A stretch of DNA of 64,000 nucleotides, from NCBI RefSeq assembly GCF_022808815.1, contig NZ_JAKZLC010000001.1:744001-808000 (forward strand). The letters run 5' to 3'. The translations under genes were made by a program, and so were the position numbers. Under the pieces are notes generated by a model, which did not search any database, was not told the origin of the DNA, and was given only the letters and a program-made list of their open reading frames with translations. Below are positions 1 to 64,000 of the stretch, one piece after another (position 1 is the stretch's first letter; every line of letters begins with the position of its first letter). The stretch is from Geothrix paludis. Lineage in GTDB: Bacteria; Acidobacteriota; Holophagae; Holophagales; Holophagaceae.

Positions 1-500
1 TGGCCGAGCAGGTCAAGGCCGGCGCCGAGACCGTGCCTGGCGCCAAGGCCACGCTCATCCCCGTCGAGGAAATCGAGGCGCACTGGGGGGACCTGGAGGC
101 GGCGGATGCCATCGTCTTCGGCAGCCCCACCTACATGGGCAACGTGAGCGGCCCTTTCAAGACCTTCATGGACGCCAGCTCCAAGCCCTGGTACGAGCGC
201 AAGTGGAAGGACAAGCTGGCGGCCGGATTCACCATCAGCGGCAGCCCCAGCGGCGACAAGCTGAACACCCTCCAGTCGCTGATGATCTTCGCCATGCAAC
301 ACGGCATGGTGTGGATCGGCACGGCGGACCTGCCCGGCAGCGAGGAGGGCATCAACCGCCTGGGCAGCTTCAGCGGCCTGATGGCCCAGGCCGGCCAGGT
401 GGCCCCTGAGGTCGAGCCCAACGAGGCGGACCGCAGGAGCGCGATGCGCCTGGGTCAGCGCCTGGCCGAAGCCTCCGTGCGCTGGGCCAAGGGCGCCTGA
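1..500 (+). CDS. Flavodoxin-like NAD(P)H:quinone oxidoreductase, N-terminus cut by window edge
   Basis: The reading frame is open from the first complete codon at position 3, so the gene starts before the window; a GTG at 33 is internal. The visible ~166 residues carry the flavodoxin-fold pattern of the WrbA / NADPH-dependent FMN reductase group: GSPTYMGN followed by the FKTFMD helix (FMN phosphate/ribityl region), then a KLAAGFTISGSP strand and a HGMVWIG strand. WrbA-type enzymes reduce quinones by two electrons with FMN in the cytoplasm. The missing N-terminus would hold the first FMN loop. WrbA itself is not certain; another flavodoxin-family reductase is possible. Confidence 0.8.
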   Translation, partial: AEQVKAGAETVPGAKATLIPVEEIEAHWGDLEAADAIVFGSPTYMGNVSGPFKTFMDASSKPWYERKWKDKLAAGFTISGSPSGDKLNTLQSLMIFAMQHGMVWIGTADLPGSEEGINRLGSFSGLMAQAGQVAPEVEPNEADRRSAMRLGQRLAEASVRWAKGA

Positions 501-588
501 CGAAGGCCACGGCGAGGCCGAAGCGATTGTCATGACCGGGAACCCCTCCAGATCCGTTAACCTGGAGGGGTCCCGCAGGAGCCTCCGA

Positions 589-909
589 ATGTCCGATCTC
601 ATCCAGCACCTGACCGACCAGACCTTCACCGAGGGCGTCGCCCATGGCTACACGGTGGTGGACTTCTGGGCCCCCTGGTGCGCGCCCTGCCGCGAGCTGG
701 CTCCCCTCACCGAGACTCTGGCCGCGGAGCTCGCGGGCAAGGTCCGTTTCGCCAAACTGAACGTGGACGATTTCACCCCCCTCTCCGAGCAGTACGACGT
801 CCTCAGCATGCCGACCCTGGTGATCTTCAAGGATGGCGAACCGATCGACCGGATCGTAGGCTCCATGCCCATCGACCAGCTGCGGACCCGCATCCAGCGG
901 TCCATCTGA
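589..909 (+). CDS. Thioredoxin-like protein, WCAPC active site
   Basis: This 106-residue cytoplasmic thioredoxin-fold protein is of normal thioredoxin length. The redox motif WCAPC is at residues 30-34 (Cys31 and Cys34), preceded by the VVDFWA strand; the cis-proline is in SMPTL (Pro75), and the C-terminal strand has the usual IVG. CAPC replaces the common CGPC, which changes redox potential but keeps both cysteines. The ATG at 589 is chosen because AGGAG lies about 8 bases upstream; an in-frame ATG at 532 would add a poorly structured extension. No signal peptide is seen. It follows a quinone reductase and precedes a nitroreductase, suggesting a redox-defence role (inference). Confidence 0.9.
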   Translation: MSDLIQHLTDQTFTEGVAHGYTVVDFWAPWCAPCRELAPLTETLAAELAGKVRFAKLNVDDFTPLSEQYDVLSMPTLVIFKDGEPIDRIVGSMPIDQLRTRIQRSI

Positions 910-941
910 AGCTCATTCCCACATCTGAATCCGAGGTAACC

Positions 942-1592
942 GTGAGCATCATTCCAGGCGACAGCCTGCTCCAACAGCTGAACTGGCGGTACGCCACCAA
1001 GAAGTTCGACCCTGCCAGGAAGATCTCTCCCGCAGACTGGGCGAGCCTCGAGGAAGCATTGATCCTCACGCCTTCCAGCTACGGCCTCCAGCCCTGGAAG
1101 TTCATCGTGGTCACCGACCCAGCCCTCAAGGCCAAGCTGCGCCCCGCCTCCTGGAACCAGTCCCAGGTCGAGGATTGCAGCCATCTGGTGGTGCTCACCG
1201 CGAAGCAGGACATCACCGAAGCTGATGTGGACCGCTTCGTGGCTCGCATCGCCGAGGTGCGTGGCGTTTCCACCGAGAGCCTGGCCGGCTACAAGGGCTA
1301 CATGGTGGGCGACCTGGTGAAGGGCCCCCGCCACGCCGTCATCCAGGAATGGGCCGCCCGCCAGACCTACATCGCCATGGGCAACCTGCTGACCTCCGCC
1401 GCCCTGCTGGGCGTGGACGCCTGCCCCTTCGAGGGCATCGAGCCCGCCAAGTACGACGAGATCCTGGGCCTCAAGGGCACCGGCTACACCACCATCAGCG
1501 CCTGCCCCCTGGGCTACCGCGCGGCGGACGACAAGTACGCCGCCATCCCCAAGGTGCGGTTCGAAGCCAAGGACGTCATCGAGCACCGCTGA
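942..1592 (+). CDS. Nitroreductase-family FMN oxidoreductase
   Basis: This 216-residue protein has the nitroreductase fold of NfsB-like NAD(P)H-dependent flavoenzymes. The N-terminal RYATKKFDP motif binds FMN phosphate, followed by [16 protein letters not shown], the conserved substrate/FMN segment, and a C-terminal block [20 protein letters not shown]. Such enzymes reduce nitroaromatics, quinones or related electrophiles. The GTG at 942 is chosen because it immediately precedes the conserved helix and has GAGG upstream; the frame is open further upstream but overlaps the thioredoxin gene. Length matches the ~217-residue NfsB group. Natural substrate unknown. Confidence 0.9.
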
Positions 1593-1628
1593 ATCGATCC
1601 ATCCAGTATTTCCCGGCGGAATACCTTT

Positions 1629-1710
1629 CACCACCAAGGCGCAAAGACACCAAGAAAAGCAGGCACGCCTGCTTGTGCAGTTCTTGGTGCCTTGGTGTCT
1701 TGGTGGTATG
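1629..1710. repeat. Long intergenic hairpin of tandem CACCAAG words
   Basis: The left arm (1629-1656) reads as 8-base words around CACCAAG, GCGCAAAG and ACACCAAG. The right arm (1681-1710) carries the reverse complement of the same words. A short perfect stem, AAGCAGG with CCTGCTT, forms the apex. The element fills most of the gap between the nitroreductase stop and the aldo/keto reductase start. It has no terminator-like U-run. Two other elements of the same design but with different words are at 26667-26780 and 57798-57899. Confidence 0.85.
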
Positions 1711-1746
1711 CCTTCCCCCTGCACCTCAAGCGTGAAGGAGGTCCTC

Positions 1747-2736
<990 letters not shown>

Positions 2737-2759
2737 CATCCAAGGACACGGGAGGCGCC

Positions 2760-3620
2760 ATGGCCCGCCGTACGGATGTCCCAGCTGACAATGTCCCAGG
2801 CCCCTTTTTCGTGGACCGCACCTGCATCGACTGCGGCACCTGCTACCAGTTCGCCCCAGAGACCTTCGAGGGCGGCGAGGACCGCGCGCGGGTGCATGCA
2901 CAGCCCGGCGATGCGCAGGCGCGCCTGCGGGCCGCCATGGCCCTGGTGGCCTGCCCGGTGGGATCCATCGGGACCGACGACCGGACCGACGTTCCCGCCG
3001 CGACGAAGGCCTTCCCGCATCCCGTGGCGGAAGATGTCTATTTCTGCGGCTACACCAGCGAGAAGAGCTTCGGCGCCTGGAGCTACCTGATCCGGCGGCC
3101 CGGGGGCAATGTGCTGGTGGACTCCCCCCGGGCCTCCGAGCCGCTCATGAAGAACCTGGAGACCCTGGGTGGCGTCGCAACGATGGTCCTCAGCCACAAG
3201 GACGATGTGGCCGACCATGCGGCCTACCACGCCCGGTTCCAGTGCGAACGGATCATGCACGTGGCGGACGGCTTCACCGGGCTGGAGCGCCCGGTGGAAG
3301 GCGACGAGCCCATCCCGCTGGCGGAGGACCTGCTCCTCATCCCCACGCCGGGCCACACGGCCGGGAGCGTCTGCCTGCTGTACCGGGACGTCCTCTTCAC
3401 CGGCGACCACCTGTGGTGGAATCCGGTCCAGGGGCGCCTCTCCGCCTCCCGCACCTACAACTGGCACAGCTGGGCGCGGCAGCTTGACAGTTTGGAAAGG
3501 CTGCTCGCCTTCGATTTCGCCTGGGTGCTGCCGGGACACGGAAGCATCCACCACGCGGATTCCCCCGCGGCCATGAGGGCGGACCTGCGACGGGCCCTGG
3601 GTCTCCTCCGACGCTCTTGA
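2760..3620 (+). CDS. Ferredoxin / metallo-beta-lactamase-fold fusion protein
   Basis: This 286-residue two-domain protein starts with a single-cluster ferredoxin-like domain (residues 17-72) with Cys22, Cys25, Cys28 and Cys65 (CIDCGTC ... ACPVG), suited to one [4Fe-4S] cluster. Residues 90-286 form a metallo-beta-lactamase fold: SHKDDVADH (variant of HxHxDH, with Asp148 where His is usual), [14 protein letters not shown] and LPGHG. The metal site should therefore bind metals but differs from classical hydrolases. ATG 2760 has GGGAGG upstream. The pairing suggests an electron-transfer-linked hydrolase or oxygen/NO chemistry, but no substrate can be assigned. Confidence 0.85.
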
Positions 3621-3673
3621 TCGCCGTCCCGGGCGCGCCGTGGGACACTAGGGGCCCTCCGCCGGAGTCTCCC

Positions 3674-5338
<1,665 letters not shown>

Positions 5339-5340
5339 CC

Positions 5341-5739
5341 ATGTCCCGTCCCTGCCCCTGCACCTCCAAGAAGCCCTATGACCGCTGCTGCGGCCCCTTC
5401 CATGCGGGGACGTCCGCGCCGGAGACGGCGGAGGCCCTGATGCGCTCCCGCTTTTCCGCCTACGCCCTGGGCAAGGTGGACTACCTCATCGCGACCCGGC
5501 CCGAGGCCAAGCGGGCCGAAGAGAACCGCGACGAGCTGGCGCAGTACTGCAAGTCCGTGAGCTGCGTGGGACTCAAGATCATCAGCAGGGAGAAGGGTGC
5601 CAAGGGCGATGACACCGGCGTGGTCACCTTCCACGCCAGCCTCCAAGCCAACGGCCGCCGCACCCTCCACATCGAGACCAGCACCTTCGCCCGGGAGAAC
5701 GGCCGCTGGGTGTACGTCGACGGGGTCGTGAAGTCCTAG
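5341..5739 (+). CDS. YchJ-family (UPF0225) SEC-C protein
   Basis: This 132-residue protein opens with the cysteine-rich SEC-C-like zinc motif CPCTSKKPYDRCC (residues 5-17), then the family block ALMRSRFSAYALGKVDYLI, and ends with an NTF2-like part with the FARENGRWVYVDG strand. YchJ proteins are widespread, small, cytoplasmic and of unknown function; the metal motif resembles that at the SecA C-terminus. Start ATG 5341 lies 2 bases after the hutU stop, indicating translational coupling. No catalytic role can be assigned. Confidence 0.88.
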   Translation: MSRPCPCTSKKPYDRCCGPFHAGTSAPETAEALMRSRFSAYALGKVDYLIATRPEAKRAEENRDELAQYCKSVSCVGLKIISREKGAKGDDTGVVTFHASLQANGRRTLHIETSTFARENGRWVYVDGVVKS

Positions 5740-5749
5740 GACCCGCCGT

Positions 5750-5926
5750 TCAGAAGACAACCAGGGTGCGAGTGCGCAGCTTGTGCACCAGCATGCCCAG
5801 GGGGATGAAGAAGATCCGAAGCGCGGGGCTGTATCGACGGCGGTCGCCTCGAGAACGCAAGGCGCGCCGCTCGGTCCCGGCTTCGCGATCGTAATTCAAG
5901 GGGCTCTGACTGGTCCGTCGATTCAT
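5750..5926 (-). CDS. Small basic hypothetical protein (58 aa)
   Basis: Reading the minus strand from ATG 5926 gives an uninterrupted 58-residue protein ending at TGA 5750. A strong AGGAGG lies about 8 bases upstream and an AT-rich TATATT follows the GC-rich flank further up, so real expression is plausible. The N-terminal half is Arg-rich (RRALRSRGDRRR); a short hydrophobic stretch (ALRIFFIPLGMLV) follows, then a basic tail. It resembles no family I recognise. It converges on the YchJ-like gene with a 10-base gap. It could be a membrane-associated or nucleic-acid-binding microprotein, or a non-coding transcript. Confidence 0.5.
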   Translation of the reverse strand: MNRRTSQSPLNYDREAGTERRALRSRGDRRRYSPALRIFFIPLGMLVHKLRTRTLVVF

Positions 5927-6025
5927 CTTCGGGTCCCCTCCTGGGTAGAAATATAGGGCAAGACGACAGGGGCCGCCTTAAATCGGTTCCATCACGCCGG
6001 ATTTGCCGGGTCGTCGGCCAGGCCG

Positions 6026-6236
6026 GGCTCGAGAGGGCGCCGACCCACTCGGGCGGGATTCGAACTGCGCCCGGCTTTGCCAGACGTTAGTCTCGCTTCG
6101 GGTTTGAGAAGAGGCGACGAACCCACTCTCGCGGGATTCGAACCGCACCCGGCTTCGCCGGGTGCCGGCCTTCTGCGGCGCGACATCTAGTCGCGCCTCG
6201 AAGTCCACTCGCAGGTTCGAATCCCGCAGGGATTCA
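6026..6236. repeat. Periodic tRNA T-arm-like repeats downstream of tRNA-Thr
   Basis: The T-arm core TTCGAA occurs at 6059, 6137 and 6216, then at 6293 in the genuine tRNA-Thr: spacings 78, 79 and 77 bases, close to one tRNA length. Units around 6026-6087 and 6099-6164 align on the minus strand through GGTTCGAATCCCGC, GAGTGGGT and a preceding hairpin. That hairpin is perfect in one copy (GCACCCGGC/GCCGGGTGC) and wobble-paired in the other (GTCTGGC/GCCGGGC). The copy at 6204-6236 is in the opposite orientation and abuts the palindrome at 6238. None folds as a full tRNA. They look like decayed tRNA tails or a structured repeat. Confidence 0.7.
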
Positions 6237-6237
6237 C

Positions 6238-6279
6238 TCCAACGAAAAGGCCCCTGCGCGCAGGGGCCTTTTCGTTGGA
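6238..6279. terminator. Perfect 42-bp palindrome at the 3' end of tRNA-Thr
   Basis: The two 21-base halves are exact reverse complements. The stem includes AAAAGGCCCC/GGGGCCTTTT, so either strand yields a GC-rich hairpin followed by T-rich sequence. It overlaps the encoded CCA of tRNA-Thr (6276-6278) and should terminate the tRNA transcript reading leftwards. On its left edge sits an inverted T-arm fragment, extending the symmetry. Confidence 0.8.
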
Positions 6280-6351
6280 GCCAACTACAGGATTCGAACC
6301 TGCGACCTGCTGATTACGAATCAGCTGCTCTACCAGCTGAGCTAAGTTGGC
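6276..6351 (-). tRNA. tRNA-Thr (anticodon CGT)
   Basis: The minus strand reads as a complete 76-base cloverleaf: acceptor GCCAACT/AGTTGGC, D-loop AGCTGGTAGA, anticodon stem GCTGA/TCAGC with loop TTCGTAA (anticodon CGT, decoding ACG), T-arm GCAGG-TTCGAAT-CCTGT, discriminator T and encoded CCA. It lies between a prolyl oligopeptidase gene and its own palindromic terminator. Confidence 0.97.
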
Positions 6352-6354
6352 GCT

Positions 6355-6380
6355 GGCCTCCCAGTTTGCCCTGGGAGGCC
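6355..6380 (-). terminator. Hairpin after the prolyl oligopeptidase gene
   Basis: A perfect 10-bp stem (GGCCTCCCAG with CTGGGAGGCC, 6-base loop) sits between the oligopeptidase stop at 6392 and the 5' end of tRNA-Thr. There is no U-run, so it may be a weak terminator or an mRNA 3'-end stabiliser. Confidence 0.5.
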
Positions 6381-6391
6381 GTTGGAATCAA

Positions 6392-8533
<2,142 letters not shown>

Positions 8534-8618
8534 CTGGGAACCTCCGGGAACATGGGGAGGTCCCCAGCATACCTCGCATCACTATGTTTGAACTGGAAAA
8601 CGCATCGGGAAGGGCGGA

Positions 8619-10733
8619 TCAGGGGGTCTTCATGCGCAGGTTCTTCACGAGGAAGGCCAGCACATCGGCCCGCTCTTCGATGACCTTGGCCGTGGGCTTG
8701 CCTGCGCCATGACCCGCGCTGGTCTCGATGCGCGTGAGGATGGGCGCGGGACCCGCCTGGGCCACCTGGAGCGTGGCCGTGAACTTGTGGCTGTGGGCAG
8801 GCACCACGCGGTCGTCGTGATCACCGGTGGTGATGAGCGTGGGCGGGTATTTCACGCCGGGCTTGATGGTGTGCAGGGGCGAGTACTTCATGAGGGTCTC
8901 GAAGCCCTCCTTCGTCTCGCTGCTGCCGTAGTCGCTCTTCCAGCCCCAGCCCAGGGTGAACTTGTGGAAGCGCAGCATGTCCATGACGCCCACCTCCGGC
9001 ACCGCGGCGCCGAAGAGGTCAGGCCGCTGCGTGAGGCAGGCGCCCACCAGCAGGCCGCCGTTGCTGCCGCCGTTGATGGCGAGCTTCGGCGTGGAGGTGA
9101 CCTTGTGGGCGATGAGCCACTCGGCGGCGGCGATAAAGTCGTCGAAGACGTTCTGCTTCTTGTCCTTGCGGCCCGCGTCGTACCACTCGAGGCCGTACTC
9201 CCCGCCGCCGCGGAGGTTCGGCATGGCGTAGACGCCACCCATTTCCAGCCAGACCATCCGCGAGACGGAGAAGGCGGGTGTCAGTGACACGTTGAAGCCG
9301 CCGTAGCCGTACAGCAGGGTCGGGTTCTGGCCGTCGAGCTTGATCCCCTTCTTGTGCACCAGGAACATGGGGATCTTCGTGCCGTCCTTGCTGGGGTAGA
9401 AGACCTGCTCCACCTCGTAATCCGCGGGCTTGAAGGCCACCTTCGGCGCGCGGAAGACAGTGCTCTTGGTGGTCTTCAGGTCCAGGCGGTAGATGGTTCC
9501 GGGGTAGGCGAAGCTGCCGAAGGTGTAGAAGGTCTCGGTGTCCTCGCGCCGCCCGCCGAAGCCGGTGACCGTTCCCAGGGTGGGCAGGGTCAGCGCGCCG
9601 GCTTTCTTCCCCTTCATATCATAGAACTCCACGGCGGAATGGGCATCGCGCATCCAGGTGGCCACGAAGCGGTTCCCCACGAGGGAGACGGATTCCAGCA
9701 CATCCCGGCCCTTAGCCTGGGGGATGATCTCGGTCCAGTTGGCGGGTTCGGTCTGGCCCTTCCGGATGGCCACCAGGCGGTTGCGGGGCGCGCCCTGGTT
9801 GGTGACGACGAAGAAGCGGTCTCCTTCGTTGTCGACCACGCTATAGGTGGCATCCATGCGGTCCAGGAAGGGCTCCACGGGGCTGCCGGGCTTCGTGAGG
9901 TCCTTGAGGAACAGGCTGGTCTCGGGGTTGGTGCCCTTGTTCCCGGTGATGACGAGCCAGCGGCCGTCATCCGTGACCGTGCCACCGAGGTACCACTCGG
10001 GCTGGTCCGGGCGCTGATAGATGAGCGCGTCCTCGGACTGGGGCGTGCCCAGCTTGTGAAAGTACAGCAGGTGGTTGTTGTTCACGCCCGTGAGCGCTCC
10101 GCCTTCCTTCGGGGCCTCGTATCGGCTGTAGAAGAAGCCGCTGCCATCCTTCAGCCAGGAGGCGCCGCTGGCCTTGGACCAGCGGATCTCGTCGGAGAGG
10201 TCCTTCCCGGTGGCCACGTCCCGCACCTTCCAGGTCTGCCAATCCGAGCCGGCCACGGAGACGGAATAGGCCATGAGGCCCCCATCCTCGGTGAAGCTCG
10301 CGCCGCTGAGGGCCACGGTACCGTCCTTGCTCAGGGTATTGGGATCGAGGAGCACCCTTCCCTTCGCCTTGGGGTCTTCCGTCACGTACAGGACCGACTG
10401 GTTCTGGAGGCCGGTGTTGTAGGAGTAGAAATAGCGACCGCCCCGCTTGAAGGGCGCAGTGAACTTCTCGAAGTCCCAGAGACGGGTCATGCGCTCCCGG
10501 ATCGTCGCCCGCTGGGGAATCTGGGCGAGGTAGGCGAAGGTGACCTTGTTCTGGGCTTCCACCCAGGCCTTGGTCTCGGCGCTACTGTCGTCCTCCAGCC
10601 AGCGGTAGGGATCGGCCACCTTGGTGCCGAAGAAATCATCCACCACGTCGCCTTTCCGGGTGAGCGGATAAGTCAGGGGAGTCTGGGCGGATAGGGCGGT
10701 GGTGATGGCGAGGGCCATGGGAAGGATCCTCAT
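8619..10733 (-). CDS. Secreted prolyl oligopeptidase (S9A), copy 2
   Basis: The mature protein is 704 residues from ATG 10733; the open frame runs ~140 codons further upstream, but that part lacks similarity and would overlap the divergent PhoH gene. The N-terminus (MRILPMALAITTALSAQ) is a signal peptide. Propeller and hydrolase domains follow as in copy 1, with the active-site serine in NGGSNGG (Ser557), acid in TTGDHDDRVVPAHS and His in SAGHGAGKP. Sequence identity to copy 1 is high in the hydrolase domain and lower in the propeller, where the substrate filter lies. Confidence 0.94.
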   Translation of the reverse strand: MRILPMALAITTALSAQTPLTYPLTRKGDVVDDFFGTKVADPYRWLEDDSSAETKAWVEAQNKVTFAYLAQIPQRATIRERMTRLWDFEKFTAPFKRGGRYFYSYNTGLQNQSVLYVTEDPKAKGRVLLDPNTLSKDGTVALSGASFTEDGGLMAYSVSVAGSDWQTWKVRDVATGKDLSDEIRWSKASGASWLKDGSGFFYSRYEAPKEGGALTGVNNNHLLYFHKLGTPQSEDALIYQRPDQPEWYLGGTVTDDGRWLVITGNKGTNPETSLFLKDLTKPGSPVEPFLDRMDATYSVVDNEGDRFFVVTNQGAPRNRLVAIRKGQTEPANWTEIIPQAKGRDVLESVSLVGNRFVATWMRDAHSAVEFYDMKGKKAGALTLPTLGTVTGFGGRREDTETFYTFGSFAYPGTIYRLDLKTTKSTVFRAPKVAFKPADYEVEQVFYPSKDGTKIPMFLVHKKGIKLDGQNPTLLYGYGGFNVSLTPAFSVSRMVWLEMGGVYAMPNLRGGGEYGLEWYDAGRKDKKQNVFDDFIAAAEWLIAHKVTSTPKLAINGGSNGGLLVGACLTQRPDLFGAAVPEVGVMDMLRFHKFTLGWGWKSDYGSSETKEGFETLMKYSPLHTIKPGVKYPPTLITTGDHDDRVVPAHSHKFTATLQVAQAGPAPILTRIETSAGHGAGKPTAKVIEERADVLAFLVKNLRMKTP

Positions 10734-10841
10734 GCGGTGGTCTCCAAACGGGCTGACATTCTCCCACCAACGAAAGGCCCATTCCCAGCCGTGCATGGCC
10801 GGCCGCTTGGTGGTAGGCTCCGGCCAGCCCTGGAGGTCTCT

Positions 10842-12173
10842 TTGGTCCCACCATCCAGCAAGAAAGTCTTCGTCCTGGATACGAACGTCCTCCTGCACGA
10901 TCCGAACTCGATCCTCCACTTCCAGGAACACGATGTGGTGCTGCCCATCGTCGTCATTGAGGAGATCGACCACTTCAAGAAGGACCAGACCGAGATCGGC
11001 CGGAATGCCCGGACGATCTCCCGCATGCTGGACAAGCTCAGGGCCAGCGGCAGCCTCAGCCGCGGCGTGCCCCTGGGCGACGGTGGCTCCCTGAAGGTGG
11101 ATGTGGAGAGCCACCCCCTGGACCTCGGCATCCTCCGCGAGGACAAGCACAAGGCCGACAACCAGATCCTGGCCTGCGCCAAGCAGCTCCTCGGCACGTC
11201 CAAGGAGAAGGTGGTCCTCGTCACCAAGGACACCAACCTCCGCATCAAGGCCGATGCCATCGGCATCCTGGCCGAGGACTACACCACGGACCGGGTGGAG
11301 ATGGATGAGCTCTACTCAGGCCACAAGAGCTGGGAGGTGGATCCGGCCCAGGTGGATCTCCTCTACGACGGCGGCCTCCCGCCTGACCCGGAGTTGCACC
11401 TCCAGCCCAACCAGTTCGTCACCCTGGTGGACCACTCCAACCCCAGCCACACCGCGCTGGCCCGCTTCATGGCCGGCGAAGCCCTTCTCCGGCCCATGCG
11501 CCGCGTCGAGGCCTATCCCTGGGGGATCAAGCCCCGAAACCGCGAGCAGCAGTTCGCCATGGAGCTCCTGCTGGATCCCACGGTCCAGGTGGTCACCCTG
11601 GTGGGCAAGGCCGGCACCGGCAAGACCCTGCTGGCCATCGCCGCGGGCCTGCAGCAGGTGGTGGATGACGAGGCCTACGACAAGATCCTGGTCAGCCGGC
11701 CCGTCATGCCCATGGGACGCGACCTGGGCTACCTGCCCGGGGACGTGGGCGAGAAGCTGCGGCCCTACATGCAGCCCATCTACGACAACCTCGAGTTCAT
11801 CGTGGCCGCCAACACCGAGGCCCGGCGCCGCAGCACCATGACCGCCGGCCAGCTGGAGGAGGCGGGCTACCTCAGCGTGGAACCCCTCACCTACATCCGG
11901 GGCCGCAGCATTCCCAAGCAGTACCTCGTGGTCGACGAGGCCCAGAACCTCACGCCGCACGAAGTGAAGACCATCCTCACGCGCGCGGGGGAAGGCACCA
12001 AGGTGATCTTCACGGGCGATCCGTATCAGATCGACAATCCCTACGTGGATTCCAGCACCAACGGCCTCAGCTTCCTCGCGGACCATTTCAAGCACCTCGA
12101 TGTATCCGGCCACGTCACCCTGATGAAGGGTGAGCGCAGCAAGCTGGCAGAATTGGCGAGCAACCTGCTCTAG
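10842..12173 (+). CDS. phoH: PhoH-family ATPase with N-terminal PIN domain
   Basis: From TTG 10842 the product is 443 residues. An N-terminal PIN ribonuclease domain begins at once (FVLDTNVLLHDPNSI, later IEEID and VTKDTNLRIKA acidic residues). The PhoH ATPase domain follows, with Walker A GKAGTGKT at about residues 255-262, a Walker B/DEAQ block YLVVDEAQNLTPHE and the arginine-containing TGDPYQIDNPY. This PIN-PhoH layout is that of YlaK/PhoH2-type RNA-unwinding nucleases. TTG is chosen because GGAGG ends 5 bases upstream and the known family starts right here; a longer in-frame GTG start would overlap the divergent promoter region. Confidence 0.92.
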   Translation: MVPPSSKKVFVLDTNVLLHDPNSILHFQEHDVVLPIVVIEEIDHFKKDQTEIGRNARTISRMLDKLRASGSLSRGVPLGDGGSLKVDVESHPLDLGILREDKHKADNQILACAKQLLGTSKEKVVLVTKDTNLRIKADAIGILAEDYTTDRVEMDELYSGHKSWEVDPAQVDLLYDGGLPPDPELHLQPNQFVTLVDHSNPSHTALARFMAGEALLRPMRRVEAYPWGIKPRNREQQFAMELLLDPTVQVVTLVGKAGTGKTLLAIAAGLQQVVDDEAYDKILVSRPVMPMGRDLGYLPGDVGEKLRPYMQPIYDNLEFIVAANTEARRRSTMTAGQLEEAGYLSVEPLTYIRGRSIPKQYLVVDEAQNLTPHEVKTILTRAGEGTKVIFTGDPYQIDNPYVDSSTNGLSFLADHFKHLDVSGHVTLMKGERSKLAELASNLL

Positions 12174-12182
12174 GAGCCCCAT

Positions 12183-12734
12183 ATGGCAGATTCCTCCTGG
12201 GACAACGGCGGACACGGCGTCCCCCTCAAACCCGGCCTGCCCCTCTGGGCGAAGGTCGCCATGGGCTGCGGCATCGCCTTCCTGGTGGCCCTCGTGACCT
12301 GCGTGGGCGGCGTGGCCTATGTGGCCAACAAGGCCAAGAAGGATCCCGAAGGCTTCAAGAACAAGGTCATGGGCTTCGCGCTCGACAAGATCCGCCCTGA
12401 TTGGGAGGACTTCCGTGTCGTGGTGGATCAGCTCCGCACGCCCGAGGGCTGCCGGGCCCTCTATGCGGCCAGCCCCAGCCTGGCGAAGACCTGGCCCACC
12501 GAATCCGACTTTCTCCAATCCGCGGCCAAGTGGCAGAAGGATCTTGCCCCGGTCCCGGACCTCACGCCGGACCTGATGGAGCACCAGGGCCTCCGCATCC
12601 ACCGGGATCTGGGCGGCAAGGTGGAAGTGGGTTGGAGCCCGAAATCCGGGCGGGCCGTCTACATCACCTTTGAAAGCGCGAGGAATCCCGGGGACAAGGG
12701 GCCTCGGCGCGTGCTCGAAGTGGATGTCCGCTGA
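12183..12734 (+). CDS. Hypothetical single-pass membrane protein
   Basis: This 183-residue protein has one strong membrane segment (residues ~22-48, LWAKVAMGCGIAFLVALVTCVGGVAYVA) after a short polar N-terminus. The rest is soluble, with a helix-rich middle (DWEDFRVVVDQLRTPEGCRALYAAS) and a strand-rich end (IHRDLGGKVEVGWSPKSGRAVYITF). It starts 9 bases after the phoH stop and shares its direction, so cotranscription is likely. No family recognised. The soluble part probably faces the periplasm. Confidence 0.75.
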   Translation: MADSSWDNGGHGVPLKPGLPLWAKVAMGCGIAFLVALVTCVGGVAYVANKAKKDPEGFKNKVMGFALDKIRPDWEDFRVVVDQLRTPEGCRALYAASPSLAKTWPTESDFLQSAAKWQKDLAPVPDLTPDLMEHQGLRIHRDLGGKVEVGWSPKSGRAVYITFESARNPGDKGPRRVLEVDVR

Positions 12735-12802
12735 TCGGATCCGCGGAAACCCTCTGACCGTTCCGGATTGAGGATCAGCAGGTTTTCCGCCAAGATTCAA
12801 GC

Positions 12803-14002
12803 ATGACCGCCGCTTTCGGATCCGTATCTGACGCCCTCGCCCTGCTCATGAAGGGCACCGTGACCTGCCACAAGGTGGAACAGCTTGAGGCCAAGCTGAA
12901 GGAAGGGCGGCCCCTGCGGATCAAGGCGGGCTTCGATCCCACGGCGCCTGACCTGCATCTGGGCCACGGCGTGCTCATCCGCAAGATGGCCCAGTTCCAG
13001 AAGCTGGGCCACGAAGTGACATTCCTCATCGGGGACTTCACCGGCCTCATCGGCGATCCCACGGGCAAGAAGGCCACGCGCCCGCCTCTGTCCCGCGAGG
13101 AGGTGCTGGCTAACGCGGAGACCTACAAGGCCCAGGTCTTCAAGATCCTCGATCCCGAAAAGACCAAGGTGCGCTTCAACAGCGAGTGGCTTGGCCCCCT
13201 GCACGGCGAGCAGTGGATCCGCCTGGCCTCGCGCTTCACCGTGGCGCAGATGTTGGAGCGCAACGATTTCGCCAAGCGCATGGAGGCTCGCGAGCCCATC
13301 TCCCTGCACGAGCTGCTCTACCCCCTCACCCAGGCCTACGATTCCGTGGCCCTCCAGGCGGATGTGGAGCTGGGCGGCAACGATCAGCTCTTCAACCTCA
13401 TGCAAGGCCGCATCCTCCAGGAGGCGTCCGGCCAGAAGCCCCAGGTAGTGCTCACGGTCCCCCTTCTGCTGGGCCTGGACGGCGTGGAGAAGATGTCGAA
13501 GTCCCTTGGCAACTACATCGGCTTCATGGAGGACCCGGACACCCAGTTCGGCAAGGCCATGAGCGCCAGCGACGCCCTCATGTGGGACTGGTACCTGCTG
13601 CTGACGGACAAGCTCCCCGCGGAAATCGAGCTCCTCAGGCAGGGCCACCCGATGGATGCCAAGAAGGCCCTGGCCCGGCAGATCGTGTCGGACTTCCACG
13701 GCGCCGCCGCCGGCCGCGAGGCCGAGGAGCGCTGGGTGCGCCGGTTCTCGGAGCGCAGCCAGGAAGAGGCTCCCGAGGTCGCCATGGCCCCCACGGATGG
13801 CGAGGTCCCCCTCAGCCGCCTGCTGGTGGACCGCGGTCTGGCCGCCAGCCGTAAGGAAGCTGAGCGCCTCATTGGCCAGGGCGCCGTCAGCCTGGATGGC
13901 CAGAAGGCCGGGGATCCAGCCCTGCGGCTGGCGCTGAGTTCCGGCCAGTCCCTCCTGGTCAAGGTGGGCAAGCTCAAGCTCGAGCGCTGGATGATCTCAT
14001 GA
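12803..14002 (+). CDS. tyrS: Tyrosyl-tRNA synthetase
   Basis: This 399-residue class I synthetase attaches tyrosine to tRNA-Tyr. The HIGH-type signature is HLGHG within [15 protein letters not shown], the tyrosine-pocket block is [22 protein letters not shown], and the KMSKS loop is intact ([12 protein letters not shown]). The last ~65 residues are an S4 RNA-binding domain ([21 protein letters not shown]). Length and layout fit the TyrRS-Z-like bacterial form. Its stop overlaps the next gene's ATG by four bases, implying translational coupling. Confidence 0.97.
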
Positions 14003-15672
14003 GCCTTCCGGCCCTCAAGGACCTCTTCGCCCGGCATCGGACAGGAGCCACCGGCCTGTGGCGACTGGGCCAGGAACCCAACCGGGTCGTCTACTTCGAA
14101 GGCGGGAACGTGGTGTTCGCCGCCAGCAGCCATCCCCAGGACCGTCTGACCCACCTGCTGGTGGAACGCGGCAAGCTCACCCAGGTCCAGCTCGACTACG
14201 CCATGGCGAACCTCAATCCGACCATGTCCATCGGGCGGAACCTCATTGAAATGGGGTTCATCACCCAGCGGGACCTGCTGGACGTGGCCCGGGCCCAGGT
14301 GGAGCGGGTGGTCTGGGCGGCCATGGCGGAAACCATGGAACGTCCGGCCTTCGAGGCCAAGGCCCTCGATGCCTCCACGGTCCGTCTCCCCTTCGATACC
14401 CCAGGCATGCTGCTGGCGGGCGTACTGAACCTCCAGGACCGCGAGCCCCTGCTGGCGGAGCTGGGTCCCCTGGACCAGGTGGTGGCCCTGGAGGTTCCGC
14501 GCCTTCCCGAGCTCAACCTCCCCCCCGACCTGGTCCGCCTCCCCGGCCTCCTGGGCGGCCAGCGGACCCTCCTGGACTTGGGCCGCGAGGCCGGGGTCGA
14601 GCCCTTCCGCCTGGGCGCCTTCGTGCTGTATCTGCGGGAGATGGGCTGGGCTCGCCTCCAGATGGCGCCGTCGTCCCCGGAAGCTCCCCGGCCCCCGGAA
14701 CCGGAGCCGATCCTGATCGCGCCGCCCGTGACGCCCGTGACGTCCCCTGTGACGTTGCCGGTTCCGCCGCCTTCTCCGGCCGTCCCCTCCCTGATCCAGG
14801 CCATCGAAGCCAGCCAGGTCCCCACCACGAACCTGGAGCACCTTTCCGAAGCCCTGGACCAGCTGGGCGCCGAGGACGAATGGGAGGAACCCGGCCAGGG
14901 TGGCCTCCAGCCTCCGCTCTCGCCGGAACGGCCCCTCCCCATCCACCAGACCGCCGCCGGAAGCACGGAACCTCCTGATTTCCAATCCCTTGAGCCCAAA
15001 GGCACCTCCCGCCGGCCCCTCGTCCTGCTTGGGATCCTCCTGGTGGTCGCGGGCCTGTGGGGCGGTCTGCGGTGGTACCAACGGAACCCCATCATTCTTC
15101 CGAAACTTGCCCAGCCTTCTCCGCTGAACCCTTCCGCGCCGGCAACAAAGCCGGAGCAACCCCTCCCCGAGGCCAGCTCCGAGCCCGAGGCGAAATCAGA
15201 GCCCAAGCCTGAGGCCCAAGCCGCCCCCAAACCCGACGCGAAACCGGTCTCCGAACCGGCCCGGGCGCCCAAGGTGGTTCCTCCGGCCCAGCCGAAGCCC
15301 GCTCCCAGATCCTCGGTTTCCTCCCAGGCCGAGCGCCTGAAGGCCATCCAGGCGGGCAACTGGAAGCTGGCCCACAGCCAGGGCTTGGCCCTGTGCGCCG
15401 CCAGCCAGGGCAAGTGGTCCCTGCGTCTGGAGATCGCGTGCCAGGGCGATACGGTCCAGCGCGCGGCCAGCCTCCTGAAAGGTCAGACTCCGGACCTCTT
15501 CCTCCTGCCCATGACCATGCGGAACGGACGCATCTGCCACCAGATCTTCCTCGGTACCTACGAATCAGAGGCCGCGGCTCTGGCGGCTGCCCGTCGCCTT
15601 CCGCCCCCCTTCCTGACCGAGGGGAACCGTCCAAAGCCCTTCAAGGTGGACCAGATCCCCAGTCGGCAATAG
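13999..15672 (+). CDS. DUF4388-like protein with transmembrane segment and SPOR-like C-terminus
   Basis: This 557-residue protein is modular. Residues 1-~225 resemble the DUF4388/PATAN-type domain often found in Myxococcota and Acidobacteriota signalling proteins ([24 protein letters not shown], then [25 protein letters not shown]). A Pro/Glu-rich linker leads to one membrane helix near residues 338-358 ([18 protein letters not shown]), then a Pro/Lys/Glu-rich spacer, then a C-terminal SPOR-like repeat ending [12 protein letters not shown]. The topology suggests a cytoplasmic sensor linked through the membrane to a periplasmic peptidoglycan-binding module. It overlaps tyrS by 4 bases and lies just before rlpA. 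Confidence 0.7.
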
Positions 15673-15678
15673 GCATAA

Positions 15679-15694
15679 GCAGCGGTTTCGCTGC
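15679..15694 (+). terminator. Hairpin after the DUF4388-like gene
   Basis: GCAGCG-GTTT-CGCTGC forms a 6-bp stem directly after the stop, extended outward by AATAGG (15668) pairing with CCTATT (about 15700). A moderately T-rich stretch follows. It probably separates the tyrS unit from rlpA. Confidence 0.5.
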
Positions 15695-15721
15695 ACATAT
15701 TCCTATTCCAATTTGCAGTCC

Positions 15722-15760
15722 TTTACAAAAGGGCTAGGCTTCGCCATACTTTATATGTAT
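15722..15760 (+). promoter_or_regulatory. rlpA: AT-rich putative promoter for rlpA
   Basis: A sharp drop in GC spans about 15695-15800 in otherwise GC-rich DNA. TTTACA at 15722 is a candidate -35, with ATACTT or the adjacent TATATG as -10 about 18-20 bases on. It lies ~180 bases before the chosen rlpA start; the leader between contains no clear gene. Spacing to the -10 is only approximate. Confidence 0.35.
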
Positions 15761-15933
15761 ACGAACTGGTCCATTAAACGTGACCCGTTGATCTTTGTTT
15801 GTGGAGCCCGATGCTGTCACCCTTCCATCCCACCAATTGGAGCAAGGCCTGTGCGCTCTGGATCCACGAGATCCACGTCGCCTTCGACCCTCCGACGCCG
15901 GTGGACCCAGGCAAAGGCGGGTTTCTCAGAGTC

Positions 15934-16656
15934 ATGCGCTGGAGCACCCCTCGGGTGGCCACCCTGGTCGCCCTCAGCTTCACCCTCCACTGCACCCGTC
16001 CCCCGGCGACCTATGCCTCCCCCTCCGCCGGCTCCCGCAATGGCGCCCAGCCCGCGGATGGCCAGGCCTACGTGGAGGAGGGTGTGGCCAGCTGGTATGG
16101 CGGAGATGACGATGGATTCGCAGGCCGGCAGACGGCCAGCGGGGAAATATTCGATCCGGAGCAGTACACCTGCGCCCACCGGACCCTTCCCCTGGGCAGC
16201 TTCGTGGAAGTCGAGAACCTCGAGAACCGGAAGCGCGCGGTCTTCCGGGTGAATGATCGTGGCCCCTTCGTCAAGGGAAGGGTGCTGGACCTCTCCAAGC
16301 AGGGAGCCAAGGACCTGGGATTCCTGGGCCATGGGACCGCCCGCATCCGCCTGCGCTCCGTGGATGCCATGGGCCTTCCCACCGCGCTGGATCCGGCCGT
16401 CGACCATGCGGACCCCTTTGTGGTGCAGGTGGCTGCTCTTTCGGATCCCAAGAACATCGAATCACTTACACGCGAACTTGAAAACACCTTCGGCGTCGTG
16501 ACGCTCCAGAGCGCCACCACCCGCGGCGGCGTGGCCGTGAAGCGGGTCCGGGTGGGCAGCTACACCAGCCGCCAGGACGCCGAGCAGGCGGCCGAGCGAC
16601 TCGCCAAGCTCATGAAGGACCGCGGTGTCGAACCCTTCATCACCCGTCAGCGCTGA
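15934..16656 (+). CDS. rlpA: RlpA-family septal ring lytic transglycosylase with SPOR domain
   Basis: From ATG 15934 the protein is 240 residues: a hydrophobic export segment (ATLVALSFTLHC) with a cysteine lacking a canonical lipobox, then the double-psi beta-barrel of RlpA (GVASWYGGDDDGFAGRQTAS, HRTLPLGSFVEVENL, FRVNDRGPFV, LDLSKQGAKDLG). The C-terminal ~75 residues form a SPOR domain (FVVQVAALSDPKNIESL ... EQAAERLAKLMKDRG). RlpA cleaves denuded glycan strands at the septum. The frame is open back to 15799, but the upstream 45 residues are not signal-like and overlap the promoter region. Start is therefore moderately certain. Confidence 0.88.
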   Translation: MRWSTPRVATLVALSFTLHCTRPPATYASPSAGSRNGAQPADGQAYVEEGVASWYGGDDDGFAGRQTASGEIFDPEQYTCAHRTLPLGSFVEVENLENRKRAVFRVNDRGPFVKGRVLDLSKQGAKDLGFLGHGTARIRLRSVDAMGLPTALDPAVDHADPFVVQVAALSDPKNIESLTRELENTFGVVTLQSATTRGGVAVKRVRVGSYTSRQDAEQAAERLAKLMKDRGVEPFITRQR

Positions 16657-16658
16657 CA

Positions 16659-16712
16659 TGGTCCTGGGGGGACCGCCTGCTCGCTCCGCTCGCGATGTCC
16701 CCCCCGGGACCC
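16659..16712. repeat. Strong imperfect hairpin between rlpA and ispD
   Basis: GGTCCTGGGGGGAC pairs with GTCCCCCCCGGGACC across a 23-base loop that is itself partly symmetrical (GCTCGCTCCGCTCGC). The 14-15 bp stem directly follows the rlpA stop codon. It lacks a U-run. Its position argues that the true ispD start lies beyond it. Confidence 0.6.
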
Positions 16713-16717
16713 TCCAC

Positions 16718-17425
16718 GTGGTACCCGAGCCAAGCCCGCTCACCACGTCTGATCCCCTGCGCCCCTACTTGGTCATTCCTGCCGGAGGGCGGGGTCTGCG
16801 CATGGGCGGTGGCCTGCCCAAGCAGTTCCGCGATTGGGGCGGCCGCCCCCTGCTCCAGGCCACGGTGGAGGCGTTCCTGGCCCCCGGCATGCCTCACCTT
16901 GCAGGTATCGCCCTGGCTGTGCCTGAAAGCCACCTGGAGGAAACCCGCTCCTGGTCCTTCAGCGCGCCCTGCTGGGTGGTGCCGGGCGGCGACACCCGGC
17001 AGGCCTCTGTGTGGGCCGCCCTCCGGGCCCTGCCGGACCAGCCGCTGGCTCCGGTGATGATCCACGACGCCGTCCGGCCCTTCCCTCCAGTGGCCCCCCT
17101 GTGGGAAGCCCTGGACGCCCTGAACCAGTTCGACGGCGTCCTGCTCGGCGAACCTTCCACCGACACCCTCAAGCGGGTGGACGAGAACGGCCGGGTGCTC
17201 GGCACGGAACCCCGGGAGGCCTTCTTCCGGGCCCAGACCCCCCAGATCGCGCGCCTGGGCACCTGGCTCAACGCCTTCCGCGCCGCCGACGCCTCGGGCT
17301 TCAACGCCACGGATGACGTCGCCCTGCTGGAGCGCCTGGGCCTGGCGGTGAAGCTGATCCCCAGCCCCAGCTCCAACCTGAAGCTCACCACCCCCGAAGA
17401 CTGGGAGCGCACCCGGCCAGGCTGA
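16718..17425 (+). CDS. ispD: 2-C-methyl-D-erythritol 4-phosphate cytidylyltransferase
   Basis: IspD transfers CMP from CTP to methylerythritol phosphate in the non-mevalonate isoprenoid pathway. The nucleotide-binding signature is PAGGRGLRMGGGLPKQF, with the conserved IHDAVRPF and TDDVALLERLG blocks; the C-terminal SNLKLTTPEDW is family-typical. Using GTG 16718 gives 235 residues, matching the usual ~230-240. An ATG at 16658 is also in frame (255 residues) but would encode the hairpin at 16659-16712, so I prefer the later start. No ispF is fused or adjacent. Confidence 0.88.
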   Translation: MVPEPSPLTTSDPLRPYLVIPAGGRGLRMGGGLPKQFRDWGGRPLLQATVEAFLAPGMPHLAGIALAVPESHLEETRSWSFSAPCWVVPGGDTRQASVWAALRALPDQPLAPVMIHDAVRPFPPVAPLWEALDALNQFDGVLLGEPSTDTLKRVDENGRVLGTEPREAFFRAQTPQIARLGTWLNAFRAADASGFNATDDVALLERLGLAVKLIPSPSSNLKLTTPEDWERTRPG

Positions 17426-17441
17426 CCAAACCACGGTGTGT

Positions 17442-17467
17442 AGTGGATGAACCCACATCCACTCCCT
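17442..17467 (+). terminator. Putative terminator after ispD
   Basis: AGTGGAT (17442-17448) pairs with ATCCACT (17457-17463) over an 8-base loop, followed by CCCTTTTC. This is a weak intrinsic-terminator shape before the lpxC upstream region, where TTTGGCTAGCATAACGG may hold a promoter. Confidence 0.45.
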
Positions 17468-17547
17468 TTTCATCACCAGGCAAATCGTGAAATGATTTGG
17501 CTAGCATAACGGCACAGAAATGGCTTATCAGTCTGCGAGGACGAACC

Positions 17548-18468
17548 ATGCCCCGCAGCACCACGCCCCAGACCCTGAGCCGCGAGATCACCATCTCGGG
17601 CCATGGCCTGCATGGCAACCGCCCCTGTTCCGTGCGCCTGGTCCCCGTGGCCGAACCCACGGGCATCGTGTTCGTCCACACGCCCACCGGCACCGTGATC
17701 CCCGCCAAGGCGGATCTGGCCGGCGATCTGGTGCTGGCCACCACCCTGGTGAAGGATGGCGTGCGCCTCCAGACCATCGAGCACCTGCTGTCGGCGCTCA
17801 TGGGCCTGGAAGTGGAGCACATCCGCATCGAGGTGGACGCCGAGGAACTTCCCATTCTCGATGGCAGCGCCGCCCCCTGGGTGGAGGCCATCCTGCAGGT
17901 GGGCGTGAAGGGCCTGGCAGGCCGCCGGCGGTTCATGAAGATCACCCAGCCCATCGAAGTCCGAAACGGCGACCGCTGGATCCGGGCTCTCCCCTACGAT
18001 GGGCTCCGGCTTCGCTACGTCATCGACTTCCCCATCCCCGCCCTGGGCCGCCAGAGCCGCGAGCTGAGCCTCACCCCCGACAAGTACCGCCGGGAGCTGG
18101 GCGCCGCCCGCACCTTCTGCTTGGCCCAGGAGATCGACATGATGCGCGCCCGCGGCCTGGCCCTGGGCGGCAGCCTGGACAACGCCGTGGTCTTCGGCGC
18201 CGACGGGCCCCTGAACGAGTCCCTGCGCTACGAGGACGAAGCCGTCCGCCACAAGATGCTCGATCTCGTGGGCGACCTGGCGCTGCTCGGCGCGCCCCTG
18301 CTGGGCTTGGTGGAAGCCCATGCCGCCGGCCACGCCCTGCATGTCGCCCTGGCCCAGGCCATCCTCGCGGCACCCGGCTCCTGGGAGTGGACCGAGGAAG
18401 CCGAACCCGCCAACGTGCGCTTCTTCTTCCAACCCGCAGGACTCACCGCCGCGGCGCAGCCTGCCTGA
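17548..18468 (+). CDS. lpxC: UDP-3-O-acyl-N-acetylglucosamine deacetylase
   Basis: LpxC performs the committed zinc-dependent step of lipid A synthesis. The 306-residue length is normal. Visible zinc and catalytic motifs are TIEHLLSALMGL (first His), LDGSAAPW, the FCLAQEIDMMRARGLALGGSLDNAVVF insert region and RHKMLDLVGDLALLG (second zinc His and Asp). ATG 17548 has GAGG upstream and directly precedes the conserved LSREITISGHGLH. It stands alone here, without lpxA/fabZ. Together with the lpt genes it shows an LPS-type outer membrane. Confidence 0.96.
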   Translation: MPRSTTPQTLSREITISGHGLHGNRPCSVRLVPVAEPTGIVFVHTPTGTVIPAKADLAGDLVLATTLVKDGVRLQTIEHLLSALMGLEVEHIRIEVDAEELPILDGSAAPWVEAILQVGVKGLAGRRRFMKITQPIEVRNGDRWIRALPYDGLRLRYVIDFPIPALGRQSRELSLTPDKYRRELGAARTFCLAQEIDMMRARGLALGGSLDNAVVFGADGPLNESLRYEDEAVRHKMLDLVGDLALLGAPLLGLVEAHAAGHALHVALAQAILAAPGSWEWTEEAEPANVRFFFQPAGLTAAAQPA

Positions 18469-18528
18469 ACCGATTTCCGGTTGCGGCCCACGACAGGGAC
18501 CTGTCAGCCTGTTCCCTTCACCCGAGAG

Positions 18529-19878
18529 GTGCATAGGTGTTACTTCATCTCCTTCAGTGACCTGACGAACCGGGCAGACGCGCCCGGGCAGGTGAGCGAC
18601 TGGGTGGCCGCGCTGGCGCGGAACGGGGAGATGGAAGAGGACACGCGGGAGGCCGTCAAGGCCATCCTGGCGGACGTGCGCCGGGATGGCCTGAAGGCCT
18701 TACTCGACTGGACCTTGCGCCTGGATGGCGTGGCCCTCGATCCCGCGGCTCTGCGCATTCCCGAAGCGGCCCTCCAGACCGCCCGCGCGGACCTGGACCG
18801 CCGCCAGCCGGACCTTATGGCCGCCCTGCGGGAAATGATCGCCAATGTCCGCCGGTTCGCGGAGGGCCAGCGCGGCTGCCTGCGCGACCTGGAGCTGCCC
18901 CTGCCCGGGGGCGGCACCGTGGGCGAGCGCTGGTGCCCTTTGAAGACCGCGGGCGTCTACATCCCCGGCGGGCGGGCCTTCTATCCGTCCACCCTCGCCA
19001 TGACCGTCATCCCCGCCCAGGTGGCCGGCGTGGGCCGCATCGTGGGCGTGACACCCCCGAAGCCACAGCCGACCCTCCCGGGCGCCTGGGGCGTGGATTC
19101 CCTGGTGCTGGCCTGCGCGGCCGAACTGGGCCTCACCGAGCTCTACCCCTTCGGCGGCGCCCAGGCCCTGGCCTGGCTGGCCTTCGGGGAGCCGGCGGTT
19201 GATCTCGTCGCCGGTCCGGGCAATCGGTTCGTGGCCGAGGCCAAGCGCCAGCTCATCGGCACCTGCGGCATCGACGCCCTGGCGGGCCCCACGGAGCTGC
19301 TGGTGCTGGCCGATGGCAGCGCTGATCCCGCCTGGCTGGCCGAGGACCTCATGGCCCAGGCCGAGCACGATCCCGACGCCGCCGCCGTGCTGGTGAGCGC
19401 CGACCGCGCCCTGCTCAAAGCCGTGGAGGCCGAGCTTCAGACCCGCGTGGCCGCCTCGCCCCGCCGCGCCATCCTCGAGCAGAGCCTGGGCGCCCATGGA
19501 CGGCTGGTCTGCGCCGAGCGCGACCTGGCCATCGCCCTGGCCCAGGCCTGGGCGCCCGAGCACCTCGAGCTCTGCGTCCGCGATCCGGAAGCGTGGCTGC
19601 CCTCGCTGACCACCGCAGGAGCCGTCTTCATCGGCAGCGCCAGCGCCGAGGCCTTCGGCGACTACGGCGCAGGCCCCAACCACGTGCTGCCCACGGACCG
19701 CAGCGCCCGCTACACCAGCCCCCTGGGCGTGGCCACCTTCCTCAAGCGCCAGAGCCTGCTGCGGCTCTCCGCAACCGACGCGGCCGCCATGGCCCCTTGG
19801 GTCGAGAAGCTCGCCGAGGCCGAGGGCCTCACCCACCACGGCCGCAGCGCCGGCCTGCGCGGCCATCACCACCCCTAG
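18529..19878 (+). CDS. hisD: Histidinol dehydrogenase
   Basis: HisD makes the last two oxidations from L-histidinol to histidine with NAD+ and zinc. The 449-residue reading from GTG 18529 shows the family blocks YIPGGRAFYPSTLAMTVIPAQVAGV, FGGAQALAWLAFG, DLVAGPGNRFVAEAKRQL, IDALAGPTELLVLAD, the catalytic EHDPDAAAVL and GPNHVLPTDRSARY. No good ribosome site is visible; the GTG at 18592 would shorten it by 21 residues. It is the first gene of the histidine operon. A small hairpin (GACAGG/CCTGTC near 18492-18505) lies in the leader. Confidence 0.94.
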   Translation: MHRCYFISFSDLTNRADAPGQVSDWVAALARNGEMEEDTREAVKAILADVRRDGLKALLDWTLRLDGVALDPAALRIPEAALQTARADLDRRQPDLMAALREMIANVRRFAEGQRGCLRDLELPLPGGGTVGERWCPLKTAGVYIPGGRAFYPSTLAMTVIPAQVAGVGRIVGVTPPKPQPTLPGAWGVDSLVLACAAELGLTELYPFGGAQALAWLAFGEPAVDLVAGPGNRFVAEAKRQLIGTCGIDALAGPTELLVLADGSADPAWLAEDLMAQAEHDPDAAAVLVSADRALLKAVEAELQTRVAASPRRAILEQSLGAHGRLVCAERDLAIALAQAWAPEHLELCVRDPEAWLPSLTTAGAVFIGSASAEAFGDYGAGPNHVLPTDRSARYTSPLGVATFLKRQSLLRLSATDAAAMAPWVEKLAEAEGLTHHGRSAGLRGHHHP

Positions 19879-19961
19879 GGAGCGCCTCCTCGCCGAGCGC
19901 TCCGTTCTGCTTCTTCTCACCTGGAAGCCTGGTTTCCTCCTACCCTCATCCCGAGTCACCC

Positions 19962-21737
19962 ATGTCCTTCCTCCGACCTGATCTCGCCGACCTGCCCGCC
20001 TACCGGCGGCCTCCCGAGCCGCCCACGGGCCTCCGCCTGCACATGAACGAGGCCGGGTCCGATTGGCCGGCCGAGGCCCGCGAGGCGCTGCTGGCGCGGC
20101 TTCGCACCCTGCCCTTCAACCTCTACCCCGAGCGCCAGGAGGAACTCACCGAGCGCCTGCGGAAGCGCGTGGGCGCGCCCGAAGGTGGCCTGCTGCTGGG
20201 CCCCTCCAGCGGCGCCCTGCTCGACCACGTAGCCATGGCAGGCCTGAGCTTCGGGGACACGGTGGCCATCCCGGATCCGGGTTTCAGCCTCTATCCCATG
20301 CTGGTGCGCCGGAACGGTGGCCAGGTGCGCAAGGTGCCCCAGGGCACGGGCTTTCCACTGGAGCCCTGGTTCGAAGCGCTCGACTGCCGCCAGATCTGGC
20401 TGACCCTGCCCAACAACCCCACGGGCGCCTGGGTATCCCCGGCGGAACTGGAGCCTCTCCTGGCCGCGGCGGCTGCCCGCCCCAAGCCGCCCCTGGTGGT
20501 GATGGACGAGGCCTACGCGGAGTTCGCGCCGGCCACCCACCGCCTGGCGGTGGACCGCTATCCGAACGTGGTGCTGTTGCGCACCTTCAGCAAGGCGCTG
20601 GCCTCCGCCTCCTGGCGCCTGGGCTACCTCCTGGGCGACCCTGCCCTGGTGTCCAAGCTGGCCACGCTGCAGCTGCCCTACTCCATCCCCGCCGCCAGCC
20701 TGGAGGCCCTGGACGTGGCCCTGGACTTCGCGCCGACCTTCGAGCCCGCCGTGCGCGCCCTGCCGGAGCGGCGCGATCGCCTGGCGACGTCCCTGGCGAC
20801 CACCCTGCCCGCGCACCGCGTCGCCCCCAGCGCCGGCAACTTCATCCACGTGACACCGGACCCCTCAGACATTCTGGAAGCTGAGGGCATCAAGGTGCGC
20901 CGCCTGCCCGGCACCGGTGCCGCGCGGCTCACCATCGGCACGGAACCGGACACGGCCCGCGTGGCCGCGATCCTGGGCACGCCGCTGCCGGAGCCCGCGC
21001 CACAGCCGCGTCGCCGCCTGCTGGTCCTGGACATCGACGGCGTGCTCATTGATGCCGACCGCAGCTTCCTGGAGGCCGTGGCCCGGGCCCTGGCTGAGCT
21101 GCGGCCTGCCCTGCCCTGGTCCGATGGCGCCTACCGCGCCTTCAAGCGCCTGGGCGGCTACAACAACGACTTCCGCCTCGCCGCCGGCGCCTTGGCCCTG
21201 GCCGAGGTGCACGGTGACGTGGACCTCCAGCCCGTGATCGAAGCGGCAGACAGCCGCGGCTTCCCGGAGCTCGACGTGCGGATGGAGGCCCTGGAGCCCG
21301 CGGCGCAGGTCGTCGTGCAGAAGCACTACGCGGACACCATCCGCCTGGAGCGCCCCCTGGTGGACTTGGCCGAGCTGAAGGCCACGGGCTGGGAGCTGGC
21401 GGTGCTCACCGGGCGGCCGCCCGAAGAACTGGACCTGGCCTGGAAGGTGTTGGGCTTCTCGCTGCCCGCGGTCTGCGACGCCGCGCCCCACCTGCGGAAG
21501 CCCGAGCCCGCGGGCCTGTTGCAGCTGGCGGACGCCTACCGGGCCGAGGAGGTCGTCTTCGCCGGGGATACCGTCGATGACGCGCGCTGCCTGCGAGCCG
21601 CCGCCGAGCTGAAACCCGAGGTGGCCTGGCGCTTCGCGGCCCTGGGCCCCGACCGCTCCCGCTTCGCCGCGGCCGGGGATGCCGAGTCCGAGACCCTGCG
21701 CGGCCTTCTGCCCACGCTGACCCAGGAGCAGCCATGA
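19962..21737 (+). CDS. hisC: HisC aminotransferase fused to a HAD-superfamily phosphatase
   Basis: The 591-residue protein joins two enzymes. Residues 1-~345 are histidinol-phosphate aminotransferase: LHMNEAGSDWP, LPNNPTG, VMDEAYAEF and the PLP lysine Lys211 in RTFSKALASASWRLGY. Residues ~350-591 are a HAD domain: motif I LDIDGVLID (Asp357, Asp359), GGYNNDFRLA, motif II LTGRPPEE, and the acidic motif VVFAGDTVDD. HisC makes histidinol phosphate, which must then be dephosphorylated; no other phosphatase is in the operon, and HisB here lacks the E. coli-type HAD half. The fused HAD is thus the candidate histidinol-phosphatase (inference). It overlaps hisB by 4 bases. Confidence 0.92.
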   Translation: MSFLRPDLADLPAYRRPPEPPTGLRLHMNEAGSDWPAEAREALLARLRTLPFNLYPERQEELTERLRKRVGAPEGGLLLGPSSGALLDHVAMAGLSFGDTVAIPDPGFSLYPMLVRRNGGQVRKVPQGTGFPLEPWFEALDCRQIWLTLPNNPTGAWVSPAELEPLLAAAAARPKPPLVVMDEAYAEFAPATHRLAVDRYPNVVLLRTFSKALASASWRLGYLLGDPALVSKLATLQLPYSIPAASLEALDVALDFAPTFEPAVRALPERRDRLATSLATTLPAHRVAPSAGNFIHVTPDPSDILEAEGIKVRRLPGTGAARLTIGTEPDTARVAAILGTPLPEPAPQPRRRLLVLDIDGVLIDADRSFLEAVARALAELRPALPWSDGAYRAFKRLGGYNNDFRLAAGALALAEVHGDVDLQPVIEAADSRGFPELDVRMEALEPAAQVVVQKHYADTIRLERPLVDLAELKATGWELAVLTGRPPEELDLAWKVLGFSLPAVCDAAPHLRKPEPAGLLQLADAYRAEEVVFAGDTVDDARCLRAAAELKPEVAWRFAALGPDRSRFAAAGDAESETLRGLLPTLTQEQP

Positions 21738-22318
21738 GAACCGCGACCCTGACCCGCGCCACCGCCGAGACCCAGGTGAAGCTCAGCCTCTCTCTGGATG
21801 GAGGCGAAGCCCGCATCCGCACGGGCCTGGGCTACTTCGACCACATGCTGATGCAGCTCGCGAAGCACGGGGGCTTCGGCCTCGAGGTGGAGGCCTCCGG
21901 CGACCTGCCCGTGGACAGCCACCATCTGGTGGAGGACGTGGGCCTCTGCCTGGGCGACGCCCTGAAGACGGCCCTGGGCAACCGGGCCGGCATCGCCCGC
22001 TTCGCCCACGCCTACGTACCCCTTGACGAGGCCCTTGCCCGGGTGGTGGTGGACCTCTCCGGTCGTCCCTGGTGCGAGTTCCACGCGGAGCTGCCGCCGG
22101 TCATCCTCGGCGACGGCTTCCAGGTTGAGATGGTCCGGGAGTTCTTCATCGCCCTGGCCATGCGCGGTGGCCTGGCCATCCACGCGGACCTCATCCGCGG
22201 CGTGAACACCCACCACAAGGTCGAGGCCCTCTTCAAGGCCCTGGCCAAGGCCCTGTCCCAGGCCACCCGCGCCGAGGGCGGCGGCGTGCCCTCCACCAAG
22301 GGGACTCTGTCCGCATGA
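21734..22318 (+). CDS. hisB: Imidazoleglycerol-phosphate dehydratase
   Basis: This 194-residue protein is the monofunctional dehydratase. Its two manganese-binding histidine clusters are readable as FDHMLMQLAKHGG and DSHHLVEDVG in the first half and GVNTHHKVEALFKAL in the second. It forms imidazole-acetol phosphate, the substrate of the HisC encoded immediately upstream. It lacks the N-terminal HAD domain found in enterobacterial HisB. ATG 21734 overlaps the end of hisC, and its own stop overlaps hisH by 4 bases, indicating tight translational coupling. Confidence 0.96.
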   Translation: MRTATLTRATAETQVKLSLSLDGGEARIRTGLGYFDHMLMQLAKHGGFGLEVEASGDLPVDSHHLVEDVGLCLGDALKTALGNRAGIARFAHAYVPLDEALARVVVDLSGRPWCEFHAELPPVILGDGFQVEMVREFFIALAMRGGLAIHADLIRGVNTHHKVEALFKALAKALSQATRAEGGGVPSTKGTLSA

Positions 22319-22950
22319 GCGCCGGCACCATCACCCTCATCGACTATGAGGCGGGAAACCTCGCGTCCCTGGAGGGCGCGTTGGAGCGCCTGGGCTTTCC
22401 CTTCGTCCGCGCCGCGTCGCCGGACCAGGCCGCAGAGGCAGGTCCCATCGTCCTGCCTGGCGTGGGGCACTTCGAGGCCGCCCAACGCTCCCTCCGGGAT
22501 CGGGGCTGGTGGTCCGCGCTACCGGGACTGGTGGCCGACGGCCGGCCCCTGCTGGGCATCTGCCTGGGGCTCCAGCTGTTGGCCGAAGGCAGCGAAGAAG
22601 CCCCCGGCATCCCCGGACTGGGCCTCATCCCCGGCCTCGTCCGGCGGCTGGGTCCCGGCGTGAAGGTCCCCCACATGGGCTGGAGCCAGGTGCATCAGGC
22701 TCGCCCTCACCCGGCCCTCCCGGATCCCGATGGGGCTTGGCTCTACTTCGTGCACAGCTACGCCTTGGAACCCACGGACGACACCCTGCTCGTCGCCGAG
22801 CACGGCCGCCCCTTCACGGCGGCCGAGGCCCGGGGCAGGGTGATGGGCTTCCAGCCCCACCCCGAGAAGTCCGGGCCCGACGGCCTGCGGCTGCTCCGCG
22901 CTGCGCTCGCCTGGATGGGCGCAGCCGCTCAGGAGGCGCCATGCAACTGA
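22315..22950 (+). CDS. hisH: Imidazole glycerol phosphate synthase, glutaminase subunit
   Basis: HisH is the class I glutamine amidotransferase that supplies ammonia to HisF. In its 211 residues the nucleophile elbow is GICLGLQLLAEGSEE, the oxyanion region is LPGVGHFEAA, and the catalytic His and Glu are in GFQPHPEKSGPDGL. Its end overlaps the hisA start by 10 bases. hisH is separated from its partner hisF by hisA, a common operon order. Confidence 0.95.
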   Translation: MSAGTITLIDYEAGNLASLEGALERLGFPFVRAASPDQAAEAGPIVLPGVGHFEAAQRSLRDRGWWSALPGLVADGRPLLGICLGLQLLAEGSEEAPGIPGLGLIPGLVRRLGPGVKVPHMGWSQVHQARPHPALPDPDGAWLYFVHSYALEPTDDTLLVAEHGRPFTAAEARGRVMGFQPHPEKSGPDGLRLLRAALAWMGAAAQEAPCN

Positions 22951-23654
22951 TCCCGAGCATGGACCTGATGCAGGGCCGCCTGGTGCGGCTGCGGCATGGA
23001 GACCGGAAGCAGGCCACCTTCTATGACTTCACGCCGGAAGCGTGGGTGGAGCGGCTGATCGCCGCCGGCGCCCGCCGCATCCACCTGGTGGACCTGGACG
23101 GAGCCTTCGGCGAGCCGCGCCAGGGCGCCTTCACCGCCTTCCCCGCCCGCTACCCCCAGGTTCGCTTCCAGCTGGGGGGCGGCCTGCGCGACCGCGCCGC
23201 CATCGAGGAGGTGCTGGCCCTTGGCTTCGACGCCGTGGTGGGCACGCTGGCCGTGGAGCAGCCCTCCGCCCTGCGGGGCCTCCCCGGCGAGCGCATCGTG
23301 GCCGCCCTGGACCTCAAGGGCCAGCGCATCGTCACCCGCGGCTGGCAGGCCGACAGTGCCTGCGAGTCCACGGATGTCTTCGAGGCCCTGCTCACCCTGG
23401 GCTTCGATCGGGCCCTGGTCACGGACGTGAGCCGCGACGGCACGCTGGAGGGGCCGGGCCTCGAAGCCGCGGCCTGGGTGGCCCGGGAGGGCTTCCGCGT
23501 GCAGGCCTCCGGCGGCGTGAAGGGCCTCTCGGATCTGCCCACGTTGGCCGCGCTGCCCGGCGTCGTTGGCGCCATCAGCGGCAAGGCCCTCATGGAGGGC
23601 CACATCCCCCTGGAGGATCCCCGCACCCGCGCGGCCCTCCAAGGAGGCGCCTGA
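22941..23654 (+). CDS. hisA: ProFAR isomerase
   Basis: HisA isomerises ProFAR to PRFAR in histidine synthesis. This (beta/alpha)8 barrel of 237 residues has the phosphate-binding repeats GGGLRDRAAIEE and ASGGVKGLSDL, the catalytic N-terminal aspartate in IPSMDLMQGRLVRLRHG, and the second aspartate in VTDVSRDGTLEGPG. ATG 22941 follows AGGAGGCGCC closely. The stop shares one base with the hisF start (TGATG). In bacteria without trpF it can also serve tryptophan synthesis, but nothing here indicates that. Confidence 0.95.
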   Translation: MQLIPSMDLMQGRLVRLRHGDRKQATFYDFTPEAWVERLIAAGARRIHLVDLDGAFGEPRQGAFTAFPARYPQVRFQLGGGLRDRAAIEEVLALGFDAVVGTLAVEQPSALRGLPGERIVAALDLKGQRIVTRGWQADSACESTDVFEALLTLGFDRALVTDVSRDGTLEGPGLEAAAWVAREGFRVQASGGVKGLSDLPTLAALPGVVGAISGKALMEGHIPLEDPRTRAALQGGA

Positions 23655-24406
23655 TGCCCGCCAAACGCGTCATCCCCTGCCTCGACGTGAAGAACGGCCG
23701 CGTCGTGAAGGGCATCCAGTTCAAGCAGCTCCGCGACCTGGGCCACCCCGCGGAGCTGGCCCGCCGCTACGACCAGGAGGGCGCGGACGAACTGGTCTTC
23801 CTCGACATCGCCGCTTCCCAGGAGAACCGCGGCACGCGAGAGGCCTGGGTCCGCGACGTGGCCCGGGAGCTCACCATCCCCTTCACCGTGGGCGGAGGCG
23901 TCTCCAGCATCGAGGACGCCCGCAGCCTGCTGCGCGCCGGGGCCGACAAGGTGGCCGTGAACACCGCCGCATCCCTGCGGCCGGACCTGGTCTGCGATCT
24001 GGCGGACGCCTTCGGGAGCCAGTGCGTCGTGGCGGCCGTGGACGTGAAGCGCGATCCCGACCTGGGCTGGCGTGTCTACCTCAAGGGCGGCACCGCGCCC
24101 ACGGAGCGGTCCGCCGTGGACTGGCTCTGGGAGCTCAACGACCTGGGCGCGGGCGAGATCCTGCTCACCTCCATGGATCGCGACGGCACCGGCGATGGCT
24201 TCGACCTGCCCCTGCTGGACCTGGCCTCGGAGCTGCCCATCCCCCTCATCGCCTCCGGCGGCGCGGGCCGGGAGGTCCACTTCCTGGAGGCCCTCCAGCA
24301 CGGCGCCGATGCCGTGCTCGCCGCCACCCTCTTCCACGAGGGCATCCTGCCCATCCCCCGTCTCAAGGCCTACCTTGCCCAGAACGACCTCTCCGTACGG
24401 ATCTGA
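23654..24406 (+). CDS. hisF: Imidazole glycerol phosphate synthase, cyclase subunit
   Basis: HisF closes the imidazole ring using ammonia channelled from HisH, releasing AICAR. The 250-residue barrel is standard length. Catalytic Asp residues are in IPCLDVKNGRVVKG (first strand) and TSMDRDGTGDGFD (fifth strand); phosphate loops are VGGGVSSIEDA and ASGGAGREVHFLEAL. It begins one base inside the hisA stop and ends 1 base before the hisIE ATG. Confidence 0.96.
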   Translation: MPAKRVIPCLDVKNGRVVKGIQFKQLRDLGHPAELARRYDQEGADELVFLDIAASQENRGTREAWVRDVARELTIPFTVGGGVSSIEDARSLLRAGADKVAVNTAASLRPDLVCDLADAFGSQCVVAAVDVKRDPDLGWRVYLKGGTAPTERSAVDWLWELNDLGAGEILLTSMDRDGTGDGFDLPLLDLASELPIPLIASGGAGREVHFLEALQHGADAVLAATLFHEGILPIPRLKAYLAQNDLSVRI

Positions 24407-24407
24407 C

Positions 24408-25055
24408 ATGGACCTCGACACCCTCACCTTCGATTCCGCCGGCCTCATCCCCGGCATCGTGCAGGACCGCGCCGGCGCGGTGCGCATGGTGGCCTGGCTC
24501 AACCGGGAATCCCTCCAGCTCACCCTCGACACGGGCTTCGTCACCTTCTGGAGCCGCTCGCGCCAGGCCCTCTGGGTGAAGGGCGAGAGCAGCGGGAACC
24601 GGCTCCAGGTGATCCAGATCCGCCCGGACTGCGATTCGGACGCCCTGCTCATCCTCGCGGAGCCCGAAGGCCCGAGCTGCCATCGCGGCACGGAAAGCTG
24701 TTTCGACGCCGCCCCCGGAGAAGACCAGGCGACCGCCCCCTGGCCCGCCACCCTGCCCTGGCTAGGCCGTCTGGAGACCCTCCTGAAATCCCGAAAGGCG
24801 CTGGCGGATGTGGAAGGCAGCTACACCCAGAAGCTCTTCGCCCAGGGCGTGGACCGCATCGCCAAGAAGGTGGTGGAGGAGGCGGGCGAGGTGGTCATCG
24901 CCGCCAAGAACGACAACCGCGAAGAGTTCCTCGGAGAGGCCGCGGACCTGCTGTTCCACCTCGACATGCTGCTGCTGGAGCGTGGCGCCAGCCTGCTGGA
25001 CGTGGTGGATGTGCTCCATCGCCGCCACGCCGACCGCACGGGAGGGCCCGCCTGA
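24408..25055 (+). CDS. hisIE: Bifunctional phosphoribosyl-AMP cyclohydrolase / phosphoribosyl-ATP pyrophosphatase
   Basis: The 215-residue protein carries both early histidine activities. Residues 1-~110 are HisI: VRMVAWLNRESLQLTLDTG, FWSRSRQALWVKGESSGN, and zinc residues in RPDCDSDALL and PSCHRGTESCF. Residues ~125-215 are the all-alpha HisE pyrophosphatase with acidic metal motif KVVEEAGEVVIAAK and EAADLLFHLDMLL. It starts right after hisF and shares a base with hisZ. The fused arrangement is common in bacteria. Confidence 0.95.
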   Translation: MDLDTLTFDSAGLIPGIVQDRAGAVRMVAWLNRESLQLTLDTGFVTFWSRSRQALWVKGESSGNRLQVIQIRPDCDSDALLILAEPEGPSCHRGTESCFDAAPGEDQATAPWPATLPWLGRLETLLKSRKALADVEGSYTQKLFAQGVDRIAKKVVEEAGEVVIAAKNDNREEFLGEAADLLFHLDMLLLERGASLLDVVDVLHRRHADRTGGPA

Positions 25056-26023
25056 TGGCCGTCCGCACGCCCCACTTCCCCGATCTGCTCTTCAACTCAG
25101 CCGCCCGGCTGCGCCGCTGGGAGGGCGCCCTTATGGGCCTGCTGGCGGATCATGGCTACCGCGAGTTGCATCCCTCGCTCGTCCTGCGGGAACCCCCGCC
25201 GGAAGGCGCGCTGCGATTCTTCGACGGCGACGAGCTGGTGGCCCTGCGCTGGGACTTCACCGTGGCCCTGGCGGGCCTCCTCACCCGCACTTTCCCCGCG
25301 CCGCCGGACCGCGTGGCTTATGCCGGCGCCGTGTTCCGGCGGCCCGTGCAACCTTGGGAAGCGGTGGAGCGTTTCGAGGTGGGCTGCGAGCGCATCCAGC
25401 CCGAGGGCGAGCCCGCCGCGGAGGCGGATGTGGAGCTGGCCCGACTGCTGATGGCCGTGCCCGGCCTCCTGGGTCTGAAGAGCGCCATCCTCCACCTGGG
25501 CAACGCAGCCCTGGTGCGCCGCCCCCTGGAGGCCGAGGGCCTGTTCGGCGAGCTGGCGGACGCCGTGGTGGCGGCCCTCTCGCGCCGGGCGCCCCACCGC
25601 GTGCGCGAGGCCCTGGACGGGCATCCCTCCGCCGCGCGGCTCACGACCCACGCCGAGGCGCTGCTCTCCGAGTTCGACGGCCCCGGCACCCTGGGCGCCC
25701 TGGCCGCCAGCCCCTATGCGGCCCTGCTTGAGGAGGAGCGGAGCCACATGGATCGGGCCCTCCAGGCCCTGCTGCCCATCCTTCCGCCCAACCTGGAGCT
25801 GCGCGTGGACTTGGCGGACGTGGCCGGACTCGGCTTCTACACGGGCCCCACCCTGCGCCTGTGGGCCCCCGGCGCCCAGCAGGAGCTGGCCGCGGGCGGC
25901 CGCTACGACCGCCTCTTCCCGGGCCTGGGCCGCCCCTGGCAGGCCGCGGGCTTCTGTGTTCGTCTGTCGCGCCTGCTCGACCTGGCCGCCACCCGCCCCG
26001 ACCTCTTCGAGGAACCCCGATGA
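25055..26023 (+). CDS. hisZ: ATP phosphoribosyltransferase regulatory subunit
   Basis: HisZ is a catalytically inactive histidyl-tRNA synthetase paralogue that binds short HisG and confers histidine feedback. The 322-residue protein contains class II synthetase-like motifs (LRWDFTVALAGLL, YAGAVFRRP, RFEVGCERI) and the C-terminal GLGFYTGPTLRLWAPG and AAGGRYDRLFPGLG, but no anticodon-binding domain, separating it from HisS. Its location between hisIE and a short hisG supports the assignment. It is somewhat shorter than many HisZ proteins. Confidence 0.9.
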   Translation: MAVRTPHFPDLLFNSAARLRRWEGALMGLLADHGYRELHPSLVLREPPPEGALRFFDGDELVALRWDFTVALAGLLTRTFPAPPDRVAYAGAVFRRPVQPWEAVERFEVGCERIQPEGEPAAEADVELARLLMAVPGLLGLKSAILHLGNAALVRRPLEAEGLFGELADAVVAALSRRAPHRVREALDGHPSAARLTTHAEALLSEFDGPGTLGALAASPYAALLEEERSHMDRALQALLPILPPNLELRVDLADVAGLGFYTGPTLRLWAPGAQQELAAGGRYDRLFPGLGRPWQAAGFCVRLSRLLDLAATRPDLFEEPR

Positions 26024-26667
26024 ACCAGACCCTGCTCATCGCCTTCCCCAAGGGCCGGCTCGGCGACGAGCTGGTGCCCCTGCTGGCGGGCACGCCCCTG
26101 GCCCTCGACGCGGCGGCCCTTAAATCCCGCGTCCTGCGCATCCCCACCGCCACCCCCGGCGTGGCGGCCCTGCTGCTCAAGGGCGCGGACCTGCCGCGCT
26201 ACGTGGCCGCTGGCGTCGCTTCGCTGGGCATCGTGGGCTCGGACACCCTGGACGAGATGGACATGGACCTGCTGGAGTTGGCTGATCTCGGCTTCGGCGC
26301 CTGCCGCCTGTCGCTCTGCGCCAAGGCGGGCGTCAGCCTGGAGGACCTGCGGGCCAAGCCGCACTTGCGCCTAGCCACCAAGTTCCCGAAGGCCACCGAG
26401 GCCTGGCTGGCCCGCGAGGACCTCACAGCCGAGTTGGTGCCCCTGAGCAGCAGCGCGGAACTGGCGCCCCTGCTGGGCCTGGCGGACGCCATCGTGGACC
26501 TGGTGCAGACCGGCGGCACCCTCAAGGCCCACGGCCTGGTGGAGACCGCCATCCTCGGCCGCTCCTCCGCCCGCCTCGTGGCCGCCCGCGGCGCCTATCT
26601 CAGCGAGCCCGGCCGCATCCGTCCCCTGGCGGAAACCCTGCTCGGAGCGTTAAAAGCAAAGGCTTAG
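26020..26667 (+). CDS. hisG: ATP phosphoribosyltransferase, short form
   Basis: HisG starts histidine synthesis by joining ATP and PRPP. The 215-residue protein is the short form, with catalytic domains only (FPKGRLGDE, GVASLGIVGSDTLDE, the PRPP loop DAIVDLVQTGGTLKAHGL). The C-terminal ACT-like regulatory domain of long HisG is absent, so regulation must come from HisZ, encoded just upstream with a 4-base overlap. It is the last gene of the operon; the palindromic element at 26667 begins at its stop codon. Having hisG last, not first, is unlike enterobacteria. Confidence 0.95.
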   Translation: MNQTLLIAFPKGRLGDELVPLLAGTPLALDAAALKSRVLRIPTATPGVAALLLKGADLPRYVAAGVASLGIVGSDTLDEMDMDLLELADLGFGACRLSLCAKAGVSLEDLRAKPHLRLATKFPKATEAWLAREDLTAELVPLSSSAELAPLLGLADAIVDLVQTGGTLKAHGLVETAILGRSSARLVAARGAYLSEPGRIRPLAETLLGALKAKA

Positions 26668-26780
26668 ACAGGGTTAACAGGATGAAAAGATGGATTAACA
26701 GGATGCAAAAGCATTTCTGCAGTTCTTCCCGTCCTTAATCCTGTTCATCCTGCCTTCAATCCTGTTAATCCTGTCCCCGC
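26667..26780. repeat. Long intergenic hairpin of tandem GGATTAACAGGAT words
   Basis: The left arm (26667-26708) contains GACAGGGTTAACAGGAT and ATGGATTAACAGGATG. The right arm (about 26731-26776) contains reverse complements of the same words (AATCCTGTTAATCCTGTC, AATCCTGTTCATCCTG). The arms pair over ~40 bases with scattered mismatches around a short apex. It spans nearly the whole gap between hisG and the convergent Gre-like gene, so it may serve as a bidirectional end, though no U-tract is present. Confidence 0.85.
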
Positions 26781-26797
26781 TTTGTCTTGGGTCCGGA

Positions 26798-27304
26798 TCA
26801 CCCGGATGGGCCCGGGCGGACGCTGAGGATCTCCAGGCGCATCGTCCCGGCAGGTCGCCGCCACACGACCTCATCGCCGGATTCCGCGTTCAGCAGAGCC
26901 TCGCCCAGCGGCGAGACCCAGCTGACCTTGCCCCGGGAGGGATCGGCTTCGTCCTCGCCGACGAGGGTGTACGTCGTGACGACGCCGGCTTCGTCGCAGA
27001 CCTCCACGGCGGCCCCGAAATGCACGCGATCCTTCGGCTTCCCGTCGGAGGCCACCAGGACGGCACGGTTCAGGCGCTCCTGGTAGTAGCGCAGGTCGCG
27101 CTGGACGATGGCCAGCTCCTGGGGGTTGGCCAGCTTGCCCTCCGCCAGCAGCCGGCTCTGGCGGGCCTCCAGGTCTTCCTTCAGGTCCTGCAACTGCCGC
27201 AGCCCGGCGGGCGTCACGTAGTTCGTGTGGGGGCTCTGGGGCCGGTCGGGCAGGACCTCGGGGCGCCCCGTGTCATCCGGATCCTTGATGAAGGCTCGAT
27301 TCAC
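26798..27304 (-). CDS. GreA/GreB-family transcription factor
   Basis: This 168-residue protein has the two-part Gre layout: an N-terminal coiled-coil region starting NYVTPAGLRQLQDLKEDLEARQ and ending ERLNRAVLV, and a C-terminal FKBP-like domain (VHFGAAVEVCDEAGVVTTYTLVGEDEAD, SPLGEALLNAESGDEVVW). Gre factors enter the RNA polymerase secondary channel and trigger cleavage of backtracked RNA. A ~28-residue N-terminal extension precedes the coiled coil. The tip lacks an obvious paired acidic DxxE, so RNA-cleavage activity is less certain than membership of the family. It converges on hisG. Confidence 0.85.
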   Translation of the reverse strand: MNRAFIKDPDDTGRPEVLPDRPQSPHTNYVTPAGLRQLQDLKEDLEARQSRLLAEGKLANPQELAIVQRDLRYYQERLNRAVLVASDGKPKDRVHFGAAVEVCDEAGVVTTYTLVGEDEADPSRGKVSWVSPLGEALLNAESGDEVVWRRPAGTMRLEILSVRPGPSG

Positions 27305-27456
27305 CGTGTCGCTCTGAAATCAGTTGGGTGGCATCCAGGGGTGCGTCCCTGGAAGGCCGCAGCCCATGGTGAGTCCTGCGGCCGGACCAGATCAAGCCCC
27401 GGAGGCCCAGAACCGATCCTGGAGGCTACACTCAGGGATTTCCCATTCAGGACACC

Positions 27457-28401
27457 ATGGACTCCCACCTCCGCCGAACGCCCATCGATGACGACCTGGG
27501 CCTGGGTCTCCAGGCCGGCCGCGAACGCGGGGTCAACAAGGACGGTTCCTTCAACGTCCGCCGCATGGGCCTGCCACGCTTCCGCCCCTACGACCTCTAC
27601 CACCACCTCATCACCATGGGCTGGGGGCGTTTCCTGGGGCTGCTGTTCCTGGCCTTCCTCGTCACCAATGCCATCTTCGCCTTGATCTACCTGGGCATCG
27701 GCATGGAACAGTTCACCCGCCAAGGAGGCCCGGCATTCCGGGAGCGGCTGCAGGACGCGTTCTTCTTCAGCGCCCAGACCCTCACCACGGTGGGTTACGG
27801 CCACATCAGCCCCCACGGGTTCCTCGCCAACGCGGCCGCCGCGCTGGAATCCCTCCTGGGCCTCCTAAGCTTCGCCCTGGCCACCGGCCTTCTCTACGGG
27901 CGGTTCTCCCGGCCCCAAGCGTGCCTGCGGTTCAGCAGCCTGGCCGTGATGGCTCCCTACCAGGACTTCGCCGGCTTCATGTTCCGCCTCGTGAACATGC
28001 GCAGCAACGAGCTCATCGAGGTGGAGGCCACGGTGAGCCTGTCCCTCCAGGATCCGGCCTCGACCACCCGGCGCTTCATGCTGCTGCCCCTGGAGCGTCC
28101 GAAAATCCACCTGTTCCCCTCCAGCTGGACGGTCGTGCACCCCATCGATGAGACCAGCCCCCTGTTCGGCCTGACGGAAGCGGACCTCCGCCATGCGAAG
28201 GCGGAATTCATCGTCCTCATCAAGGCCTTCGACGACACCTTCTCGCAGACCATCTACGCCCGGACGTCCTACACGGCCGGCGAAGTCCGCTGGGGGGCCC
28301 GGTTCAAGCCCATGGCCTTCATCGGGCCGGACGGCATGACCGAGATGGACGTGGAACGCCTGGACGCCGTGGAGGACCTGGCTCCCGCCCCCCGGAGCTG
28401 A
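27457..28401 (+). CDS. Inward-rectifier potassium channel (Kir family)
   Basis: The 314-residue protein has the bacterial Kir layout: a slide helix region (RFRPYDLYHHLITMGW), TM1 (~58-80), pore helix, selectivity filter TVGYG at residues 111-115, TM2 (~124-150) and a C-terminal immunoglobulin-like IRK domain (MRSNELIEVEATVSLSL ... LFGLTEADL). It should be a tetrameric inner-membrane K+ channel. The upstream 150 bases hold two hairpins (CCAGGG/TCCCTGG near 27333 and GGCCGCAG/CTGCGGCC near 27353), separating it from the divergent Gre-like gene. It stands alone. Confidence 0.93.
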   Translation: MDSHLRRTPIDDDLGLGLQAGRERGVNKDGSFNVRRMGLPRFRPYDLYHHLITMGWGRFLGLLFLAFLVTNAIFALIYLGIGMEQFTRQGGPAFRERLQDAFFFSAQTLTTVGYGHISPHGFLANAAAALESLLGLLSFALATGLLYGRFSRPQACLRFSSLAVMAPYQDFAGFMFRLVNMRSNELIEVEATVSLSLQDPASTTRRFMLLPLERPKIHLFPSSWTVVHPIDETSPLFGLTEADLRHAKAEFIVLIKAFDDTFSQTIYARTSYTAGEVRWGARFKPMAFIGPDGMTEMDVERLDAVEDLAPAPRS

Positions 28402-28415
28402 TCACGGGGGCGGGC

Positions 28416-29516
28416 TCAGCCCCGGACTTCGCCGTAGATGTTGTCCCGCTGCCAGGGCTCGTAGCCGGCGGCGCGGATCATGCGGGTCATCTCGTCCTTG
28501 TTCACGCTGTAGCAGGTGCCCGCCGCGCTGACGACGTTCTCCTCGAGCATGAGGCTGCCCATGTCGTCGCAGCCATAGTGCAGGGCCACCTGGCCGGTCT
28601 TGCGGCCCATGGTGACCCAGCTGCTCTGGATGTGCGCGAAGTTGTCGAGGAAGATCCGCGCCACGGCGATGGTGCGGAGGTACTCCACGTCCGTGGGCTT
28701 GGGCACCTTGCCTTCCCAGGGCGTGTGGCCGCTCTGGAAGGGCCAGGCGGCGAAGGCCGTGTAGCCGCCGCCGTTGTTCCGCGCCAGGGCGCGATCCTGC
28801 TGGTCCCGCAGGGCCTCCAGGTGCTCGATGCGCTCAGCCATCGTCTCCGTGATGCCGAACATCATGGTGCCCGTGGTCTTCACGCCCTCCTCGTGGGCCG
28901 CCTCCATCACTTCCAGCCACTTCTCGCGGCCGCCCTTGAGGGGCGCGATCTTCTTGCGGATGCGGTCCACCAGGATCTCCGCGCCGCCACCGGGGATGGA
29001 GCCGAGGCCCGCCTCGCGCAGATCCGCGATGGTCTTGCCCAGGGTCTGGCCGCTGAGCTTGGCCATCATCTGAATCTCCACCGGCGAGAAGCCGTGGACC
29101 CAGATGCCCAGGTCGTGGTGGAGGTAGCGCACCAGATCCAGGTAGTAGTCCCAGGGCAGGTCGGGGTTCACGCCGCCCTGCAGCAGGAAGCCGGTGCCGC
29201 CGATGGCCTGGGTCTCCTCGGCCTTCTGCATTAGCTGTTCCTTCGTGAGCACGTAGCCGCGGCTGTCCCCGGGCTTGTGGTAGAACGCGCAGAACGTGCA
29301 GTAGACGTTGCAGACGTCCGTGTAGTTCACGTTGCGGTCGATGACATAGCTCACGCGACGAGGATCATTGTGGCGATCCCGGGCGGCGGTGGCGGCCACG
29401 GCCAGGTCGGGCAGTTCCGCCCGCTCCATGAGCACCAGGGCTTCCGCAGCGGACACGCGACGGCCCTGGAGGACGCCCTCCAGGATCGCCTCGGGGGTAT
29501 CGAGGGCCTTCAGCAT
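28416..29516 (-). CDS. mqnC: Cyclic dehypoxanthinyl futalosine synthase (radical SAM)
   Basis: MqnC cyclises dehypoxanthinyl futalosine in the futalosine route to menaquinone. The 366-residue protein has the radical SAM cluster motif CNVYCTFC (CxxxCxxC), followed by FYHKPGDSRGYVLT, the GGTGFLLQGGVNPDL block and SIPGGGAEIL; the C-terminal NVVSAAGT is family-typical. ATG 29516 is chosen because the family begins near it and the preceding small gene ends just 2 bases upstream. No mqnA, mqnB or mqnD lies in the window. Menaquinone would feed the membrane cytochromes encoded at 47178-51270. Confidence 0.93.
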   Translation of the reverse strand: MLKALDTPEAILEGVLQGRRVSAAEALVLMERAELPDLAVAATAARDRHNDPRRVSYVIDRNVNYTDVCNVYCTFCAFYHKPGDSRGYVLTKEQLMQKAEETQAIGGTGFLLQGGVNPDLPWDYYLDLVRYLHHDLGIWVHGFSPVEIQMMAKLSGQTLGKTIADLREAGLGSIPGGGAEILVDRIRKKIAPLKGGREKWLEVMEAAHEEGVKTTGTMMFGITETMAERIEHLEALRDQQDRALARNNGGGYTAFAAWPFQSGHTPWEGKVPKPTDVEYLRTIAVARIFLDNFAHIQSSWVTMGRKTGQVALHYGCDDMGSLMLEENVVSAAGTCYSVNKDEMTRMIRAAGYEPWQRDNIYGEVRG

Positions 29517-29518
29517 GC

Positions 29519-29683
29519 CTAGACCTGGTACCCCATGACCTGGAGGCACCGGCGGCAGACGCACTCCTGACCCGGGATGCCGTGCTGGAAGTGCTCCAGC
29601 GTGTAGGGATTGCGGCACTTCTCGCAGATCTGGGTGGGCTCGGTGGTGGTCTTCGGGGCGTAGAGATGGGTGGGATCGGGCAT
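29519..29683 (-). CDS. Small zinc-ribbon protein (54 aa)
   Basis: From ATG 29683 (GGAG about 6 bases upstream) the product is 54 residues with two CxxC pairs, CEKC and CRRC, separated by ~20 residues, a probable structural zinc ribbon. A longer in-frame start at 29749 would place the hpf terminator hairpin inside the gene, so it is rejected. It ends 2 bases before mqnC and is likely cotranscribed. Function unknown; it may be a protein or nucleic-acid binding adaptor. Confidence 0.7.
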   Translation of the reverse strand: MPDPTHLYAPKTTTEPTQICEKCRNPYTLEHFQHGIPGQECVCRRCLQVMGYQV

Positions 29684-29707
29684 GGCGGACTCCGGAACCT
29701 CCAGGAT

Positions 29708-29739
29708 ATCAAAGGCGGTCCCGGAGGACCGCCTTTGAT
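29708..29739 (-). terminator. Perfect 14-bp hairpin after hpf
   Basis: ATCAAAGGCGGTCC and GGACCGCCTTTGAT pair exactly with a 4-base loop, 19 bases after the hpf stop and before the zinc-ribbon gene. It lacks a long U-run but contains TTTGAT at the 3' side. It probably ends or attenuates the lptB-rpoN-hpf transcript. Confidence 0.65.
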
Positions 29740-29757
29740 TCGGAAACACGGGAATGG

Positions 29758-30081
29758 CTACTCTTCGATGGCGCCGGCCTTGGCGCTTTCGTGGGGCCGG
29801 TCGTTGCGCTTGCCCTGGTGCTTGTGGGCCTGCACATCCAGCTTCTCGATGGCCTGGGTGATGCTGGCATACATGTCCGCGGTGGTGGCCGAGGCCACGA
29901 AGGCGTTGGCGCGGGTCTTCAGCGTGATCTCCGCCTCATGACGGTGCTTCTCCACACCCAGGATCACATGGACGTCGATGATGTCGTCCAGATAGGTGGC
30001 CATCTTGTCCAGCCGCTCTTTGGTGAACTGCTTGAGGGGCTCGGTGAGCTCCACGTGACGGCCGGTGTAGTGGACCTTCAT
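29758..30081 (-). CDS. hpf: Ribosome hibernation promoting factor, short form
   Basis: This 107-residue HPF/RaiA-type protein has the beta-alpha-beta-beta-beta-alpha fold signature MKVHYTGRHVELTEPLKQFTKERLDKM and, later, AEITLKTRANAFVASATTADMYASITQAIEKLDVQAHKHQGK. It binds idle 70S ribosomes at the decoding site. It lacks the C-terminal dimerisation domain of long HPF. ATG 30081 has AGGAG upstream; a start at 30120 would add a proline-rich extension. Position directly after rpoN is the classical lptB-rpoN-hpf arrangement. Confidence 0.93.
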   Translation of the reverse strand: MKVHYTGRHVELTEPLKQFTKERLDKMATYLDDIIDVHVILGVEKHRHEAEITLKTRANAFVASATTADMYASITQAIEKLDVQAHKHQGKRNDRPHESAKAGAIEE

Positions 30082-30149
30082 GGGACACTCCTGAAAGGGG
30101 CCGGGCGGCCCGGGAATCATGGAACCGGCGCAGGAGGGGCCTCGGCCCG

Positions 30150-31718
30150 CTACCGGCGTCGACGCTGGGAGGCCGGAGGAATCTTGAGTTCCTCGCGGTA
30201 CTTGTTCACCGTGCGGCGGGCCACCTTGATGCCGTCCCGCTCGAGCAGGCCGGCGATGGCCTCGTCGGACAGCGGCTTGGCAGGGTCCTCGGCCTGCACG
30301 AACGCCTTGATGCGATGTTTGACCACGGTGGCGGAGATGTCCGAATCCTTCGGGCGCGCCGAGAAGAAGTAGTTCAGGTCGTAGAGGCCCTGGGGCGTGT
30401 GGATGGTCTTCGCCTTCACCACCCGGCTGATGGTGCTCTCGTGGAAGCCCGTGGCCTCGGCCACGTCGCGCAGCACCATGGGGCGCAGGCTCTCGATGCC
30501 GTGCTCGAGGAATTCCTTCTGGAGTTCCACGATCTGCGCGGAGACCCGCAGCACGGTGCGGTTGCGGTCCTCCACACCCCGGATGAAGTCCCGCGCGCTG
30601 CGGAAGCGCTCACGGATGAAATCCTTGTCGGACTTGGCCTCGCTGGAGGCCAGGAACCGCTGGTAGTCGCCGTTCACACGCAGGCGGGGGAGGCCCTCGT
30701 CGTTGAGGTAGATCTTCCAGTTCCCGTCCTCACCCTTGAGCACCACCACGTCGGGCTTCACCACCCGCTCGCCCTCGGGGTCGAAGGCCCGTCCCGGCGA
30801 AGGGTTGAGGTGCTTGAGCTGATCCATGGCCACGCACAACTCCGCGTCCGTGCAACCCAGGGCGCGGCGCAGCTTGGCGCTGTCCCGCTGGGCCAGCAGG
30901 GCGGAGTGGTCGTGGATGATGCGCACCGCCAGGTCGTCGGGCTCAGCGCCGGCGTGACGGAGCTGGAGCAGCAGGCTCTCCTGCACGGTAAAACAGCCAA
31001 TGCCCGAGGGATCGAACTCCTGGAGCACGTCGAGGGCTCCGCGCAGGGCCTCTTCCGTGACGCCCATGTCCGCCGCCAGCGCGGCGGGCGTGGTCTCCAC
31101 GGAGGGCTGATCCGGATCCAGGCGCAGGAAACCTTTGGGGTCCAGACGGTCGATCAGGCGCTCCACCAGGGCAGCGCGGGGATCCTCATGCTCCAGAGTT
31201 TCGTAGAGCTGACCCACCAGGTGGTCCTGGAGCGATTCATTGGCGCTGAGGCGGTCCTCCCAGGAGAGGCGATCCTCCTCCGGCAGGTTGCTGGTGCGGG
31301 GGAGGTCCTGGTCCCAGCTGTTCTCCGCGCCCAGCTCGGTCTCCTGGACCTGGGCCACGCCCTCTTCAGTGAACTTCTCCAGGTCGCTCTCGGGGTTCAT
31401 CTCACCCGCCGCATCCAGGATCGGTCCCAGATCCATGGTGTCCACCCCTTCGGGCAGTTCCACGCCCTCGGCGGCCTGGTCGGAGGTGGCTTCCGTCACA
31501 TCCGAATCGCGCCCTTCCTCGATGGCCTCGAGGGTCGGCACCTCGTCGCTGTCGTCGGCCAACTCCAGCAGCGGGTTGTCCTCGAGCTCGCGCTCGATGG
31601 TCTGCGACAGCTCCTGCAGGTTCATCTGCCACAGCTTGAGCTTCAGCTGCATGGCGGGTGTCAGCGCAAGGGTCTGGCTCTGGGCCAGCCGCTGGGAGAG
31701 GTAGGGGCCCGCCGCCAT
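30150..31718 (-). CDS. rpoN: RNA polymerase sigma-54 factor
   Basis: The 522-residue protein has the three sigma-54 regions: a glutamine/leucine-rich activator-interacting region I (residues 1-~55, LKLKLWQMNLQELSQTIERELEDNPLLEL), an acidic region II, and the core-binding/DNA-binding region III with the HTH (DVAEATGFHESTISRVVKAK) and the exact RpoN box ARRTVNKYRE near the C-terminus. Sigma-54 recognises -24/-12 promoters and needs an AAA+ activator. A candidate sigma-54 promoter lies in this window at 51791-51810. Its ATG shares one base with the lptB stop. Confidence 0.96.
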   Translation of the reverse strand: MAAGPYLSQRLAQSQTLALTPAMQLKLKLWQMNLQELSQTIERELEDNPLLELADDSDEVPTLEAIEEGRDSDVTEATSDQAAEGVELPEGVDTMDLGPILDAAGEMNPESDLEKFTEEGVAQVQETELGAENSWDQDLPRTSNLPEEDRLSWEDRLSANESLQDHLVGQLYETLEHEDPRAALVERLIDRLDPKGFLRLDPDQPSVETTPAALAADMGVTEEALRGALDVLQEFDPSGIGCFTVQESLLLQLRHAGAEPDDLAVRIIHDHSALLAQRDSAKLRRALGCTDAELCVAMDQLKHLNPSPGRAFDPEGERVVKPDVVVLKGEDGNWKIYLNDEGLPRLRVNGDYQRFLASSEAKSDKDFIRERFRSARDFIRGVEDRNRTVLRVSAQIVELQKEFLEHGIESLRPMVLRDVAEATGFHESTISRVVKAKTIHTPQGLYDLNYFFSARPKDSDISATVVKHRIKAFVQAEDPAKPLSDEAIAGLLERDGIKVARRTVNKYREELKIPPASQRRRR

Positions 31719-32455
31719 CAGTCCAACCTGAACCGGTCGCCCAGGTAGACCCGGCGGATGTCCGGATCCTCTGCGATCTCGCTGGGCAAGCCGTGTTTCA
31801 TGATCATCCCGTCCGCCAAGATATAGGCCCTGTCGGCGATCTGCAAGGTCTCGCGGACATTGTGATCCGTGATGAGAACGCCAATGCCTCGCGCCTTGAG
31901 GTCATCGATGAGGCCCTGGATCTCCAGCACGGACTTGGGATCCACGCCGGCGAAGGGCTCGTCCAGGAGCATGATCCGAGGTTCGGTCACGAGGGCGCGC
32001 GCCAGCTCGCAACGCCGCCGCTCGCCGCCGGAGAGGCTCATGCCCAGCGTGTCGCGCACCTTGCCCAGGTGAAAATCGGCCAGAAGCCGTTCACAGCGGT
32101 CCTTCTGCTCCGCCTTCGGGATGGGCTGCAATTCCGCCAGCGCCATGAGATTTTCCCACACCGTCAAACCCCTGAACACGCTGGATTCCTGAGCCAGGTA
32201 GCCGATGCCCAGCCGCGCCCGCCGGTGCATGGGCAGGGCCGTCACATCCTGGCCCAGCCAGCGGATGCCGCCGCGGTCCGGCGCCTCCACGCCCACCACC
32301 ATGTAGAAGGTCGTCGTCTTGCCCGCGCCGTTCGGCCCCAGCAGCCCCACCACTTCGCCCATGCCCACACAGAGGCTCACGTCCCGCACCACGGTGCGGT
32401 CACCATATCGCTTCTGGAGGTTCACGGCCTCGAGGCAGGGGGTGGGCTCTGTCAT
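31718..32455 (-). CDS. lptB: LPS export ABC transporter ATP-binding protein
   Basis: LptB powers extraction of LPS from the inner membrane with LptFG. The 245-residue ATPase has Walker [11 protein letters not shown]-loop [13 protein letters not shown] (LptB-typical), signature [15 protein letters not shown], Walker [14 protein letters not shown] and switch ITDHNV. Its length and the C-terminal [11 protein letters not shown] match LptB. It is followed by rpoN with a one-base overlap. Upstream on the same strand is a BNR protein and then a LptC/LptA-like gene, rather than canonical lptA directly. Confidence 0.95.
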
Positions 32456-32532
32456 GGTTCTATCAGAACATACTGGCCCGCCTGATGGCGCCGAGGGCGC
32501 GCGCCGTGGCCAGCGCGCGGAAGGAGAAAGCT

Positions 32533-35500
32533 TCAGGGGAGGGCGCGGCCCGGGGTGTATGGGGCCTTGGCGGCATCCAGGGCGTCCTCCAGGGCCTTGA
32601 GGGCTCCCGAAGCCGTCTCGAACCGTCCCTGGAAGGCCTTAAGGCCCTCCTCGGCCCAGGCCAGGTTCTGGCGCTGGGTGCCGGTGGGAAGCTGCGTGGT
32701 GGCCCACACACTGCCGGTCACCTCTCGGATGCGACCCACGATGCCCGGGGCCGTGGGCTCCTGGTACCTGGCCACGGTGGCGTCTCCGCTCAGGAGGGTG
32801 CGCAGGTCCTTCAGCTCCCGATGGAGCTTCCTCGCCTGCTCCAGCCGCGTCGCATCGGCGGCAGGCGTCTCCAGCAGCGCCTTGCGAACGAAATCGAGGC
32901 GGGTCTGGGCCTCGCTCAGCCGCTCGGAAGCGCCCATGGCTCGGCGCTGGGCCTCGCCCATGCGGGCGCAAAAGGCACTGTACTCAGTCCACTGGGCTGC
33001 GGTGAGGCGGTCGGCGTCGAGGGGTTTCACGTCGAACGCGACGGGACCCGCCACGGGCTTCAGCACGCCATCCACCTGGAAGGAGAGGGTGGCCTGGTAG
33101 CGCCCCGGCGCCGCCAGGGCGCCATGATCGCCGTAGTCCCAGGGATCCCGGTCGCCCGCGGCCTTCAGGCGGATGGGAGACGGGTCCTGGAGGCGGAGGT
33201 CCCACGCCAGGCGGTGAAGCCCCTTCTCGGGCTTCGCGGCGAGGCGCCGGACGACCTGCCCGTCTCCCGCGGCGATGGTCAGCACCACCGCGGGCGGGAT
33301 CTCCCGGTCCTCGGCGCGGAGCGCGTCCCAGGCTGGAATGGCGGGATCCTGGCCGGCCTTGGTGGCTTCCTTCTCCTTCTCGTGGCGCTGGCCCTTCAGC
33401 GTCTTCAGTTCCTCCTTCACGTGGTAGGTGAAGACCGCGCCGAAGGGCGGATTGGGCGAGAGGAATAGCGAGTCGCCCTGGAAGGATTTCCCGGGCCCGC
33501 CGAACGGGACGGCGGGGATGTAGGCCTGGGCGGGCCTCAAGCCGTAGAGGTGCGCTTCGGTCGCAAAGTCCTCCGGCTTGGCCTCGCGCAGGGCGGTCAG
33601 GTCGTCGAGGATGAAGAAGCCGCGCCCGAACGTGGCCACCACCAGATCGCCCTCCCGCTCTTGGATGGCCAGGTCCTTCACGGCGATGTTCGGCAGCTTG
33701 GAGAACTTCGACCAGGACTTGCCGGCGTCGAGGCTGAAGAAGAGGCCGAACTCCGTGCCGCAGTAGAGCAGGCCCTCCCGGGCCGGGTCCTCGCGCACAG
33801 TGTAGACACTGCCCCGCTCGGGGAGCCCGGCGGCGATGGATTCCCAAGTGCGCCCACGGTCCCGGGAGCGCAGCAGGTAGGGCCGGAAGTCGCCCGTCTT
33901 GTGGTTGTCGAAGGCCGCGTACACGGTGCCGGCCTGGTGGGGGCTCGCCGACAGGCAGGAGACGTAGGTCAGGTCGGGCACGCCGGGGAAGCGGTCCGTC
34001 TTGAGCCAGGCCTTGCCGCCGTCTTCGCTGACCTGGAGCAGGCCATCGTCCGTGCCCACATAGAGCAGGCCCTCCGCTTTGGGACTCTCCGCCAGCGAAA
34101 CGATGTTGCCGAAGAAGCTGGTGGAGGTGTTGCGGGCCACGGCATCCACGCCCCACACCTTGTCCATGATCTTCAGGCGGCTGCGGTCGATCTTCCGCGT
34201 CAGGTCCGGGCTCACGGCGGCCCAATTGTCGCCGCGGTCATCGCTGCGGAAGAGCTTCTGGGCGGCAAAGTAGAGGCGCTTCCCGCTGTGGGGACTGATC
34301 AGCAGCGGCGCGTCCCAGTTCCAGCGGAAGGGCTCCTCGCCGGGCGCGGGCTGGGGTTGGAGTTCCACCCGCTCGCCCGTGCGGCGATCGAAGCGGGCCA
34401 GGCCGCCGTACTGGCTTTCGGAGTACACGGTGTTCGGATCGTCCGGATCCACCTGGCTGTAGAACCCGTCCCCGCCCTGGGTCACGAACCAGTCCTGGTT
34501 GGTGGAGCCGTGCAGGTTCCGCGTGCGGCTGGGACCGCCCATGGAGAAGTTGTCCTGGGTGCCGCCGTAGATGGTGTAGAAGGGCTTCGCGTTGTCGACG
34601 GCCACCCGGTAGTACTGGATGACCGGCAGGTTGGCGGTGAAGATCCAGGTGGCGCCCCGGTCCCGGCTCTCGTACAGGCCTCCGTCGCATCCGGAGAGCA
34701 GGTGCTCGCTGTTCGCGGGGTCGATCCACAGCGCGTGGTTGTCCACATGCTTGTGCTTCTCCCCCACGCGGCGCCAGGTCTTGCCGCCGTCCTCGGTCAC
34801 CTGCATCCAGGTGTCCATGGAATACACGCGCTGGGGATCCTTCGGGTCGCAGAAGAGTTCCTGGTAGTACTGCGCGCTGCCGGAGACCTGCTCGTTGCGG
34901 CGCTCCCAGGTGCGGCCTCCATCCTTGCTCCGGAAGAAGCCGCCGGCCTTGTTGGCGGCCTCGATGGTGGCGTAGACCGTGTCCGGCTCGCCTTCGGGAA
35001 CCGCCAGGCCGATGCGGCCCATGTCCTCCTTAGGCAGGCCATCCTTGAGCCGGGTCCAGGTCTGGCCGCCATCCAGGCTCTTGTGGATGCCGCTGCCCGG
35101 GCCGCCGTCGATCATGCCCCAGACGTGGCGCCGACGCTGGTAGGTGGCCGCGTAGAGGACGTCGGGATGCCGCGGATCCATCACCACGTCGGTGACGCCC
35201 GTGTGCGCGTCGACCGTCAGCACAACCTTCCAGGTCTTGCCGCCGTCGGTGGTCTTGTAGAGCCCGCGCTCCCCGCCGTCGTTCCAGAGGGGCCCCTGCG
35301 CAGCCACGAAGACCACCTGGCTGTTGCGCGGATCCACGAGGATCTTCGCGATGTGCTCGCTGGTCTTGAGCCCCATGTTCTCCCAGTGCTTCCCGCCGTC
35401 AAGGCTGCGGTACACGCCGTCGCCATAGGCCACCGAGCGCTGGGAGTTGTTCTCGCCGGTGCCCACCCACACCGTGTTCGGGTCATGGGGGTCCACGGTC

Positions 35501-35799
35501 ACGCACCCGATGGAGAAAGAACCTTCTTTGTCGAAGAGGGGCGTCCAGGTGGCGCCGGCGTTCACGGTCTTCCAGACCCCGCCGGAGGCCACGGCCACGT
35601 ACCAGGTGTCCGGCCTGTGGGGATCGACGGCGATGTCCGACACCCGTCCCGACGTGACCGCCGGCCCCAGATTCCGGAGGGGCATGTCCACCAGGGGCGA
35701 GTCCTTCCGGGCCTGCGCGGCCTTGGACGGCGGGGCAGCCAGCACCGGCACGACCGCCAGAAGAAGGGCCAGGGATGGCAGGGACCGGAACCGGTTCAT
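32533..35799 (-). CDS. Large secreted Asp-box (BNR / sortilin-like) beta-propeller protein
   Basis: This 1088-residue protein starts with a signal peptide ([17 protein letters not shown]). Residues ~40-740 hold many Asp-box repeats of the SxDxGxxW form, for example [50 protein letters not shown] and [13 protein letters not shown], building one or two propellers. The C-terminal ~300 residues include a beta-sandwich-like part ([34 protein letters not shown]) and a helical end. Such proteins are abundant in Acidobacteriota and often labelled glycosyl hydrolase, but no catalytic residues can be named. It interrupts the lpt-rpoN cluster, with 77 bases to lptB. Confidence 0.85.
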
Positions 35800-35851
35800 G
35801 GTGCCTCCTAATACGATGTCTAATCCATCATGCCCGAGACCGGCCGGGGAT

Positions 35852-37600
35852 TCACCACCCGGGTCCCGCGCCCTTGCCGCGCACGCGGCCCTGCCATTTG
35901 GCCGTCTGGGTTCCGGGCTCGAGATCGAGGGCCTCGCCCTGCCCTTCGCCGAGGCGGCCCTTGAGCGTGACGGCGCCCTGGGCCTGGATCAGCTTCGCCG
36001 TGCGGTCCGGCCCCACGATGACCGTCACCCTGTCCGCCGCCAGACGCCAACCCTGACCCTGGCACTCCACGCCGCCGCTGAGCAGGATCTTCTGGCCTTC
36101 GCTCTGTCCCTGTTCAGCCCGCAGGTACAGGTCCCCGTCCGCCGCGGCCAGGGTGCCGTTCAGGCCTTCCGGGAAGGTCACCGTCTCGCCCTTCCTGAGG
36201 ATGCGCGGGCCGGACAGGCGCTCCCGCAGGCGGCTCCAGCCCGCGGGCCTGCCCGTGAGCGTCCAGAGCGTGTCTTCCCAGACAAGCCGGGCCCCCCGCA
36301 GATTGCCTCCGGAGAACAGGTTCACCTGCACCGGCCCTTCGATGGTCCAGGAGCGGGGATCGCCCTGCCCCGCCCCGCCACTGAAGGTCCCGTCCTCGCC
36401 GCGGCCCAGCACCGGCGCCTGGAGCTTCCAGCGCCTAGTGGCCCGCTCCACGGAGATGCGGGGGGAGGACAGGTTCCGCCGCCCCCAGGTGAGGATCGGA
36501 TGCCCCTCCGCCACGGCATGACCCACGGGCAGGGACTCGGGGAGGTCGCCGCCCGGCTTTTCCCGCATGAGCACCCGCGGGGCCCGCAGCACGAGGCGCT
36601 GGCCATCCATGGGCTGGTCCCACACCACGTTGCCTTCCAGACGCAGCCCGGCGGGTGTCCACCGGGCGCCCTCGGTGGAGAGGAGTTCCTCGCCCTCGGG
36701 CCCCGCGCGTCGGGCCCGGAAGGCGCGGAACTCCACCTGCTGGAAGGTCGCCCCCGGCGCGGGCCGCGGTGCCACGCCGCCCTTGGCGTCGCCGTGCCAG
36801 CCATCGGAGCGTTCGAAGGACAGGGGACCCGGCCAGGTGACCATGTCCGGGGTCAGGTCCGCCACCGAGGCCTGGAGCGATCCTTCGGTCAGGCGGGCCT
36901 TCACGCCCTCCAGATGGCCCGTCTGGAAGCCGGGCATGGCCCAGAGCCGCTCGGCCTCCATGGCCTGGAGGGTGGCCGGCCCGGCCCCGGCCGGAGGGGC
37001 CTGCCAGCGCACGGGGCCCTGGTCTACGCGGAAGCGGCCGTCCGCCTCGCGCCGCCACCCGGCGGGCAGGTTCCAGACGCCCCGGGCGGAGCCCTCCAGG
37101 GCCTCCCAGCGCAGGGGCGCCAGGCCCTCCCATTCCCCCCCGACCCAGCGCAGGGCGGGGCCGGCGTTCTCTACGCGGCCCTTGCCCAGGAGCGCTTTGG
37201 TGCCCGGGTCGGCCACTTCCAGGTCCAGTGGACCCTCGAGCGTCCACACTCCCGCCTGGCGGTGAGCCTTAGGCGACAACATGCGCCACTGTCCGGTCTG
37301 CTCATCCAGGCGGCCGGTCACCGTCTCCAGGTGCAGGTCCTCTTCCGAGCCTTCGATGGTCCGGTAGGTCAGCACCATGCGGTTGGGCCCCAGCTGCTCC
37401 GTGAGCGTCCCCAGGGTGCCCTTGGTGCCCGCGCCGAAGAGGGGATCGCCGCTCGCGGTCCGTCCGGGCATGCCTTCGTTGCCCACCACCAGGAAACGCA
37501 GGGTGAAGCCCAGGGTTCCCGCCGCCAGGGCCCAGCCGAGGCCCCGCCAGAGGGGGTGCCGCGCAGGGGGGAGATCCTGGAGCAGAGCCCGGACCTTCAT
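35852..37600 (-). CDS. LptC/LptA-like (OstA-type) LPS transport protein, unusually long
   Basis: This 582-residue protein has an N-terminal membrane anchor (residues ~17-38, PLWRGLGWALAAGTLGFTLRFLVVG) and an almost entirely beta-rich remainder with repeated phrases typical of the LptA/LptC jellyroll (HLETVTGRLDEQTGQWRML, LRLEGNVVWDQPMDGQRL, ILLSGGVECQGQGWRLAADRVTV, LIQAQGAVTLKGRLGEGQGEALDL). LptC is normally ~190 residues and LptA ~180, so this could combine both or contain extra jellyroll repeats. It sits two genes before lptB in the same orientation and overlaps recJ by 4 bases. Assignment rests on pattern and context, not on a single diagnostic motif. Confidence 0.65.
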   Translation of the reverse strand: MKVRALLQDLPPARHPLWRGLGWALAAGTLGFTLRFLVVGNEGMPGRTASGDPLFGAGTKGTLGTLTEQLGPNRMVLTYRTIEGSEEDLHLETVTGRLDEQTGQWRMLSPKAHRQAGVWTLEGPLDLEVADPGTKALLGKGRVENAGPALRWVGGEWEGLAPLRWEALEGSARGVWNLPAGWRREADGRFRVDQGPVRWQAPPAGAGPATLQAMEAERLWAMPGFQTGHLEGVKARLTEGSLQASVADLTPDMVTWPGPLSFERSDGWHGDAKGGVAPRPAPGATFQQVEFRAFRARRAGPEGEELLSTEGARWTPAGLRLEGNVVWDQPMDGQRLVLRAPRVLMREKPGGDLPESLPVGHAVAEGHPILTWGRRNLSSPRISVERATRRWKLQAPVLGRGEDGTFSGGAGQGDPRSWTIEGPVQVNLFSGGNLRGARLVWEDTLWTLTGRPAGWSRLRERLSGPRILRKGETVTFPEGLNGTLAAADGDLYLRAEQGQSEGQKILLSGGVECQGQGWRLAADRVTVIVGPDRTAKLIQAQGAVTLKGRLGEGQGEALDLEPGTQTAKWQGRVRGKGAGPGW

Positions 37601-39279
37601 GGCGCCATCTCCCCGAGCGGGGCGTCCACCAGCCAGGAGCGGCCCCAGCGGGCGCTGCCCTGGGGCGTGGCGGACACGCAGAGCCGATCTCCCACTCGCG
37701 GCTGCGCAGGGCGCGCGTGGCCGGCGAACCAGGTGACGGGATCCGCCAGGCCCGCCAGGCGCAGCTTCCAGTGATCGGCCCCGAACGAGGACGAGGAGGC
37801 CACCGGACCCTCCAGCCTCACCAGGGGCGGTGCGAACCCCTGGCCGAAGGGCTCCAGGCGGGCCAGATCCGCATCGTCCGGGAGGTCCCCGGGCGCGCCA
37901 TCCACCAGGAGCGGCGGGATCGCTCGTCCCCCGGCCTGGGCCTGCGTGGCCTGGGCCTGGGCGCCCCGCTCCAGGGCCTGGCGGACGAAGGCCAGCCGCG
38001 AGGCCTCGAAGCTGAGGCCTGCGGCCGCGCGATGGCCGCCGCCGCCCAAGATGAAGGGCTGGGCCAGGGCCAGCAACTCGCCGAGGTCATAGCCTTCCGG
38101 AGCCCGCAGGCTGCAGTGCGCCACGCCGTCGATCACCGTGCAGACGCCCGCGGGCCGGCCCGTGGCGCGCATGCGGTGGCCCGCCACGATGCCGATGACG
38201 CCCTTGTGGGCGGTGGGATCCAGCGCCAGGTCGAAGGCCGCGCCGCCCGGGCGCGGCAGGCGGGCCGCCAGCTCCTCCTGGATGGCGCGGCGCTCCTGGT
38301 TGAGGGCCTCCACCCGGGCCATCAGCACCTCGGCCTCGGCAGCGTCCCGCGTGAGCAGGAGGCGCACGGCATCTTCGGCCCCGCCCATGCGACCCACGGC
38401 ATTCAGCCGCGGCGCCAAACCGAAAGCGATGTCCTGCCCGCCCAGGGCACCTTCCTTCTTCGCGGCCCGCAGCAGGGCCGCCAGGCCGGGGCCGTTCTTC
38501 CCGCCCAGGGAATCGAGTCCCCGACGGACCAGCAGGGCGTTCTCGTCCCGCAGCGGCATCACATCCGCCACGGTGCCGGTGGCCACCAGCTTGAGCATCC
38601 CGTCCAGGAAGGCCGCGTCGGCGCCCGTGGGATGGGGCACGGCGCCGAGCAGGGCCTGGGCCAACTTGAAGGCCACGCCCACGCCCGCCAGGAAGGGGTT
38701 GGCATAGCCGTCGAGGTGGGGATGCACCACGGCGCAGGCCGGCGGCAGCTCCGGGCCCAGCGCATGGTGGTCCGTGATCACCCAGTCCAGGCCCAGCTCC
38801 GTGCTGGCGGCCACCTCCGCCACGCTGCGCACGCCGCAATCCACGGAGACGATGAGCCCGGGGTCCCGGGCCTCCTTCAGCTCCCGGATGCAGTCCAGGT
38901 GCAGGCCGTAGCCATCCGAGAACCGGTTGGGGATGAAGAAGGAGACCTCGGCCCCGATCCGCTCCAGGGCCCGCACCAGCAGGGCCGTGGCCGTGACGCC
39001 GTCCACGTCGTAGTCGCCGTAGACCACGATGCGCTCACGGGCTTCCACGGCGCGACGGATGCGCGCCACGGCCGCATCCACGCCCGGCAGCAGGTGCGGG
39101 TCCGTGCTCCGGGACCAGGAAGGATCCAGCCGCCAGCCCAGATCCTCGGGCCGGTCCACGCCCCGCAGCCAGGCCAGCCGCGCCAGGCGCGGCTCCAGGT
39201 TCCAGGCCGCGGCCAGGGCCTTCCAGGGCGACGGCCCCGCCGGGATCTCCCGCCGGAGAGCCCAGATCTTGGCATCCAT
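37597..39279 (-). CDS. recJ: Single-stranded-DNA-specific exonuclease RecJ
   Basis: RecJ degrades ssDNA 5' to 3' in recombination and mismatch repair. The 560-residue protein shows the DHH motifs YGDYDVDGVTATALL, VSVDCGVRSV and ITDHHALGPELP, then FLAGVGVAFKLAQALL and LAPRLNAVGRM. The DHHA1 part has KGVIGIVAGHR and ILGGGGHRAAAGLSFE, and an OB-fold tail follows. Length is typical. ATG 39279 is one base after the accA stop codon on this strand, suggesting cotranscription. Confidence 0.95.
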   Translation of the reverse strand: MDAKIWALRREIPAGPSPWKALAAAWNLEPRLARLAWLRGVDRPEDLGWRLDPSWSRSTDPHLLPGVDAAVARIRRAVEARERIVVYGDYDVDGVTATALLVRALERIGAEVSFFIPNRFSDGYGLHLDCIRELKEARDPGLIVSVDCGVRSVAEVAASTELGLDWVITDHHALGPELPPACAVVHPHLDGYANPFLAGVGVAFKLAQALLGAVPHPTGADAAFLDGMLKLVATGTVADVMPLRDENALLVRRGLDSLGGKNGPGLAALLRAAKKEGALGGQDIAFGLAPRLNAVGRMGGAEDAVRLLLTRDAAEAEVLMARVEALNQERRAIQEELAARLPRPGGAAFDLALDPTAHKGVIGIVAGHRMRATGRPAGVCTVIDGVAHCSLRAPEGYDLGELLALAQPFILGGGGHRAAAGLSFEASRLAFVRQALERGAQAQATQAQAGGRAIPPLLVDGAPGDLPDDADLARLEPFGQGFAPPLVRLEGPVASSSSFGADHWKLRLAGLADPVTWFAGHARPAQPRVGDRLCVSATPQGSARWGRSWLVDAPLGEMAP

Positions 39280-39280
39280 C

Positions 39281-40240
39281 TCAGCCCACGCTGCCCATGC
39301 GGGCGAACTTCTGGTACCGCTCCTCCACCAGCTGCTCGGCGGACAGCTCGGACAGCTCGGAGAAGGCCTCGATGACCGCCTCCTTGAGGGCAGCGGCCGC
39401 GGCGTCGAAATCCGAGTGCGCGCCGCCCAGGGGCTCCTTCACGATGCCGTCGATGACGCCCAGCTCCAGCAGATGCGGGGCCGTGAGCTTGAGGGCCTCG
39501 GCAGCCTTGAAAGCCTGGCTCGCATCCTTCCACAGGATGGAAGCGCAGCCCTCGGGCGAGATCACCGAATAGATGGCGTTCTCCATCATGAGCACGCGGT
39601 CCGCCACGCCCAGGGCCAGAGCCCCGCCGCTACCGCCTTCGCCCAGGACGACGGCCACCACGGGCACTTCGAGCTTGGCCATCTCCAGCAGGTTCCGCGC
39701 GATGGCCTCGGCCTGGCCGCGCTCCTCTGCGTCGACGCCCGGATAGGCGCCCGGCGTGTCGATGAGGCAGAGGACCGGCCGCTGGAACTTCTCGGCCAGC
39801 TTCATGAGGCGAAGGGCCTTGCGGTAGCCCTCGGGCTTGGGCATGCCGAAGTTGCGAAGGATCTTCTGCTTGGTGTCCCGGCCCTTCTGCTGGCCGATGA
39901 TCATGACGGGATTGCCCTCGATCCAGCCCATGCCACCCACGATGGCGGCGTCGTCGCCGAAGCGCCGGTCGCCGTGCAATTCTTCGAAGCGCTCGCAGAT
40001 GCGCTCCAGGTAGTCGAGCGTGTAGGGGCGCTTTGGGTGGCGGGCGAGCTGGGCCCGCTGCCAGTCCGTGAGGTTCGTGAACAGCTCGGCCTTCAGCTTG
40101 TCCAGCTTCTTCTGCAGCTTTTCCCGTTCTTTCGACTGGGAGGGGTCCATCTCCATGGCCCGAATCTGGGCCTCCAGCTCGAGCACCGGCTTTTCCAGCT
40201 GCGAGAGATCCATGGCCTGTTCGGGTGTCGCGTCTTTCAT
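39281..40240 (-). CDS. accA: Acetyl-CoA carboxylase carboxyltransferase subunit alpha
   Basis: AccA with AccD transfers the carboxyl from biotin-BCCP to acetyl-CoA, the committed step of fatty-acid synthesis. From ATG 40240 the protein is 319 residues, the same as E. coli AccA. Conserved blocks are LTDWQRAQLARHPKRPYTLDYL, VMIIGQQKGRDTK, RNFGMPKPEGYRKALRLM, LIDTPGAYPGVDAEERGQ, LGEGGSGGALALGVAD and the SPEGCASILWKD segment. An in-frame ATG at 40255 is less likely. accD and the biotin subunits are elsewhere. It is the first gene of the long leftward cluster. Confidence 0.96.
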   Translation of the reverse strand: MKDATPEQAMDLSQLEKPVLELEAQIRAMEMDPSQSKEREKLQKKLDKLKAELFTNLTDWQRAQLARHPKRPYTLDYLERICERFEELHGDRRFGDDAAIVGGMGWIEGNPVMIIGQQKGRDTKQKILRNFGMPKPEGYRKALRLMKLAEKFQRPVLCLIDTPGAYPGVDAEERGQAEAIARNLLEMAKLEVPVVAVVLGEGGSGGALALGVADRVLMMENAIYSVISPEGCASILWKDASQAFKAAEALKLTAPHLLELGVIDGIVKEPLGGAHSDFDAAAAALKEAVIEAFSELSELSAEQLVEERYQKFARMGSVG

Positions 40241-40345
40241 GTGACCTCGGGTCAAGAAGAGGAACGAACCAGTGTAGCCGAGACTCCGGATTCAGGCTCC
40301 GTGCCGTTCCGGGGCGGTTGAGCGCAGAATCAGGGGGGAGCCGCC

Positions 40346-42430
40346 ATGCTGACTTCACCCTTTCCCCTCCTTGGCCTCACCGGCGGCATCGCGGCGGGCA
40401 AGAGCTTCGTGGCAAGGCAAATGGCGGATCGGGGCTGGGCCGTGATCGATGCGGACGCGCTCGCCCGGGAGGCGGTGCGGCCCGGAAGCGACGGGCTGGC
40501 GGCCGTCGTGGCGGCCTTCGGGCCCGGCTGCCTTCAGGCGGACGGCACACTGGACCGGGCCTGGATGGCCGTCCATGTGTTCGCGGACGGCGGGGCGCGG
40601 GCCCGGCTGAACGCCATCCTCCATCCCCGCATCGAGGCCCTCCTGGCGGAACGCCTCCTGGCGCTCTCTCCCGGCACCCGCGGCGCGGTGCTGGACGCGG
40701 CGCTGTGGGTGGAGCGGGGCCGGGCCCACCACTTCGACGCCTTCTGGACCGTGGACGCTCCAGAGGACCTGCGGCTGGCGCGCCTCCTGGCCCGGGATGG
40801 CATGCCCCGGGAGGCCGCCCTGGCCCGGCTTCGGGCCCAGGCCTCGGCCCCGGAGCGTGCCCTCCATGCGGACCTGGTGATCCCCAACGACGGCAGGGAT
40901 CTCGCGGAGATCCTCACAGGAGCCGAGGCCTCCCTTCTGTCAAACTGGAAGATCCGCCGCGCGCGGACCTGGAGATCGCCGATGCCCGCACCCTTCACCG
41001 CCGACCAGCTCCGCGAGGTCCTCTCCGCTCTGCTCCACAAGGGCGGCGACTACGCTGAGGTCTTCGTGGAACGGCGCCGGGCCCATGCCTTGGGCATGGA
41101 CGACGGCCGCATGGAGGACGTGCTCTCCTCCGAGACCTTCGGCGCCAGCCTGCGCCTGATGGATGGCGAGACCACCCGCTTCGCGGACCTCATCGCCCCG
41201 GCCTTCGAGGAGCTGGTGGAGGCCGCCCGGACCTTGGCGGCACCGGGCACCGGCTCGTCCGCGGACGTCCCCGCCCTGGCGGTGCAGATCCATCCCACCC
41301 CCAGCCCCGTGGAGCGGGATCCCGACACGGTGCCCCTCGACGAGAAAGTGGCCTTGGTGCGCCGCGCCGAGGCCCTGGCGCGCAAGGAGGCCGAGGCCTT
41401 GCGCCCCGGCGCCCTCAAGCAGGTCTCCGTGGGCTACGGCGACAACACCCAGCGGGTGTGGATCGCCGCGGCAGAGCGCAATGACGGCGTCTGGACCGGC
41501 CGTCTCACCGAAGACCACCGCACCCAGGGCGTCCTGCGGACCAATGTCACCGCCGGCGACGGCAGCCAGCTCCAGACCGGCTACCAGGCCCTCGGCGAGA
41601 CACGCGGCTTCGAGCTGTTCACGGACGAGGCCGTGGCCCGCACCGTGAAGGAGGCCGTGCGCCTGGCCATCCAGGCCCTGTACGCCCAGCCCGCGCCCGC
41701 CGGCACCTTCCCCGTGGTGCTCAGCAGCAGCGCCGGGGGCACCATGATCCACGAAGCCTGCGGGCACGGCCTGGAGGCGGATCTCGCGCTGGCGGGCATG
41801 TCGGCCTTCGCCGGAAAGCTGGGCCAGAAGGTGGCCGCCGACGGCGTGACGATCATCGACGACGGCACCCTGCCCCACAAGCGCGGCAGCCAGGCCATCG
41901 ACGACGAGGGCAACCCCGTCAGCCGCGTGGTCCTCATCGAGAACGGCGTGCTGAAGGCCTACCTCCAGTCCCGCAAGACCTCGCGGAAGATGACCACGGA
42001 GCCCACGGGCAACGGCCGCCGGGAGAGCTACCGCCACCTGCCCATCCCCCGCATGCGCAACACCTTCCTGGCCGCCGGAAGCGAGGCGCCCGAAGCCATC
42101 CTGCGCGACCTGGACCGCGGCCTGCTGGTGAAGCACATGGGCGGCGGCCAGGTGGATACCGTGACCGGCAACTTCGTGTTCCAGGTGACCGAAGGCTACT
42201 GGGTGGAGAACGGCGAGCCGAAGTATCCCGTGAAGAACGCCACCCTCAGCGGCTGCGGCCCCGAGGTGCTGAAGCAGCTCACGCGCATCGGCAGCGACCT
42301 CCACCACTTCGACATCGGCACCTGCGGCAAGGACGGCCAGGGCGTGCCCGTGAGCGACGCGCTGCCCACCATCCTCTGCCCCTCTCTCGTGGTCGGCGGC
42401 ACCGCCGAGCCTCTCCCGAGCGTGATTTGA
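40346..42430 (+). CDS. coaE: Dephospho-CoA kinase fused in frame to TldD metalloprotease
   Basis: One uninterrupted 694-codon frame encodes two proteins normally separate. Residues 1-~205 are CoaE, the last CoA-synthesis kinase: P-loop [11 protein letters not shown] (10-20), [12 protein letters not shown] and the lid region. From Met213 (ATG 40982) a full TldD follows, ending in [18 protein letters not shown], with the zinc motif [11 protein letters not shown] (His469 to His474). TldD with TldE forms a protease that trims peptides and modified-peptide leaders. A GGAG lies 7 bases before ATG 40982, so TldD may also be initiated separately. A sequencing indel that removed a coaE stop is an alternative. 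Confidence 0.9.
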
Positions 42431-42957
42431 CGGAAGCGCGCCTGCGGGTGGTGCAGGCCGACATCACCACCCTCGCCGCGGACGCCATCGTGAACGCCGC
42501 GAACAGCAGCCTCCTGGGCGGCGGCGGCGTGGACGGGGCCATCCACCGCGCCGCGGGACCGGGGCTGCTGGAGGAGTGCCAGGCCATCCGGAATCGCCAG
42601 GGTGGGTGCAAGACGGGACGGGCCGTCATCACAGCCGGTCACCGTCTGCCCGCGAAGTTCGTGATCCACACGGTAGGACCCGTCTGGCAAGACGGGGACT
42701 CCGGCGAGGACGACCTGCTCGCTTCCTGCTACCGCGAGAGCCTCCGCCTGGCCGAGGCCCACGCCTGCCGCACCGTGGCCTTCCCCGCCATCAGCACCGG
42801 CATCTATGGCTTCCCCGCCGGCCGCGCCGCTGGCATCGCCGTGGCCACCTGCCGGGCCTGGCTGGCGGCCCATGACCTCCCACAGACCATCACCCTCGTG
42901 GCCTTCGATGGCCCAGCGCTGGCGATCCTGCAGTCCGCCCTCGAGAAGGAAGCCTGA
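42427..42957 (+). CDS. Macrodomain (ADP-ribose binding/hydrolase) protein
   Basis: This 176-residue protein is a single macrodomain of the YmdB/MacroD type: [45 protein letters not shown] and [12 protein letters not shown] are the conserved phosphate and ribose loops. Such proteins remove ADP-ribose or hydrolyse O-acetyl-ADP-ribose. The start appears to be TTG 42427, sharing TTGA with the tldD stop; no strong ribosome site is visible, fitting translational coupling. It lies between the tldD and tldE genes, which is unusual for a two-subunit protease. Confidence 0.9.
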
Positions 42958-42958
42958 C

Positions 42959-44347
42959 ATGACCGATCCGTTCCGCACCTTCATTCCCGAGTCCCTCGAA
43001 GCGCGCCTCCAGGACGGCATCCGGCACGCCCTGAAGCTGGGCGCCGAGGGGGCCGAGGCCTTCGTCTCCGTGTCCCGCGGCCGCAAGGCCAAGGTGCAGA
43101 ATGGCGCGCTCGAGGACCTCACCACCAGCAAGCGCGGGGGCCTGGGCGTGCGCGTGATCCGGGCCGGCGGCCAGGGCTTCCGCACCGGCCTGGCCACCAC
43201 CACCGACCTCGCCGCGGCGGACTTCCGGCAGCTCTTCGCCCAGGCCTGGGAGCTGAGCGCCCTGGGCGACGAGGATCCCTGGCTGCGGCAGGCCAATCCC
43301 GAAGGCACCGATGATCTCCCCAGCCGCTTCGATGGCACCGTGGAAGCCCTCACGCCCGAGCAGCGCATCGCCTGGGCGATGGAGCTGGAGGCCGAAGCCC
43401 GGAAGGCCTCATCGAAGGTGGCCGCCGTGCGCGAATCGGCCTGGAGCGACGGCTCCGGCGCCAGCCTGCTGCTCACGCAGAAGGGCGTGCGGACACCGGA
43501 TGCCTGGTCCAGCTGCTCCGCGGCCATCGAGCTGGCCGTGGCCGATGGCGACGAGCGGCAGGCGGCCTGGCACTGGGATGTGGCCCGCCGGCCGGGCCTT
43601 GACCTCTCCGCCATCGGCGCCGAAGCGGCCCTCAAGGGCGAACGGAAGCTCCATCCCCAGCGGCTGCCCGCCGGGAAGTACCCCGTGGTGCTCCACCCGG
43701 AGGTGGCCGTGGACCTGCTCGGCATCGTCGCGGGCATGCTCGACGCCGAGTCCGTGATCAAGGGCCGCAGCCTCTTCGCCGGCAAGCTGGGCGAACCCAT
43801 CGCCTCGCCTCTCCTCACCCTGGTGGACGACGGCAGGCTGGCCGAAGCTCCTGGCCGCCCTGCCCTCGGCACGGAACCCTGGGACGCCGAAGGGCTGCCC
43901 ACGCGGCGCAACATCCTCATCGAGAGCGGCACCCTGAGGACCTACCTCCACACGCTCAAGACCGCCGCCGAGCTGGGTCAGGCGCCCACGGCCAGCGCCG
44001 GGCGCGGCTTCGGCAGCCAGCCCGGCGCCACCACCTTCAACCTCTTCCCCTTGGCCGGGGACACGACCCCCGAGGCCCTGTACCGCATGGCCGGCAACGG
44101 CGTGCTCATCACCGAGATCATGGGCCTGCACACGGTGGACCCGGTCAGCGGAGACCTCAGCGTGGGCGCCTCGGGCCTCCGCATCCGCGACGGCGTGCTC
44201 GCCGAGCCCGTGGACAAGCTCACCTTCGCCGGCAACCTCCGCGATTTCCTCACCCGCATCGTGGCCCTGGGCAGCGACCTCCGCTGGTACGGCGGCAGCG
44301 CGGGACTGAGCCTCCTGCTGGAGGACATCGCCCTGGGAGGCGCCTGA
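42959..44347 (+). CDS. pmbA: TldE/PmbA subunit of the TldD/E protease
   Basis: PmbA (TldE) is the non-metal partner of TldD. The 462-residue protein starts at ATG 42959, 1 base after the macrodomain stop. Family blocks visible are AEAFVSVSRGRKAKVQNGALEDLTTSKRGGLGVRVI, VVLHPEVAVDLLGIVAGMLDAESVIKGRSLFAGKLGE, PTRRNILIESGTLRTYLHTLKTA and LITEIMGLHTVDPVSGDLSVGASG. It lacks HExxxH, as expected. TldD/E matures microcin B17 and degrades CcdA in E. coli; the target here is unknown. It shares one base with the next gene. Confidence 0.94.
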   Translation: MTDPFRTFIPESLEARLQDGIRHALKLGAEGAEAFVSVSRGRKAKVQNGALEDLTTSKRGGLGVRVIRAGGQGFRTGLATTTDLAAADFRQLFAQAWELSALGDEDPWLRQANPEGTDDLPSRFDGTVEALTPEQRIAWAMELEAEARKASSKVAAVRESAWSDGSGASLLLTQKGVRTPDAWSSCSAAIELAVADGDERQAAWHWDVARRPGLDLSAIGAEAALKGERKLHPQRLPAGKYPVVLHPEVAVDLLGIVAGMLDAESVIKGRSLFAGKLGEPIASPLLTLVDDGRLAEAPGRPALGTEPWDAEGLPTRRNILIESGTLRTYLHTLKTAAELGQAPTASAGRGFGSQPGATTFNLFPLAGDTTPEALYRMAGNGVLITEIMGLHTVDPVSGDLSVGASGLRIRDGVLAEPVDKLTFAGNLRDFLTRIVALGSDLRWYGGSAGLSLLLEDIALGGA

Positions 44348-44964
44348 TGGGCCGCGAGTTCTGGGACACGCGCTATTCGGAAGCCGAGCTGACCTACGGC
44401 GCCGAACCCAACGATTTCCTGAGGGAGATGGCGCCGCGCATCCCGCCAGGCCCCGTGCTGGGGCTGGGCGAGGGCCAGGGCCGCAACGCCGTGCATCTGG
44501 CCACGCTGGGCCATGCGGTCACGGCTGTGGACCAGTCGGAGGTCGGCCTGGCCCGGGCTCGGGAACTGGCCGCGCGCCGGGGCGTGACCCTCTCCACCGT
44601 GGTCGCCGACCTCGCGGACTTCGACTTCGGGGCCGCCCCCTGGAAAGGCCCCTGGAGCGGCATCATCTCCATCTTCTGCCACCTGCCCTCCGCCCTGCGG
44701 CGCGATCTGTATCCACGCTGCGCCGGGGCCCTCGCCCCCGGCGGAGTCTTCATCCTGGAAGGCTACACACCCCGCCAGCTGGAATACGACACCGGCGGAC
44801 CGAAGGAACCGGATCTGCTCGGAACCCTCGACGAGCTGCGGAGTCTCCTGTCCGGCCTGGAGCTGGAAGTGGGCCGGGAGCTGCTGCGGGACATCCGCGA
44901 AGGCGCCCATCATCAGGGCCTCGGAGCCGTGGTGCAGGTGGTGGCCCGCAAGACCGCCGCGTGA
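44347..44964 (+). CDS. Class I SAM-dependent methyltransferase
   Basis: This 205-residue protein has a Rossmann methyltransferase core: motif I VLGLGEGQGRNAVHLA, the acidic ribose-binding AVDQSEVGLARARELAA, VVADLADFDF, and IISIFCHLPSALRRDLYP followed by LAPGGVFILEGYTPRQL. It resembles the TehB/thiopurine-type group, which methylate small thiols or metalloids, but no substrate is given by context. The GTG/ATG overlap with pmbA (shared base at 44347) shows it is the last gene of the coaE-tldD unit. Confidence 0.88.
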   Translation: MGREFWDTRYSEAELTYGAEPNDFLREMAPRIPPGPVLGLGEGQGRNAVHLATLGHAVTAVDQSEVGLARARELAARRGVTLSTVVADLADFDFGAAPWKGPWSGIISIFCHLPSALRRDLYPRCAGALAPGGVFILEGYTPRQLEYDTGGPKEPDLLGTLDELRSLLSGLELEVGRELLRDIREGAHHQGLGAVVQVVARKTAA

Positions 44965-45012
44965 CCTTCCGGATCTGATCTGCAATCCTGAAATGTTGCC
45001 TAAGGACCTTCC

Positions 45013-46713
45013 ATGAGCCTGGATTCCGCCCGCGCCTACCTTGCCTTCCCCCACCTGGAGCCGGAGCTCCGGGCGGAGCTGGAGCCCATGCTCAAGGCCG
45101 CCGAGGCCGGGGATGCCAAGGCCGTCGCGGAGCTGGAGGACCGGTTCTCCGAGCCCCTCGCCTTCGGCACCGGCGGCCTGCGGGGCTTCATGGCCGCGGG
45201 CCTGCGGCGCATGAACCGTCCCAACGTGCGCCGGGCCACCCTGGCCCTGGCCGCCGTGACCCAGCGACGGGCCCCCGGGAAGAAGGTGGCCGTGGTGGGC
45301 TACGACACTCGGATCAACTCCGATGTCTTCGCCGCTGAGAGCGCCGCCGTGCTGGCGGCTGCGGGCTACCAGGTGTTCCTCGGCACCCGCCCCCTGCCCA
45401 CGCCCTTCCTCTGCTTCGCCATGCGCCGCCTGGGCTCGGCCTGCGGCGTGATCCTCACCGCCAGCCACAATCCCAAGGAGTACAACGGCTTCAAGGCCTA
45501 CAACGACCTGGGCGGCCAGGTGGTGGAGCCCTGGGACACGGAGGTGGAGGCCCACATGGCCACCTTGCCTCTGGTGCCCGAACCACCGGTCGCGCCGGCT
45601 GGCCGCATCCAGCCCATTCCCGCCGAGGTCGAGGAGGCCTACCTCGCCATGGGCCAGGATCTGCTCCAACATCCTCAGGCCTTCGAGCCCGCCCGCATCC
45701 TCTACACGCCCTTCCACGGCACCGGGGTGGCCTTCGTGCCCGCCCTCTTCGAACGGGCCGGCCTGCCGCTCACCCTCAGCCCCAGCCAGGGCATCCAGGA
45801 CGGCACCTTCCCCACCGCCCCGCGCCCCAACCCCGAGGAGCTCGCCGCCTACGCCGCGCCCCTGAAGGAGGCCGGGGCCATGGGCGCCGAGGTGGTCCTC
45901 GCCAACGACCCCGACGCGGACCGCATCGGCGTGGTGGCCAAGCGCGACGGCGCCTGGGAGCTCATGTCCGGCAATGACCTGGCGGCCCTCACGCTGGACT
46001 ACCTCTGCACCCAGAAGGGCCGGAAGGGCGCCGTGGTGAGCACGGTGGTCACCTCCGACTTCATGGCCGAGGTGGCGCGCCATCACGGGCTGCCCGTCGT
46101 GTGGACCCTCACAGGCTTCAAGAACATCGCCGTGTGCATGGACCGCCTGCTGGAGCTTGGCGAGCCCTACGCCTTCGGCGCGGAGGAAAGCTACGGCATG
46201 CTGCTGCCGCCGGATCTCCGGGACAAGGACGGCGTCACCGCGGCCCTCGTGGTGGCCGAGATGGCCGGGCACTACAAGGCCAAGGGACAGACCCTGTTCG
46301 AGGCCGTGGAAGCCCTCATGGCCCGGGTGGGCACCTTCCACAACCGCCTGGTGAACCTCGAAGACCCCCGGCCCGGCGGCGCCAAGCGGTTCGCCGAGGC
46401 CATGGGACGCATCCGCGCCGCGGGGCTGGCTTCGCTCGGCGGCGAGAAGGTCGTCAGCTGGGAGGATTTCCAGAGCTGCCTCTGGCACGGCGACGGGCGC
46501 ACGGAGCCCATCCTCGACCGTCCTGACCAGCGCGACCGTGCCCTGGCCATCCCGCGCAGCAACGTCCTCAAGTTCCGCCTGGAGAGCGGCGCTTTCGCCG
46601 CCTTCCGTCCCAGCGGCACCGAGCCGAAGCTCAAGGTCTATCTCCAGGGACGCGGCGAGGCCGCCCAGCTGGACCGCCTGGAAGCGGAGGCCCGCTCCCT
46701 GCTCGGCCTTTGA
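45013..46713 (+). CDS. Alpha-D-phosphohexomutase (phosphoglucomutase/phosphomannomutase)
   Basis: The 566-residue enzyme interconverts hexose 1- and 6-phosphates. The four domain signatures are present: FGTGGLRGFM, the phosphoserine loop ILTASHNPKEYNGFK, the Mg2+ loop NDPDADRIGVV, the sugar loop GAEESYG and the phosphate loop FRPSGTEPKLKVYL. The N-terminal ~40-residue extension is typical of the PgcA-type long forms. It has its own start region after a 48-base gap and ends just before a strong bidirectional terminator. Glucose versus mannose preference cannot be told from sequence. Confidence 0.94.
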   Translation: MSLDSARAYLAFPHLEPELRAELEPMLKAAEAGDAKAVAELEDRFSEPLAFGTGGLRGFMAAGLRRMNRPNVRRATLALAAVTQRRAPGKKVAVVGYDTRINSDVFAAESAAVLAAAGYQVFLGTRPLPTPFLCFAMRRLGSACGVILTASHNPKEYNGFKAYNDLGGQVVEPWDTEVEAHMATLPLVPEPPVAPAGRIQPIPAEVEEAYLAMGQDLLQHPQAFEPARILYTPFHGTGVAFVPALFERAGLPLTLSPSQGIQDGTFPTAPRPNPEELAAYAAPLKEAGAMGAEVVLANDPDADRIGVVAKRDGAWELMSGNDLAALTLDYLCTQKGRKGAVVSTVVTSDFMAEVARHHGLPVVWTLTGFKNIAVCMDRLLELGEPYAFGAEESYGMLLPPDLRDKDGVTAALVVAEMAGHYKAKGQTLFEAVEALMARVGTFHNRLVNLEDPRPGGAKRFAEAMGRIRAAGLASLGGEKVVSWEDFQSCLWHGDGRTEPILDRPDQRDRALAIPRSNVLKFRLESGAFAAFRPSGTEPKLKVYLQGRGEAAQLDRLEAEARSLLGL

Positions 46714-46717
46714 TCAC

Positions 46718-46765
46718 CTCCAGAAAAAGGGCGGCGCCGGGTTCGGCGCCGCCCTTTTTCTGGAG
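46718..46765. terminator. Bidirectional intrinsic terminator
   Basis: A perfect 21-bp stem includes AAAAAGGGCGGCGCC and GGCGCCGCCCTTTTT with a 6-base loop. Reading rightwards it follows the phosphohexomutase stop; reading leftwards it follows the diheme cytochrome stop at 46774. The T-tract is encoded on both strands. Confidence 0.9.
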
Positions 46766-46773
46766 CAGGAGAA

Positions 46774-47007
46774 CTACTTCTTCTTGAAGGTGGTCAGCTT
46801 GCCCTCGGCCCAGCCGTGGCAGTCCTTGCACTGGGCTTCTTTGTACTTGGCGAGCATCTTGGTGGTCGCGGCGTTGAACTTCTTGTCCTTGGGCGCGCCC
46901 TCGTGGCAGGCGGTGCACTTCGCGCCTTTCACGGTGGTCATCTTGGCCATGGCCGCGGGGGCGGCGGCAAGGATGAGGGCGGTGGTGAGGAGGGTGATGC
47001 GGCGCAT
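46774..47007 (-). CDS. Small periplasmic diheme c-type cytochrome
   Basis: From ATG 47007 (AAGGAG about 8 bases upstream) the 77-residue protein has a signal peptide (LLTTALILAAAPAAMA) and two heme c sites, CTACH and CKDCH, about 30 residues apart in a lysine-rich mature part. It could shuttle electrons from the membrane cytochromes encoded upstream. The pattern 'KG.KCTACHEGAPKDKKFN' recalls the monoheme protein at 51489-51740 (DCKACHVGAPKK), implying related origins. It is the last gene before the terminator. Confidence 0.85.
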   Translation of the reverse strand: MRRITLLTTALILAAAPAAMAKMTTVKGAKCTACHEGAPKDKKFNAATTKMLAKYKEAQCKDCHGWAEGKLTTFKKK

Positions 47008-47028
47008 TTCGGCTCCTTCATAGGGGTG

Positions 47029-47122
47029 AAGATCCGATCCGCGTGGGATCGGAGTGAGGGGAGGGCAGATGGACGACCGGAGTCCCGGCCGCCACCACCC
47101 GGCCCCACCCGGGTGGGTGGGG
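47029..47122. other. Intergenic segment with two GC-rich stems in the cytochrome cluster
   Basis: The 170-base gap between the 11-heme gene (stop 47178) and the diheme gene (start 47007) holds TCCGATCC/GGATCGGA near 47029-47053 and a CCCACCCGGGTGGG palindrome near 47103-47122. No gene is seen. These may set differential expression of the small cytochrome. Confidence 0.4.
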
Positions 47123-47177
47123 CGCGGATCTGCGTGATGGTGTGCCAAAGAGCGTATGGGTTCGGCGCTGAGCGGGC

Positions 47178-49352
47178 TCAGTGCGCAAGGCGCGAAGTCA
47201 TGGCGTAGATGATCAGGAAGAGCAGCACGAGGCCCACGCCGAAGAAGATGTAGCCGGCGCTGCGGGCGATGCCCTTCCAGGCTTCCCACTCGTCCTTGAC
47301 GCGGAAGCTGTCCAGGCGGCCCTCGGCCACCAGCCGGTCATACCAGCGCTTCCGCTCATGGAGCATTTCGGACTTCGAGATGCGGCCCGAGAAGATGACC
47401 GTATCCATGGGGAACTTCTCCAGGCGGAAGTGCGTGTTGAAGAAGTGGACCGTGAAGATGAAGCCGGCCGCCAGCAGGGCCTCGTCGGAGTGCACGATCA
47501 GCGAGACGTTGATCATCCAGCCGGGCATGAACTTGCTGAAGAACTCGGGGAACCACATGATCAGGCCCGAGACGCCGATGGCGAAGACGCCCCAGAACAC
47601 GGCCAGGTAGTCGAACTTCTCGAAGTAGGTCCAGCGATCGAACTCGGGGCGGGCCCCCTTCCCGAAGAACCAGCGGTTGTGGGCCACGAAGTCCTTCAGG
47701 TCCTGCTTGGTGGGGATCATGGAATCAGGAAGGGCCATGGCCGTGAAGATGCGGCTCAGCCGGATGGAGCCCGTCTCGGGGTCCTTCAGGAAGCCGCGCC
47801 TCTGCCAGAGGTGGGCCAGGGTGGTGCTCACGTGGAGGGCGAAGTAGACGAAGGTGATCACCGCGCCGAAGTGGTGGAGCGTGCGGGCGACGTCGGCCCC
47901 GCCGAAGAAGCGGAAGATGGCCTTCGCCCAGTCGGTGTAGTAGAACTTCAGCGGCATGCCGGTGACCGTCAGCAGCAGGAAGCTCGTCACCACCAGAATG
48001 TGGAGGAACCGCTCGAAGGGCTGGAAGCGGGTGAACTGCTCGTCGTCCTCCTGGATCTTGATCTTGGCCTCGCGGAACTGCTTGGAGTCGTGGCGGTAGA
48101 GCCAGATGGAGCGGAACAGCCAGAGGAGGGTGTGCGCGCCGAACAGGGAGAAGGTGCACACCAGCAGCGTCGTCATGATCAGGAAGACGTAGTGCAGAAC
48201 TGGGTAGTTTTTGCGGTCCATGGGGTTCGCATGGGGCGCGTACTTCGCGAAGCTGACCGAGGCGTTGGCATGGCACTGCTTACAGGTGTTGACGATGTTC
48301 GCGGGCGAGAGGCGGGAGTTGGGATCCGCGGCCCGCAGGACATCATGGTGGCCGTGGCAGTCATAGCAGGCGGCCACCGCGCTGGCGGTGTTGGCCTTGC
48401 CCAGGGCCATGGCCTTGCCGTGGTAGGTGTCGCGGTAGTGCTCGAGCCGGTCGGCGTGGCACTTGCCGCAGACCATGTCGCTGCCAGCCTTGAAGTGGCC
48501 GCTCACCGGCGTCTCGATCTGGTGGGCGGAGTGGCACTGGATGCAGACCGGCCCGCGGGGATCGCCCTTCGCCAGCAGCTGGCCATGGACGCTCTTGTTG
48601 TAGATCTCCTCCACGGTGACGTGGCACTTGCCGCAGGTCTTGGCGACGTTGGCATGGTTGATGGGCGAGCTGCGGTCCACGCTCCGCTTTATGTCGTGGA
48701 CGCCGTGGCAGTCGTTGCAGCTGGGCGCCACGATGAGCCCCTTCACCAGCAGCGCCTTCCCGTGGATGCTCTCCTGGTACTGGGAGGCCACCGCCGGATA
48801 CTTCATCTTGTATTCATCGGTGAGGTTCTTGTTGGCGTGGCACTTCGCGCAGGTTGTCGACAGGTTCATCTTGTAGACCGGCGAGTCCGTCTGCTTCACG
48901 GGAACGATGTAGTGGTTCCCGTGGCAGTCCACGCAGCTGGCCGCCGCCGAGGCGCCCATGGCCTTGCTCATGCCATGGATGCTGCCCTGGTAGACCTTGT
49001 CCTCCTCGGTGTGGCAGGTACCGCACTTCACCTTCGGCACCGGGTTGCCATCGCCCGGGTGGTCCTTGTGGAGCTCGGCATGGCAGGTCTTACAGGAGAG
49101 CGAGGCGTGCACCGACCCGCCGAACCGTGCCGCATCCACGAAGAGCGGCACGGTGGTGCCGTTCGGTCCTTCCTTGGTGAGGTCCTTGTCGCTGTGGCAG
49201 TCGAAGCAGCTTTCCTTGGCGGCCGCCTTGGCAGGGGCGCCCTGCAGGGGCGCCGAGGCGAGGAGGAGGCCGGTGATCAGGGCCAGCAGCAGGCTTCCGC
49301 CGCGCCGCCTGGCGGCGGCGGGAGCCTGAGTATCGGTAGAAGTCCAGGTCAT
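47178..49352 (-). CDS. 11-heme c-type cytochrome fused to multi-pass cytochrome b-like domain (copy 1)
   Basis: The 724-residue protein has an N-terminal export/anchor helix (~18-38), then eleven CxxCH sites up to residue ~375 (CFDCH, CKTCH, CGTCH, CVDCH, CAKCH, CNDCH, CGKCH, CIQCH, CGKCH, CYDCH, CKQCH). After that come about six membrane helices with histidines spaced as in FdnI/HydC-type b-cytochromes (FLHILVVTSFLLLTVTG, LHHFGAVITFVYFALHVS, VHSDEALLAAGFIFTVHFFNTHF). The layout is that of CbcL-like menaquinol oxidases of Fe(III)-reducing bacteria. Its partner is the paralogue at 49408-51270, 55 bases upstream. Probable role: passing quinol electrons to periplasmic cytochromes (inference). 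Confidence 0.88.
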   Translation of the reverse strand: MTWTSTDTQAPAAARRRGGSLLLALITGLLLASAPLQGAPAKAAAKESCFDCHSDKDLTKEGPNGTTVPLFVDAARFGGSVHASLSCKTCHAELHKDHPGDGNPVPKVKCGTCHTEEDKVYQGSIHGMSKAMGASAAASCVDCHGNHYIVPVKQTDSPVYKMNLSTTCAKCHANKNLTDEYKMKYPAVASQYQESIHGKALLVKGLIVAPSCNDCHGVHDIKRSVDRSSPINHANVAKTCGKCHVTVEEIYNKSVHGQLLAKGDPRGPVCIQCHSAHQIETPVSGHFKAGSDMVCGKCHADRLEHYRDTYHGKAMALGKANTASAVAACYDCHGHHDVLRAADPNSRLSPANIVNTCKQCHANASVSFAKYAPHANPMDRKNYPVLHYVFLIMTTLLVCTFSLFGAHTLLWLFRSIWLYRHDSKQFREAKIKIQEDDEQFTRFQPFERFLHILVVTSFLLLTVTGMPLKFYYTDWAKAIFRFFGGADVARTLHHFGAVITFVYFALHVSTTLAHLWQRRGFLKDPETGSIRLSRIFTAMALPDSMIPTKQDLKDFVAHNRWFFGKGARPEFDRWTYFEKFDYLAVFWGVFAIGVSGLIMWFPEFFSKFMPGWMINVSLIVHSDEALLAAGFIFTVHFFNTHFRLEKFPMDTVIFSGRISKSEMLHERKRWYDRLVAEGRLDSFRVKDEWEAWKGIARSAGYIFFGVGLVLLFLIIYAMTSRLAH

Positions 49353-49407
49353 GGGGTTGGTTCCTATGGGGTGGGGAGGGGTCAGTGATGCGCTAAAGGG
49401 GGTGGCA

Positions 49408-51270
49408 TCAAGCGTCGTGGTGTTCGGTTCCGTGCTTCTCGATCGTCCTCCGGTAGTACTCAGGCCGGGTCTCGCGCATGTGGTCCGCGGAGGCCTTGCC
49501 GTTCAGCCAAGCCAGGTCCATGGGGTAGACATCGGGATCGAAGATCACCAGGTACCAGTGCCAGACGAGGATGGAGAGGGTGGCCAGGATGGCCTCGTAC
49601 CAATGGGCCGCCGTGGCCGCGTCCAGGACCCACTTCGGGAAGTGGCGCAGGCTCCAGTTCTCGGCCCACAGCAGGATGCCCGTCACGGCCATCACCACGG
49701 TGCCCCACATGAAGGCCCAGTACTCCATCTTCTCCGGGTAACCGAACATGCCGAAGGTGGGACGCTCCTTGATCAGGCCCAGGTTGAACCGGAGCATGTT
49801 GAAGATGTCCTTGGCGTCCTGCCAGGAGGGGAGCAGCTCCACGAGGATGATGCGGTCCCGCTTCGACAGGGCGAGGTGGACAAAGTGGAACACTGTTCCC
49901 GCCATCATCACCACGGCCGCGATGCGATGGACCACGCCGCGGAGGCTGGAAGTCGGATCGAAGGACTGGAAGAGCTTCACCCAGGCCGATTCCGGGAACT
50001 TCAGGGCAAAGCCCGTGACGACGAGGGAGATGAAGCTCACGATCACCATGCCGTGGGTGATCCGGAACGTCAGGTTCATGCGCGGGAAGCCCTCGTGGGT
50101 GGCGCCGTGGTGCGGTCCGCGCCGCAGCTTGGCCAGCCAGTCGAGGAAGTTGTGCAGCAGCATGAATCCGATGGTCAGGGGGATGAGGGCCAGGTAGGCC
50201 AGCCGGATCCAGCGCACGGAGACATGCTCCGTCATGGTGGCTGTGCGCACGTGGATGGGGGCCGCGGCAAGCTTCGCCCCGGCGCCCGGATGGCACTTCC
50301 CGCAGGTCTGGGCCAGGTTGGCCGGATTCACGGTGGACCTGGAATCCGCCGAAGGCAGGATGTTGTGCACCCCGTGGCAGGACGCGCAGTTGGCGGCGGA
50401 CTTCCCGCCGCCGCGGACGGAAAGGCCATGGAAGCTGTCCTGGTAGGCGGGCACCTTGTCGCCGAACCCGTAGCGGGTGTTCAGCCGCTCGTCGCCGTGG
50501 CAACGGCCGCAGGTGCTGGTGGACACGCGCGCAGAGTTCACCAGAGAGCCGGGCTCCGAAGGCGCCAGGATCTCATGCTCACCGTGGCATCCCGTGCAGG
50601 TGGGGGAGTCCTTGGAGCCGCGCTTCAGGGCCAGCCCGTGGACGCTGTCGGCGTAGATGGCCTGGATGTCGCTGTGGCAGACGCCGCAGGTGTCGGCGAC
50701 GTTGGCCCGGTTCACCTTCGCCTGGGGATCCCGCGAGGCCAGGATGTCGTGGCTGCCGTGGCAGTCGGAGCAGGAAGCCGCGGCGGCATTCCCCTTGGCC
50801 ACCTCGCGCCCGTGCACGCTGAGGCGGTAGGCCTCCACCGGCTTGACGAAGGGAATCTGGTGCTTGGAGAGGAAATCCGGGTTGGAGTGGCAGCTGCCGC
50901 AGGTGTCGGCGAGGTTCTTCTTGGCCACCTTCGAGGCGGGATCGCTCGCGCCGAGAATGGCGTGGGCCGGGCCGTGGCAGGAAGCGCACGTGGCCGCGTC
51001 GGTCATCCCGTTCTGCTTGGCGACGCCGTGGACGCTCTTCTTGTAGGCCTTGACCTGGTCCGCGTGGCAGTCCGCGCAGTTCACCGGCGCGGGCTTGTCG
51101 GCGTGGGGTAGCCTGGTGATGCTGCTGTGGCAATCCGTGCAGCCCATGCTTCCGTGCTTGGTGGTCGCGAATTTCGCCAGATCGATGTCATGGCAGGCGA
51201 CACAGTCATTGGCTGAAGGGGGAGCGGCGGCGAGGAAGGCGGAGAGCAATCCAGCGAGCAGCAGACGCAT
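49408..51270 (-). CDS. 11-heme c-type cytochrome fused to multi-pass cytochrome b-like domain (copy 2)
   Basis: This 620-residue protein has a cleavable signal (MRLLLAGLLSAFLAAAP) and eleven CxxCH motifs (CVACH, CTDCH, CADCH, CASCH, CGSCH, CSDCH, CGVCH, CTGCH, CGRCH, CASCH, CGKCH), many in SVHG...CSDCHGSHDI repeats like those of NrfH/OTR-type modules. About five membrane helices follow from residue ~375, with His residues in MLLHNFLDWL, ITHGMVIVSFISLVVTG, VFHFVHLAL and ILVWHWYLVIF for b hemes. ATG 51270 has GAGGTAGCT upstream. Upstream at 51330 is an FNR/CRP-like palindrome. It is paralogous to the next gene, but differs in length and in its membrane part. Confidence 0.88.
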   Translation of the reverse strand: MRLLLAGLLSAFLAAAPPSANDCVACHDIDLAKFATTKHGSMGCTDCHSSITRLPHADKPAPVNCADCHADQVKAYKKSVHGVAKQNGMTDAATCASCHGPAHAILGASDPASKVAKKNLADTCGSCHSNPDFLSKHQIPFVKPVEAYRLSVHGREVAKGNAAAASCSDCHGSHDILASRDPQAKVNRANVADTCGVCHSDIQAIYADSVHGLALKRGSKDSPTCTGCHGEHEILAPSEPGSLVNSARVSTSTCGRCHGDERLNTRYGFGDKVPAYQDSFHGLSVRGGGKSAANCASCHGVHNILPSADSRSTVNPANLAQTCGKCHPGAGAKLAAAPIHVRTATMTEHVSVRWIRLAYLALIPLTIGFMLLHNFLDWLAKLRRGPHHGATHEGFPRMNLTFRITHGMVIVSFISLVVTGFALKFPESAWVKLFQSFDPTSSLRGVVHRIAAVVMMAGTVFHFVHLALSKRDRIILVELLPSWQDAKDIFNMLRFNLGLIKERPTFGMFGYPEKMEYWAFMWGTVVMAVTGILLWAENWSLRHFPKWVLDAATAAHWYEAILATLSILVWHWYLVIFDPDVYPMDLAWLNGKASADHMRETRPEYYRRTIEKHGTEHHDA

Positions 51271-51329
51271 AGCTACCTCACATGTCGGCTATCACCCTAG
51301 CGCGGTTACCTCCCAATAAGATACCTGAT

Positions 51330-51343
51330 GGTGATTTAGATCA
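51330..51343 (-). promoter_or_regulatory. FNR/CRP-like operator upstream of the 11-heme gene
   Basis: GTGATTTAGATCAC has perfect 5-base arms (GTGAT/ATCAC) around 4 bases, the geometry of FNR/CRP-family sites. It is centred ~66 bases before ATG 51270. The surrounding 51271-51432 gap has no gene, but holds three partial copies of ACATGTCGGCTA (51280, 51384, 51394). Confidence 0.4.
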
Positions 51344-51434
51344 CGGACCGGTCCAGGTCCGAAGTTCTTGTATGTTCCGAGTTACATGTCGCTACAGATG
51401 TCGGAATTCATTGACAGGACACCTCCGGAGTACA

Positions 51435-51462
51435 GAAAAAACCGGGCGGGAGACCCGCCCGG
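51435..51462 (-). terminator. Intrinsic terminator after the monoheme cytochrome gene
   Basis: On the minus strand CCGGGCGGG and CCCGCCCGG pair across a 3-base loop, followed by a run of six T. It lies 27 bases after the stop of the 51489-51740 gene and before the 11-heme operon, making the two separate units. Confidence 0.88.
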
Positions 51463-51488
51463 CGAGATCGCGAGCCCGCGTCAGCGGC

Positions 51489-51740
51489 TCACTTGCCCTT
51501 GTAGTCCTTGAGCCAGTTCAGGTCGACCTCGGCGGCCTTCTTCTTGGCCTTGGTCTCTTCGAGGAACTTGCCGCGCGCGGTCATCTCGCCACCCTTCTTG
51601 GGGGCGCCCACGTGGCAGGCCTTGCAGTCCTTGACGTCGGTGAAACCCAGCTCCTGGGCCTTCTTGACGAAGGGCATCTTGGCCTGGGCGGGAAGGGCGA
51701 GGAGCAGCGCCGCAGCGGCGGTGAGGATGGCGATACGCAT
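51489..51740 (-). CDS. Small periplasmic monoheme c-type cytochrome
   Basis: The 83-residue protein has a signal peptide (ILTAAAALLLALPAQA) and one heme site CKACH in DVKDCKACHVGAPKKGGEM, followed by a lysine-rich helical tail (ETKAKKKAAEVDLNWLKDYKGK). It is the same size class as the diheme protein at 46774-47007. It has its own terminator and a candidate sigma-54 promoter at 51791-51810, with a TCCCGC/GCGGGA hairpin in the leader. It likely acts as a small periplasmic electron carrier. No distal heme ligand is evident. Confidence 0.85.
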   Translation of the reverse strand: MRIAILTAAAALLLALPAQAKMPFVKKAQELGFTDVKDCKACHVGAPKKGGEMTARGKFLEETKAKKKAAEVDLNWLKDYKGK

Positions 51741-51790
51741 GATGCCTCCGGGATGGGGTCCCGCAGGAGCGGGACGGGTTGGTCACGATA

Positions 51791-51810
51791 TTGCAATTCG
51801 GATGCCTGGA
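51791..51810 (-). promoter_or_regulatory. Candidate sigma-54 (-24/-12) promoter
   Basis: The minus strand reads AGGCATC-CGAA-TTGCAA, close to the sigma-54 consensus TGGCACG-N4-TTGCW, with the required GG-N10-GC spacing (GG at 51806-51805, GC at 51794-51793). The predicted start, near 51781, gives a ~40-base leader to ATG 51740. The first T of TGG is replaced by A. Confidence 0.45.
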
Positions 51811-51848
51811 CCACCCTTTCAAGCGACATTCCGGCCTTCTGATGTGAT

Positions 51849-53504
51849 CTAGAGCACCAGATGCTCCTGGTGCTCCCCGAAGACGGCCCGGAGCGCGTCG
51901 CAGATTTCTCCCACCGTCGCCTCGGCCTTCACGGCGGCCAGGATGCGCGGCATGAGATTCTCCGTGCCTTTGGCCGCGGCGGACAGCTCCGCCAGCCGGG
52001 CCGACGCGGCGGCCTGGTCCCGGCGCCCCCGTACCGCCGCCACCTGGCGGCGCCGGGTCTCGCCCAGGGCCTCGTCCACCCGCAGGAGGTCCGGAGCGGC
52101 CTCGCCGCTGATGGCGAAGCGGTTCACGCCGACCACGACCTGGGCGCCCTTCTCCACGGCCTTCTGGTAGGCATAGGCGGCGTTCTGGATCTCCCGCTGG
52201 GGCAGGCCCTTCTCGATGGCGGCGACCATGCCGCCCAGCTCGTCCACCTTGGCCAGCAGCGCCGAGGCCCGGGCTTCCAGCTCATCCGTCAGGGATTCGA
52301 TGAGATAGCTGCCCGCGAAGGGGTCCACCACGTCCGCCACGCGGGACTCATGGGCCAGGATCTGCTGCGTGCGCAGGGCGATCATGGCGCTCTGCTCCGT
52401 GGGCAGGGCCAGGGCCTCGTCCCGGCTGTTGGTGTGCAGGCTCTGGGTGCCGCCGCAGACCGCGGCCATGGCCTGCACGGTGGTGCGCACGATGTTGTTG
52501 TCCGGCTGCTGGGCCGTCAGCGTGCTGCCCGCCGTCTGCGTGTGAAAACGCAACATCTGGCTTTTTGCATCGGTCGTCTTGAAACGTTCCTTCATGATCC
52601 GCGCCCAGAGTCGGCGGGCGGCGCGGAACTTGGCCACCTCCTCGAAGAACTGGTTGTGGGCGTTGAAGAAGAAGCTGAGGCGCGGCGCGAAGGCTTCCAG
52701 CTTCAGGCCAGCGTCCAGGGCCGCCTGCACATAGGCGATGCCGTCACCCAGCGTGAACGCGATTTCCTGGGCCGCGGTGCAGCCCGCCTCGCGGATGTGG
52801 TAGCCGGAAATGGAGATGGTGTTCCAGTTGGGGACCTGGTCCGCGCAGAAGGCGAAGATGTCCGTGATGAGGCGCAGGCTGTGGCGCGGCGGGAAGATGT
52901 AGGTGCCGCGGGCCATGTACTCCTTGAGAATGTCGTTCTGGATGGTGCCGCTCACCTTGTCCCAGGGAACCCCCTGCTCGTCCGCCACGGCCAGGTAGAG
53001 GGCCAGCAGCACCGAGGCCGGGGCGTTGATGGTCATGCTCGTGCTGACCTTGTCCAGCGGGATGTCCCGGAACAGCGTCCGCATGTCGTGGATGGAGCTG
53101 ATGCTCACGCCCACCTTGCCCACCTCGCCCAGGGCCATGGGATGGTCGGGGTCCATGCCGATCTGCGTGGGCAGGTCGAAGGCCACGGAAAGCCCCGTGG
53201 TGCCCTGCTCCAGCAGGTAGCGGTAGCGGGCGTTGCTCTCCTCGGCGGTGGCGAAGCCGGCGTACTGGCGCATCGTCCAGAGGCGGCCCCGGTACCCCGT
53301 GGGCTGCACATGCCGCGTGAAGGGGAACTTCCCGGGCGCGCCCAGGTCGCGCAATGGATCATGGCCCGCGAGGTCCGCCGGCGTGTAGCTGTTCTTCAGC
53401 GGGATGCCCGAGCTGGTCTCGAAGGCCCGTTCGCGGAGCTTCGCGGGATCTTCCACCACCGTGAGCTGCGCGCGCACCTGGTCCAGGAAATCCTTCTGAT
53501 ACAT
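51849..53504 (-). CDS. Methylmalonyl-CoA mutase, catalytic subunit without B12 domain
   Basis: The 551-residue protein is the catalytic barrel part of acyl-CoA mutase: [61 protein letters not shown] and [27 protein letters not shown] are mutase hallmarks. It stops before any cobalamin-binding DxHxxG domain, so a separate small subunit must exist elsewhere. It should interconvert methylmalonyl-CoA and succinyl-CoA. ATG 53504 has GGAGG upstream; the frame stays open far upstream but is occupied there by the GGDEF/EAL gene in another frame. Isobutyryl-CoA mutase is a less likely alternative. Confidence 0.93.
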
Positions 53505-53560
53505 GGGGCCTCCGTGGAATCCACGATAGCACCCGGAATGCGCGCCCCGGCGGATCTCCG

Positions 53561-55936
53561 CTAGGTCACCATGACAAGCTCGGGGGCCGGATCCCCTTCC
53601 AGCAGGCTCGCGATCTCCTCCGCCGGCACCGCCTGGCCGAACAGGAACCCCTGGGCGCCGTGGCACTGGCGCTCCCGGAGGAAGGCGAGCTGCCCCTCGG
53701 TCTCCACGCCCTCGGCGACCACCTGCAGGTTCAGGCTCGCACCCATGGCGATGATGGCCGTGGCGATGGCGGCGTCGGTGGGGTCGTGCTCCAGATCGCG
53801 GATGAACGACTTGTCGATCTTGAGGGTGCTGACGGAGAAGCGCTTGAGCTGTGCGAGGGAAGAGTAGCCGGTCCCGAAATCGTCGATGGAGACGTGGATG
53901 CCCAGGGCCTTCACCTCGTCCAGCACGGCCACGGCCAGCGCCGGATTCTGCATGACCACCGTCTCCGTGATCTCCAGTTCCAGCCACTGGGGATCCAGCT
54001 CCGTCTCCTCCAGGATCCGCCTCACCGCCGCCGCCATGCCGGCCTGTTGGAGCTGGTAGCCGGAGAGGTTCACGCCGATGCGCATGGGGCGCAGGCCCTG
54101 CGCCTGCCACCGGGCGCCCTGGCTGCACACCTCGCGCAGCACCCACTCGCCGATGGGGAGGATGAGCCCGGTCTCCTCGGCCAGCGGAATGAACTCGGAG
54201 GGGGAGAGAAGACCCAGGTCGGGATGCTCCCAGCGAACCAAGGCCTCGATGGCGGTCATCCGGCCCGTGTCCACCTCGACCTTCGGCTGGTAGAGCACGC
54301 GGAACTCGCCGGCCTCCAGGGCGTGGCGGAGCCCGGTGGACAGCACGAGCCTCCGCTCGACGTCCTGGTCCATCCCGGGGTGGTAGAACTGGTAGTTGTT
54401 CCTGCCCCGGCTCTTGGCGTGATACATCGCGCTGTCGGCCTTCTTCACCAGGGCTTCGCCGCCCTCGCCATCCTCCGGGAAGAGGCTGATGCCGACGCTG
54501 GCCGTCACGAAGATCTCCTGGCCGCTGATGTGGAAAGGCCGCGCCAGCGGCCTGAGGAGCCTTCCGGCCAGGGCCGAGGCCTCCTTGGAACCCTCCACAT
54601 CGTTCAGGGTCACGATGAACTCGTCGCCGCCGATGCGGCTGACCGTGTCGCTTTCGCGGATCGCGGCCTTCATCCGTTGCGCGGCCTGGCGCAGGAGCTC
54701 GTCGCCCACCGCGTGGCCCAGGGTGTCGTTGATCAGCTTGAAGCGGTCCAGATCCACGAACAGCACCGCCAGGCTCCGGCCAGATCTCCGGGCCGCCTCC
54801 TGGGCCCCGTTCAGCTTCTCCAGCAGGGAGGCCCGGTTCGGCAGGCCCGTCAGGCCGTCGAAGTGGGCCATCCGGAAGAGCTGCTGCTCGGCCTGCCGCC
54901 GCGCGGTCACGTCGCGACAGATGCACCAGACCATTCTCGGGCGCCCGTCCTTGAGGGTCGGGGCGAGGTTCCCCTCGACGGAGATGCGGGCCCCGCTCCT
55001 GGCCAGGACGTCGGCTTCCATGATGGTCCCCCGCGCCTCCTTCATGGCCCGTCCGAATTCCTTCAGCAGGCGGGCCCGGTGGTCCAGGTCGATGAGATCG
55101 AAGAAGGTGGTGGTCTCCAGATCCTGGAGGCCGTACCCGAGGGTCCTCGTCCAGAGGGGGTTTGCGTACAGGAACCGGCCTTCGGGGGTGAGGCAGACGA
55201 TCAGGTCGTTCGCCGTGTCCACGAACTGCTGCAGCTGGGCCTCCCGGGCCTTCAGGGCCCGGTGCTCCCACCGGATGACCCCCATGAGGCGGGCCGTGAT
55301 GAAGGCCACCGACGCATTCAGGATCGCAGCCCAGGACCAGGCCAAGCACAAGTAGAGCGGATTGGCGCCGAGGCCTTCCGGGGCGAAAGGCATGGCCACC
55401 GGTGGCAGCAGGCGGAAATAGTGCCCCGCCAGCATGAGGCCGTGCATGGCCCCGCCGATGGCGCCGACAGCCCAGACCTCCCGCGGACGGGGCAGCAGGA
55501 AGGCCGCCTCCATGGTGGCGATCAGGTAAGCCGGCCAGAACCAGCTGGAAGGCCCCCCGCTGAAGTGGATCAGGACCGTGATGAAGAGGAGGTCCAGCAG
55601 GATCTGGGCATGATCCGAGTACCGGAAGGCTCTCACACCGAACCAGCCTTGTTGGAGGATCAGGCTGTAGGCGGCCACGGAAGCCACCGCGCCCGTCAGG
55701 AAAGCCAGCTGGGCGCGGGTGAGGAAGAACCCGTAGGCGCTGACGGAGAAGACGCCGCCTGCAAAAAGCCCATAGGCGCCGATGATGGCCAGCAGGATCC
55801 AGCGGGCCGTGGCCACCAGCCTCGCGCGGGCTTCCTGGTCGGTCCATGGGGTGGTCCCGAGGGGCATCCGCCCCGCCGCCAGGAAGGCGCCCGAGTCGGT
55901 CTTCAGCCAATCTGCGGTTTCAGTCCAGGGGGGCAC
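53561..55936 (-). CDS. Membrane PAS-GGDEF-EAL cyclic-di-GMP enzyme
   Basis: The 791-residue protein has about six membrane helices in residues 45-~220, then a PAS domain (~235-360, [22 protein letters not shown]), a GGDEF domain with intact [10 protein letters not shown] and [18 protein letters not shown], and an EAL domain with [42 protein letters not shown] and [10 protein letters not shown]. Both cyclase and phosphodiesterase sites look intact, so net activity cannot be predicted. The start is GTG 55936, with AAGGAGG only ~3 bases upstream. Upstream is an AT-rich operator-like region. Confidence 0.93.
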
Positions 55937-56026
55937 GGGCCTCCTTATTCATTACCCAATGGTCAACTGTCTACGATCCCGGAGAGACCGTCAGTGATGG
56001 CCGTCACCCGGCCAATACACCTAAAT

Positions 56027-56071
56027 ACGTGTAATATAAATTTTTATACGTCAATTATCGCATTTTTATAC
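56027..56071. promoter_or_regulatory. AT-rich divergent promoter region with palindrome and direct repeat
   Basis: ACGTGTAA (56027) and TTATACGT (ending 56051) form an imperfect palindrome with 9 bases between. Overlapping it, ATTTTTATAC occurs at 56040 and again at 56062, a 22-base direct repeat, about two helical turns. The patch is far more AT-rich than its surroundings and lies between the divergent GGDEF/EAL and amidohydrolase genes. Confidence 0.45.
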
Positions 56072-56188
56072 CAATTCACGCCTGGGCCACCCGCCCCTCC
56101 CGCCCCCCTTCCGGCACGCCTTCCTCCGCGCCCTTCCGGGGCGAATCGTCGCGAAGCTATGCTTCCAGAAACCCCGAGGGACCCACCC

Positions 56189-57796
56189 ATGCCGATGCCA
56201 CCCTCCACCCCCCCCGTTTCCTACCGCCTGATCCAGGGCGCCGATCTGTGGACCGACCAGGGCCAGCAGCACGGCCAGGCCGTGGTCATCCGGAAGGGGA
56301 GGATCCTGGCGGTCGGTCCCGTGGAGGTGCTTGCCAAGGCCCATCCCCAGGCGCAGCGGGTCGAACTCCCGGGTGGCACCCTCCTGCCCGGGTTCATCGA
56401 AGGCCATGCCCACGTGGGCGGGCTGGGTGCCTTGAGCCGGAAGGCGGACCTCACGGGGCCGGCGGACCTGCCAGGAACGCTGGAGCGCATCCGGACCTGG
56501 GCCGCTGCCCATCCCAAGGGCTGGCTGCTGGGACGGGGCTGGGATCAGAACCGGTGGCCGGGCAAGGCCTTCCCCAGGGCCGCCGACCTGGACGCCATCG
56601 CGGGTTCCCGGCCAGCCTTCCTCCAGCGGGTGGATGGCCACGCCGCCTGGGTGAACAGCGCCGCGCTGGCCCTGGCGGGCATCGGCCCCAAGACGCCGGA
56701 CCCCGAGGGTGGGCGCATCCTGAAGGACGCCAGCGGACAGCCCACGGGCATTCTCCTGGACGGGGCCGTGCAGCTCGTGGAGAAGCTCATTCCCGAGCCC
56801 GGCCCCGCCGAGCTGGAGGCGCGGCTCAAGGCGGGCCTCACCGCCCTGCGCGCCGACGGCTTCACGGCCGTGGCCGACATGGGCGTGGGGGCTCGCGAGC
56901 TGGCCGCCTACCGGCGCCTGGCCGCCGCGGGGGCCCTGCCCATCCGTGTGTTCGCGTACATGAACCACGACCACGCCCTGATGCTGCGGGAACTCCGGCA
57001 GGGCCGGGCCAAGAGCCTGTCCTTCTTCCAGGTCCAGGGCGTGAAGTTCTACCTGGACGGCGCCCTGGGCAGCCGCGGGGCGCGCCTGCTGGCGCCCTAC
57101 GCGGACGAGCCCACGACCCGCGGGCTCTGGGTCACGGATCCCGCCAAGGTCGCGCTGGACGTCTCGATCACCCTGCGCGCCGGGTTCCAGCCGGCCATCC
57201 ACGCCATCGGCGACGCCGCGAACCGGGCCGCCCTGGACCTGATCGCCCAGGCCATGAAGAAGGGAAGAGGCGCTCTGCCTCCGCGCATCGAGCATGCCCA
57301 GATCGTCACCACCGAGGACGCGGCCCGCTTCGGGAAGCTCGGCGTCGTGGCCAGCGTCCAGCCCGTCCACTGCACCTCGGACCACAGCTGGACTCCTGCC
57401 CGTCTGGGCCCCGACCGCGTGAGCGAGGCCTTCCCCTGGCGGACCCTTGCGAACGGCGGGGCCCTGCTGGCTTTCGGCAGCGATGCCCCGGTGGAGGACC
57501 CCAACCCCTTCGTGAGTCTCGCGGCTGCGGAGACGCGCCAGGACCCGGCCGGCGATCCGCCTGGTGGTTTCCTGCCCGCGCAGCGCCTCACGCGCGCCGA
57601 AGCACTTCGCGCCTACACCAGCGGCAATGCCGCCGCCCTGGGCCATGCCAAGGACCTGGGCACGCTCCAGAAGGGCGCCGTGGCCGACCTGCTGTGGGTC
57701 CAGGTGCCCCTGGGCTCCCTCACGCCCGAGGCGCTCCGCAAAGTGAAGCCCGCGCGGCTGTGGGTGAACGGGGTGGAAGTGCCGCTCGGGCACTGA
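56189..57796 (+). CDS. Amidohydrolase (YtcJ-like, amidohydrolase 3 family)
   Basis: The 535-residue protein belongs to the metal-dependent amidohydrolase superfamily: first metal motif GFIEGHAHVGG (HxH), GVKFYLDGALGSRGA, the histidines in PAIHAIGDAANRAALD and RIEHAQIVTTED, and the C-terminal aspartate in LLAFGSDAPVEDPNPF, with the beta-sandwich end ADLLWVQVPLGSL. YtcJ-like proteins act on uncharacterised amides or carbamates. ATG 56189 follows a weak CGAGGGA. The N-terminus has no signal peptide, so it is predicted to be cytoplasmic. The substrate cannot be assigned. Confidence 0.88.
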   Translation: MPMPPSTPPVSYRLIQGADLWTDQGQQHGQAVVIRKGRILAVGPVEVLAKAHPQAQRVELPGGTLLPGFIEGHAHVGGLGALSRKADLTGPADLPGTLERIRTWAAAHPKGWLLGRGWDQNRWPGKAFPRAADLDAIAGSRPAFLQRVDGHAAWVNSAALALAGIGPKTPDPEGGRILKDASGQPTGILLDGAVQLVEKLIPEPGPAELEARLKAGLTALRADGFTAVADMGVGARELAAYRRLAAAGALPIRVFAYMNHDHALMLRELRQGRAKSLSFFQVQGVKFYLDGALGSRGARLLAPYADEPTTRGLWVTDPAKVALDVSITLRAGFQPAIHAIGDAANRAALDLIAQAMKKGRGALPPRIEHAQIVTTEDAARFGKLGVVASVQPVHCTSDHSWTPARLGPDRVSEAFPWRTLANGGALLAFGSDAPVEDPNPFVSLAAAETRQDPAGDPPGGFLPAQRLTRAEALRAYTSGNAAALGHAKDLGTLQKGAVADLLWVQVPLGSLTPEALRKVKPARLWVNGVEVPLGH

Positions 57797-57797
57797 A

Positions 57798-57899
57798 ACA
57801 AGGATCTCCACGAAGGACACGAAGCAAGGCACGAAGGGCACGAATGGATGGTTCTTCGTGCTCTTGTTTTTCCCTTTGTGTCCTTCGTGGAGGTCTTTA
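57798..57899. repeat. Long intergenic hairpin of tandem CACGAAGG words
   Basis: The left arm (57800-57845) reads CCACGAAGG, ACACGAAG, GGCACGAAGG and GCACGAA in near-9-base steps. The right arm (57852-57898) is their reverse complement (TTCTTCGTGC, TTTGTGTCC, TTCGTGGAGG). It fills the gap between the amidohydrolase and rpe. Same design as the elements at 1629-1710 and 26667-26780. Confidence 0.85.
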
Positions 57900-57934
57900 A
57901 CCTCGATGAAGACCGCCTCTGGAATACTGGAACC

Positions 57935-58621
57935 ATGAGCCTCCGCCCCGCGTCCCCCCTGCTGGCCCCGTCCCTGCTCTCCGCGGACTTCACGCGGCTG
58001 GGCGAGGAGCTGGGGATGATCGCCGCCGCGGGCGCCCAGGTGGTGCATGTGGACGTCATGGACGGCCGCTTCGTGCCCAACATCACCATCGGCTTGCCCG
58101 TGGTGGAGAGCCTGAGGAAGGCCACGGCCCTGCCCCTGGACTGCCACCTGATGATCGTGGAGCCCCTGCGCTACGCCCCCGATTTCGTGAAGGCGGGCGC
58201 CGGCTGGGTGAGCATCCACCAGGAGGCCGATCCCCACCTGCACCGCACCCTGGCCGCCATCCGGCAGGCGGGCGGCCAGGCCGGCGTGGTGCTGAATCCA
58301 GGTACGCCCGTGGAGACGCTCGTCGACCTGGTGGGCGACTTCGACTTCGTGCTGCTCATGAGCGTGAACCCAGGCTTCGGCGGCCAGAGCTTCATCCCCC
58401 GCGTGCTCGACAAAGTGAGGCGCCTGGATGCCCTCCGGACCGAGCGCGGCGTCCCCTTCTTCATCCAGGTGGATGGGGGCGTGGGCCTGAAGAACGCCGC
58501 GGGCCTCATCCGCGCCGGAGCCGATTGCCTGGTGGCCGGCAACGCCGTGTTCAAGGCTGAGGATCCGAAGGCCGCCGTGGCGGGTCTGCTGCGCGAAATG
58601 GCCACCGGGCGGCTGGCATGA
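57935..58621 (+). CDS. rpe: Ribulose-phosphate 3-epimerase
   Basis: Rpe interconverts ribulose 5-phosphate and xylulose 5-phosphate. The 228-residue barrel shows APSLLSADFTRLGEEL, HVDVMDGRFVPNITIG (catalytic Asp and metal ligands), PLDCHLMIVEP, LLMSVNPGFGGQSFIP and the second catalytic Asp in IQVDGGVGLKNA. ATG 57935 is just after the repeat element and begins the family pattern. Its end overlaps the next gene by 4 bases. Confidence 0.96.
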   Translation: MSLRPASPLLAPSLLSADFTRLGEELGMIAAAGAQVVHVDVMDGRFVPNITIGLPVVESLRKATALPLDCHLMIVEPLRYAPDFVKAGAGWVSIHQEADPHLHRTLAAIRQAGGQAGVVLNPGTPVETLVDLVGDFDFVLLMSVNPGFGGQSFIPRVLDKVRRLDALRTERGVPFFIQVDGGVGLKNAAGLIRAGADCLVAGNAVFKAEDPKAAVAGLLREMATGRLA

Positions 58622-59373
58622 GGCTCGACCTCCAGCGCTACAACCGCCTCCTCTGGGCCGTGAACGGAACGCTCCTGCTGGCGGGCCTGATCGTTCTGCT
58701 GGTCACGGGCCTCACTGCGCTCTGGCCCTCCCGCGACCGGGGGCAGAGCCTTCCGGCCGGCGTCCCGGCGACCACCGCGGACGCTCCCTCCCGGGCCGCC
58801 ATCCTGCGTCTGGGCCTCCCGAAGCCCCTGAAGGGCACGGACACCCTGCTCGTTCCCGTGGAGGGACTCCCGCAGGAATCCGAGGAGCCCCGGGGCATCG
58901 GGAGCTACAGCAAGGGCGCCCCCAACGTCCCGCTCTTCAACCTCCTCTTCGTGGATGCGAAGACGCTGGCCTCCCGGCCCCTGCTCGCCCGGAAGAGCCT
59001 CATCCTCCGTTACGACACCCTCGAGGACGGTGAAGAGGCCAGGAGCGCCCGAGTGGACGGCCTTCTGGTGAGCATCGTCGATTCGGACACGAACGGGAAT
59101 GGCCGCCTCGACGAAGGCGACGAGGCTCGGATCTGGCTCTGCGACGCGTCCGGCCGGAATCTGCGCGCGGTCACCGCCGCGGGAACCACGTGCGCCAATT
59201 GGCAGTACGACAGCCTCCGCCGAACGGTCTACCTGGTGGTAGAGACCCGGAGTGATGCGCGGAAGGCCGAATCGGCGGAGGTGCTCGCGGTGCCCATCGA
59301 TGGTTCTCAGCCCGCCCGTCCGCTGGCGTCGAAAGCCCAGATGGACGAGCTGCGGAACCTGCTGCAGCACTGA
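58618..59373 (+). CDS. Hypothetical membrane-anchored protein with EF-hand-like loop
   Basis: This 251-residue protein has one membrane helix (~12-36, LLWAVNGTLLLAGLIVLLVTGL) and a soluble beta-rich region. A DSDTNGNGRLDEGDE stretch (~residues 155-169) matches a calcium-binding EF-hand/dockerin-like loop (D-x-D-x-N-G). The family is not recognised. It starts inside the rpe stop, so it is translationally coupled. The soluble part is probably periplasmic. Confidence 0.75.
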   Translation: MRLDLQRYNRLLWAVNGTLLLAGLIVLLVTGLTALWPSRDRGQSLPAGVPATTADAPSRAAILRLGLPKPLKGTDTLLVPVEGLPQESEEPRGIGSYSKGAPNVPLFNLLFVDAKTLASRPLLARKSLILRYDTLEDGEEARSARVDGLLVSIVDSDTNGNGRLDEGDEARIWLCDASGRNLRAVTAAGTTCANWQYDSLRRTVYLVVETRSDARKAESAEVLAVPIDGSQPARPLASKAQMDELRNLLQH

Positions 59374-59511
59374 TTCCGATCCTGCGAAAACCGCTCTCCA
59401 AAGGACCGGAACACCCCCGGTCGGAGGTTGGGGCAGCATGGGCTGGCACTGATCCTGCTTTTCCAGCATCTTATCCAGTGCCTCCATCGAGGACGTGGAA
59501 AGGAGGAGCCC

Positions 59512-60354
59512 ATGACGCGCCATCGAACGTCCAGCACCTTGGTTCTATCGCTTCTGGCAGTCCTGGCCATGCCGGCCTCGGCCCAACACGACCGCCGGGA
59601 GGAAGGCCCGCGGCCTGATCGCCCGCGCGAGGGCCGCGCCCCCGAACGAGGCCCTGAGCGAGGCCCCGATCGAGGTCGGGAGCAGCCCTCCCCCATGCGG
59701 GCCGCGCCCCAGGCGCCCCGCCCCTCACGAGACATGGAGCGGGCCCGCCCCATGCCTGGGCCCGAACGCCAGGCCCGGCCCGAGCGGCAGGAGCGGCCGG
59801 AACGCTTCTCCCGGCCCGAGGGGCGCTCAGAAGGACGCCCCGAAGGACGTATGGACCGGCGTGAGGCCCCCGGTGCCATGAGGCCCCCCACCGACCGCCG
59901 GGAGCCCTCCCGCCCCCAGGGCCGGGACGTGCGCCCCTCTCCGCGCGCCGCCGAGACCGCCCGCGCCTGGCAGTCCCGGGACACCTGGCGCCGCGACGCC
60001 TGGCCGGCCCGGTCCAGGTGGCGTGAGCATCGCGCCCAGCACTGGGACCGTGATCATCGAACCTGGGCCCAGCGCGGGGGCTATGGCGGCTATCGCATCC
60101 CCGAGCCGCAGTTCGTCTCCCGGTTCGGGGGGAACCATCCCTTCTTCATCGGCAGCCGGCCGGTGATCTACCAGGGCTATCCCCGGTTCCGCTGCGGGGG
60201 CTACTGGTTCCTCATCGTGGATCCCTGGCCGGAGTTCTGGGTGGACGACTGGTACATGGCCGACCGGGTGTACATCGACTACTACGGCGACGGCTACTAC
60301 CTGGTCAATCCCCGCTATCCGGGAATCCGCCTCGCGATCACGGTCTTCCTCTAG
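59512..60354 (+). CDS. Secreted Arg/Pro/Glu-rich low-complexity protein
   Basis: The 280-residue protein has a signal peptide (LVLSLLAVLAMPASA) and a strongly biased region (residues ~27-180) of RPE/RPD/ERG repeats such as PERGPERGPDRG and RPERQERPERF. The C-terminal ~90 residues are aromatic-rich (GGYGGYRIPEPQF, YWFLIVDPWPEFWVDDWYM, YIDYYGDGYYLVNPRYPG), resembling small wall- or envelope-associated modules. AAGGAGGAG precedes ATG 59512. No family is recognised. Highly charged repeats suggest an envelope or matrix role (inference). Confidence 0.75.
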   Translation: MTRHRTSSTLVLSLLAVLAMPASAQHDRREEGPRPDRPREGRAPERGPERGPDRGREQPSPMRAAPQAPRPSRDMERARPMPGPERQARPERQERPERFSRPEGRSEGRPEGRMDRREAPGAMRPPTDRREPSRPQGRDVRPSPRAAETARAWQSRDTWRRDAWPARSRWREHRAQHWDRDHRTWAQRGGYGGYRIPEPQFVSRFGGNHPFFIGSRPVIYQGYPRFRCGGYWFLIVDPWPEFWVDDWYMADRVYIDYYGDGYYLVNPRYPGIRLAITVFL

Positions 60355-60589
60355 CGATCAGCGCCTCCTTGGCCGAGCGCTTCAGTCGTTTGAGAGCACG
60401 CTCCCGCCTGAGCGCTTCGGCCTTCGAGGCGCTAGCCTCACGGTAGGCCAGCTCCAGGGGCCCCCGGCCGCGGGTGTACTTGGCCCCGCGGCCCTCCTGG
60501 TGCTGCTTCAGCCGCGCCGCCACATCGAGGGCGATGCCGCAGTAGAGGGTGCCGTCGCCACACCGGAGCAGGTACACCCACCAGGTCAT
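60338..60589 (-). CDS. GIY-YIG domain protein
   Basis: The 83-residue protein is a compact GIY-YIG nuclease-like domain (UPF0213 / YhbQ type): WWVYLLRCGDGTLYCGIALDVAARLKQHQEG then GAKYTRGRGPLELAYRE. The GIY element is replaced by VYL and YIG by YCG, as in other members of this small family. ATG 60589 overlaps the SpoIID-like stop by 4 bases; its 3' end overlaps the convergent secreted-protein gene by 17 bases. Whether it cuts DNA is not known for most relatives. Confidence 0.88.
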   Translation of the reverse strand: MTWWVYLLRCGDGTLYCGIALDVAARLKQHQEGRGAKYTRGRGPLELAYREASASKAEALRRERALKRLKRSAKEALIARGRP

Positions 60590-62061
60590 GGCGTCCGCCA
60601 CGAAGGCGGAAAGGCCTCGGCGAGGATCTGTTCCGCCGTGGCGCCCTGAGTCGCCCGGAACCGCGCGGCACTGAGGCAGAGGCCCACATTGTGGCCCCAG
60701 CCCCGCCCCTTCAGGCGGAGGGAGCCGTCGGCCAGCAGCTCCGCCTCGCAGGCATTGCTGGGCCACGCAGTCCAGCCGTACCGCCGTCCCGCGGCGAGGC
60801 GCAGCGCCTCCACCGCGTAGGGACCGGAGGCGCCCAGCTTCATCCCGAGCTGCCCCGGCCTCAGGCCGACGGCCACATCCCGCTTCAGGGCCGCGACCTG
60901 CGTGGCATCCAGCCTGCGCTCCCAGGCCAGCCAGCGATCCCCCGGCACTTCCGTGGCGACACCGGCCTTGGCCGGTCCATCACCCCATACTTCCCGGGGG
61001 CTCAGCGGATGCCCGCCGGCGGACCCCGTGAAGAAGGCCCAGCGGAAATCCAGGTCCAGGACCGGAGCCGACTCTACGGCCTGCATCGTGGCCGGCACGG
61101 CTGCGCCCCGCACCACCGCGCAATGGGTCAGCGGGCAGAGGACGCCGCCCTGGTGCTGCCGGGGATGGCCGTCCAGCCAGCGGCTCAGCACCGCCGCCAG
61201 GGCGCGCCGGGCCTCGAAGGGCGAGTCGGCGCCGAGTTCCCCCTCGGTGGCTGCGGCGATCCAGGCGGCCCGGGGGGCTGTCCACGCCAGGCGCCAGCCG
61301 TGGCGCTCGGCCCGGACCTGCACCGTGCCCCGGAGCGGTCCCACCGGGAAACCCGCCTGGAAGCGAACGGTCCCCTGGAAGCGCCAAGTCCTCCCCAGGC
61401 GATGCGACAGACGATGTCCATTCACGACCATGGGCCCCCGCAGGCGCTCCGCGGGCCAAACCACCGTGACGGTCTCGGCCAGGATGGGGGCTTCCTTGAC
61501 CCAGCGTTCCGCGGCCGCACCGGTCCGGCCTGGCGGGGGCGGCAGGGGGCCGCCGCGCAGCCAGGCCCGCAGCCATCGGTAGGCCCAGGCCTGCTCGCGG
61601 GTGGCACCTCCCGCCAGAGCCCGGTCCAGGCGCCCCTGGACACCCGCCGGCGGCCCGGCGGGCCAGGTCTGCGGCGGCTTGGCGTGGCCCTCCGCCCACA
61701 GGCATCTCGCCTCTTCCGCCCAGGCCCGGAGGCGCGCGTCCCGAAGGCGCCGGTGGGTCAGCTCGTGGCGCAGGATGGCCCCGAGGTCCCGGCGCCGCAG
61801 CTGCTCCCAGGGGCGCAGGTGAAGGGTGTCTCCCAGCCACTGACCACTGCGCCCCGGAGGCGCGCCCGTGGCCTTCTCGAAGGCGGCCGCATCCGGGTGG
61901 AGGCGGACCCGCCAGGGTCCAAGTGGCCAGGGGCCGAACCCCACCGTGGACGCGAAGGCCGTCCGCAGCGAGTCCTCCAGCGCGCCCTGATTGACATCAT
62001 CCCCTTCGATCGCCGGTGGTGTGAACGGCGGCTCGGGCGCCGGGGCGACCAGCAGAATCAA
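60586..62061 (-). CDS. SpoIID-like protein with N-terminal HELTH metallopeptidase-like region
   Basis: From TTG 62061, which overlaps the preceding gene's stop (TTGA), the product is 491 residues. Residues ~90-150 hold RHELTHRRLRDARLRAWAEE and CLWAEGHA, the HExxH ... WxxEG pattern of gluzincin-like peptidases. The C-terminal ~280 residues match SpoIID/LytB lytic transglycosylases (PFEARRALAAVLSRW with the conserved Glu, LCPLTHC, GRGWGHNVGLCLSAA). This suggests peptidoglycan binding or cleavage. It sits with PBP-like, DUF2135-like and macroglobulin-like genes, recalling E. coli YfaQ context. A longer start would overlap the previous gene in another frame. Confidence 0.78.
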   Translation of the reverse strand: MILLVAPAPEPPFTPPAIEGDDVNQGALEDSLRTAFASTVGFGPWPLGPWRVRLHPDAAAFEKATGAPPGRSGQWLGDTLHLRPWEQLRRRDLGAILRHELTHRRLRDARLRAWAEEARCLWAEGHAKPPQTWPAGPPAGVQGRLDRALAGGATREQAWAYRWLRAWLRGGPLPPPPGRTGAAAERWVKEAPILAETVTVVWPAERLRGPMVVNGHRLSHRLGRTWRFQGTVRFQAGFPVGPLRGTVQVRAERHGWRLAWTAPRAAWIAAATEGELGADSPFEARRALAAVLSRWLDGHPRQHQGGVLCPLTHCAVVRGAAVPATMQAVESAPVLDLDFRWAFFTGSAGGHPLSPREVWGDGPAKAGVATEVPGDRWLAWERRLDATQVAALKRDVAVGLRPGQLGMKLGASGPYAVEALRLAAGRRYGWTAWPSNACEAELLADGSLRLKGRGWGHNVGLCLSAARFRATQGATAEQILAEAFPPSWRTP

Positions 62062-62888
62062 GGCTTCAGCCCCAGGATCTCCCGGATGCGCGTCATGCCC
62101 TCCTGCTTGCCGCGTCCCCGCGGCAGGTGGAGCACCACCAGGACCGATCGCCGGCCACCCGCCACCCAGGCGCTGGTGGCGGACGGATCGCCGGGCACCG
62201 GGCCCGTGCCGGTCTTGAACCACCAGTCCTCTTTGCCGAACAGGTCCTTCACCTCCACCCAGAAGCCCGCCAGGTAGCGCTTGCCGAAGGTGACGACCTC
62301 CGCCTGGCTTGGATCCATGAGCCAGCGCAGGAAGGCCTCGGGGCTGGTGCGCAGCAGGTCACCGTCACCCACCCAGGCCGCCGTCAGCGGCGGGAGCCCC
62401 TCGCCCGGGGGCATCCGACGCCCGAGGAAGGGCTCGAAGGCCTCCTCGAGCCGGGCCCGGGCGGCATCCGGGCCATAGTCCTCCACCCAGCGTTCGCGGG
62501 AACCCGCGATCCAGGCCAGGAAGGCGAGGTTGCAGCTCTCCTGGAGGGCGCGGGCCAGGTCCACGCGGCCATGGCCCTCGCGGTTCCAGCAGACGAAGGG
62601 CCCATCGGCACCCTTGCAGCGGTACTGGACGCCGGACGCGGACCACTCGCTCCCTTCCAGCTTCATCCAGATCAGCTTGGCCAGGCTGCCCATGGGCGCT
62701 TCCCTGCGCGCCTCGCCATAGGCATGCACCTCGCCATCCCCCAGGGTGATGGCAAAGCCTTCGCCGGGCCGGAGGATGGGTGCCCGGGCCGCGGCCACCA
62801 CCGCGGGCGTGGGACCGGCCTCCGGCGCCGGCTGAGCGGCCAACAGGATGGAGGTCAGAAGGAGCGCGATGAACCTAAGGTTCCACAT
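62058..62888 (-). CDS. Penicillin-binding/beta-lactamase-fold secreted protein
   Basis: The 276-residue protein has a signal peptide (FIALLLTSILLAAQP) and the three motifs of serine acyl-transferases in order: SLAK (SxxK, in APMGSLAKLIW), SCN (SxN, in QESCNLAFLAW) and KTG (WWFKTGTGPV). It is shorter than most transpeptidases and resembles the class D beta-lactamase/PBP-like fold. Drug hydrolysis cannot be inferred; a peptidoglycan role fits its SpoIID-like neighbour, which overlaps its stop. ATG 62888 overlaps the DUF2135-like gene by 14 bases. Confidence 0.8.
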   Translation of the reverse strand: MWNLRFIALLLTSILLAAQPAPEAGPTPAVVAAARAPILRPGEGFAITLGDGEVHAYGEARREAPMGSLAKLIWMKLEGSEWSASGVQYRCKGADGPFVCWNREGHGRVDLARALQESCNLAFLAWIAGSRERWVEDYGPDAARARLEEAFEPFLGRRMPPGEGLPPLTAAWVGDGDLLRTSPEAFLRWLMDPSQAEVVTFGKRYLAGFWVEVKDLFGKEDWWFKTGTGPVPGDPSATSAWVAGGRRSVLVVLHLPRGRGKQEGMTRIREILGLKP

Positions 62889-63732
62889 CGAAGGTCCCCA
62901 GCATGACCGGGCCGGAACCCGGCAGGATCAGGCGTTCCCAGGTCCAGCGGCGCTCCTGGTCCGTGCCGCCATCGAGCACCGCCTCCACGTGGATGCGGGC
63001 GGGCTTGCCGCCCCGCCAGCCCCCGGTCCACTTCAGCGCGTAGGTGCCCGGCGGTGGCGTGTCGTGGGTGTACTCGCCGGACCAGCGCAGCATGCCACCC
63101 GAGGGCGTACGGCGCCCGCCCTGCGCCAGGGCCCCGTCCGGTTCCTGCACCTGGAGGCTGCCGCTGGCGTACTCGTCGTTGACCTGGAGGCTCACCACGC
63201 GGAGCCGCGTGCGGGTGGTGGACACCCACCAGCTCCGGACCACCTTCAGGCCCGAATCCGGCTCCAGGATCTCCAGCCGATTCTCGCCGTTCTGGGCGGT
63301 GAGTTCCATGTTCAGAGTGGCGCCCACGCTGGCCTGCCAGCGCATCGAGGCGCCATTGAACCACACCAGCAGGGTGCGCGACCGCCAGGCGTTGCGGGCG
63401 GCTTCCGCCTCCCGCGCCAGCCGCTCTTTGCGCAGCTGATCGGCGGTGCGCGTGTCCTCGGCCGGCGGCTCGTAGCCGCCCTCGTCCTCTTCCTCGAAGA
63501 AGCGCGGCTGGGGCTCGTCCTTGGGCGGGTTCGGATCCTTGGGGTCCACCAGCTTCACCTTCAGCGCCACGGTGCGGTCGCCGGACCAGCCGCCCAGAGC
63601 GGGCGACACGTCCATGCGCCAGAGCTTCAGATCCGGCACGTAGGCCGCGGCGGGAGCCTTGGCCGGGCGTGGTTTCTGCGCCCCGAGGAAGGCGGTCGAC
63701 AGCAGCAGGAAGAGGATCAGCCCGGCCTTCAT
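62875..63732 (-). CDS. DUF2135-like secreted protein (YfaP-like)
   Basis: The 285-residue protein has a signal peptide (AGLILFLLLSTAFLGAQ), an acidic linker (RFFEEEDEGGYEPP) and an alpha/beta part ending in a beta-sandwich (RIHVEAVLDGGTDQERRWTWERLILPGSGPVMLGTF). The LRWSGEYTHDTPPPGTYALKW block resembles DUF2135 of E. coli YfaP. ATG 63732 has GGAGG upstream and overlaps the macroglobulin-like stop by 4 bases. Its function is unknown, but the context points to the bacterial alpha-2-macroglobulin locus. Confidence 0.7.
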   Translation of the reverse strand: MKAGLILFLLLSTAFLGAQKPRPAKAPAAAYVPDLKLWRMDVSPALGGWSGDRTVALKVKLVDPKDPNPPKDEPQPRFFEEEDEGGYEPPAEDTRTADQLRKERLAREAEAARNAWRSRTLLVWFNGASMRWQASVGATLNMELTAQNGENRLEILEPDSGLKVVRSWWVSTTRTRLRVVSLQVNDEYASGSLQVQEPDGALAQGGRRTPSGGMLRWSGEYTHDTPPPGTYALKWTGGWRGGKPARIHVEAVLDGGTDQERRWTWERLILPGSGPVMLGTFDVEP

Positions 63733-64000
63733 CGCGCACCTCCATCCACCACCTTCAGGTCCAGCCCGTCGCTGGTGACCCACTGCCCTTCGTTCGACAT
63801 GAGGCTCAGCTTGGCGGGCCTGAGCCGGTAGTGGCCCGCCATGCCTGCCCGCAGAAGGATCCGGACGGTCTGCGTATCCCAGCTCCAGATGTGGGGGAAC
63901 AGGAAGGTCACCTTGTCGGAATGCACCTCGATCCGCGGCTTCACCCAGCGGTCCGAGGCCCCTTCCTCCGTGAAGGGCTTCCCTTCGAGCACGAAGCCCT
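63729..64000 (-). CDS. C-terminal fragment of a probable bacterial alpha-2-macroglobulin
   Basis: Only the last ~90 residues are inside the window; the frame is open to the right edge. The sequence ends with VTFLFPHIWSWDTQTVRILLRAGMAGHYRLRPAKLSLMSNEGQWVTSDGLDLKVV, the C-terminal domain pattern of YfaS-type alpha-2-macroglobulins (YRLRPA...W). These large secreted proteins are thought to trap proteases in the periplasm, usually next to PBP1C or the yfa genes. The thioester region, if any, lies outside. Assigned from limited sequence plus context. Confidence 0.6.
   Translation of the reverse strand, partial: GFVLEGKPFTEEGASDRWVKPRIEVHSDKVTFLFPHIWSWDTQTVRILLRAGMAGHYRLRPAKLSLMSNEGQWVTSDGLDLKVVDGGAR

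Follow-up and report, generated by a model that had tools for sequence, protein, structure and literature searches.

The rtT repeats behind the E. coli tyrT gene are tandem, non-coding units that carry copies of a tRNA 3' end. Integrases that target tRNA genes regenerate the tRNA 3' end and displace the old one; what such integration usually leaves behind is a direct repeat that extends to the 3' end of the tRNA. MITEs and CIMEs (the latter cis-mobilised integrative remnants) have no ORF, end in inverted or direct repeats and are presumed to be mobilised in trans. In E. coli, the transcripts of tyrT and further tRNA operons release the rtT RNA (PMC4986893). Among the sites that integrases are known to use is the T-loop together with the adjoining stem (Williams 2002, as cited in PMC2647930). 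REPs and BIMEs are palindromic extragenic repeats that are short, dispersed, often clustered and located downstream of genes (PMC3733652), and template switching between inverted repeats makes and maintains hairpins (PMC8794818).

Here we describe short non-coding elements, about 95-200 bp long and rich in palindromes, which form a family confined to the Holophagaceae and are nested within the 3' tails of tRNA genes. The starting point is a locus behind a tRNA-Thr gene in a 64-kb stretch of Geothrix DNA, which is called the window below. Among open-licence papers, no description of such repeats in Geothrix was found.

The locus behind tRNA-Thr

The original prediction had listed four copies of the hexamer TTCGAA in T-arm-like settings, spaced at close to one tRNA length and ending in a tRNA-Thr gene. 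The copies are found at exactly 6059, 6137, 6216 and 6293, with spacings of 78, 79 and 77, and the last one is the T-loop of a genuine tRNA-Thr gene (Table 1). The window contains 10 TTCGAA against 5.6 expected in shuffles, and four of these fall within 240 bp, far more than chance would place there. Although the spacing was measured correctly, it is incidental to an element of 94-98 nt and a truncated second unit. Instead of four local units, the locus holds one element and part of another, and it belongs to a family found at many tRNA genes.

TTCGAA is its own reverse complement and conceals orientation, and because of this the original prediction overlooked that the copies do not all point the same way. 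The plus strand reads GATTCGAAC at 6059, 6137 and 6293 (T-loop on the minus strand), so that these three are indeed oriented alike, but GGTTCGAATCCCGC at 6216, where the T-arm is inverted relative to the others. Perfect 14-nt inverted repeats lie at 6131-6144 and 6214-6227, and 6209-6229 is 90% complementary to the T-arm of tRNA-Thr at 6285-6305. The inverted arm matches its tRNA at 16 of 16 positions. The proposal that the T-arm-like pieces originate from the adjoining tRNA, or are copies of parts of it, was right.

Table 1. Features behind tRNA-Thr, in coordinates of the window
Feature	Position	Strand	Basis
tRNA-Thr, anticodon CGT; host gene and source of the copied T-arm	6276-6351	-	ARAGORN; Rfam RF00005, 72.6 bits
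Perfect palindrome, 44 bp, two 22-nt arms; takes in the 3' TCCA of tRNA-Thr	6237-6280		repeat analysis
Inverted copy of the tRNA-Thr T-arm (tRNA positions 47-62), GGATTCGAACCTGCGA; left end of element	6209-6224	-	match to own tRNA, 16/16
Hairpin 1, GG-A-CTTC-GA-GGCGCGAC TAGAT GTCGCGCC-GCA-GAAG-G-CC; G/A-rich internal loops	6167-6206	-	folding, covariation
Hairpin 2, GCACCCGGC GAA GCCGGGTGC (minus strand), perfectly paired	6145-6165	-	covariation
Direct T-loop copy, TTCGAATCC (tRNA positions 54-62); right end of element	6134-6142	-	tracks host T-loop
Whole first element, family A	6131-6224	-	covariance model R1, 104.2 bits, E 2.8e-20 (one of the 15 training sequences of R1)
Second unit, truncated: right half of hairpin 1, hairpin 2, T-loop copy	6053-6124	-	direct repeat, 80% identity; weak R1 match, E 0.092

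Read 5' to 3' on the minus strand, the tRNA is followed by a palindrome, noticed before at 6238 and perfect over its whole length, which is a probable bidirectional terminator. Between genomes its sequence diverges and its palindromy stays perfect. A short spacer leads to the inverted T-arm, and GT separates the latter from hairpin 1. The loop of hairpin 1, of the TAGAT type, is conserved; its upper helix is 99.1% paired among 131 sequences, and both sides change in 6 of 8 pairs. Hairpin 2 is 93.9% paired in the same set, again with both-sided change in 6 of 8 pairs. At this locus the repeat holds only positions 54-62 of the tRNA, and the match of the right copy stops at position 62. The 217-nt strand folds 5.8 standard deviations better than shuffles. 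In the second unit, which is also present in genomes G018 and G006, the counterpart of hairpin 2 pairs with G-U. One perfect stem and one with G-U had thus been correctly described, but both are hairpins inside the element, not tRNA stems.

The TTCGAA cores and a spacing close to tRNA length had suggested decayed tandem tRNA genes, a reading that we now find hardly credible and have rejected. No unit forms a cloverleaf or matches a tRNA model (between 5900 and 6400 only tRNA-Thr is matched by the tRNA covariance model, even at E up to 5), one T-arm is inverted, and the hairpins are conserved. A cmscan search with all Rfam families brought no unit to the gathering score, and membership of a known RNA family was likewise rejected, as the sub-threshold matches look like chance matches to palindromes. 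The comparison with the repeats of E. coli tyrT was apt in kind, but does not extend to a match with the Rfam RtT model. Beside the locus, at 6392-8533 and 8619-11150 on the minus strand, lie two adjacent, mutually similar long ORFs that by eye resemble S9 prolyl oligopeptidases.

Elements in the tails of Holophagaceae tRNA genes

Scattered copies turned up in the genome of the window and in its genus when these were searched at the DNA level. The covariance model R1 for these elements (family A) was built from 15 copies and applied to one genome per species. Matches were obtained in 39 of 41 genomes of the genus Geothrix and, overall, in four genera of the Holophagaceae (Geothrix and three sister genera), and none in 16 other genomes of the class or in 137 genomes of the phylum outside the family. 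All 13 named contigs in a DNA-pattern scan were assigned to Geothrix, Holophaga, Holophagaceae or unplaced Acidobacteria bins. In a small sample of three genomes from outside the family, none of 25 tRNAs had the inverted T-arm plan.

Nearly all of the about 115 R1 matches examined either lie 10-90 nt 3' of a tRNA gene, on its strand, or follow a copy so placed as a further tandem unit. Host genes of family A are those for Thr, Pro, Arg, His, initiator Met, Asp and Asn tRNAs. The order is the same throughout the family: tRNA, palindromic probable terminator, inverted T-arm, two to three covarying hairpins, direct T-loop copy. Tandem iteration is frequent, and in some elements the right T-loop copy runs on as a complete displaced tRNA 3' end to CCA. 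In a sister genus, one copy is embedded in a tRNA array, and at its end the acceptor end of the upstream tRNA-Pro is repeated. In the genome of the window, 16 of 45 tRNAs have their own T-arm or T-loop region in inverted form within the next 150 nt, at a fixed threshold near the 99th percentile of the null; most flagged scores lie above it.

Where no tRNA is nearby, the match is mostly preceded by a displaced 3' fragment of a tRNA (Pro, His, initiator Met), of the kind that genomic islands leave when they take over the gene. Displaced fragments together with elements mark island insertions at loci L149, L155, L164, L170 and L176, and at L246 with L029, the hosts being tRNA-Pro, His, initiator Met and Thr. 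In genome G002, a displaced tRNA-Thr tail lies 13 kb away from the gene.

Conservation of the stems in close relatives had been named beforehand as a test, and the stems are conserved by compensatory change. In an alignment of 131 distinct sequences, which was fitted to R1, 92.9% of cells are paired, 26 of 31 pairs change on both sides, and 595 cells are double-changed, compared with 183 ± 19 in shuffles and at most 106 in slid structures; an independent alignment of 15 sequences gave 29 against 10. Helix covariation exceeds the controls, as in a structured element, be it RNA or ssDNA. Covariation alone cannot tell RNA hairpins from DNA hairpins.

Some copies carry additional parts. The loop of hairpin 1 contains a second-hairpin insert of ~65-70 nt at L021 and L027 (tRNA-Thr, genomes G015 and G033) and at L237 (tRNA-Pro CGG, G032). 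The insert, CTCTCCACCTGACGCATCC...GTGGAGCCTCT or a variant, is similar across genomes and tRNAs; it is a repeat within the repeat, and its point of insertion is fixed. Others, including L003, L057, L166 and L231, have a third hairpin (..GGCC..GGCC..GATCCAGCGTC) between inverted T-arm and core. L101 (G009, contig C40, about 18.2-18.5 kb) is a pair of head-to-head elements within a perfect palindrome that reaches far into both flanks, possibly an assembly artefact.

A second architecture is present at Ser, Phe, Cys and Leu-CAA genes. Its inverted copy spans the acceptor end to the T-loop, its core differs from that of family A, and its right end copies the tRNA from T-loop position 57 to CCA (20/20 at Cys, Phe and Leu). 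Elements of this architecture with other cores occur in two sister genera. In the genome of the window, tRNA positions 57-76 are duplicated with 20 of 20 matches at Cys, Phe, Leu-CAA and initiator Met. At these four genes, and at tRNA-Thr of genome G003 (23/23), the repeat contains the 3' end of the upstream tRNA, as in rtT, in the form of a direct repeat from T-loop to 3' end; most family A copies retain only 9 nt. Genome G002 carries two units at tRNA-Cys, with a perfect 47-nt repeat that starts precisely in the T-loop; the related genome G032 carries one. Deletion between direct repeats would account equally well for the single-copy states at Cys and at Arg-TCT.

Origin of the elements and of their match to the resident tRNA

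Both terminal copies match the resident tRNA specifically. Among 84 first elements, which are not independent events owing to the common ancestry of related genomes, the inverted arm agrees with its own tRNA at a mean of 14.62 of 16 positions, against 12.79 ± 0.10 after reassignment of the tRNAs (0 of 2000 trials as high). For the right copy the agreement with tRNA positions 54-62 is 8.65 of 9, against 7.93 ± 0.05 in shuffles (0 of 2000). The agreement persists within single isoacceptors whose T-arms vary from species to species: the Arg-CCG T-loops GATTCC, GAATCC and GACCCC are each mirrored by their own element, and the same holds for three Pro-TGG and two His T-arms. Beyond position 62 the match of the right copy vanishes, except in the complete 3' end at tRNA-Thr of G003. 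The complement of the acceptor, between terminator and inverted arm, is mostly lost, whereas the T-arm complement farther out is kept; the acceptor complement is weakly tracked (5.89 of 10 nt, against 5.41 after reassignment, 0 of 1000).

Homologous cores are found behind different tRNAs, and the core has therefore moved. The nearest neighbour of a core was located behind the same tRNA of another genome in 50 of 84 cases and in the same genome in only 1 of 84, which gives no support to recent spread within genomes. Since cores group by tRNA and not by genome, the spread between tRNAs probably took place before or early in the radiation of the genus. From then on, we infer, the core was mostly passed on at its existing sites, where losses, truncations and tandem changes occurred. 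Apparent empty sites at tRNA-Thr in G002 and G032 were considered as well; they fit island insertions that replaced the tRNA tail, and therefore have little bearing on insertion of the element.

Our preferred reading, held tentatively and with a probability of roughly 45%, is that these are tRNA-tail mini-elements of the Holophagaceae that were anciently spread by T-loop recombination and are now mostly inherited vertically. A non-autonomous integrative mini-element would have spread between tRNA genes via recombination inside the T-loop, each event regenerating the tRNA 3' end and displacing the old one. The spread would be mostly ancient, and copies would now be inherited with the tRNA as tandem units are gained and lost. 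The match to the tRNA may be kept by the T-loop identity required in the sites, helped by template-switch correction between the inverted repeats. The analysis revealed neither a recombinase for this element nor an excision product or an autonomous relative. Tyrosine recombinases occur in all genomes checked, including one without family A matches, and therefore none of them is implicated; nor was a recombinase specific to element-bearing genomes singled out. Most right copies of family A lack an intact tRNA end behind them, so that the tRNA would be destroyed on excision. Standard integration at tRNA sites offers no evident role for the inverted arm, which the integration model leaves unexplained. 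A bolder version, an ORF-less mobile unit that retargets itself by copying the T-arm (inverted left end) and T-loop (right end) of each new host, seems to us improbable; if true, the element would carry the address of its current host gene and could repair the tRNA that it entered.

Alternatively, the element might be a structured host RNA of the rtT kind. Read-through past the terminator would yield a transcript in which the inverted arm pairs with the T-arm, perhaps as a fail-safe or regulator of tRNA output, or a processed spacer RNA would act alone. The strong covariation and the long residence at the same tRNA genes are in keeping with this possibility, as is in silico folding, in which a transcript with the inverted arm refolds acceptor and T-arm of the tRNA into one very long hairpin, and the rtT RNA of E. 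coli tRNA operons is a precedent (PMC4986893). Still, the probable terminator stands before the element, some tRNAs in each species and some species lack it, tandem, truncated and decayed copies are common, and the covariation fits hairpins in DNA just as well. We consider a host RNA possible but doubtful.

Neither mobility nor function would be needed if tandem duplication of tRNA tails were combined with template switching during replication. Such switching makes and maintains hairpins and their compensatory changes (PMC8794818), the terminator palindromes are perfect although diverged, and the weak tracking of the acceptor complement points the same way. However, if copying ran contiguously from the terminator hairpin, the acceptor should be the first part to be corrected, and it is the acceptor complement that is largely lost between two matched blocks, with the T-arm farther out matching closely. 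Mutation by itself also leaves the homologous cores behind unrelated tRNAs unexplained, and we regard it as an unlikely full account. Like REPs and BIMEs moved by a RAYT (Y1) transposase, the elements are short, palindromic, extragenic, tandem and downstream of genes. This origin is nevertheless very improbable: the elements are restricted to tRNA tails, and a Y1 transposase is lacking in 6 of the 7 genomes checked, most of them element-bearing.

Significance and comparison with known systems

An undescribed folded element ends about a third of the tRNA genes in the genome of the window, and many across the genus. If recombination keeps the match to the tRNA, this would be a new way for a mini-element to exploit tRNA genes; if RNA pairing does, a new layer of tRNA control; and if template switching does, a clean natural system in which to measure it. 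Covariation in such DNA palindromes calls for careful reading, and the element can confuse the prediction of island boundaries at tRNA genes.

The Geothrix elements resemble REPs and BIMEs in being short, dispersed palindromes, often clustered, downstream of genes, but differ by their location in tRNA tails, by ends copied from the host tRNA, and by having no RAYT in most genomes checked. With MITEs and CIMEs they share the lack of an ORF, terminal repeats and presumed mobilisation in trans, but their terminal repeats are not fixed and follow the resident tRNA, and no parent element is known. At the genes where it is complete, the T-loop-to-CCA direct repeat, with a putatively regenerated tRNA and a displaced 3' end, resembles the T-loop-class att sites used by tyrosine integrases; in contrast to these, the elements measure only about 100-200 bp, encode no integrase, add an inverted T-arm and are probably inherited vertically for the most part, and the crossover is putative. 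Like rtT of E. coli tyrT, they are tandem non-coding repeats behind a tRNA with copies of its 3' end. They differ from rtT by the inverted T-arm, by a covarying core common to many tRNAs, and by the match of each element to its own tRNA, features that to our knowledge have not been described for rtT.
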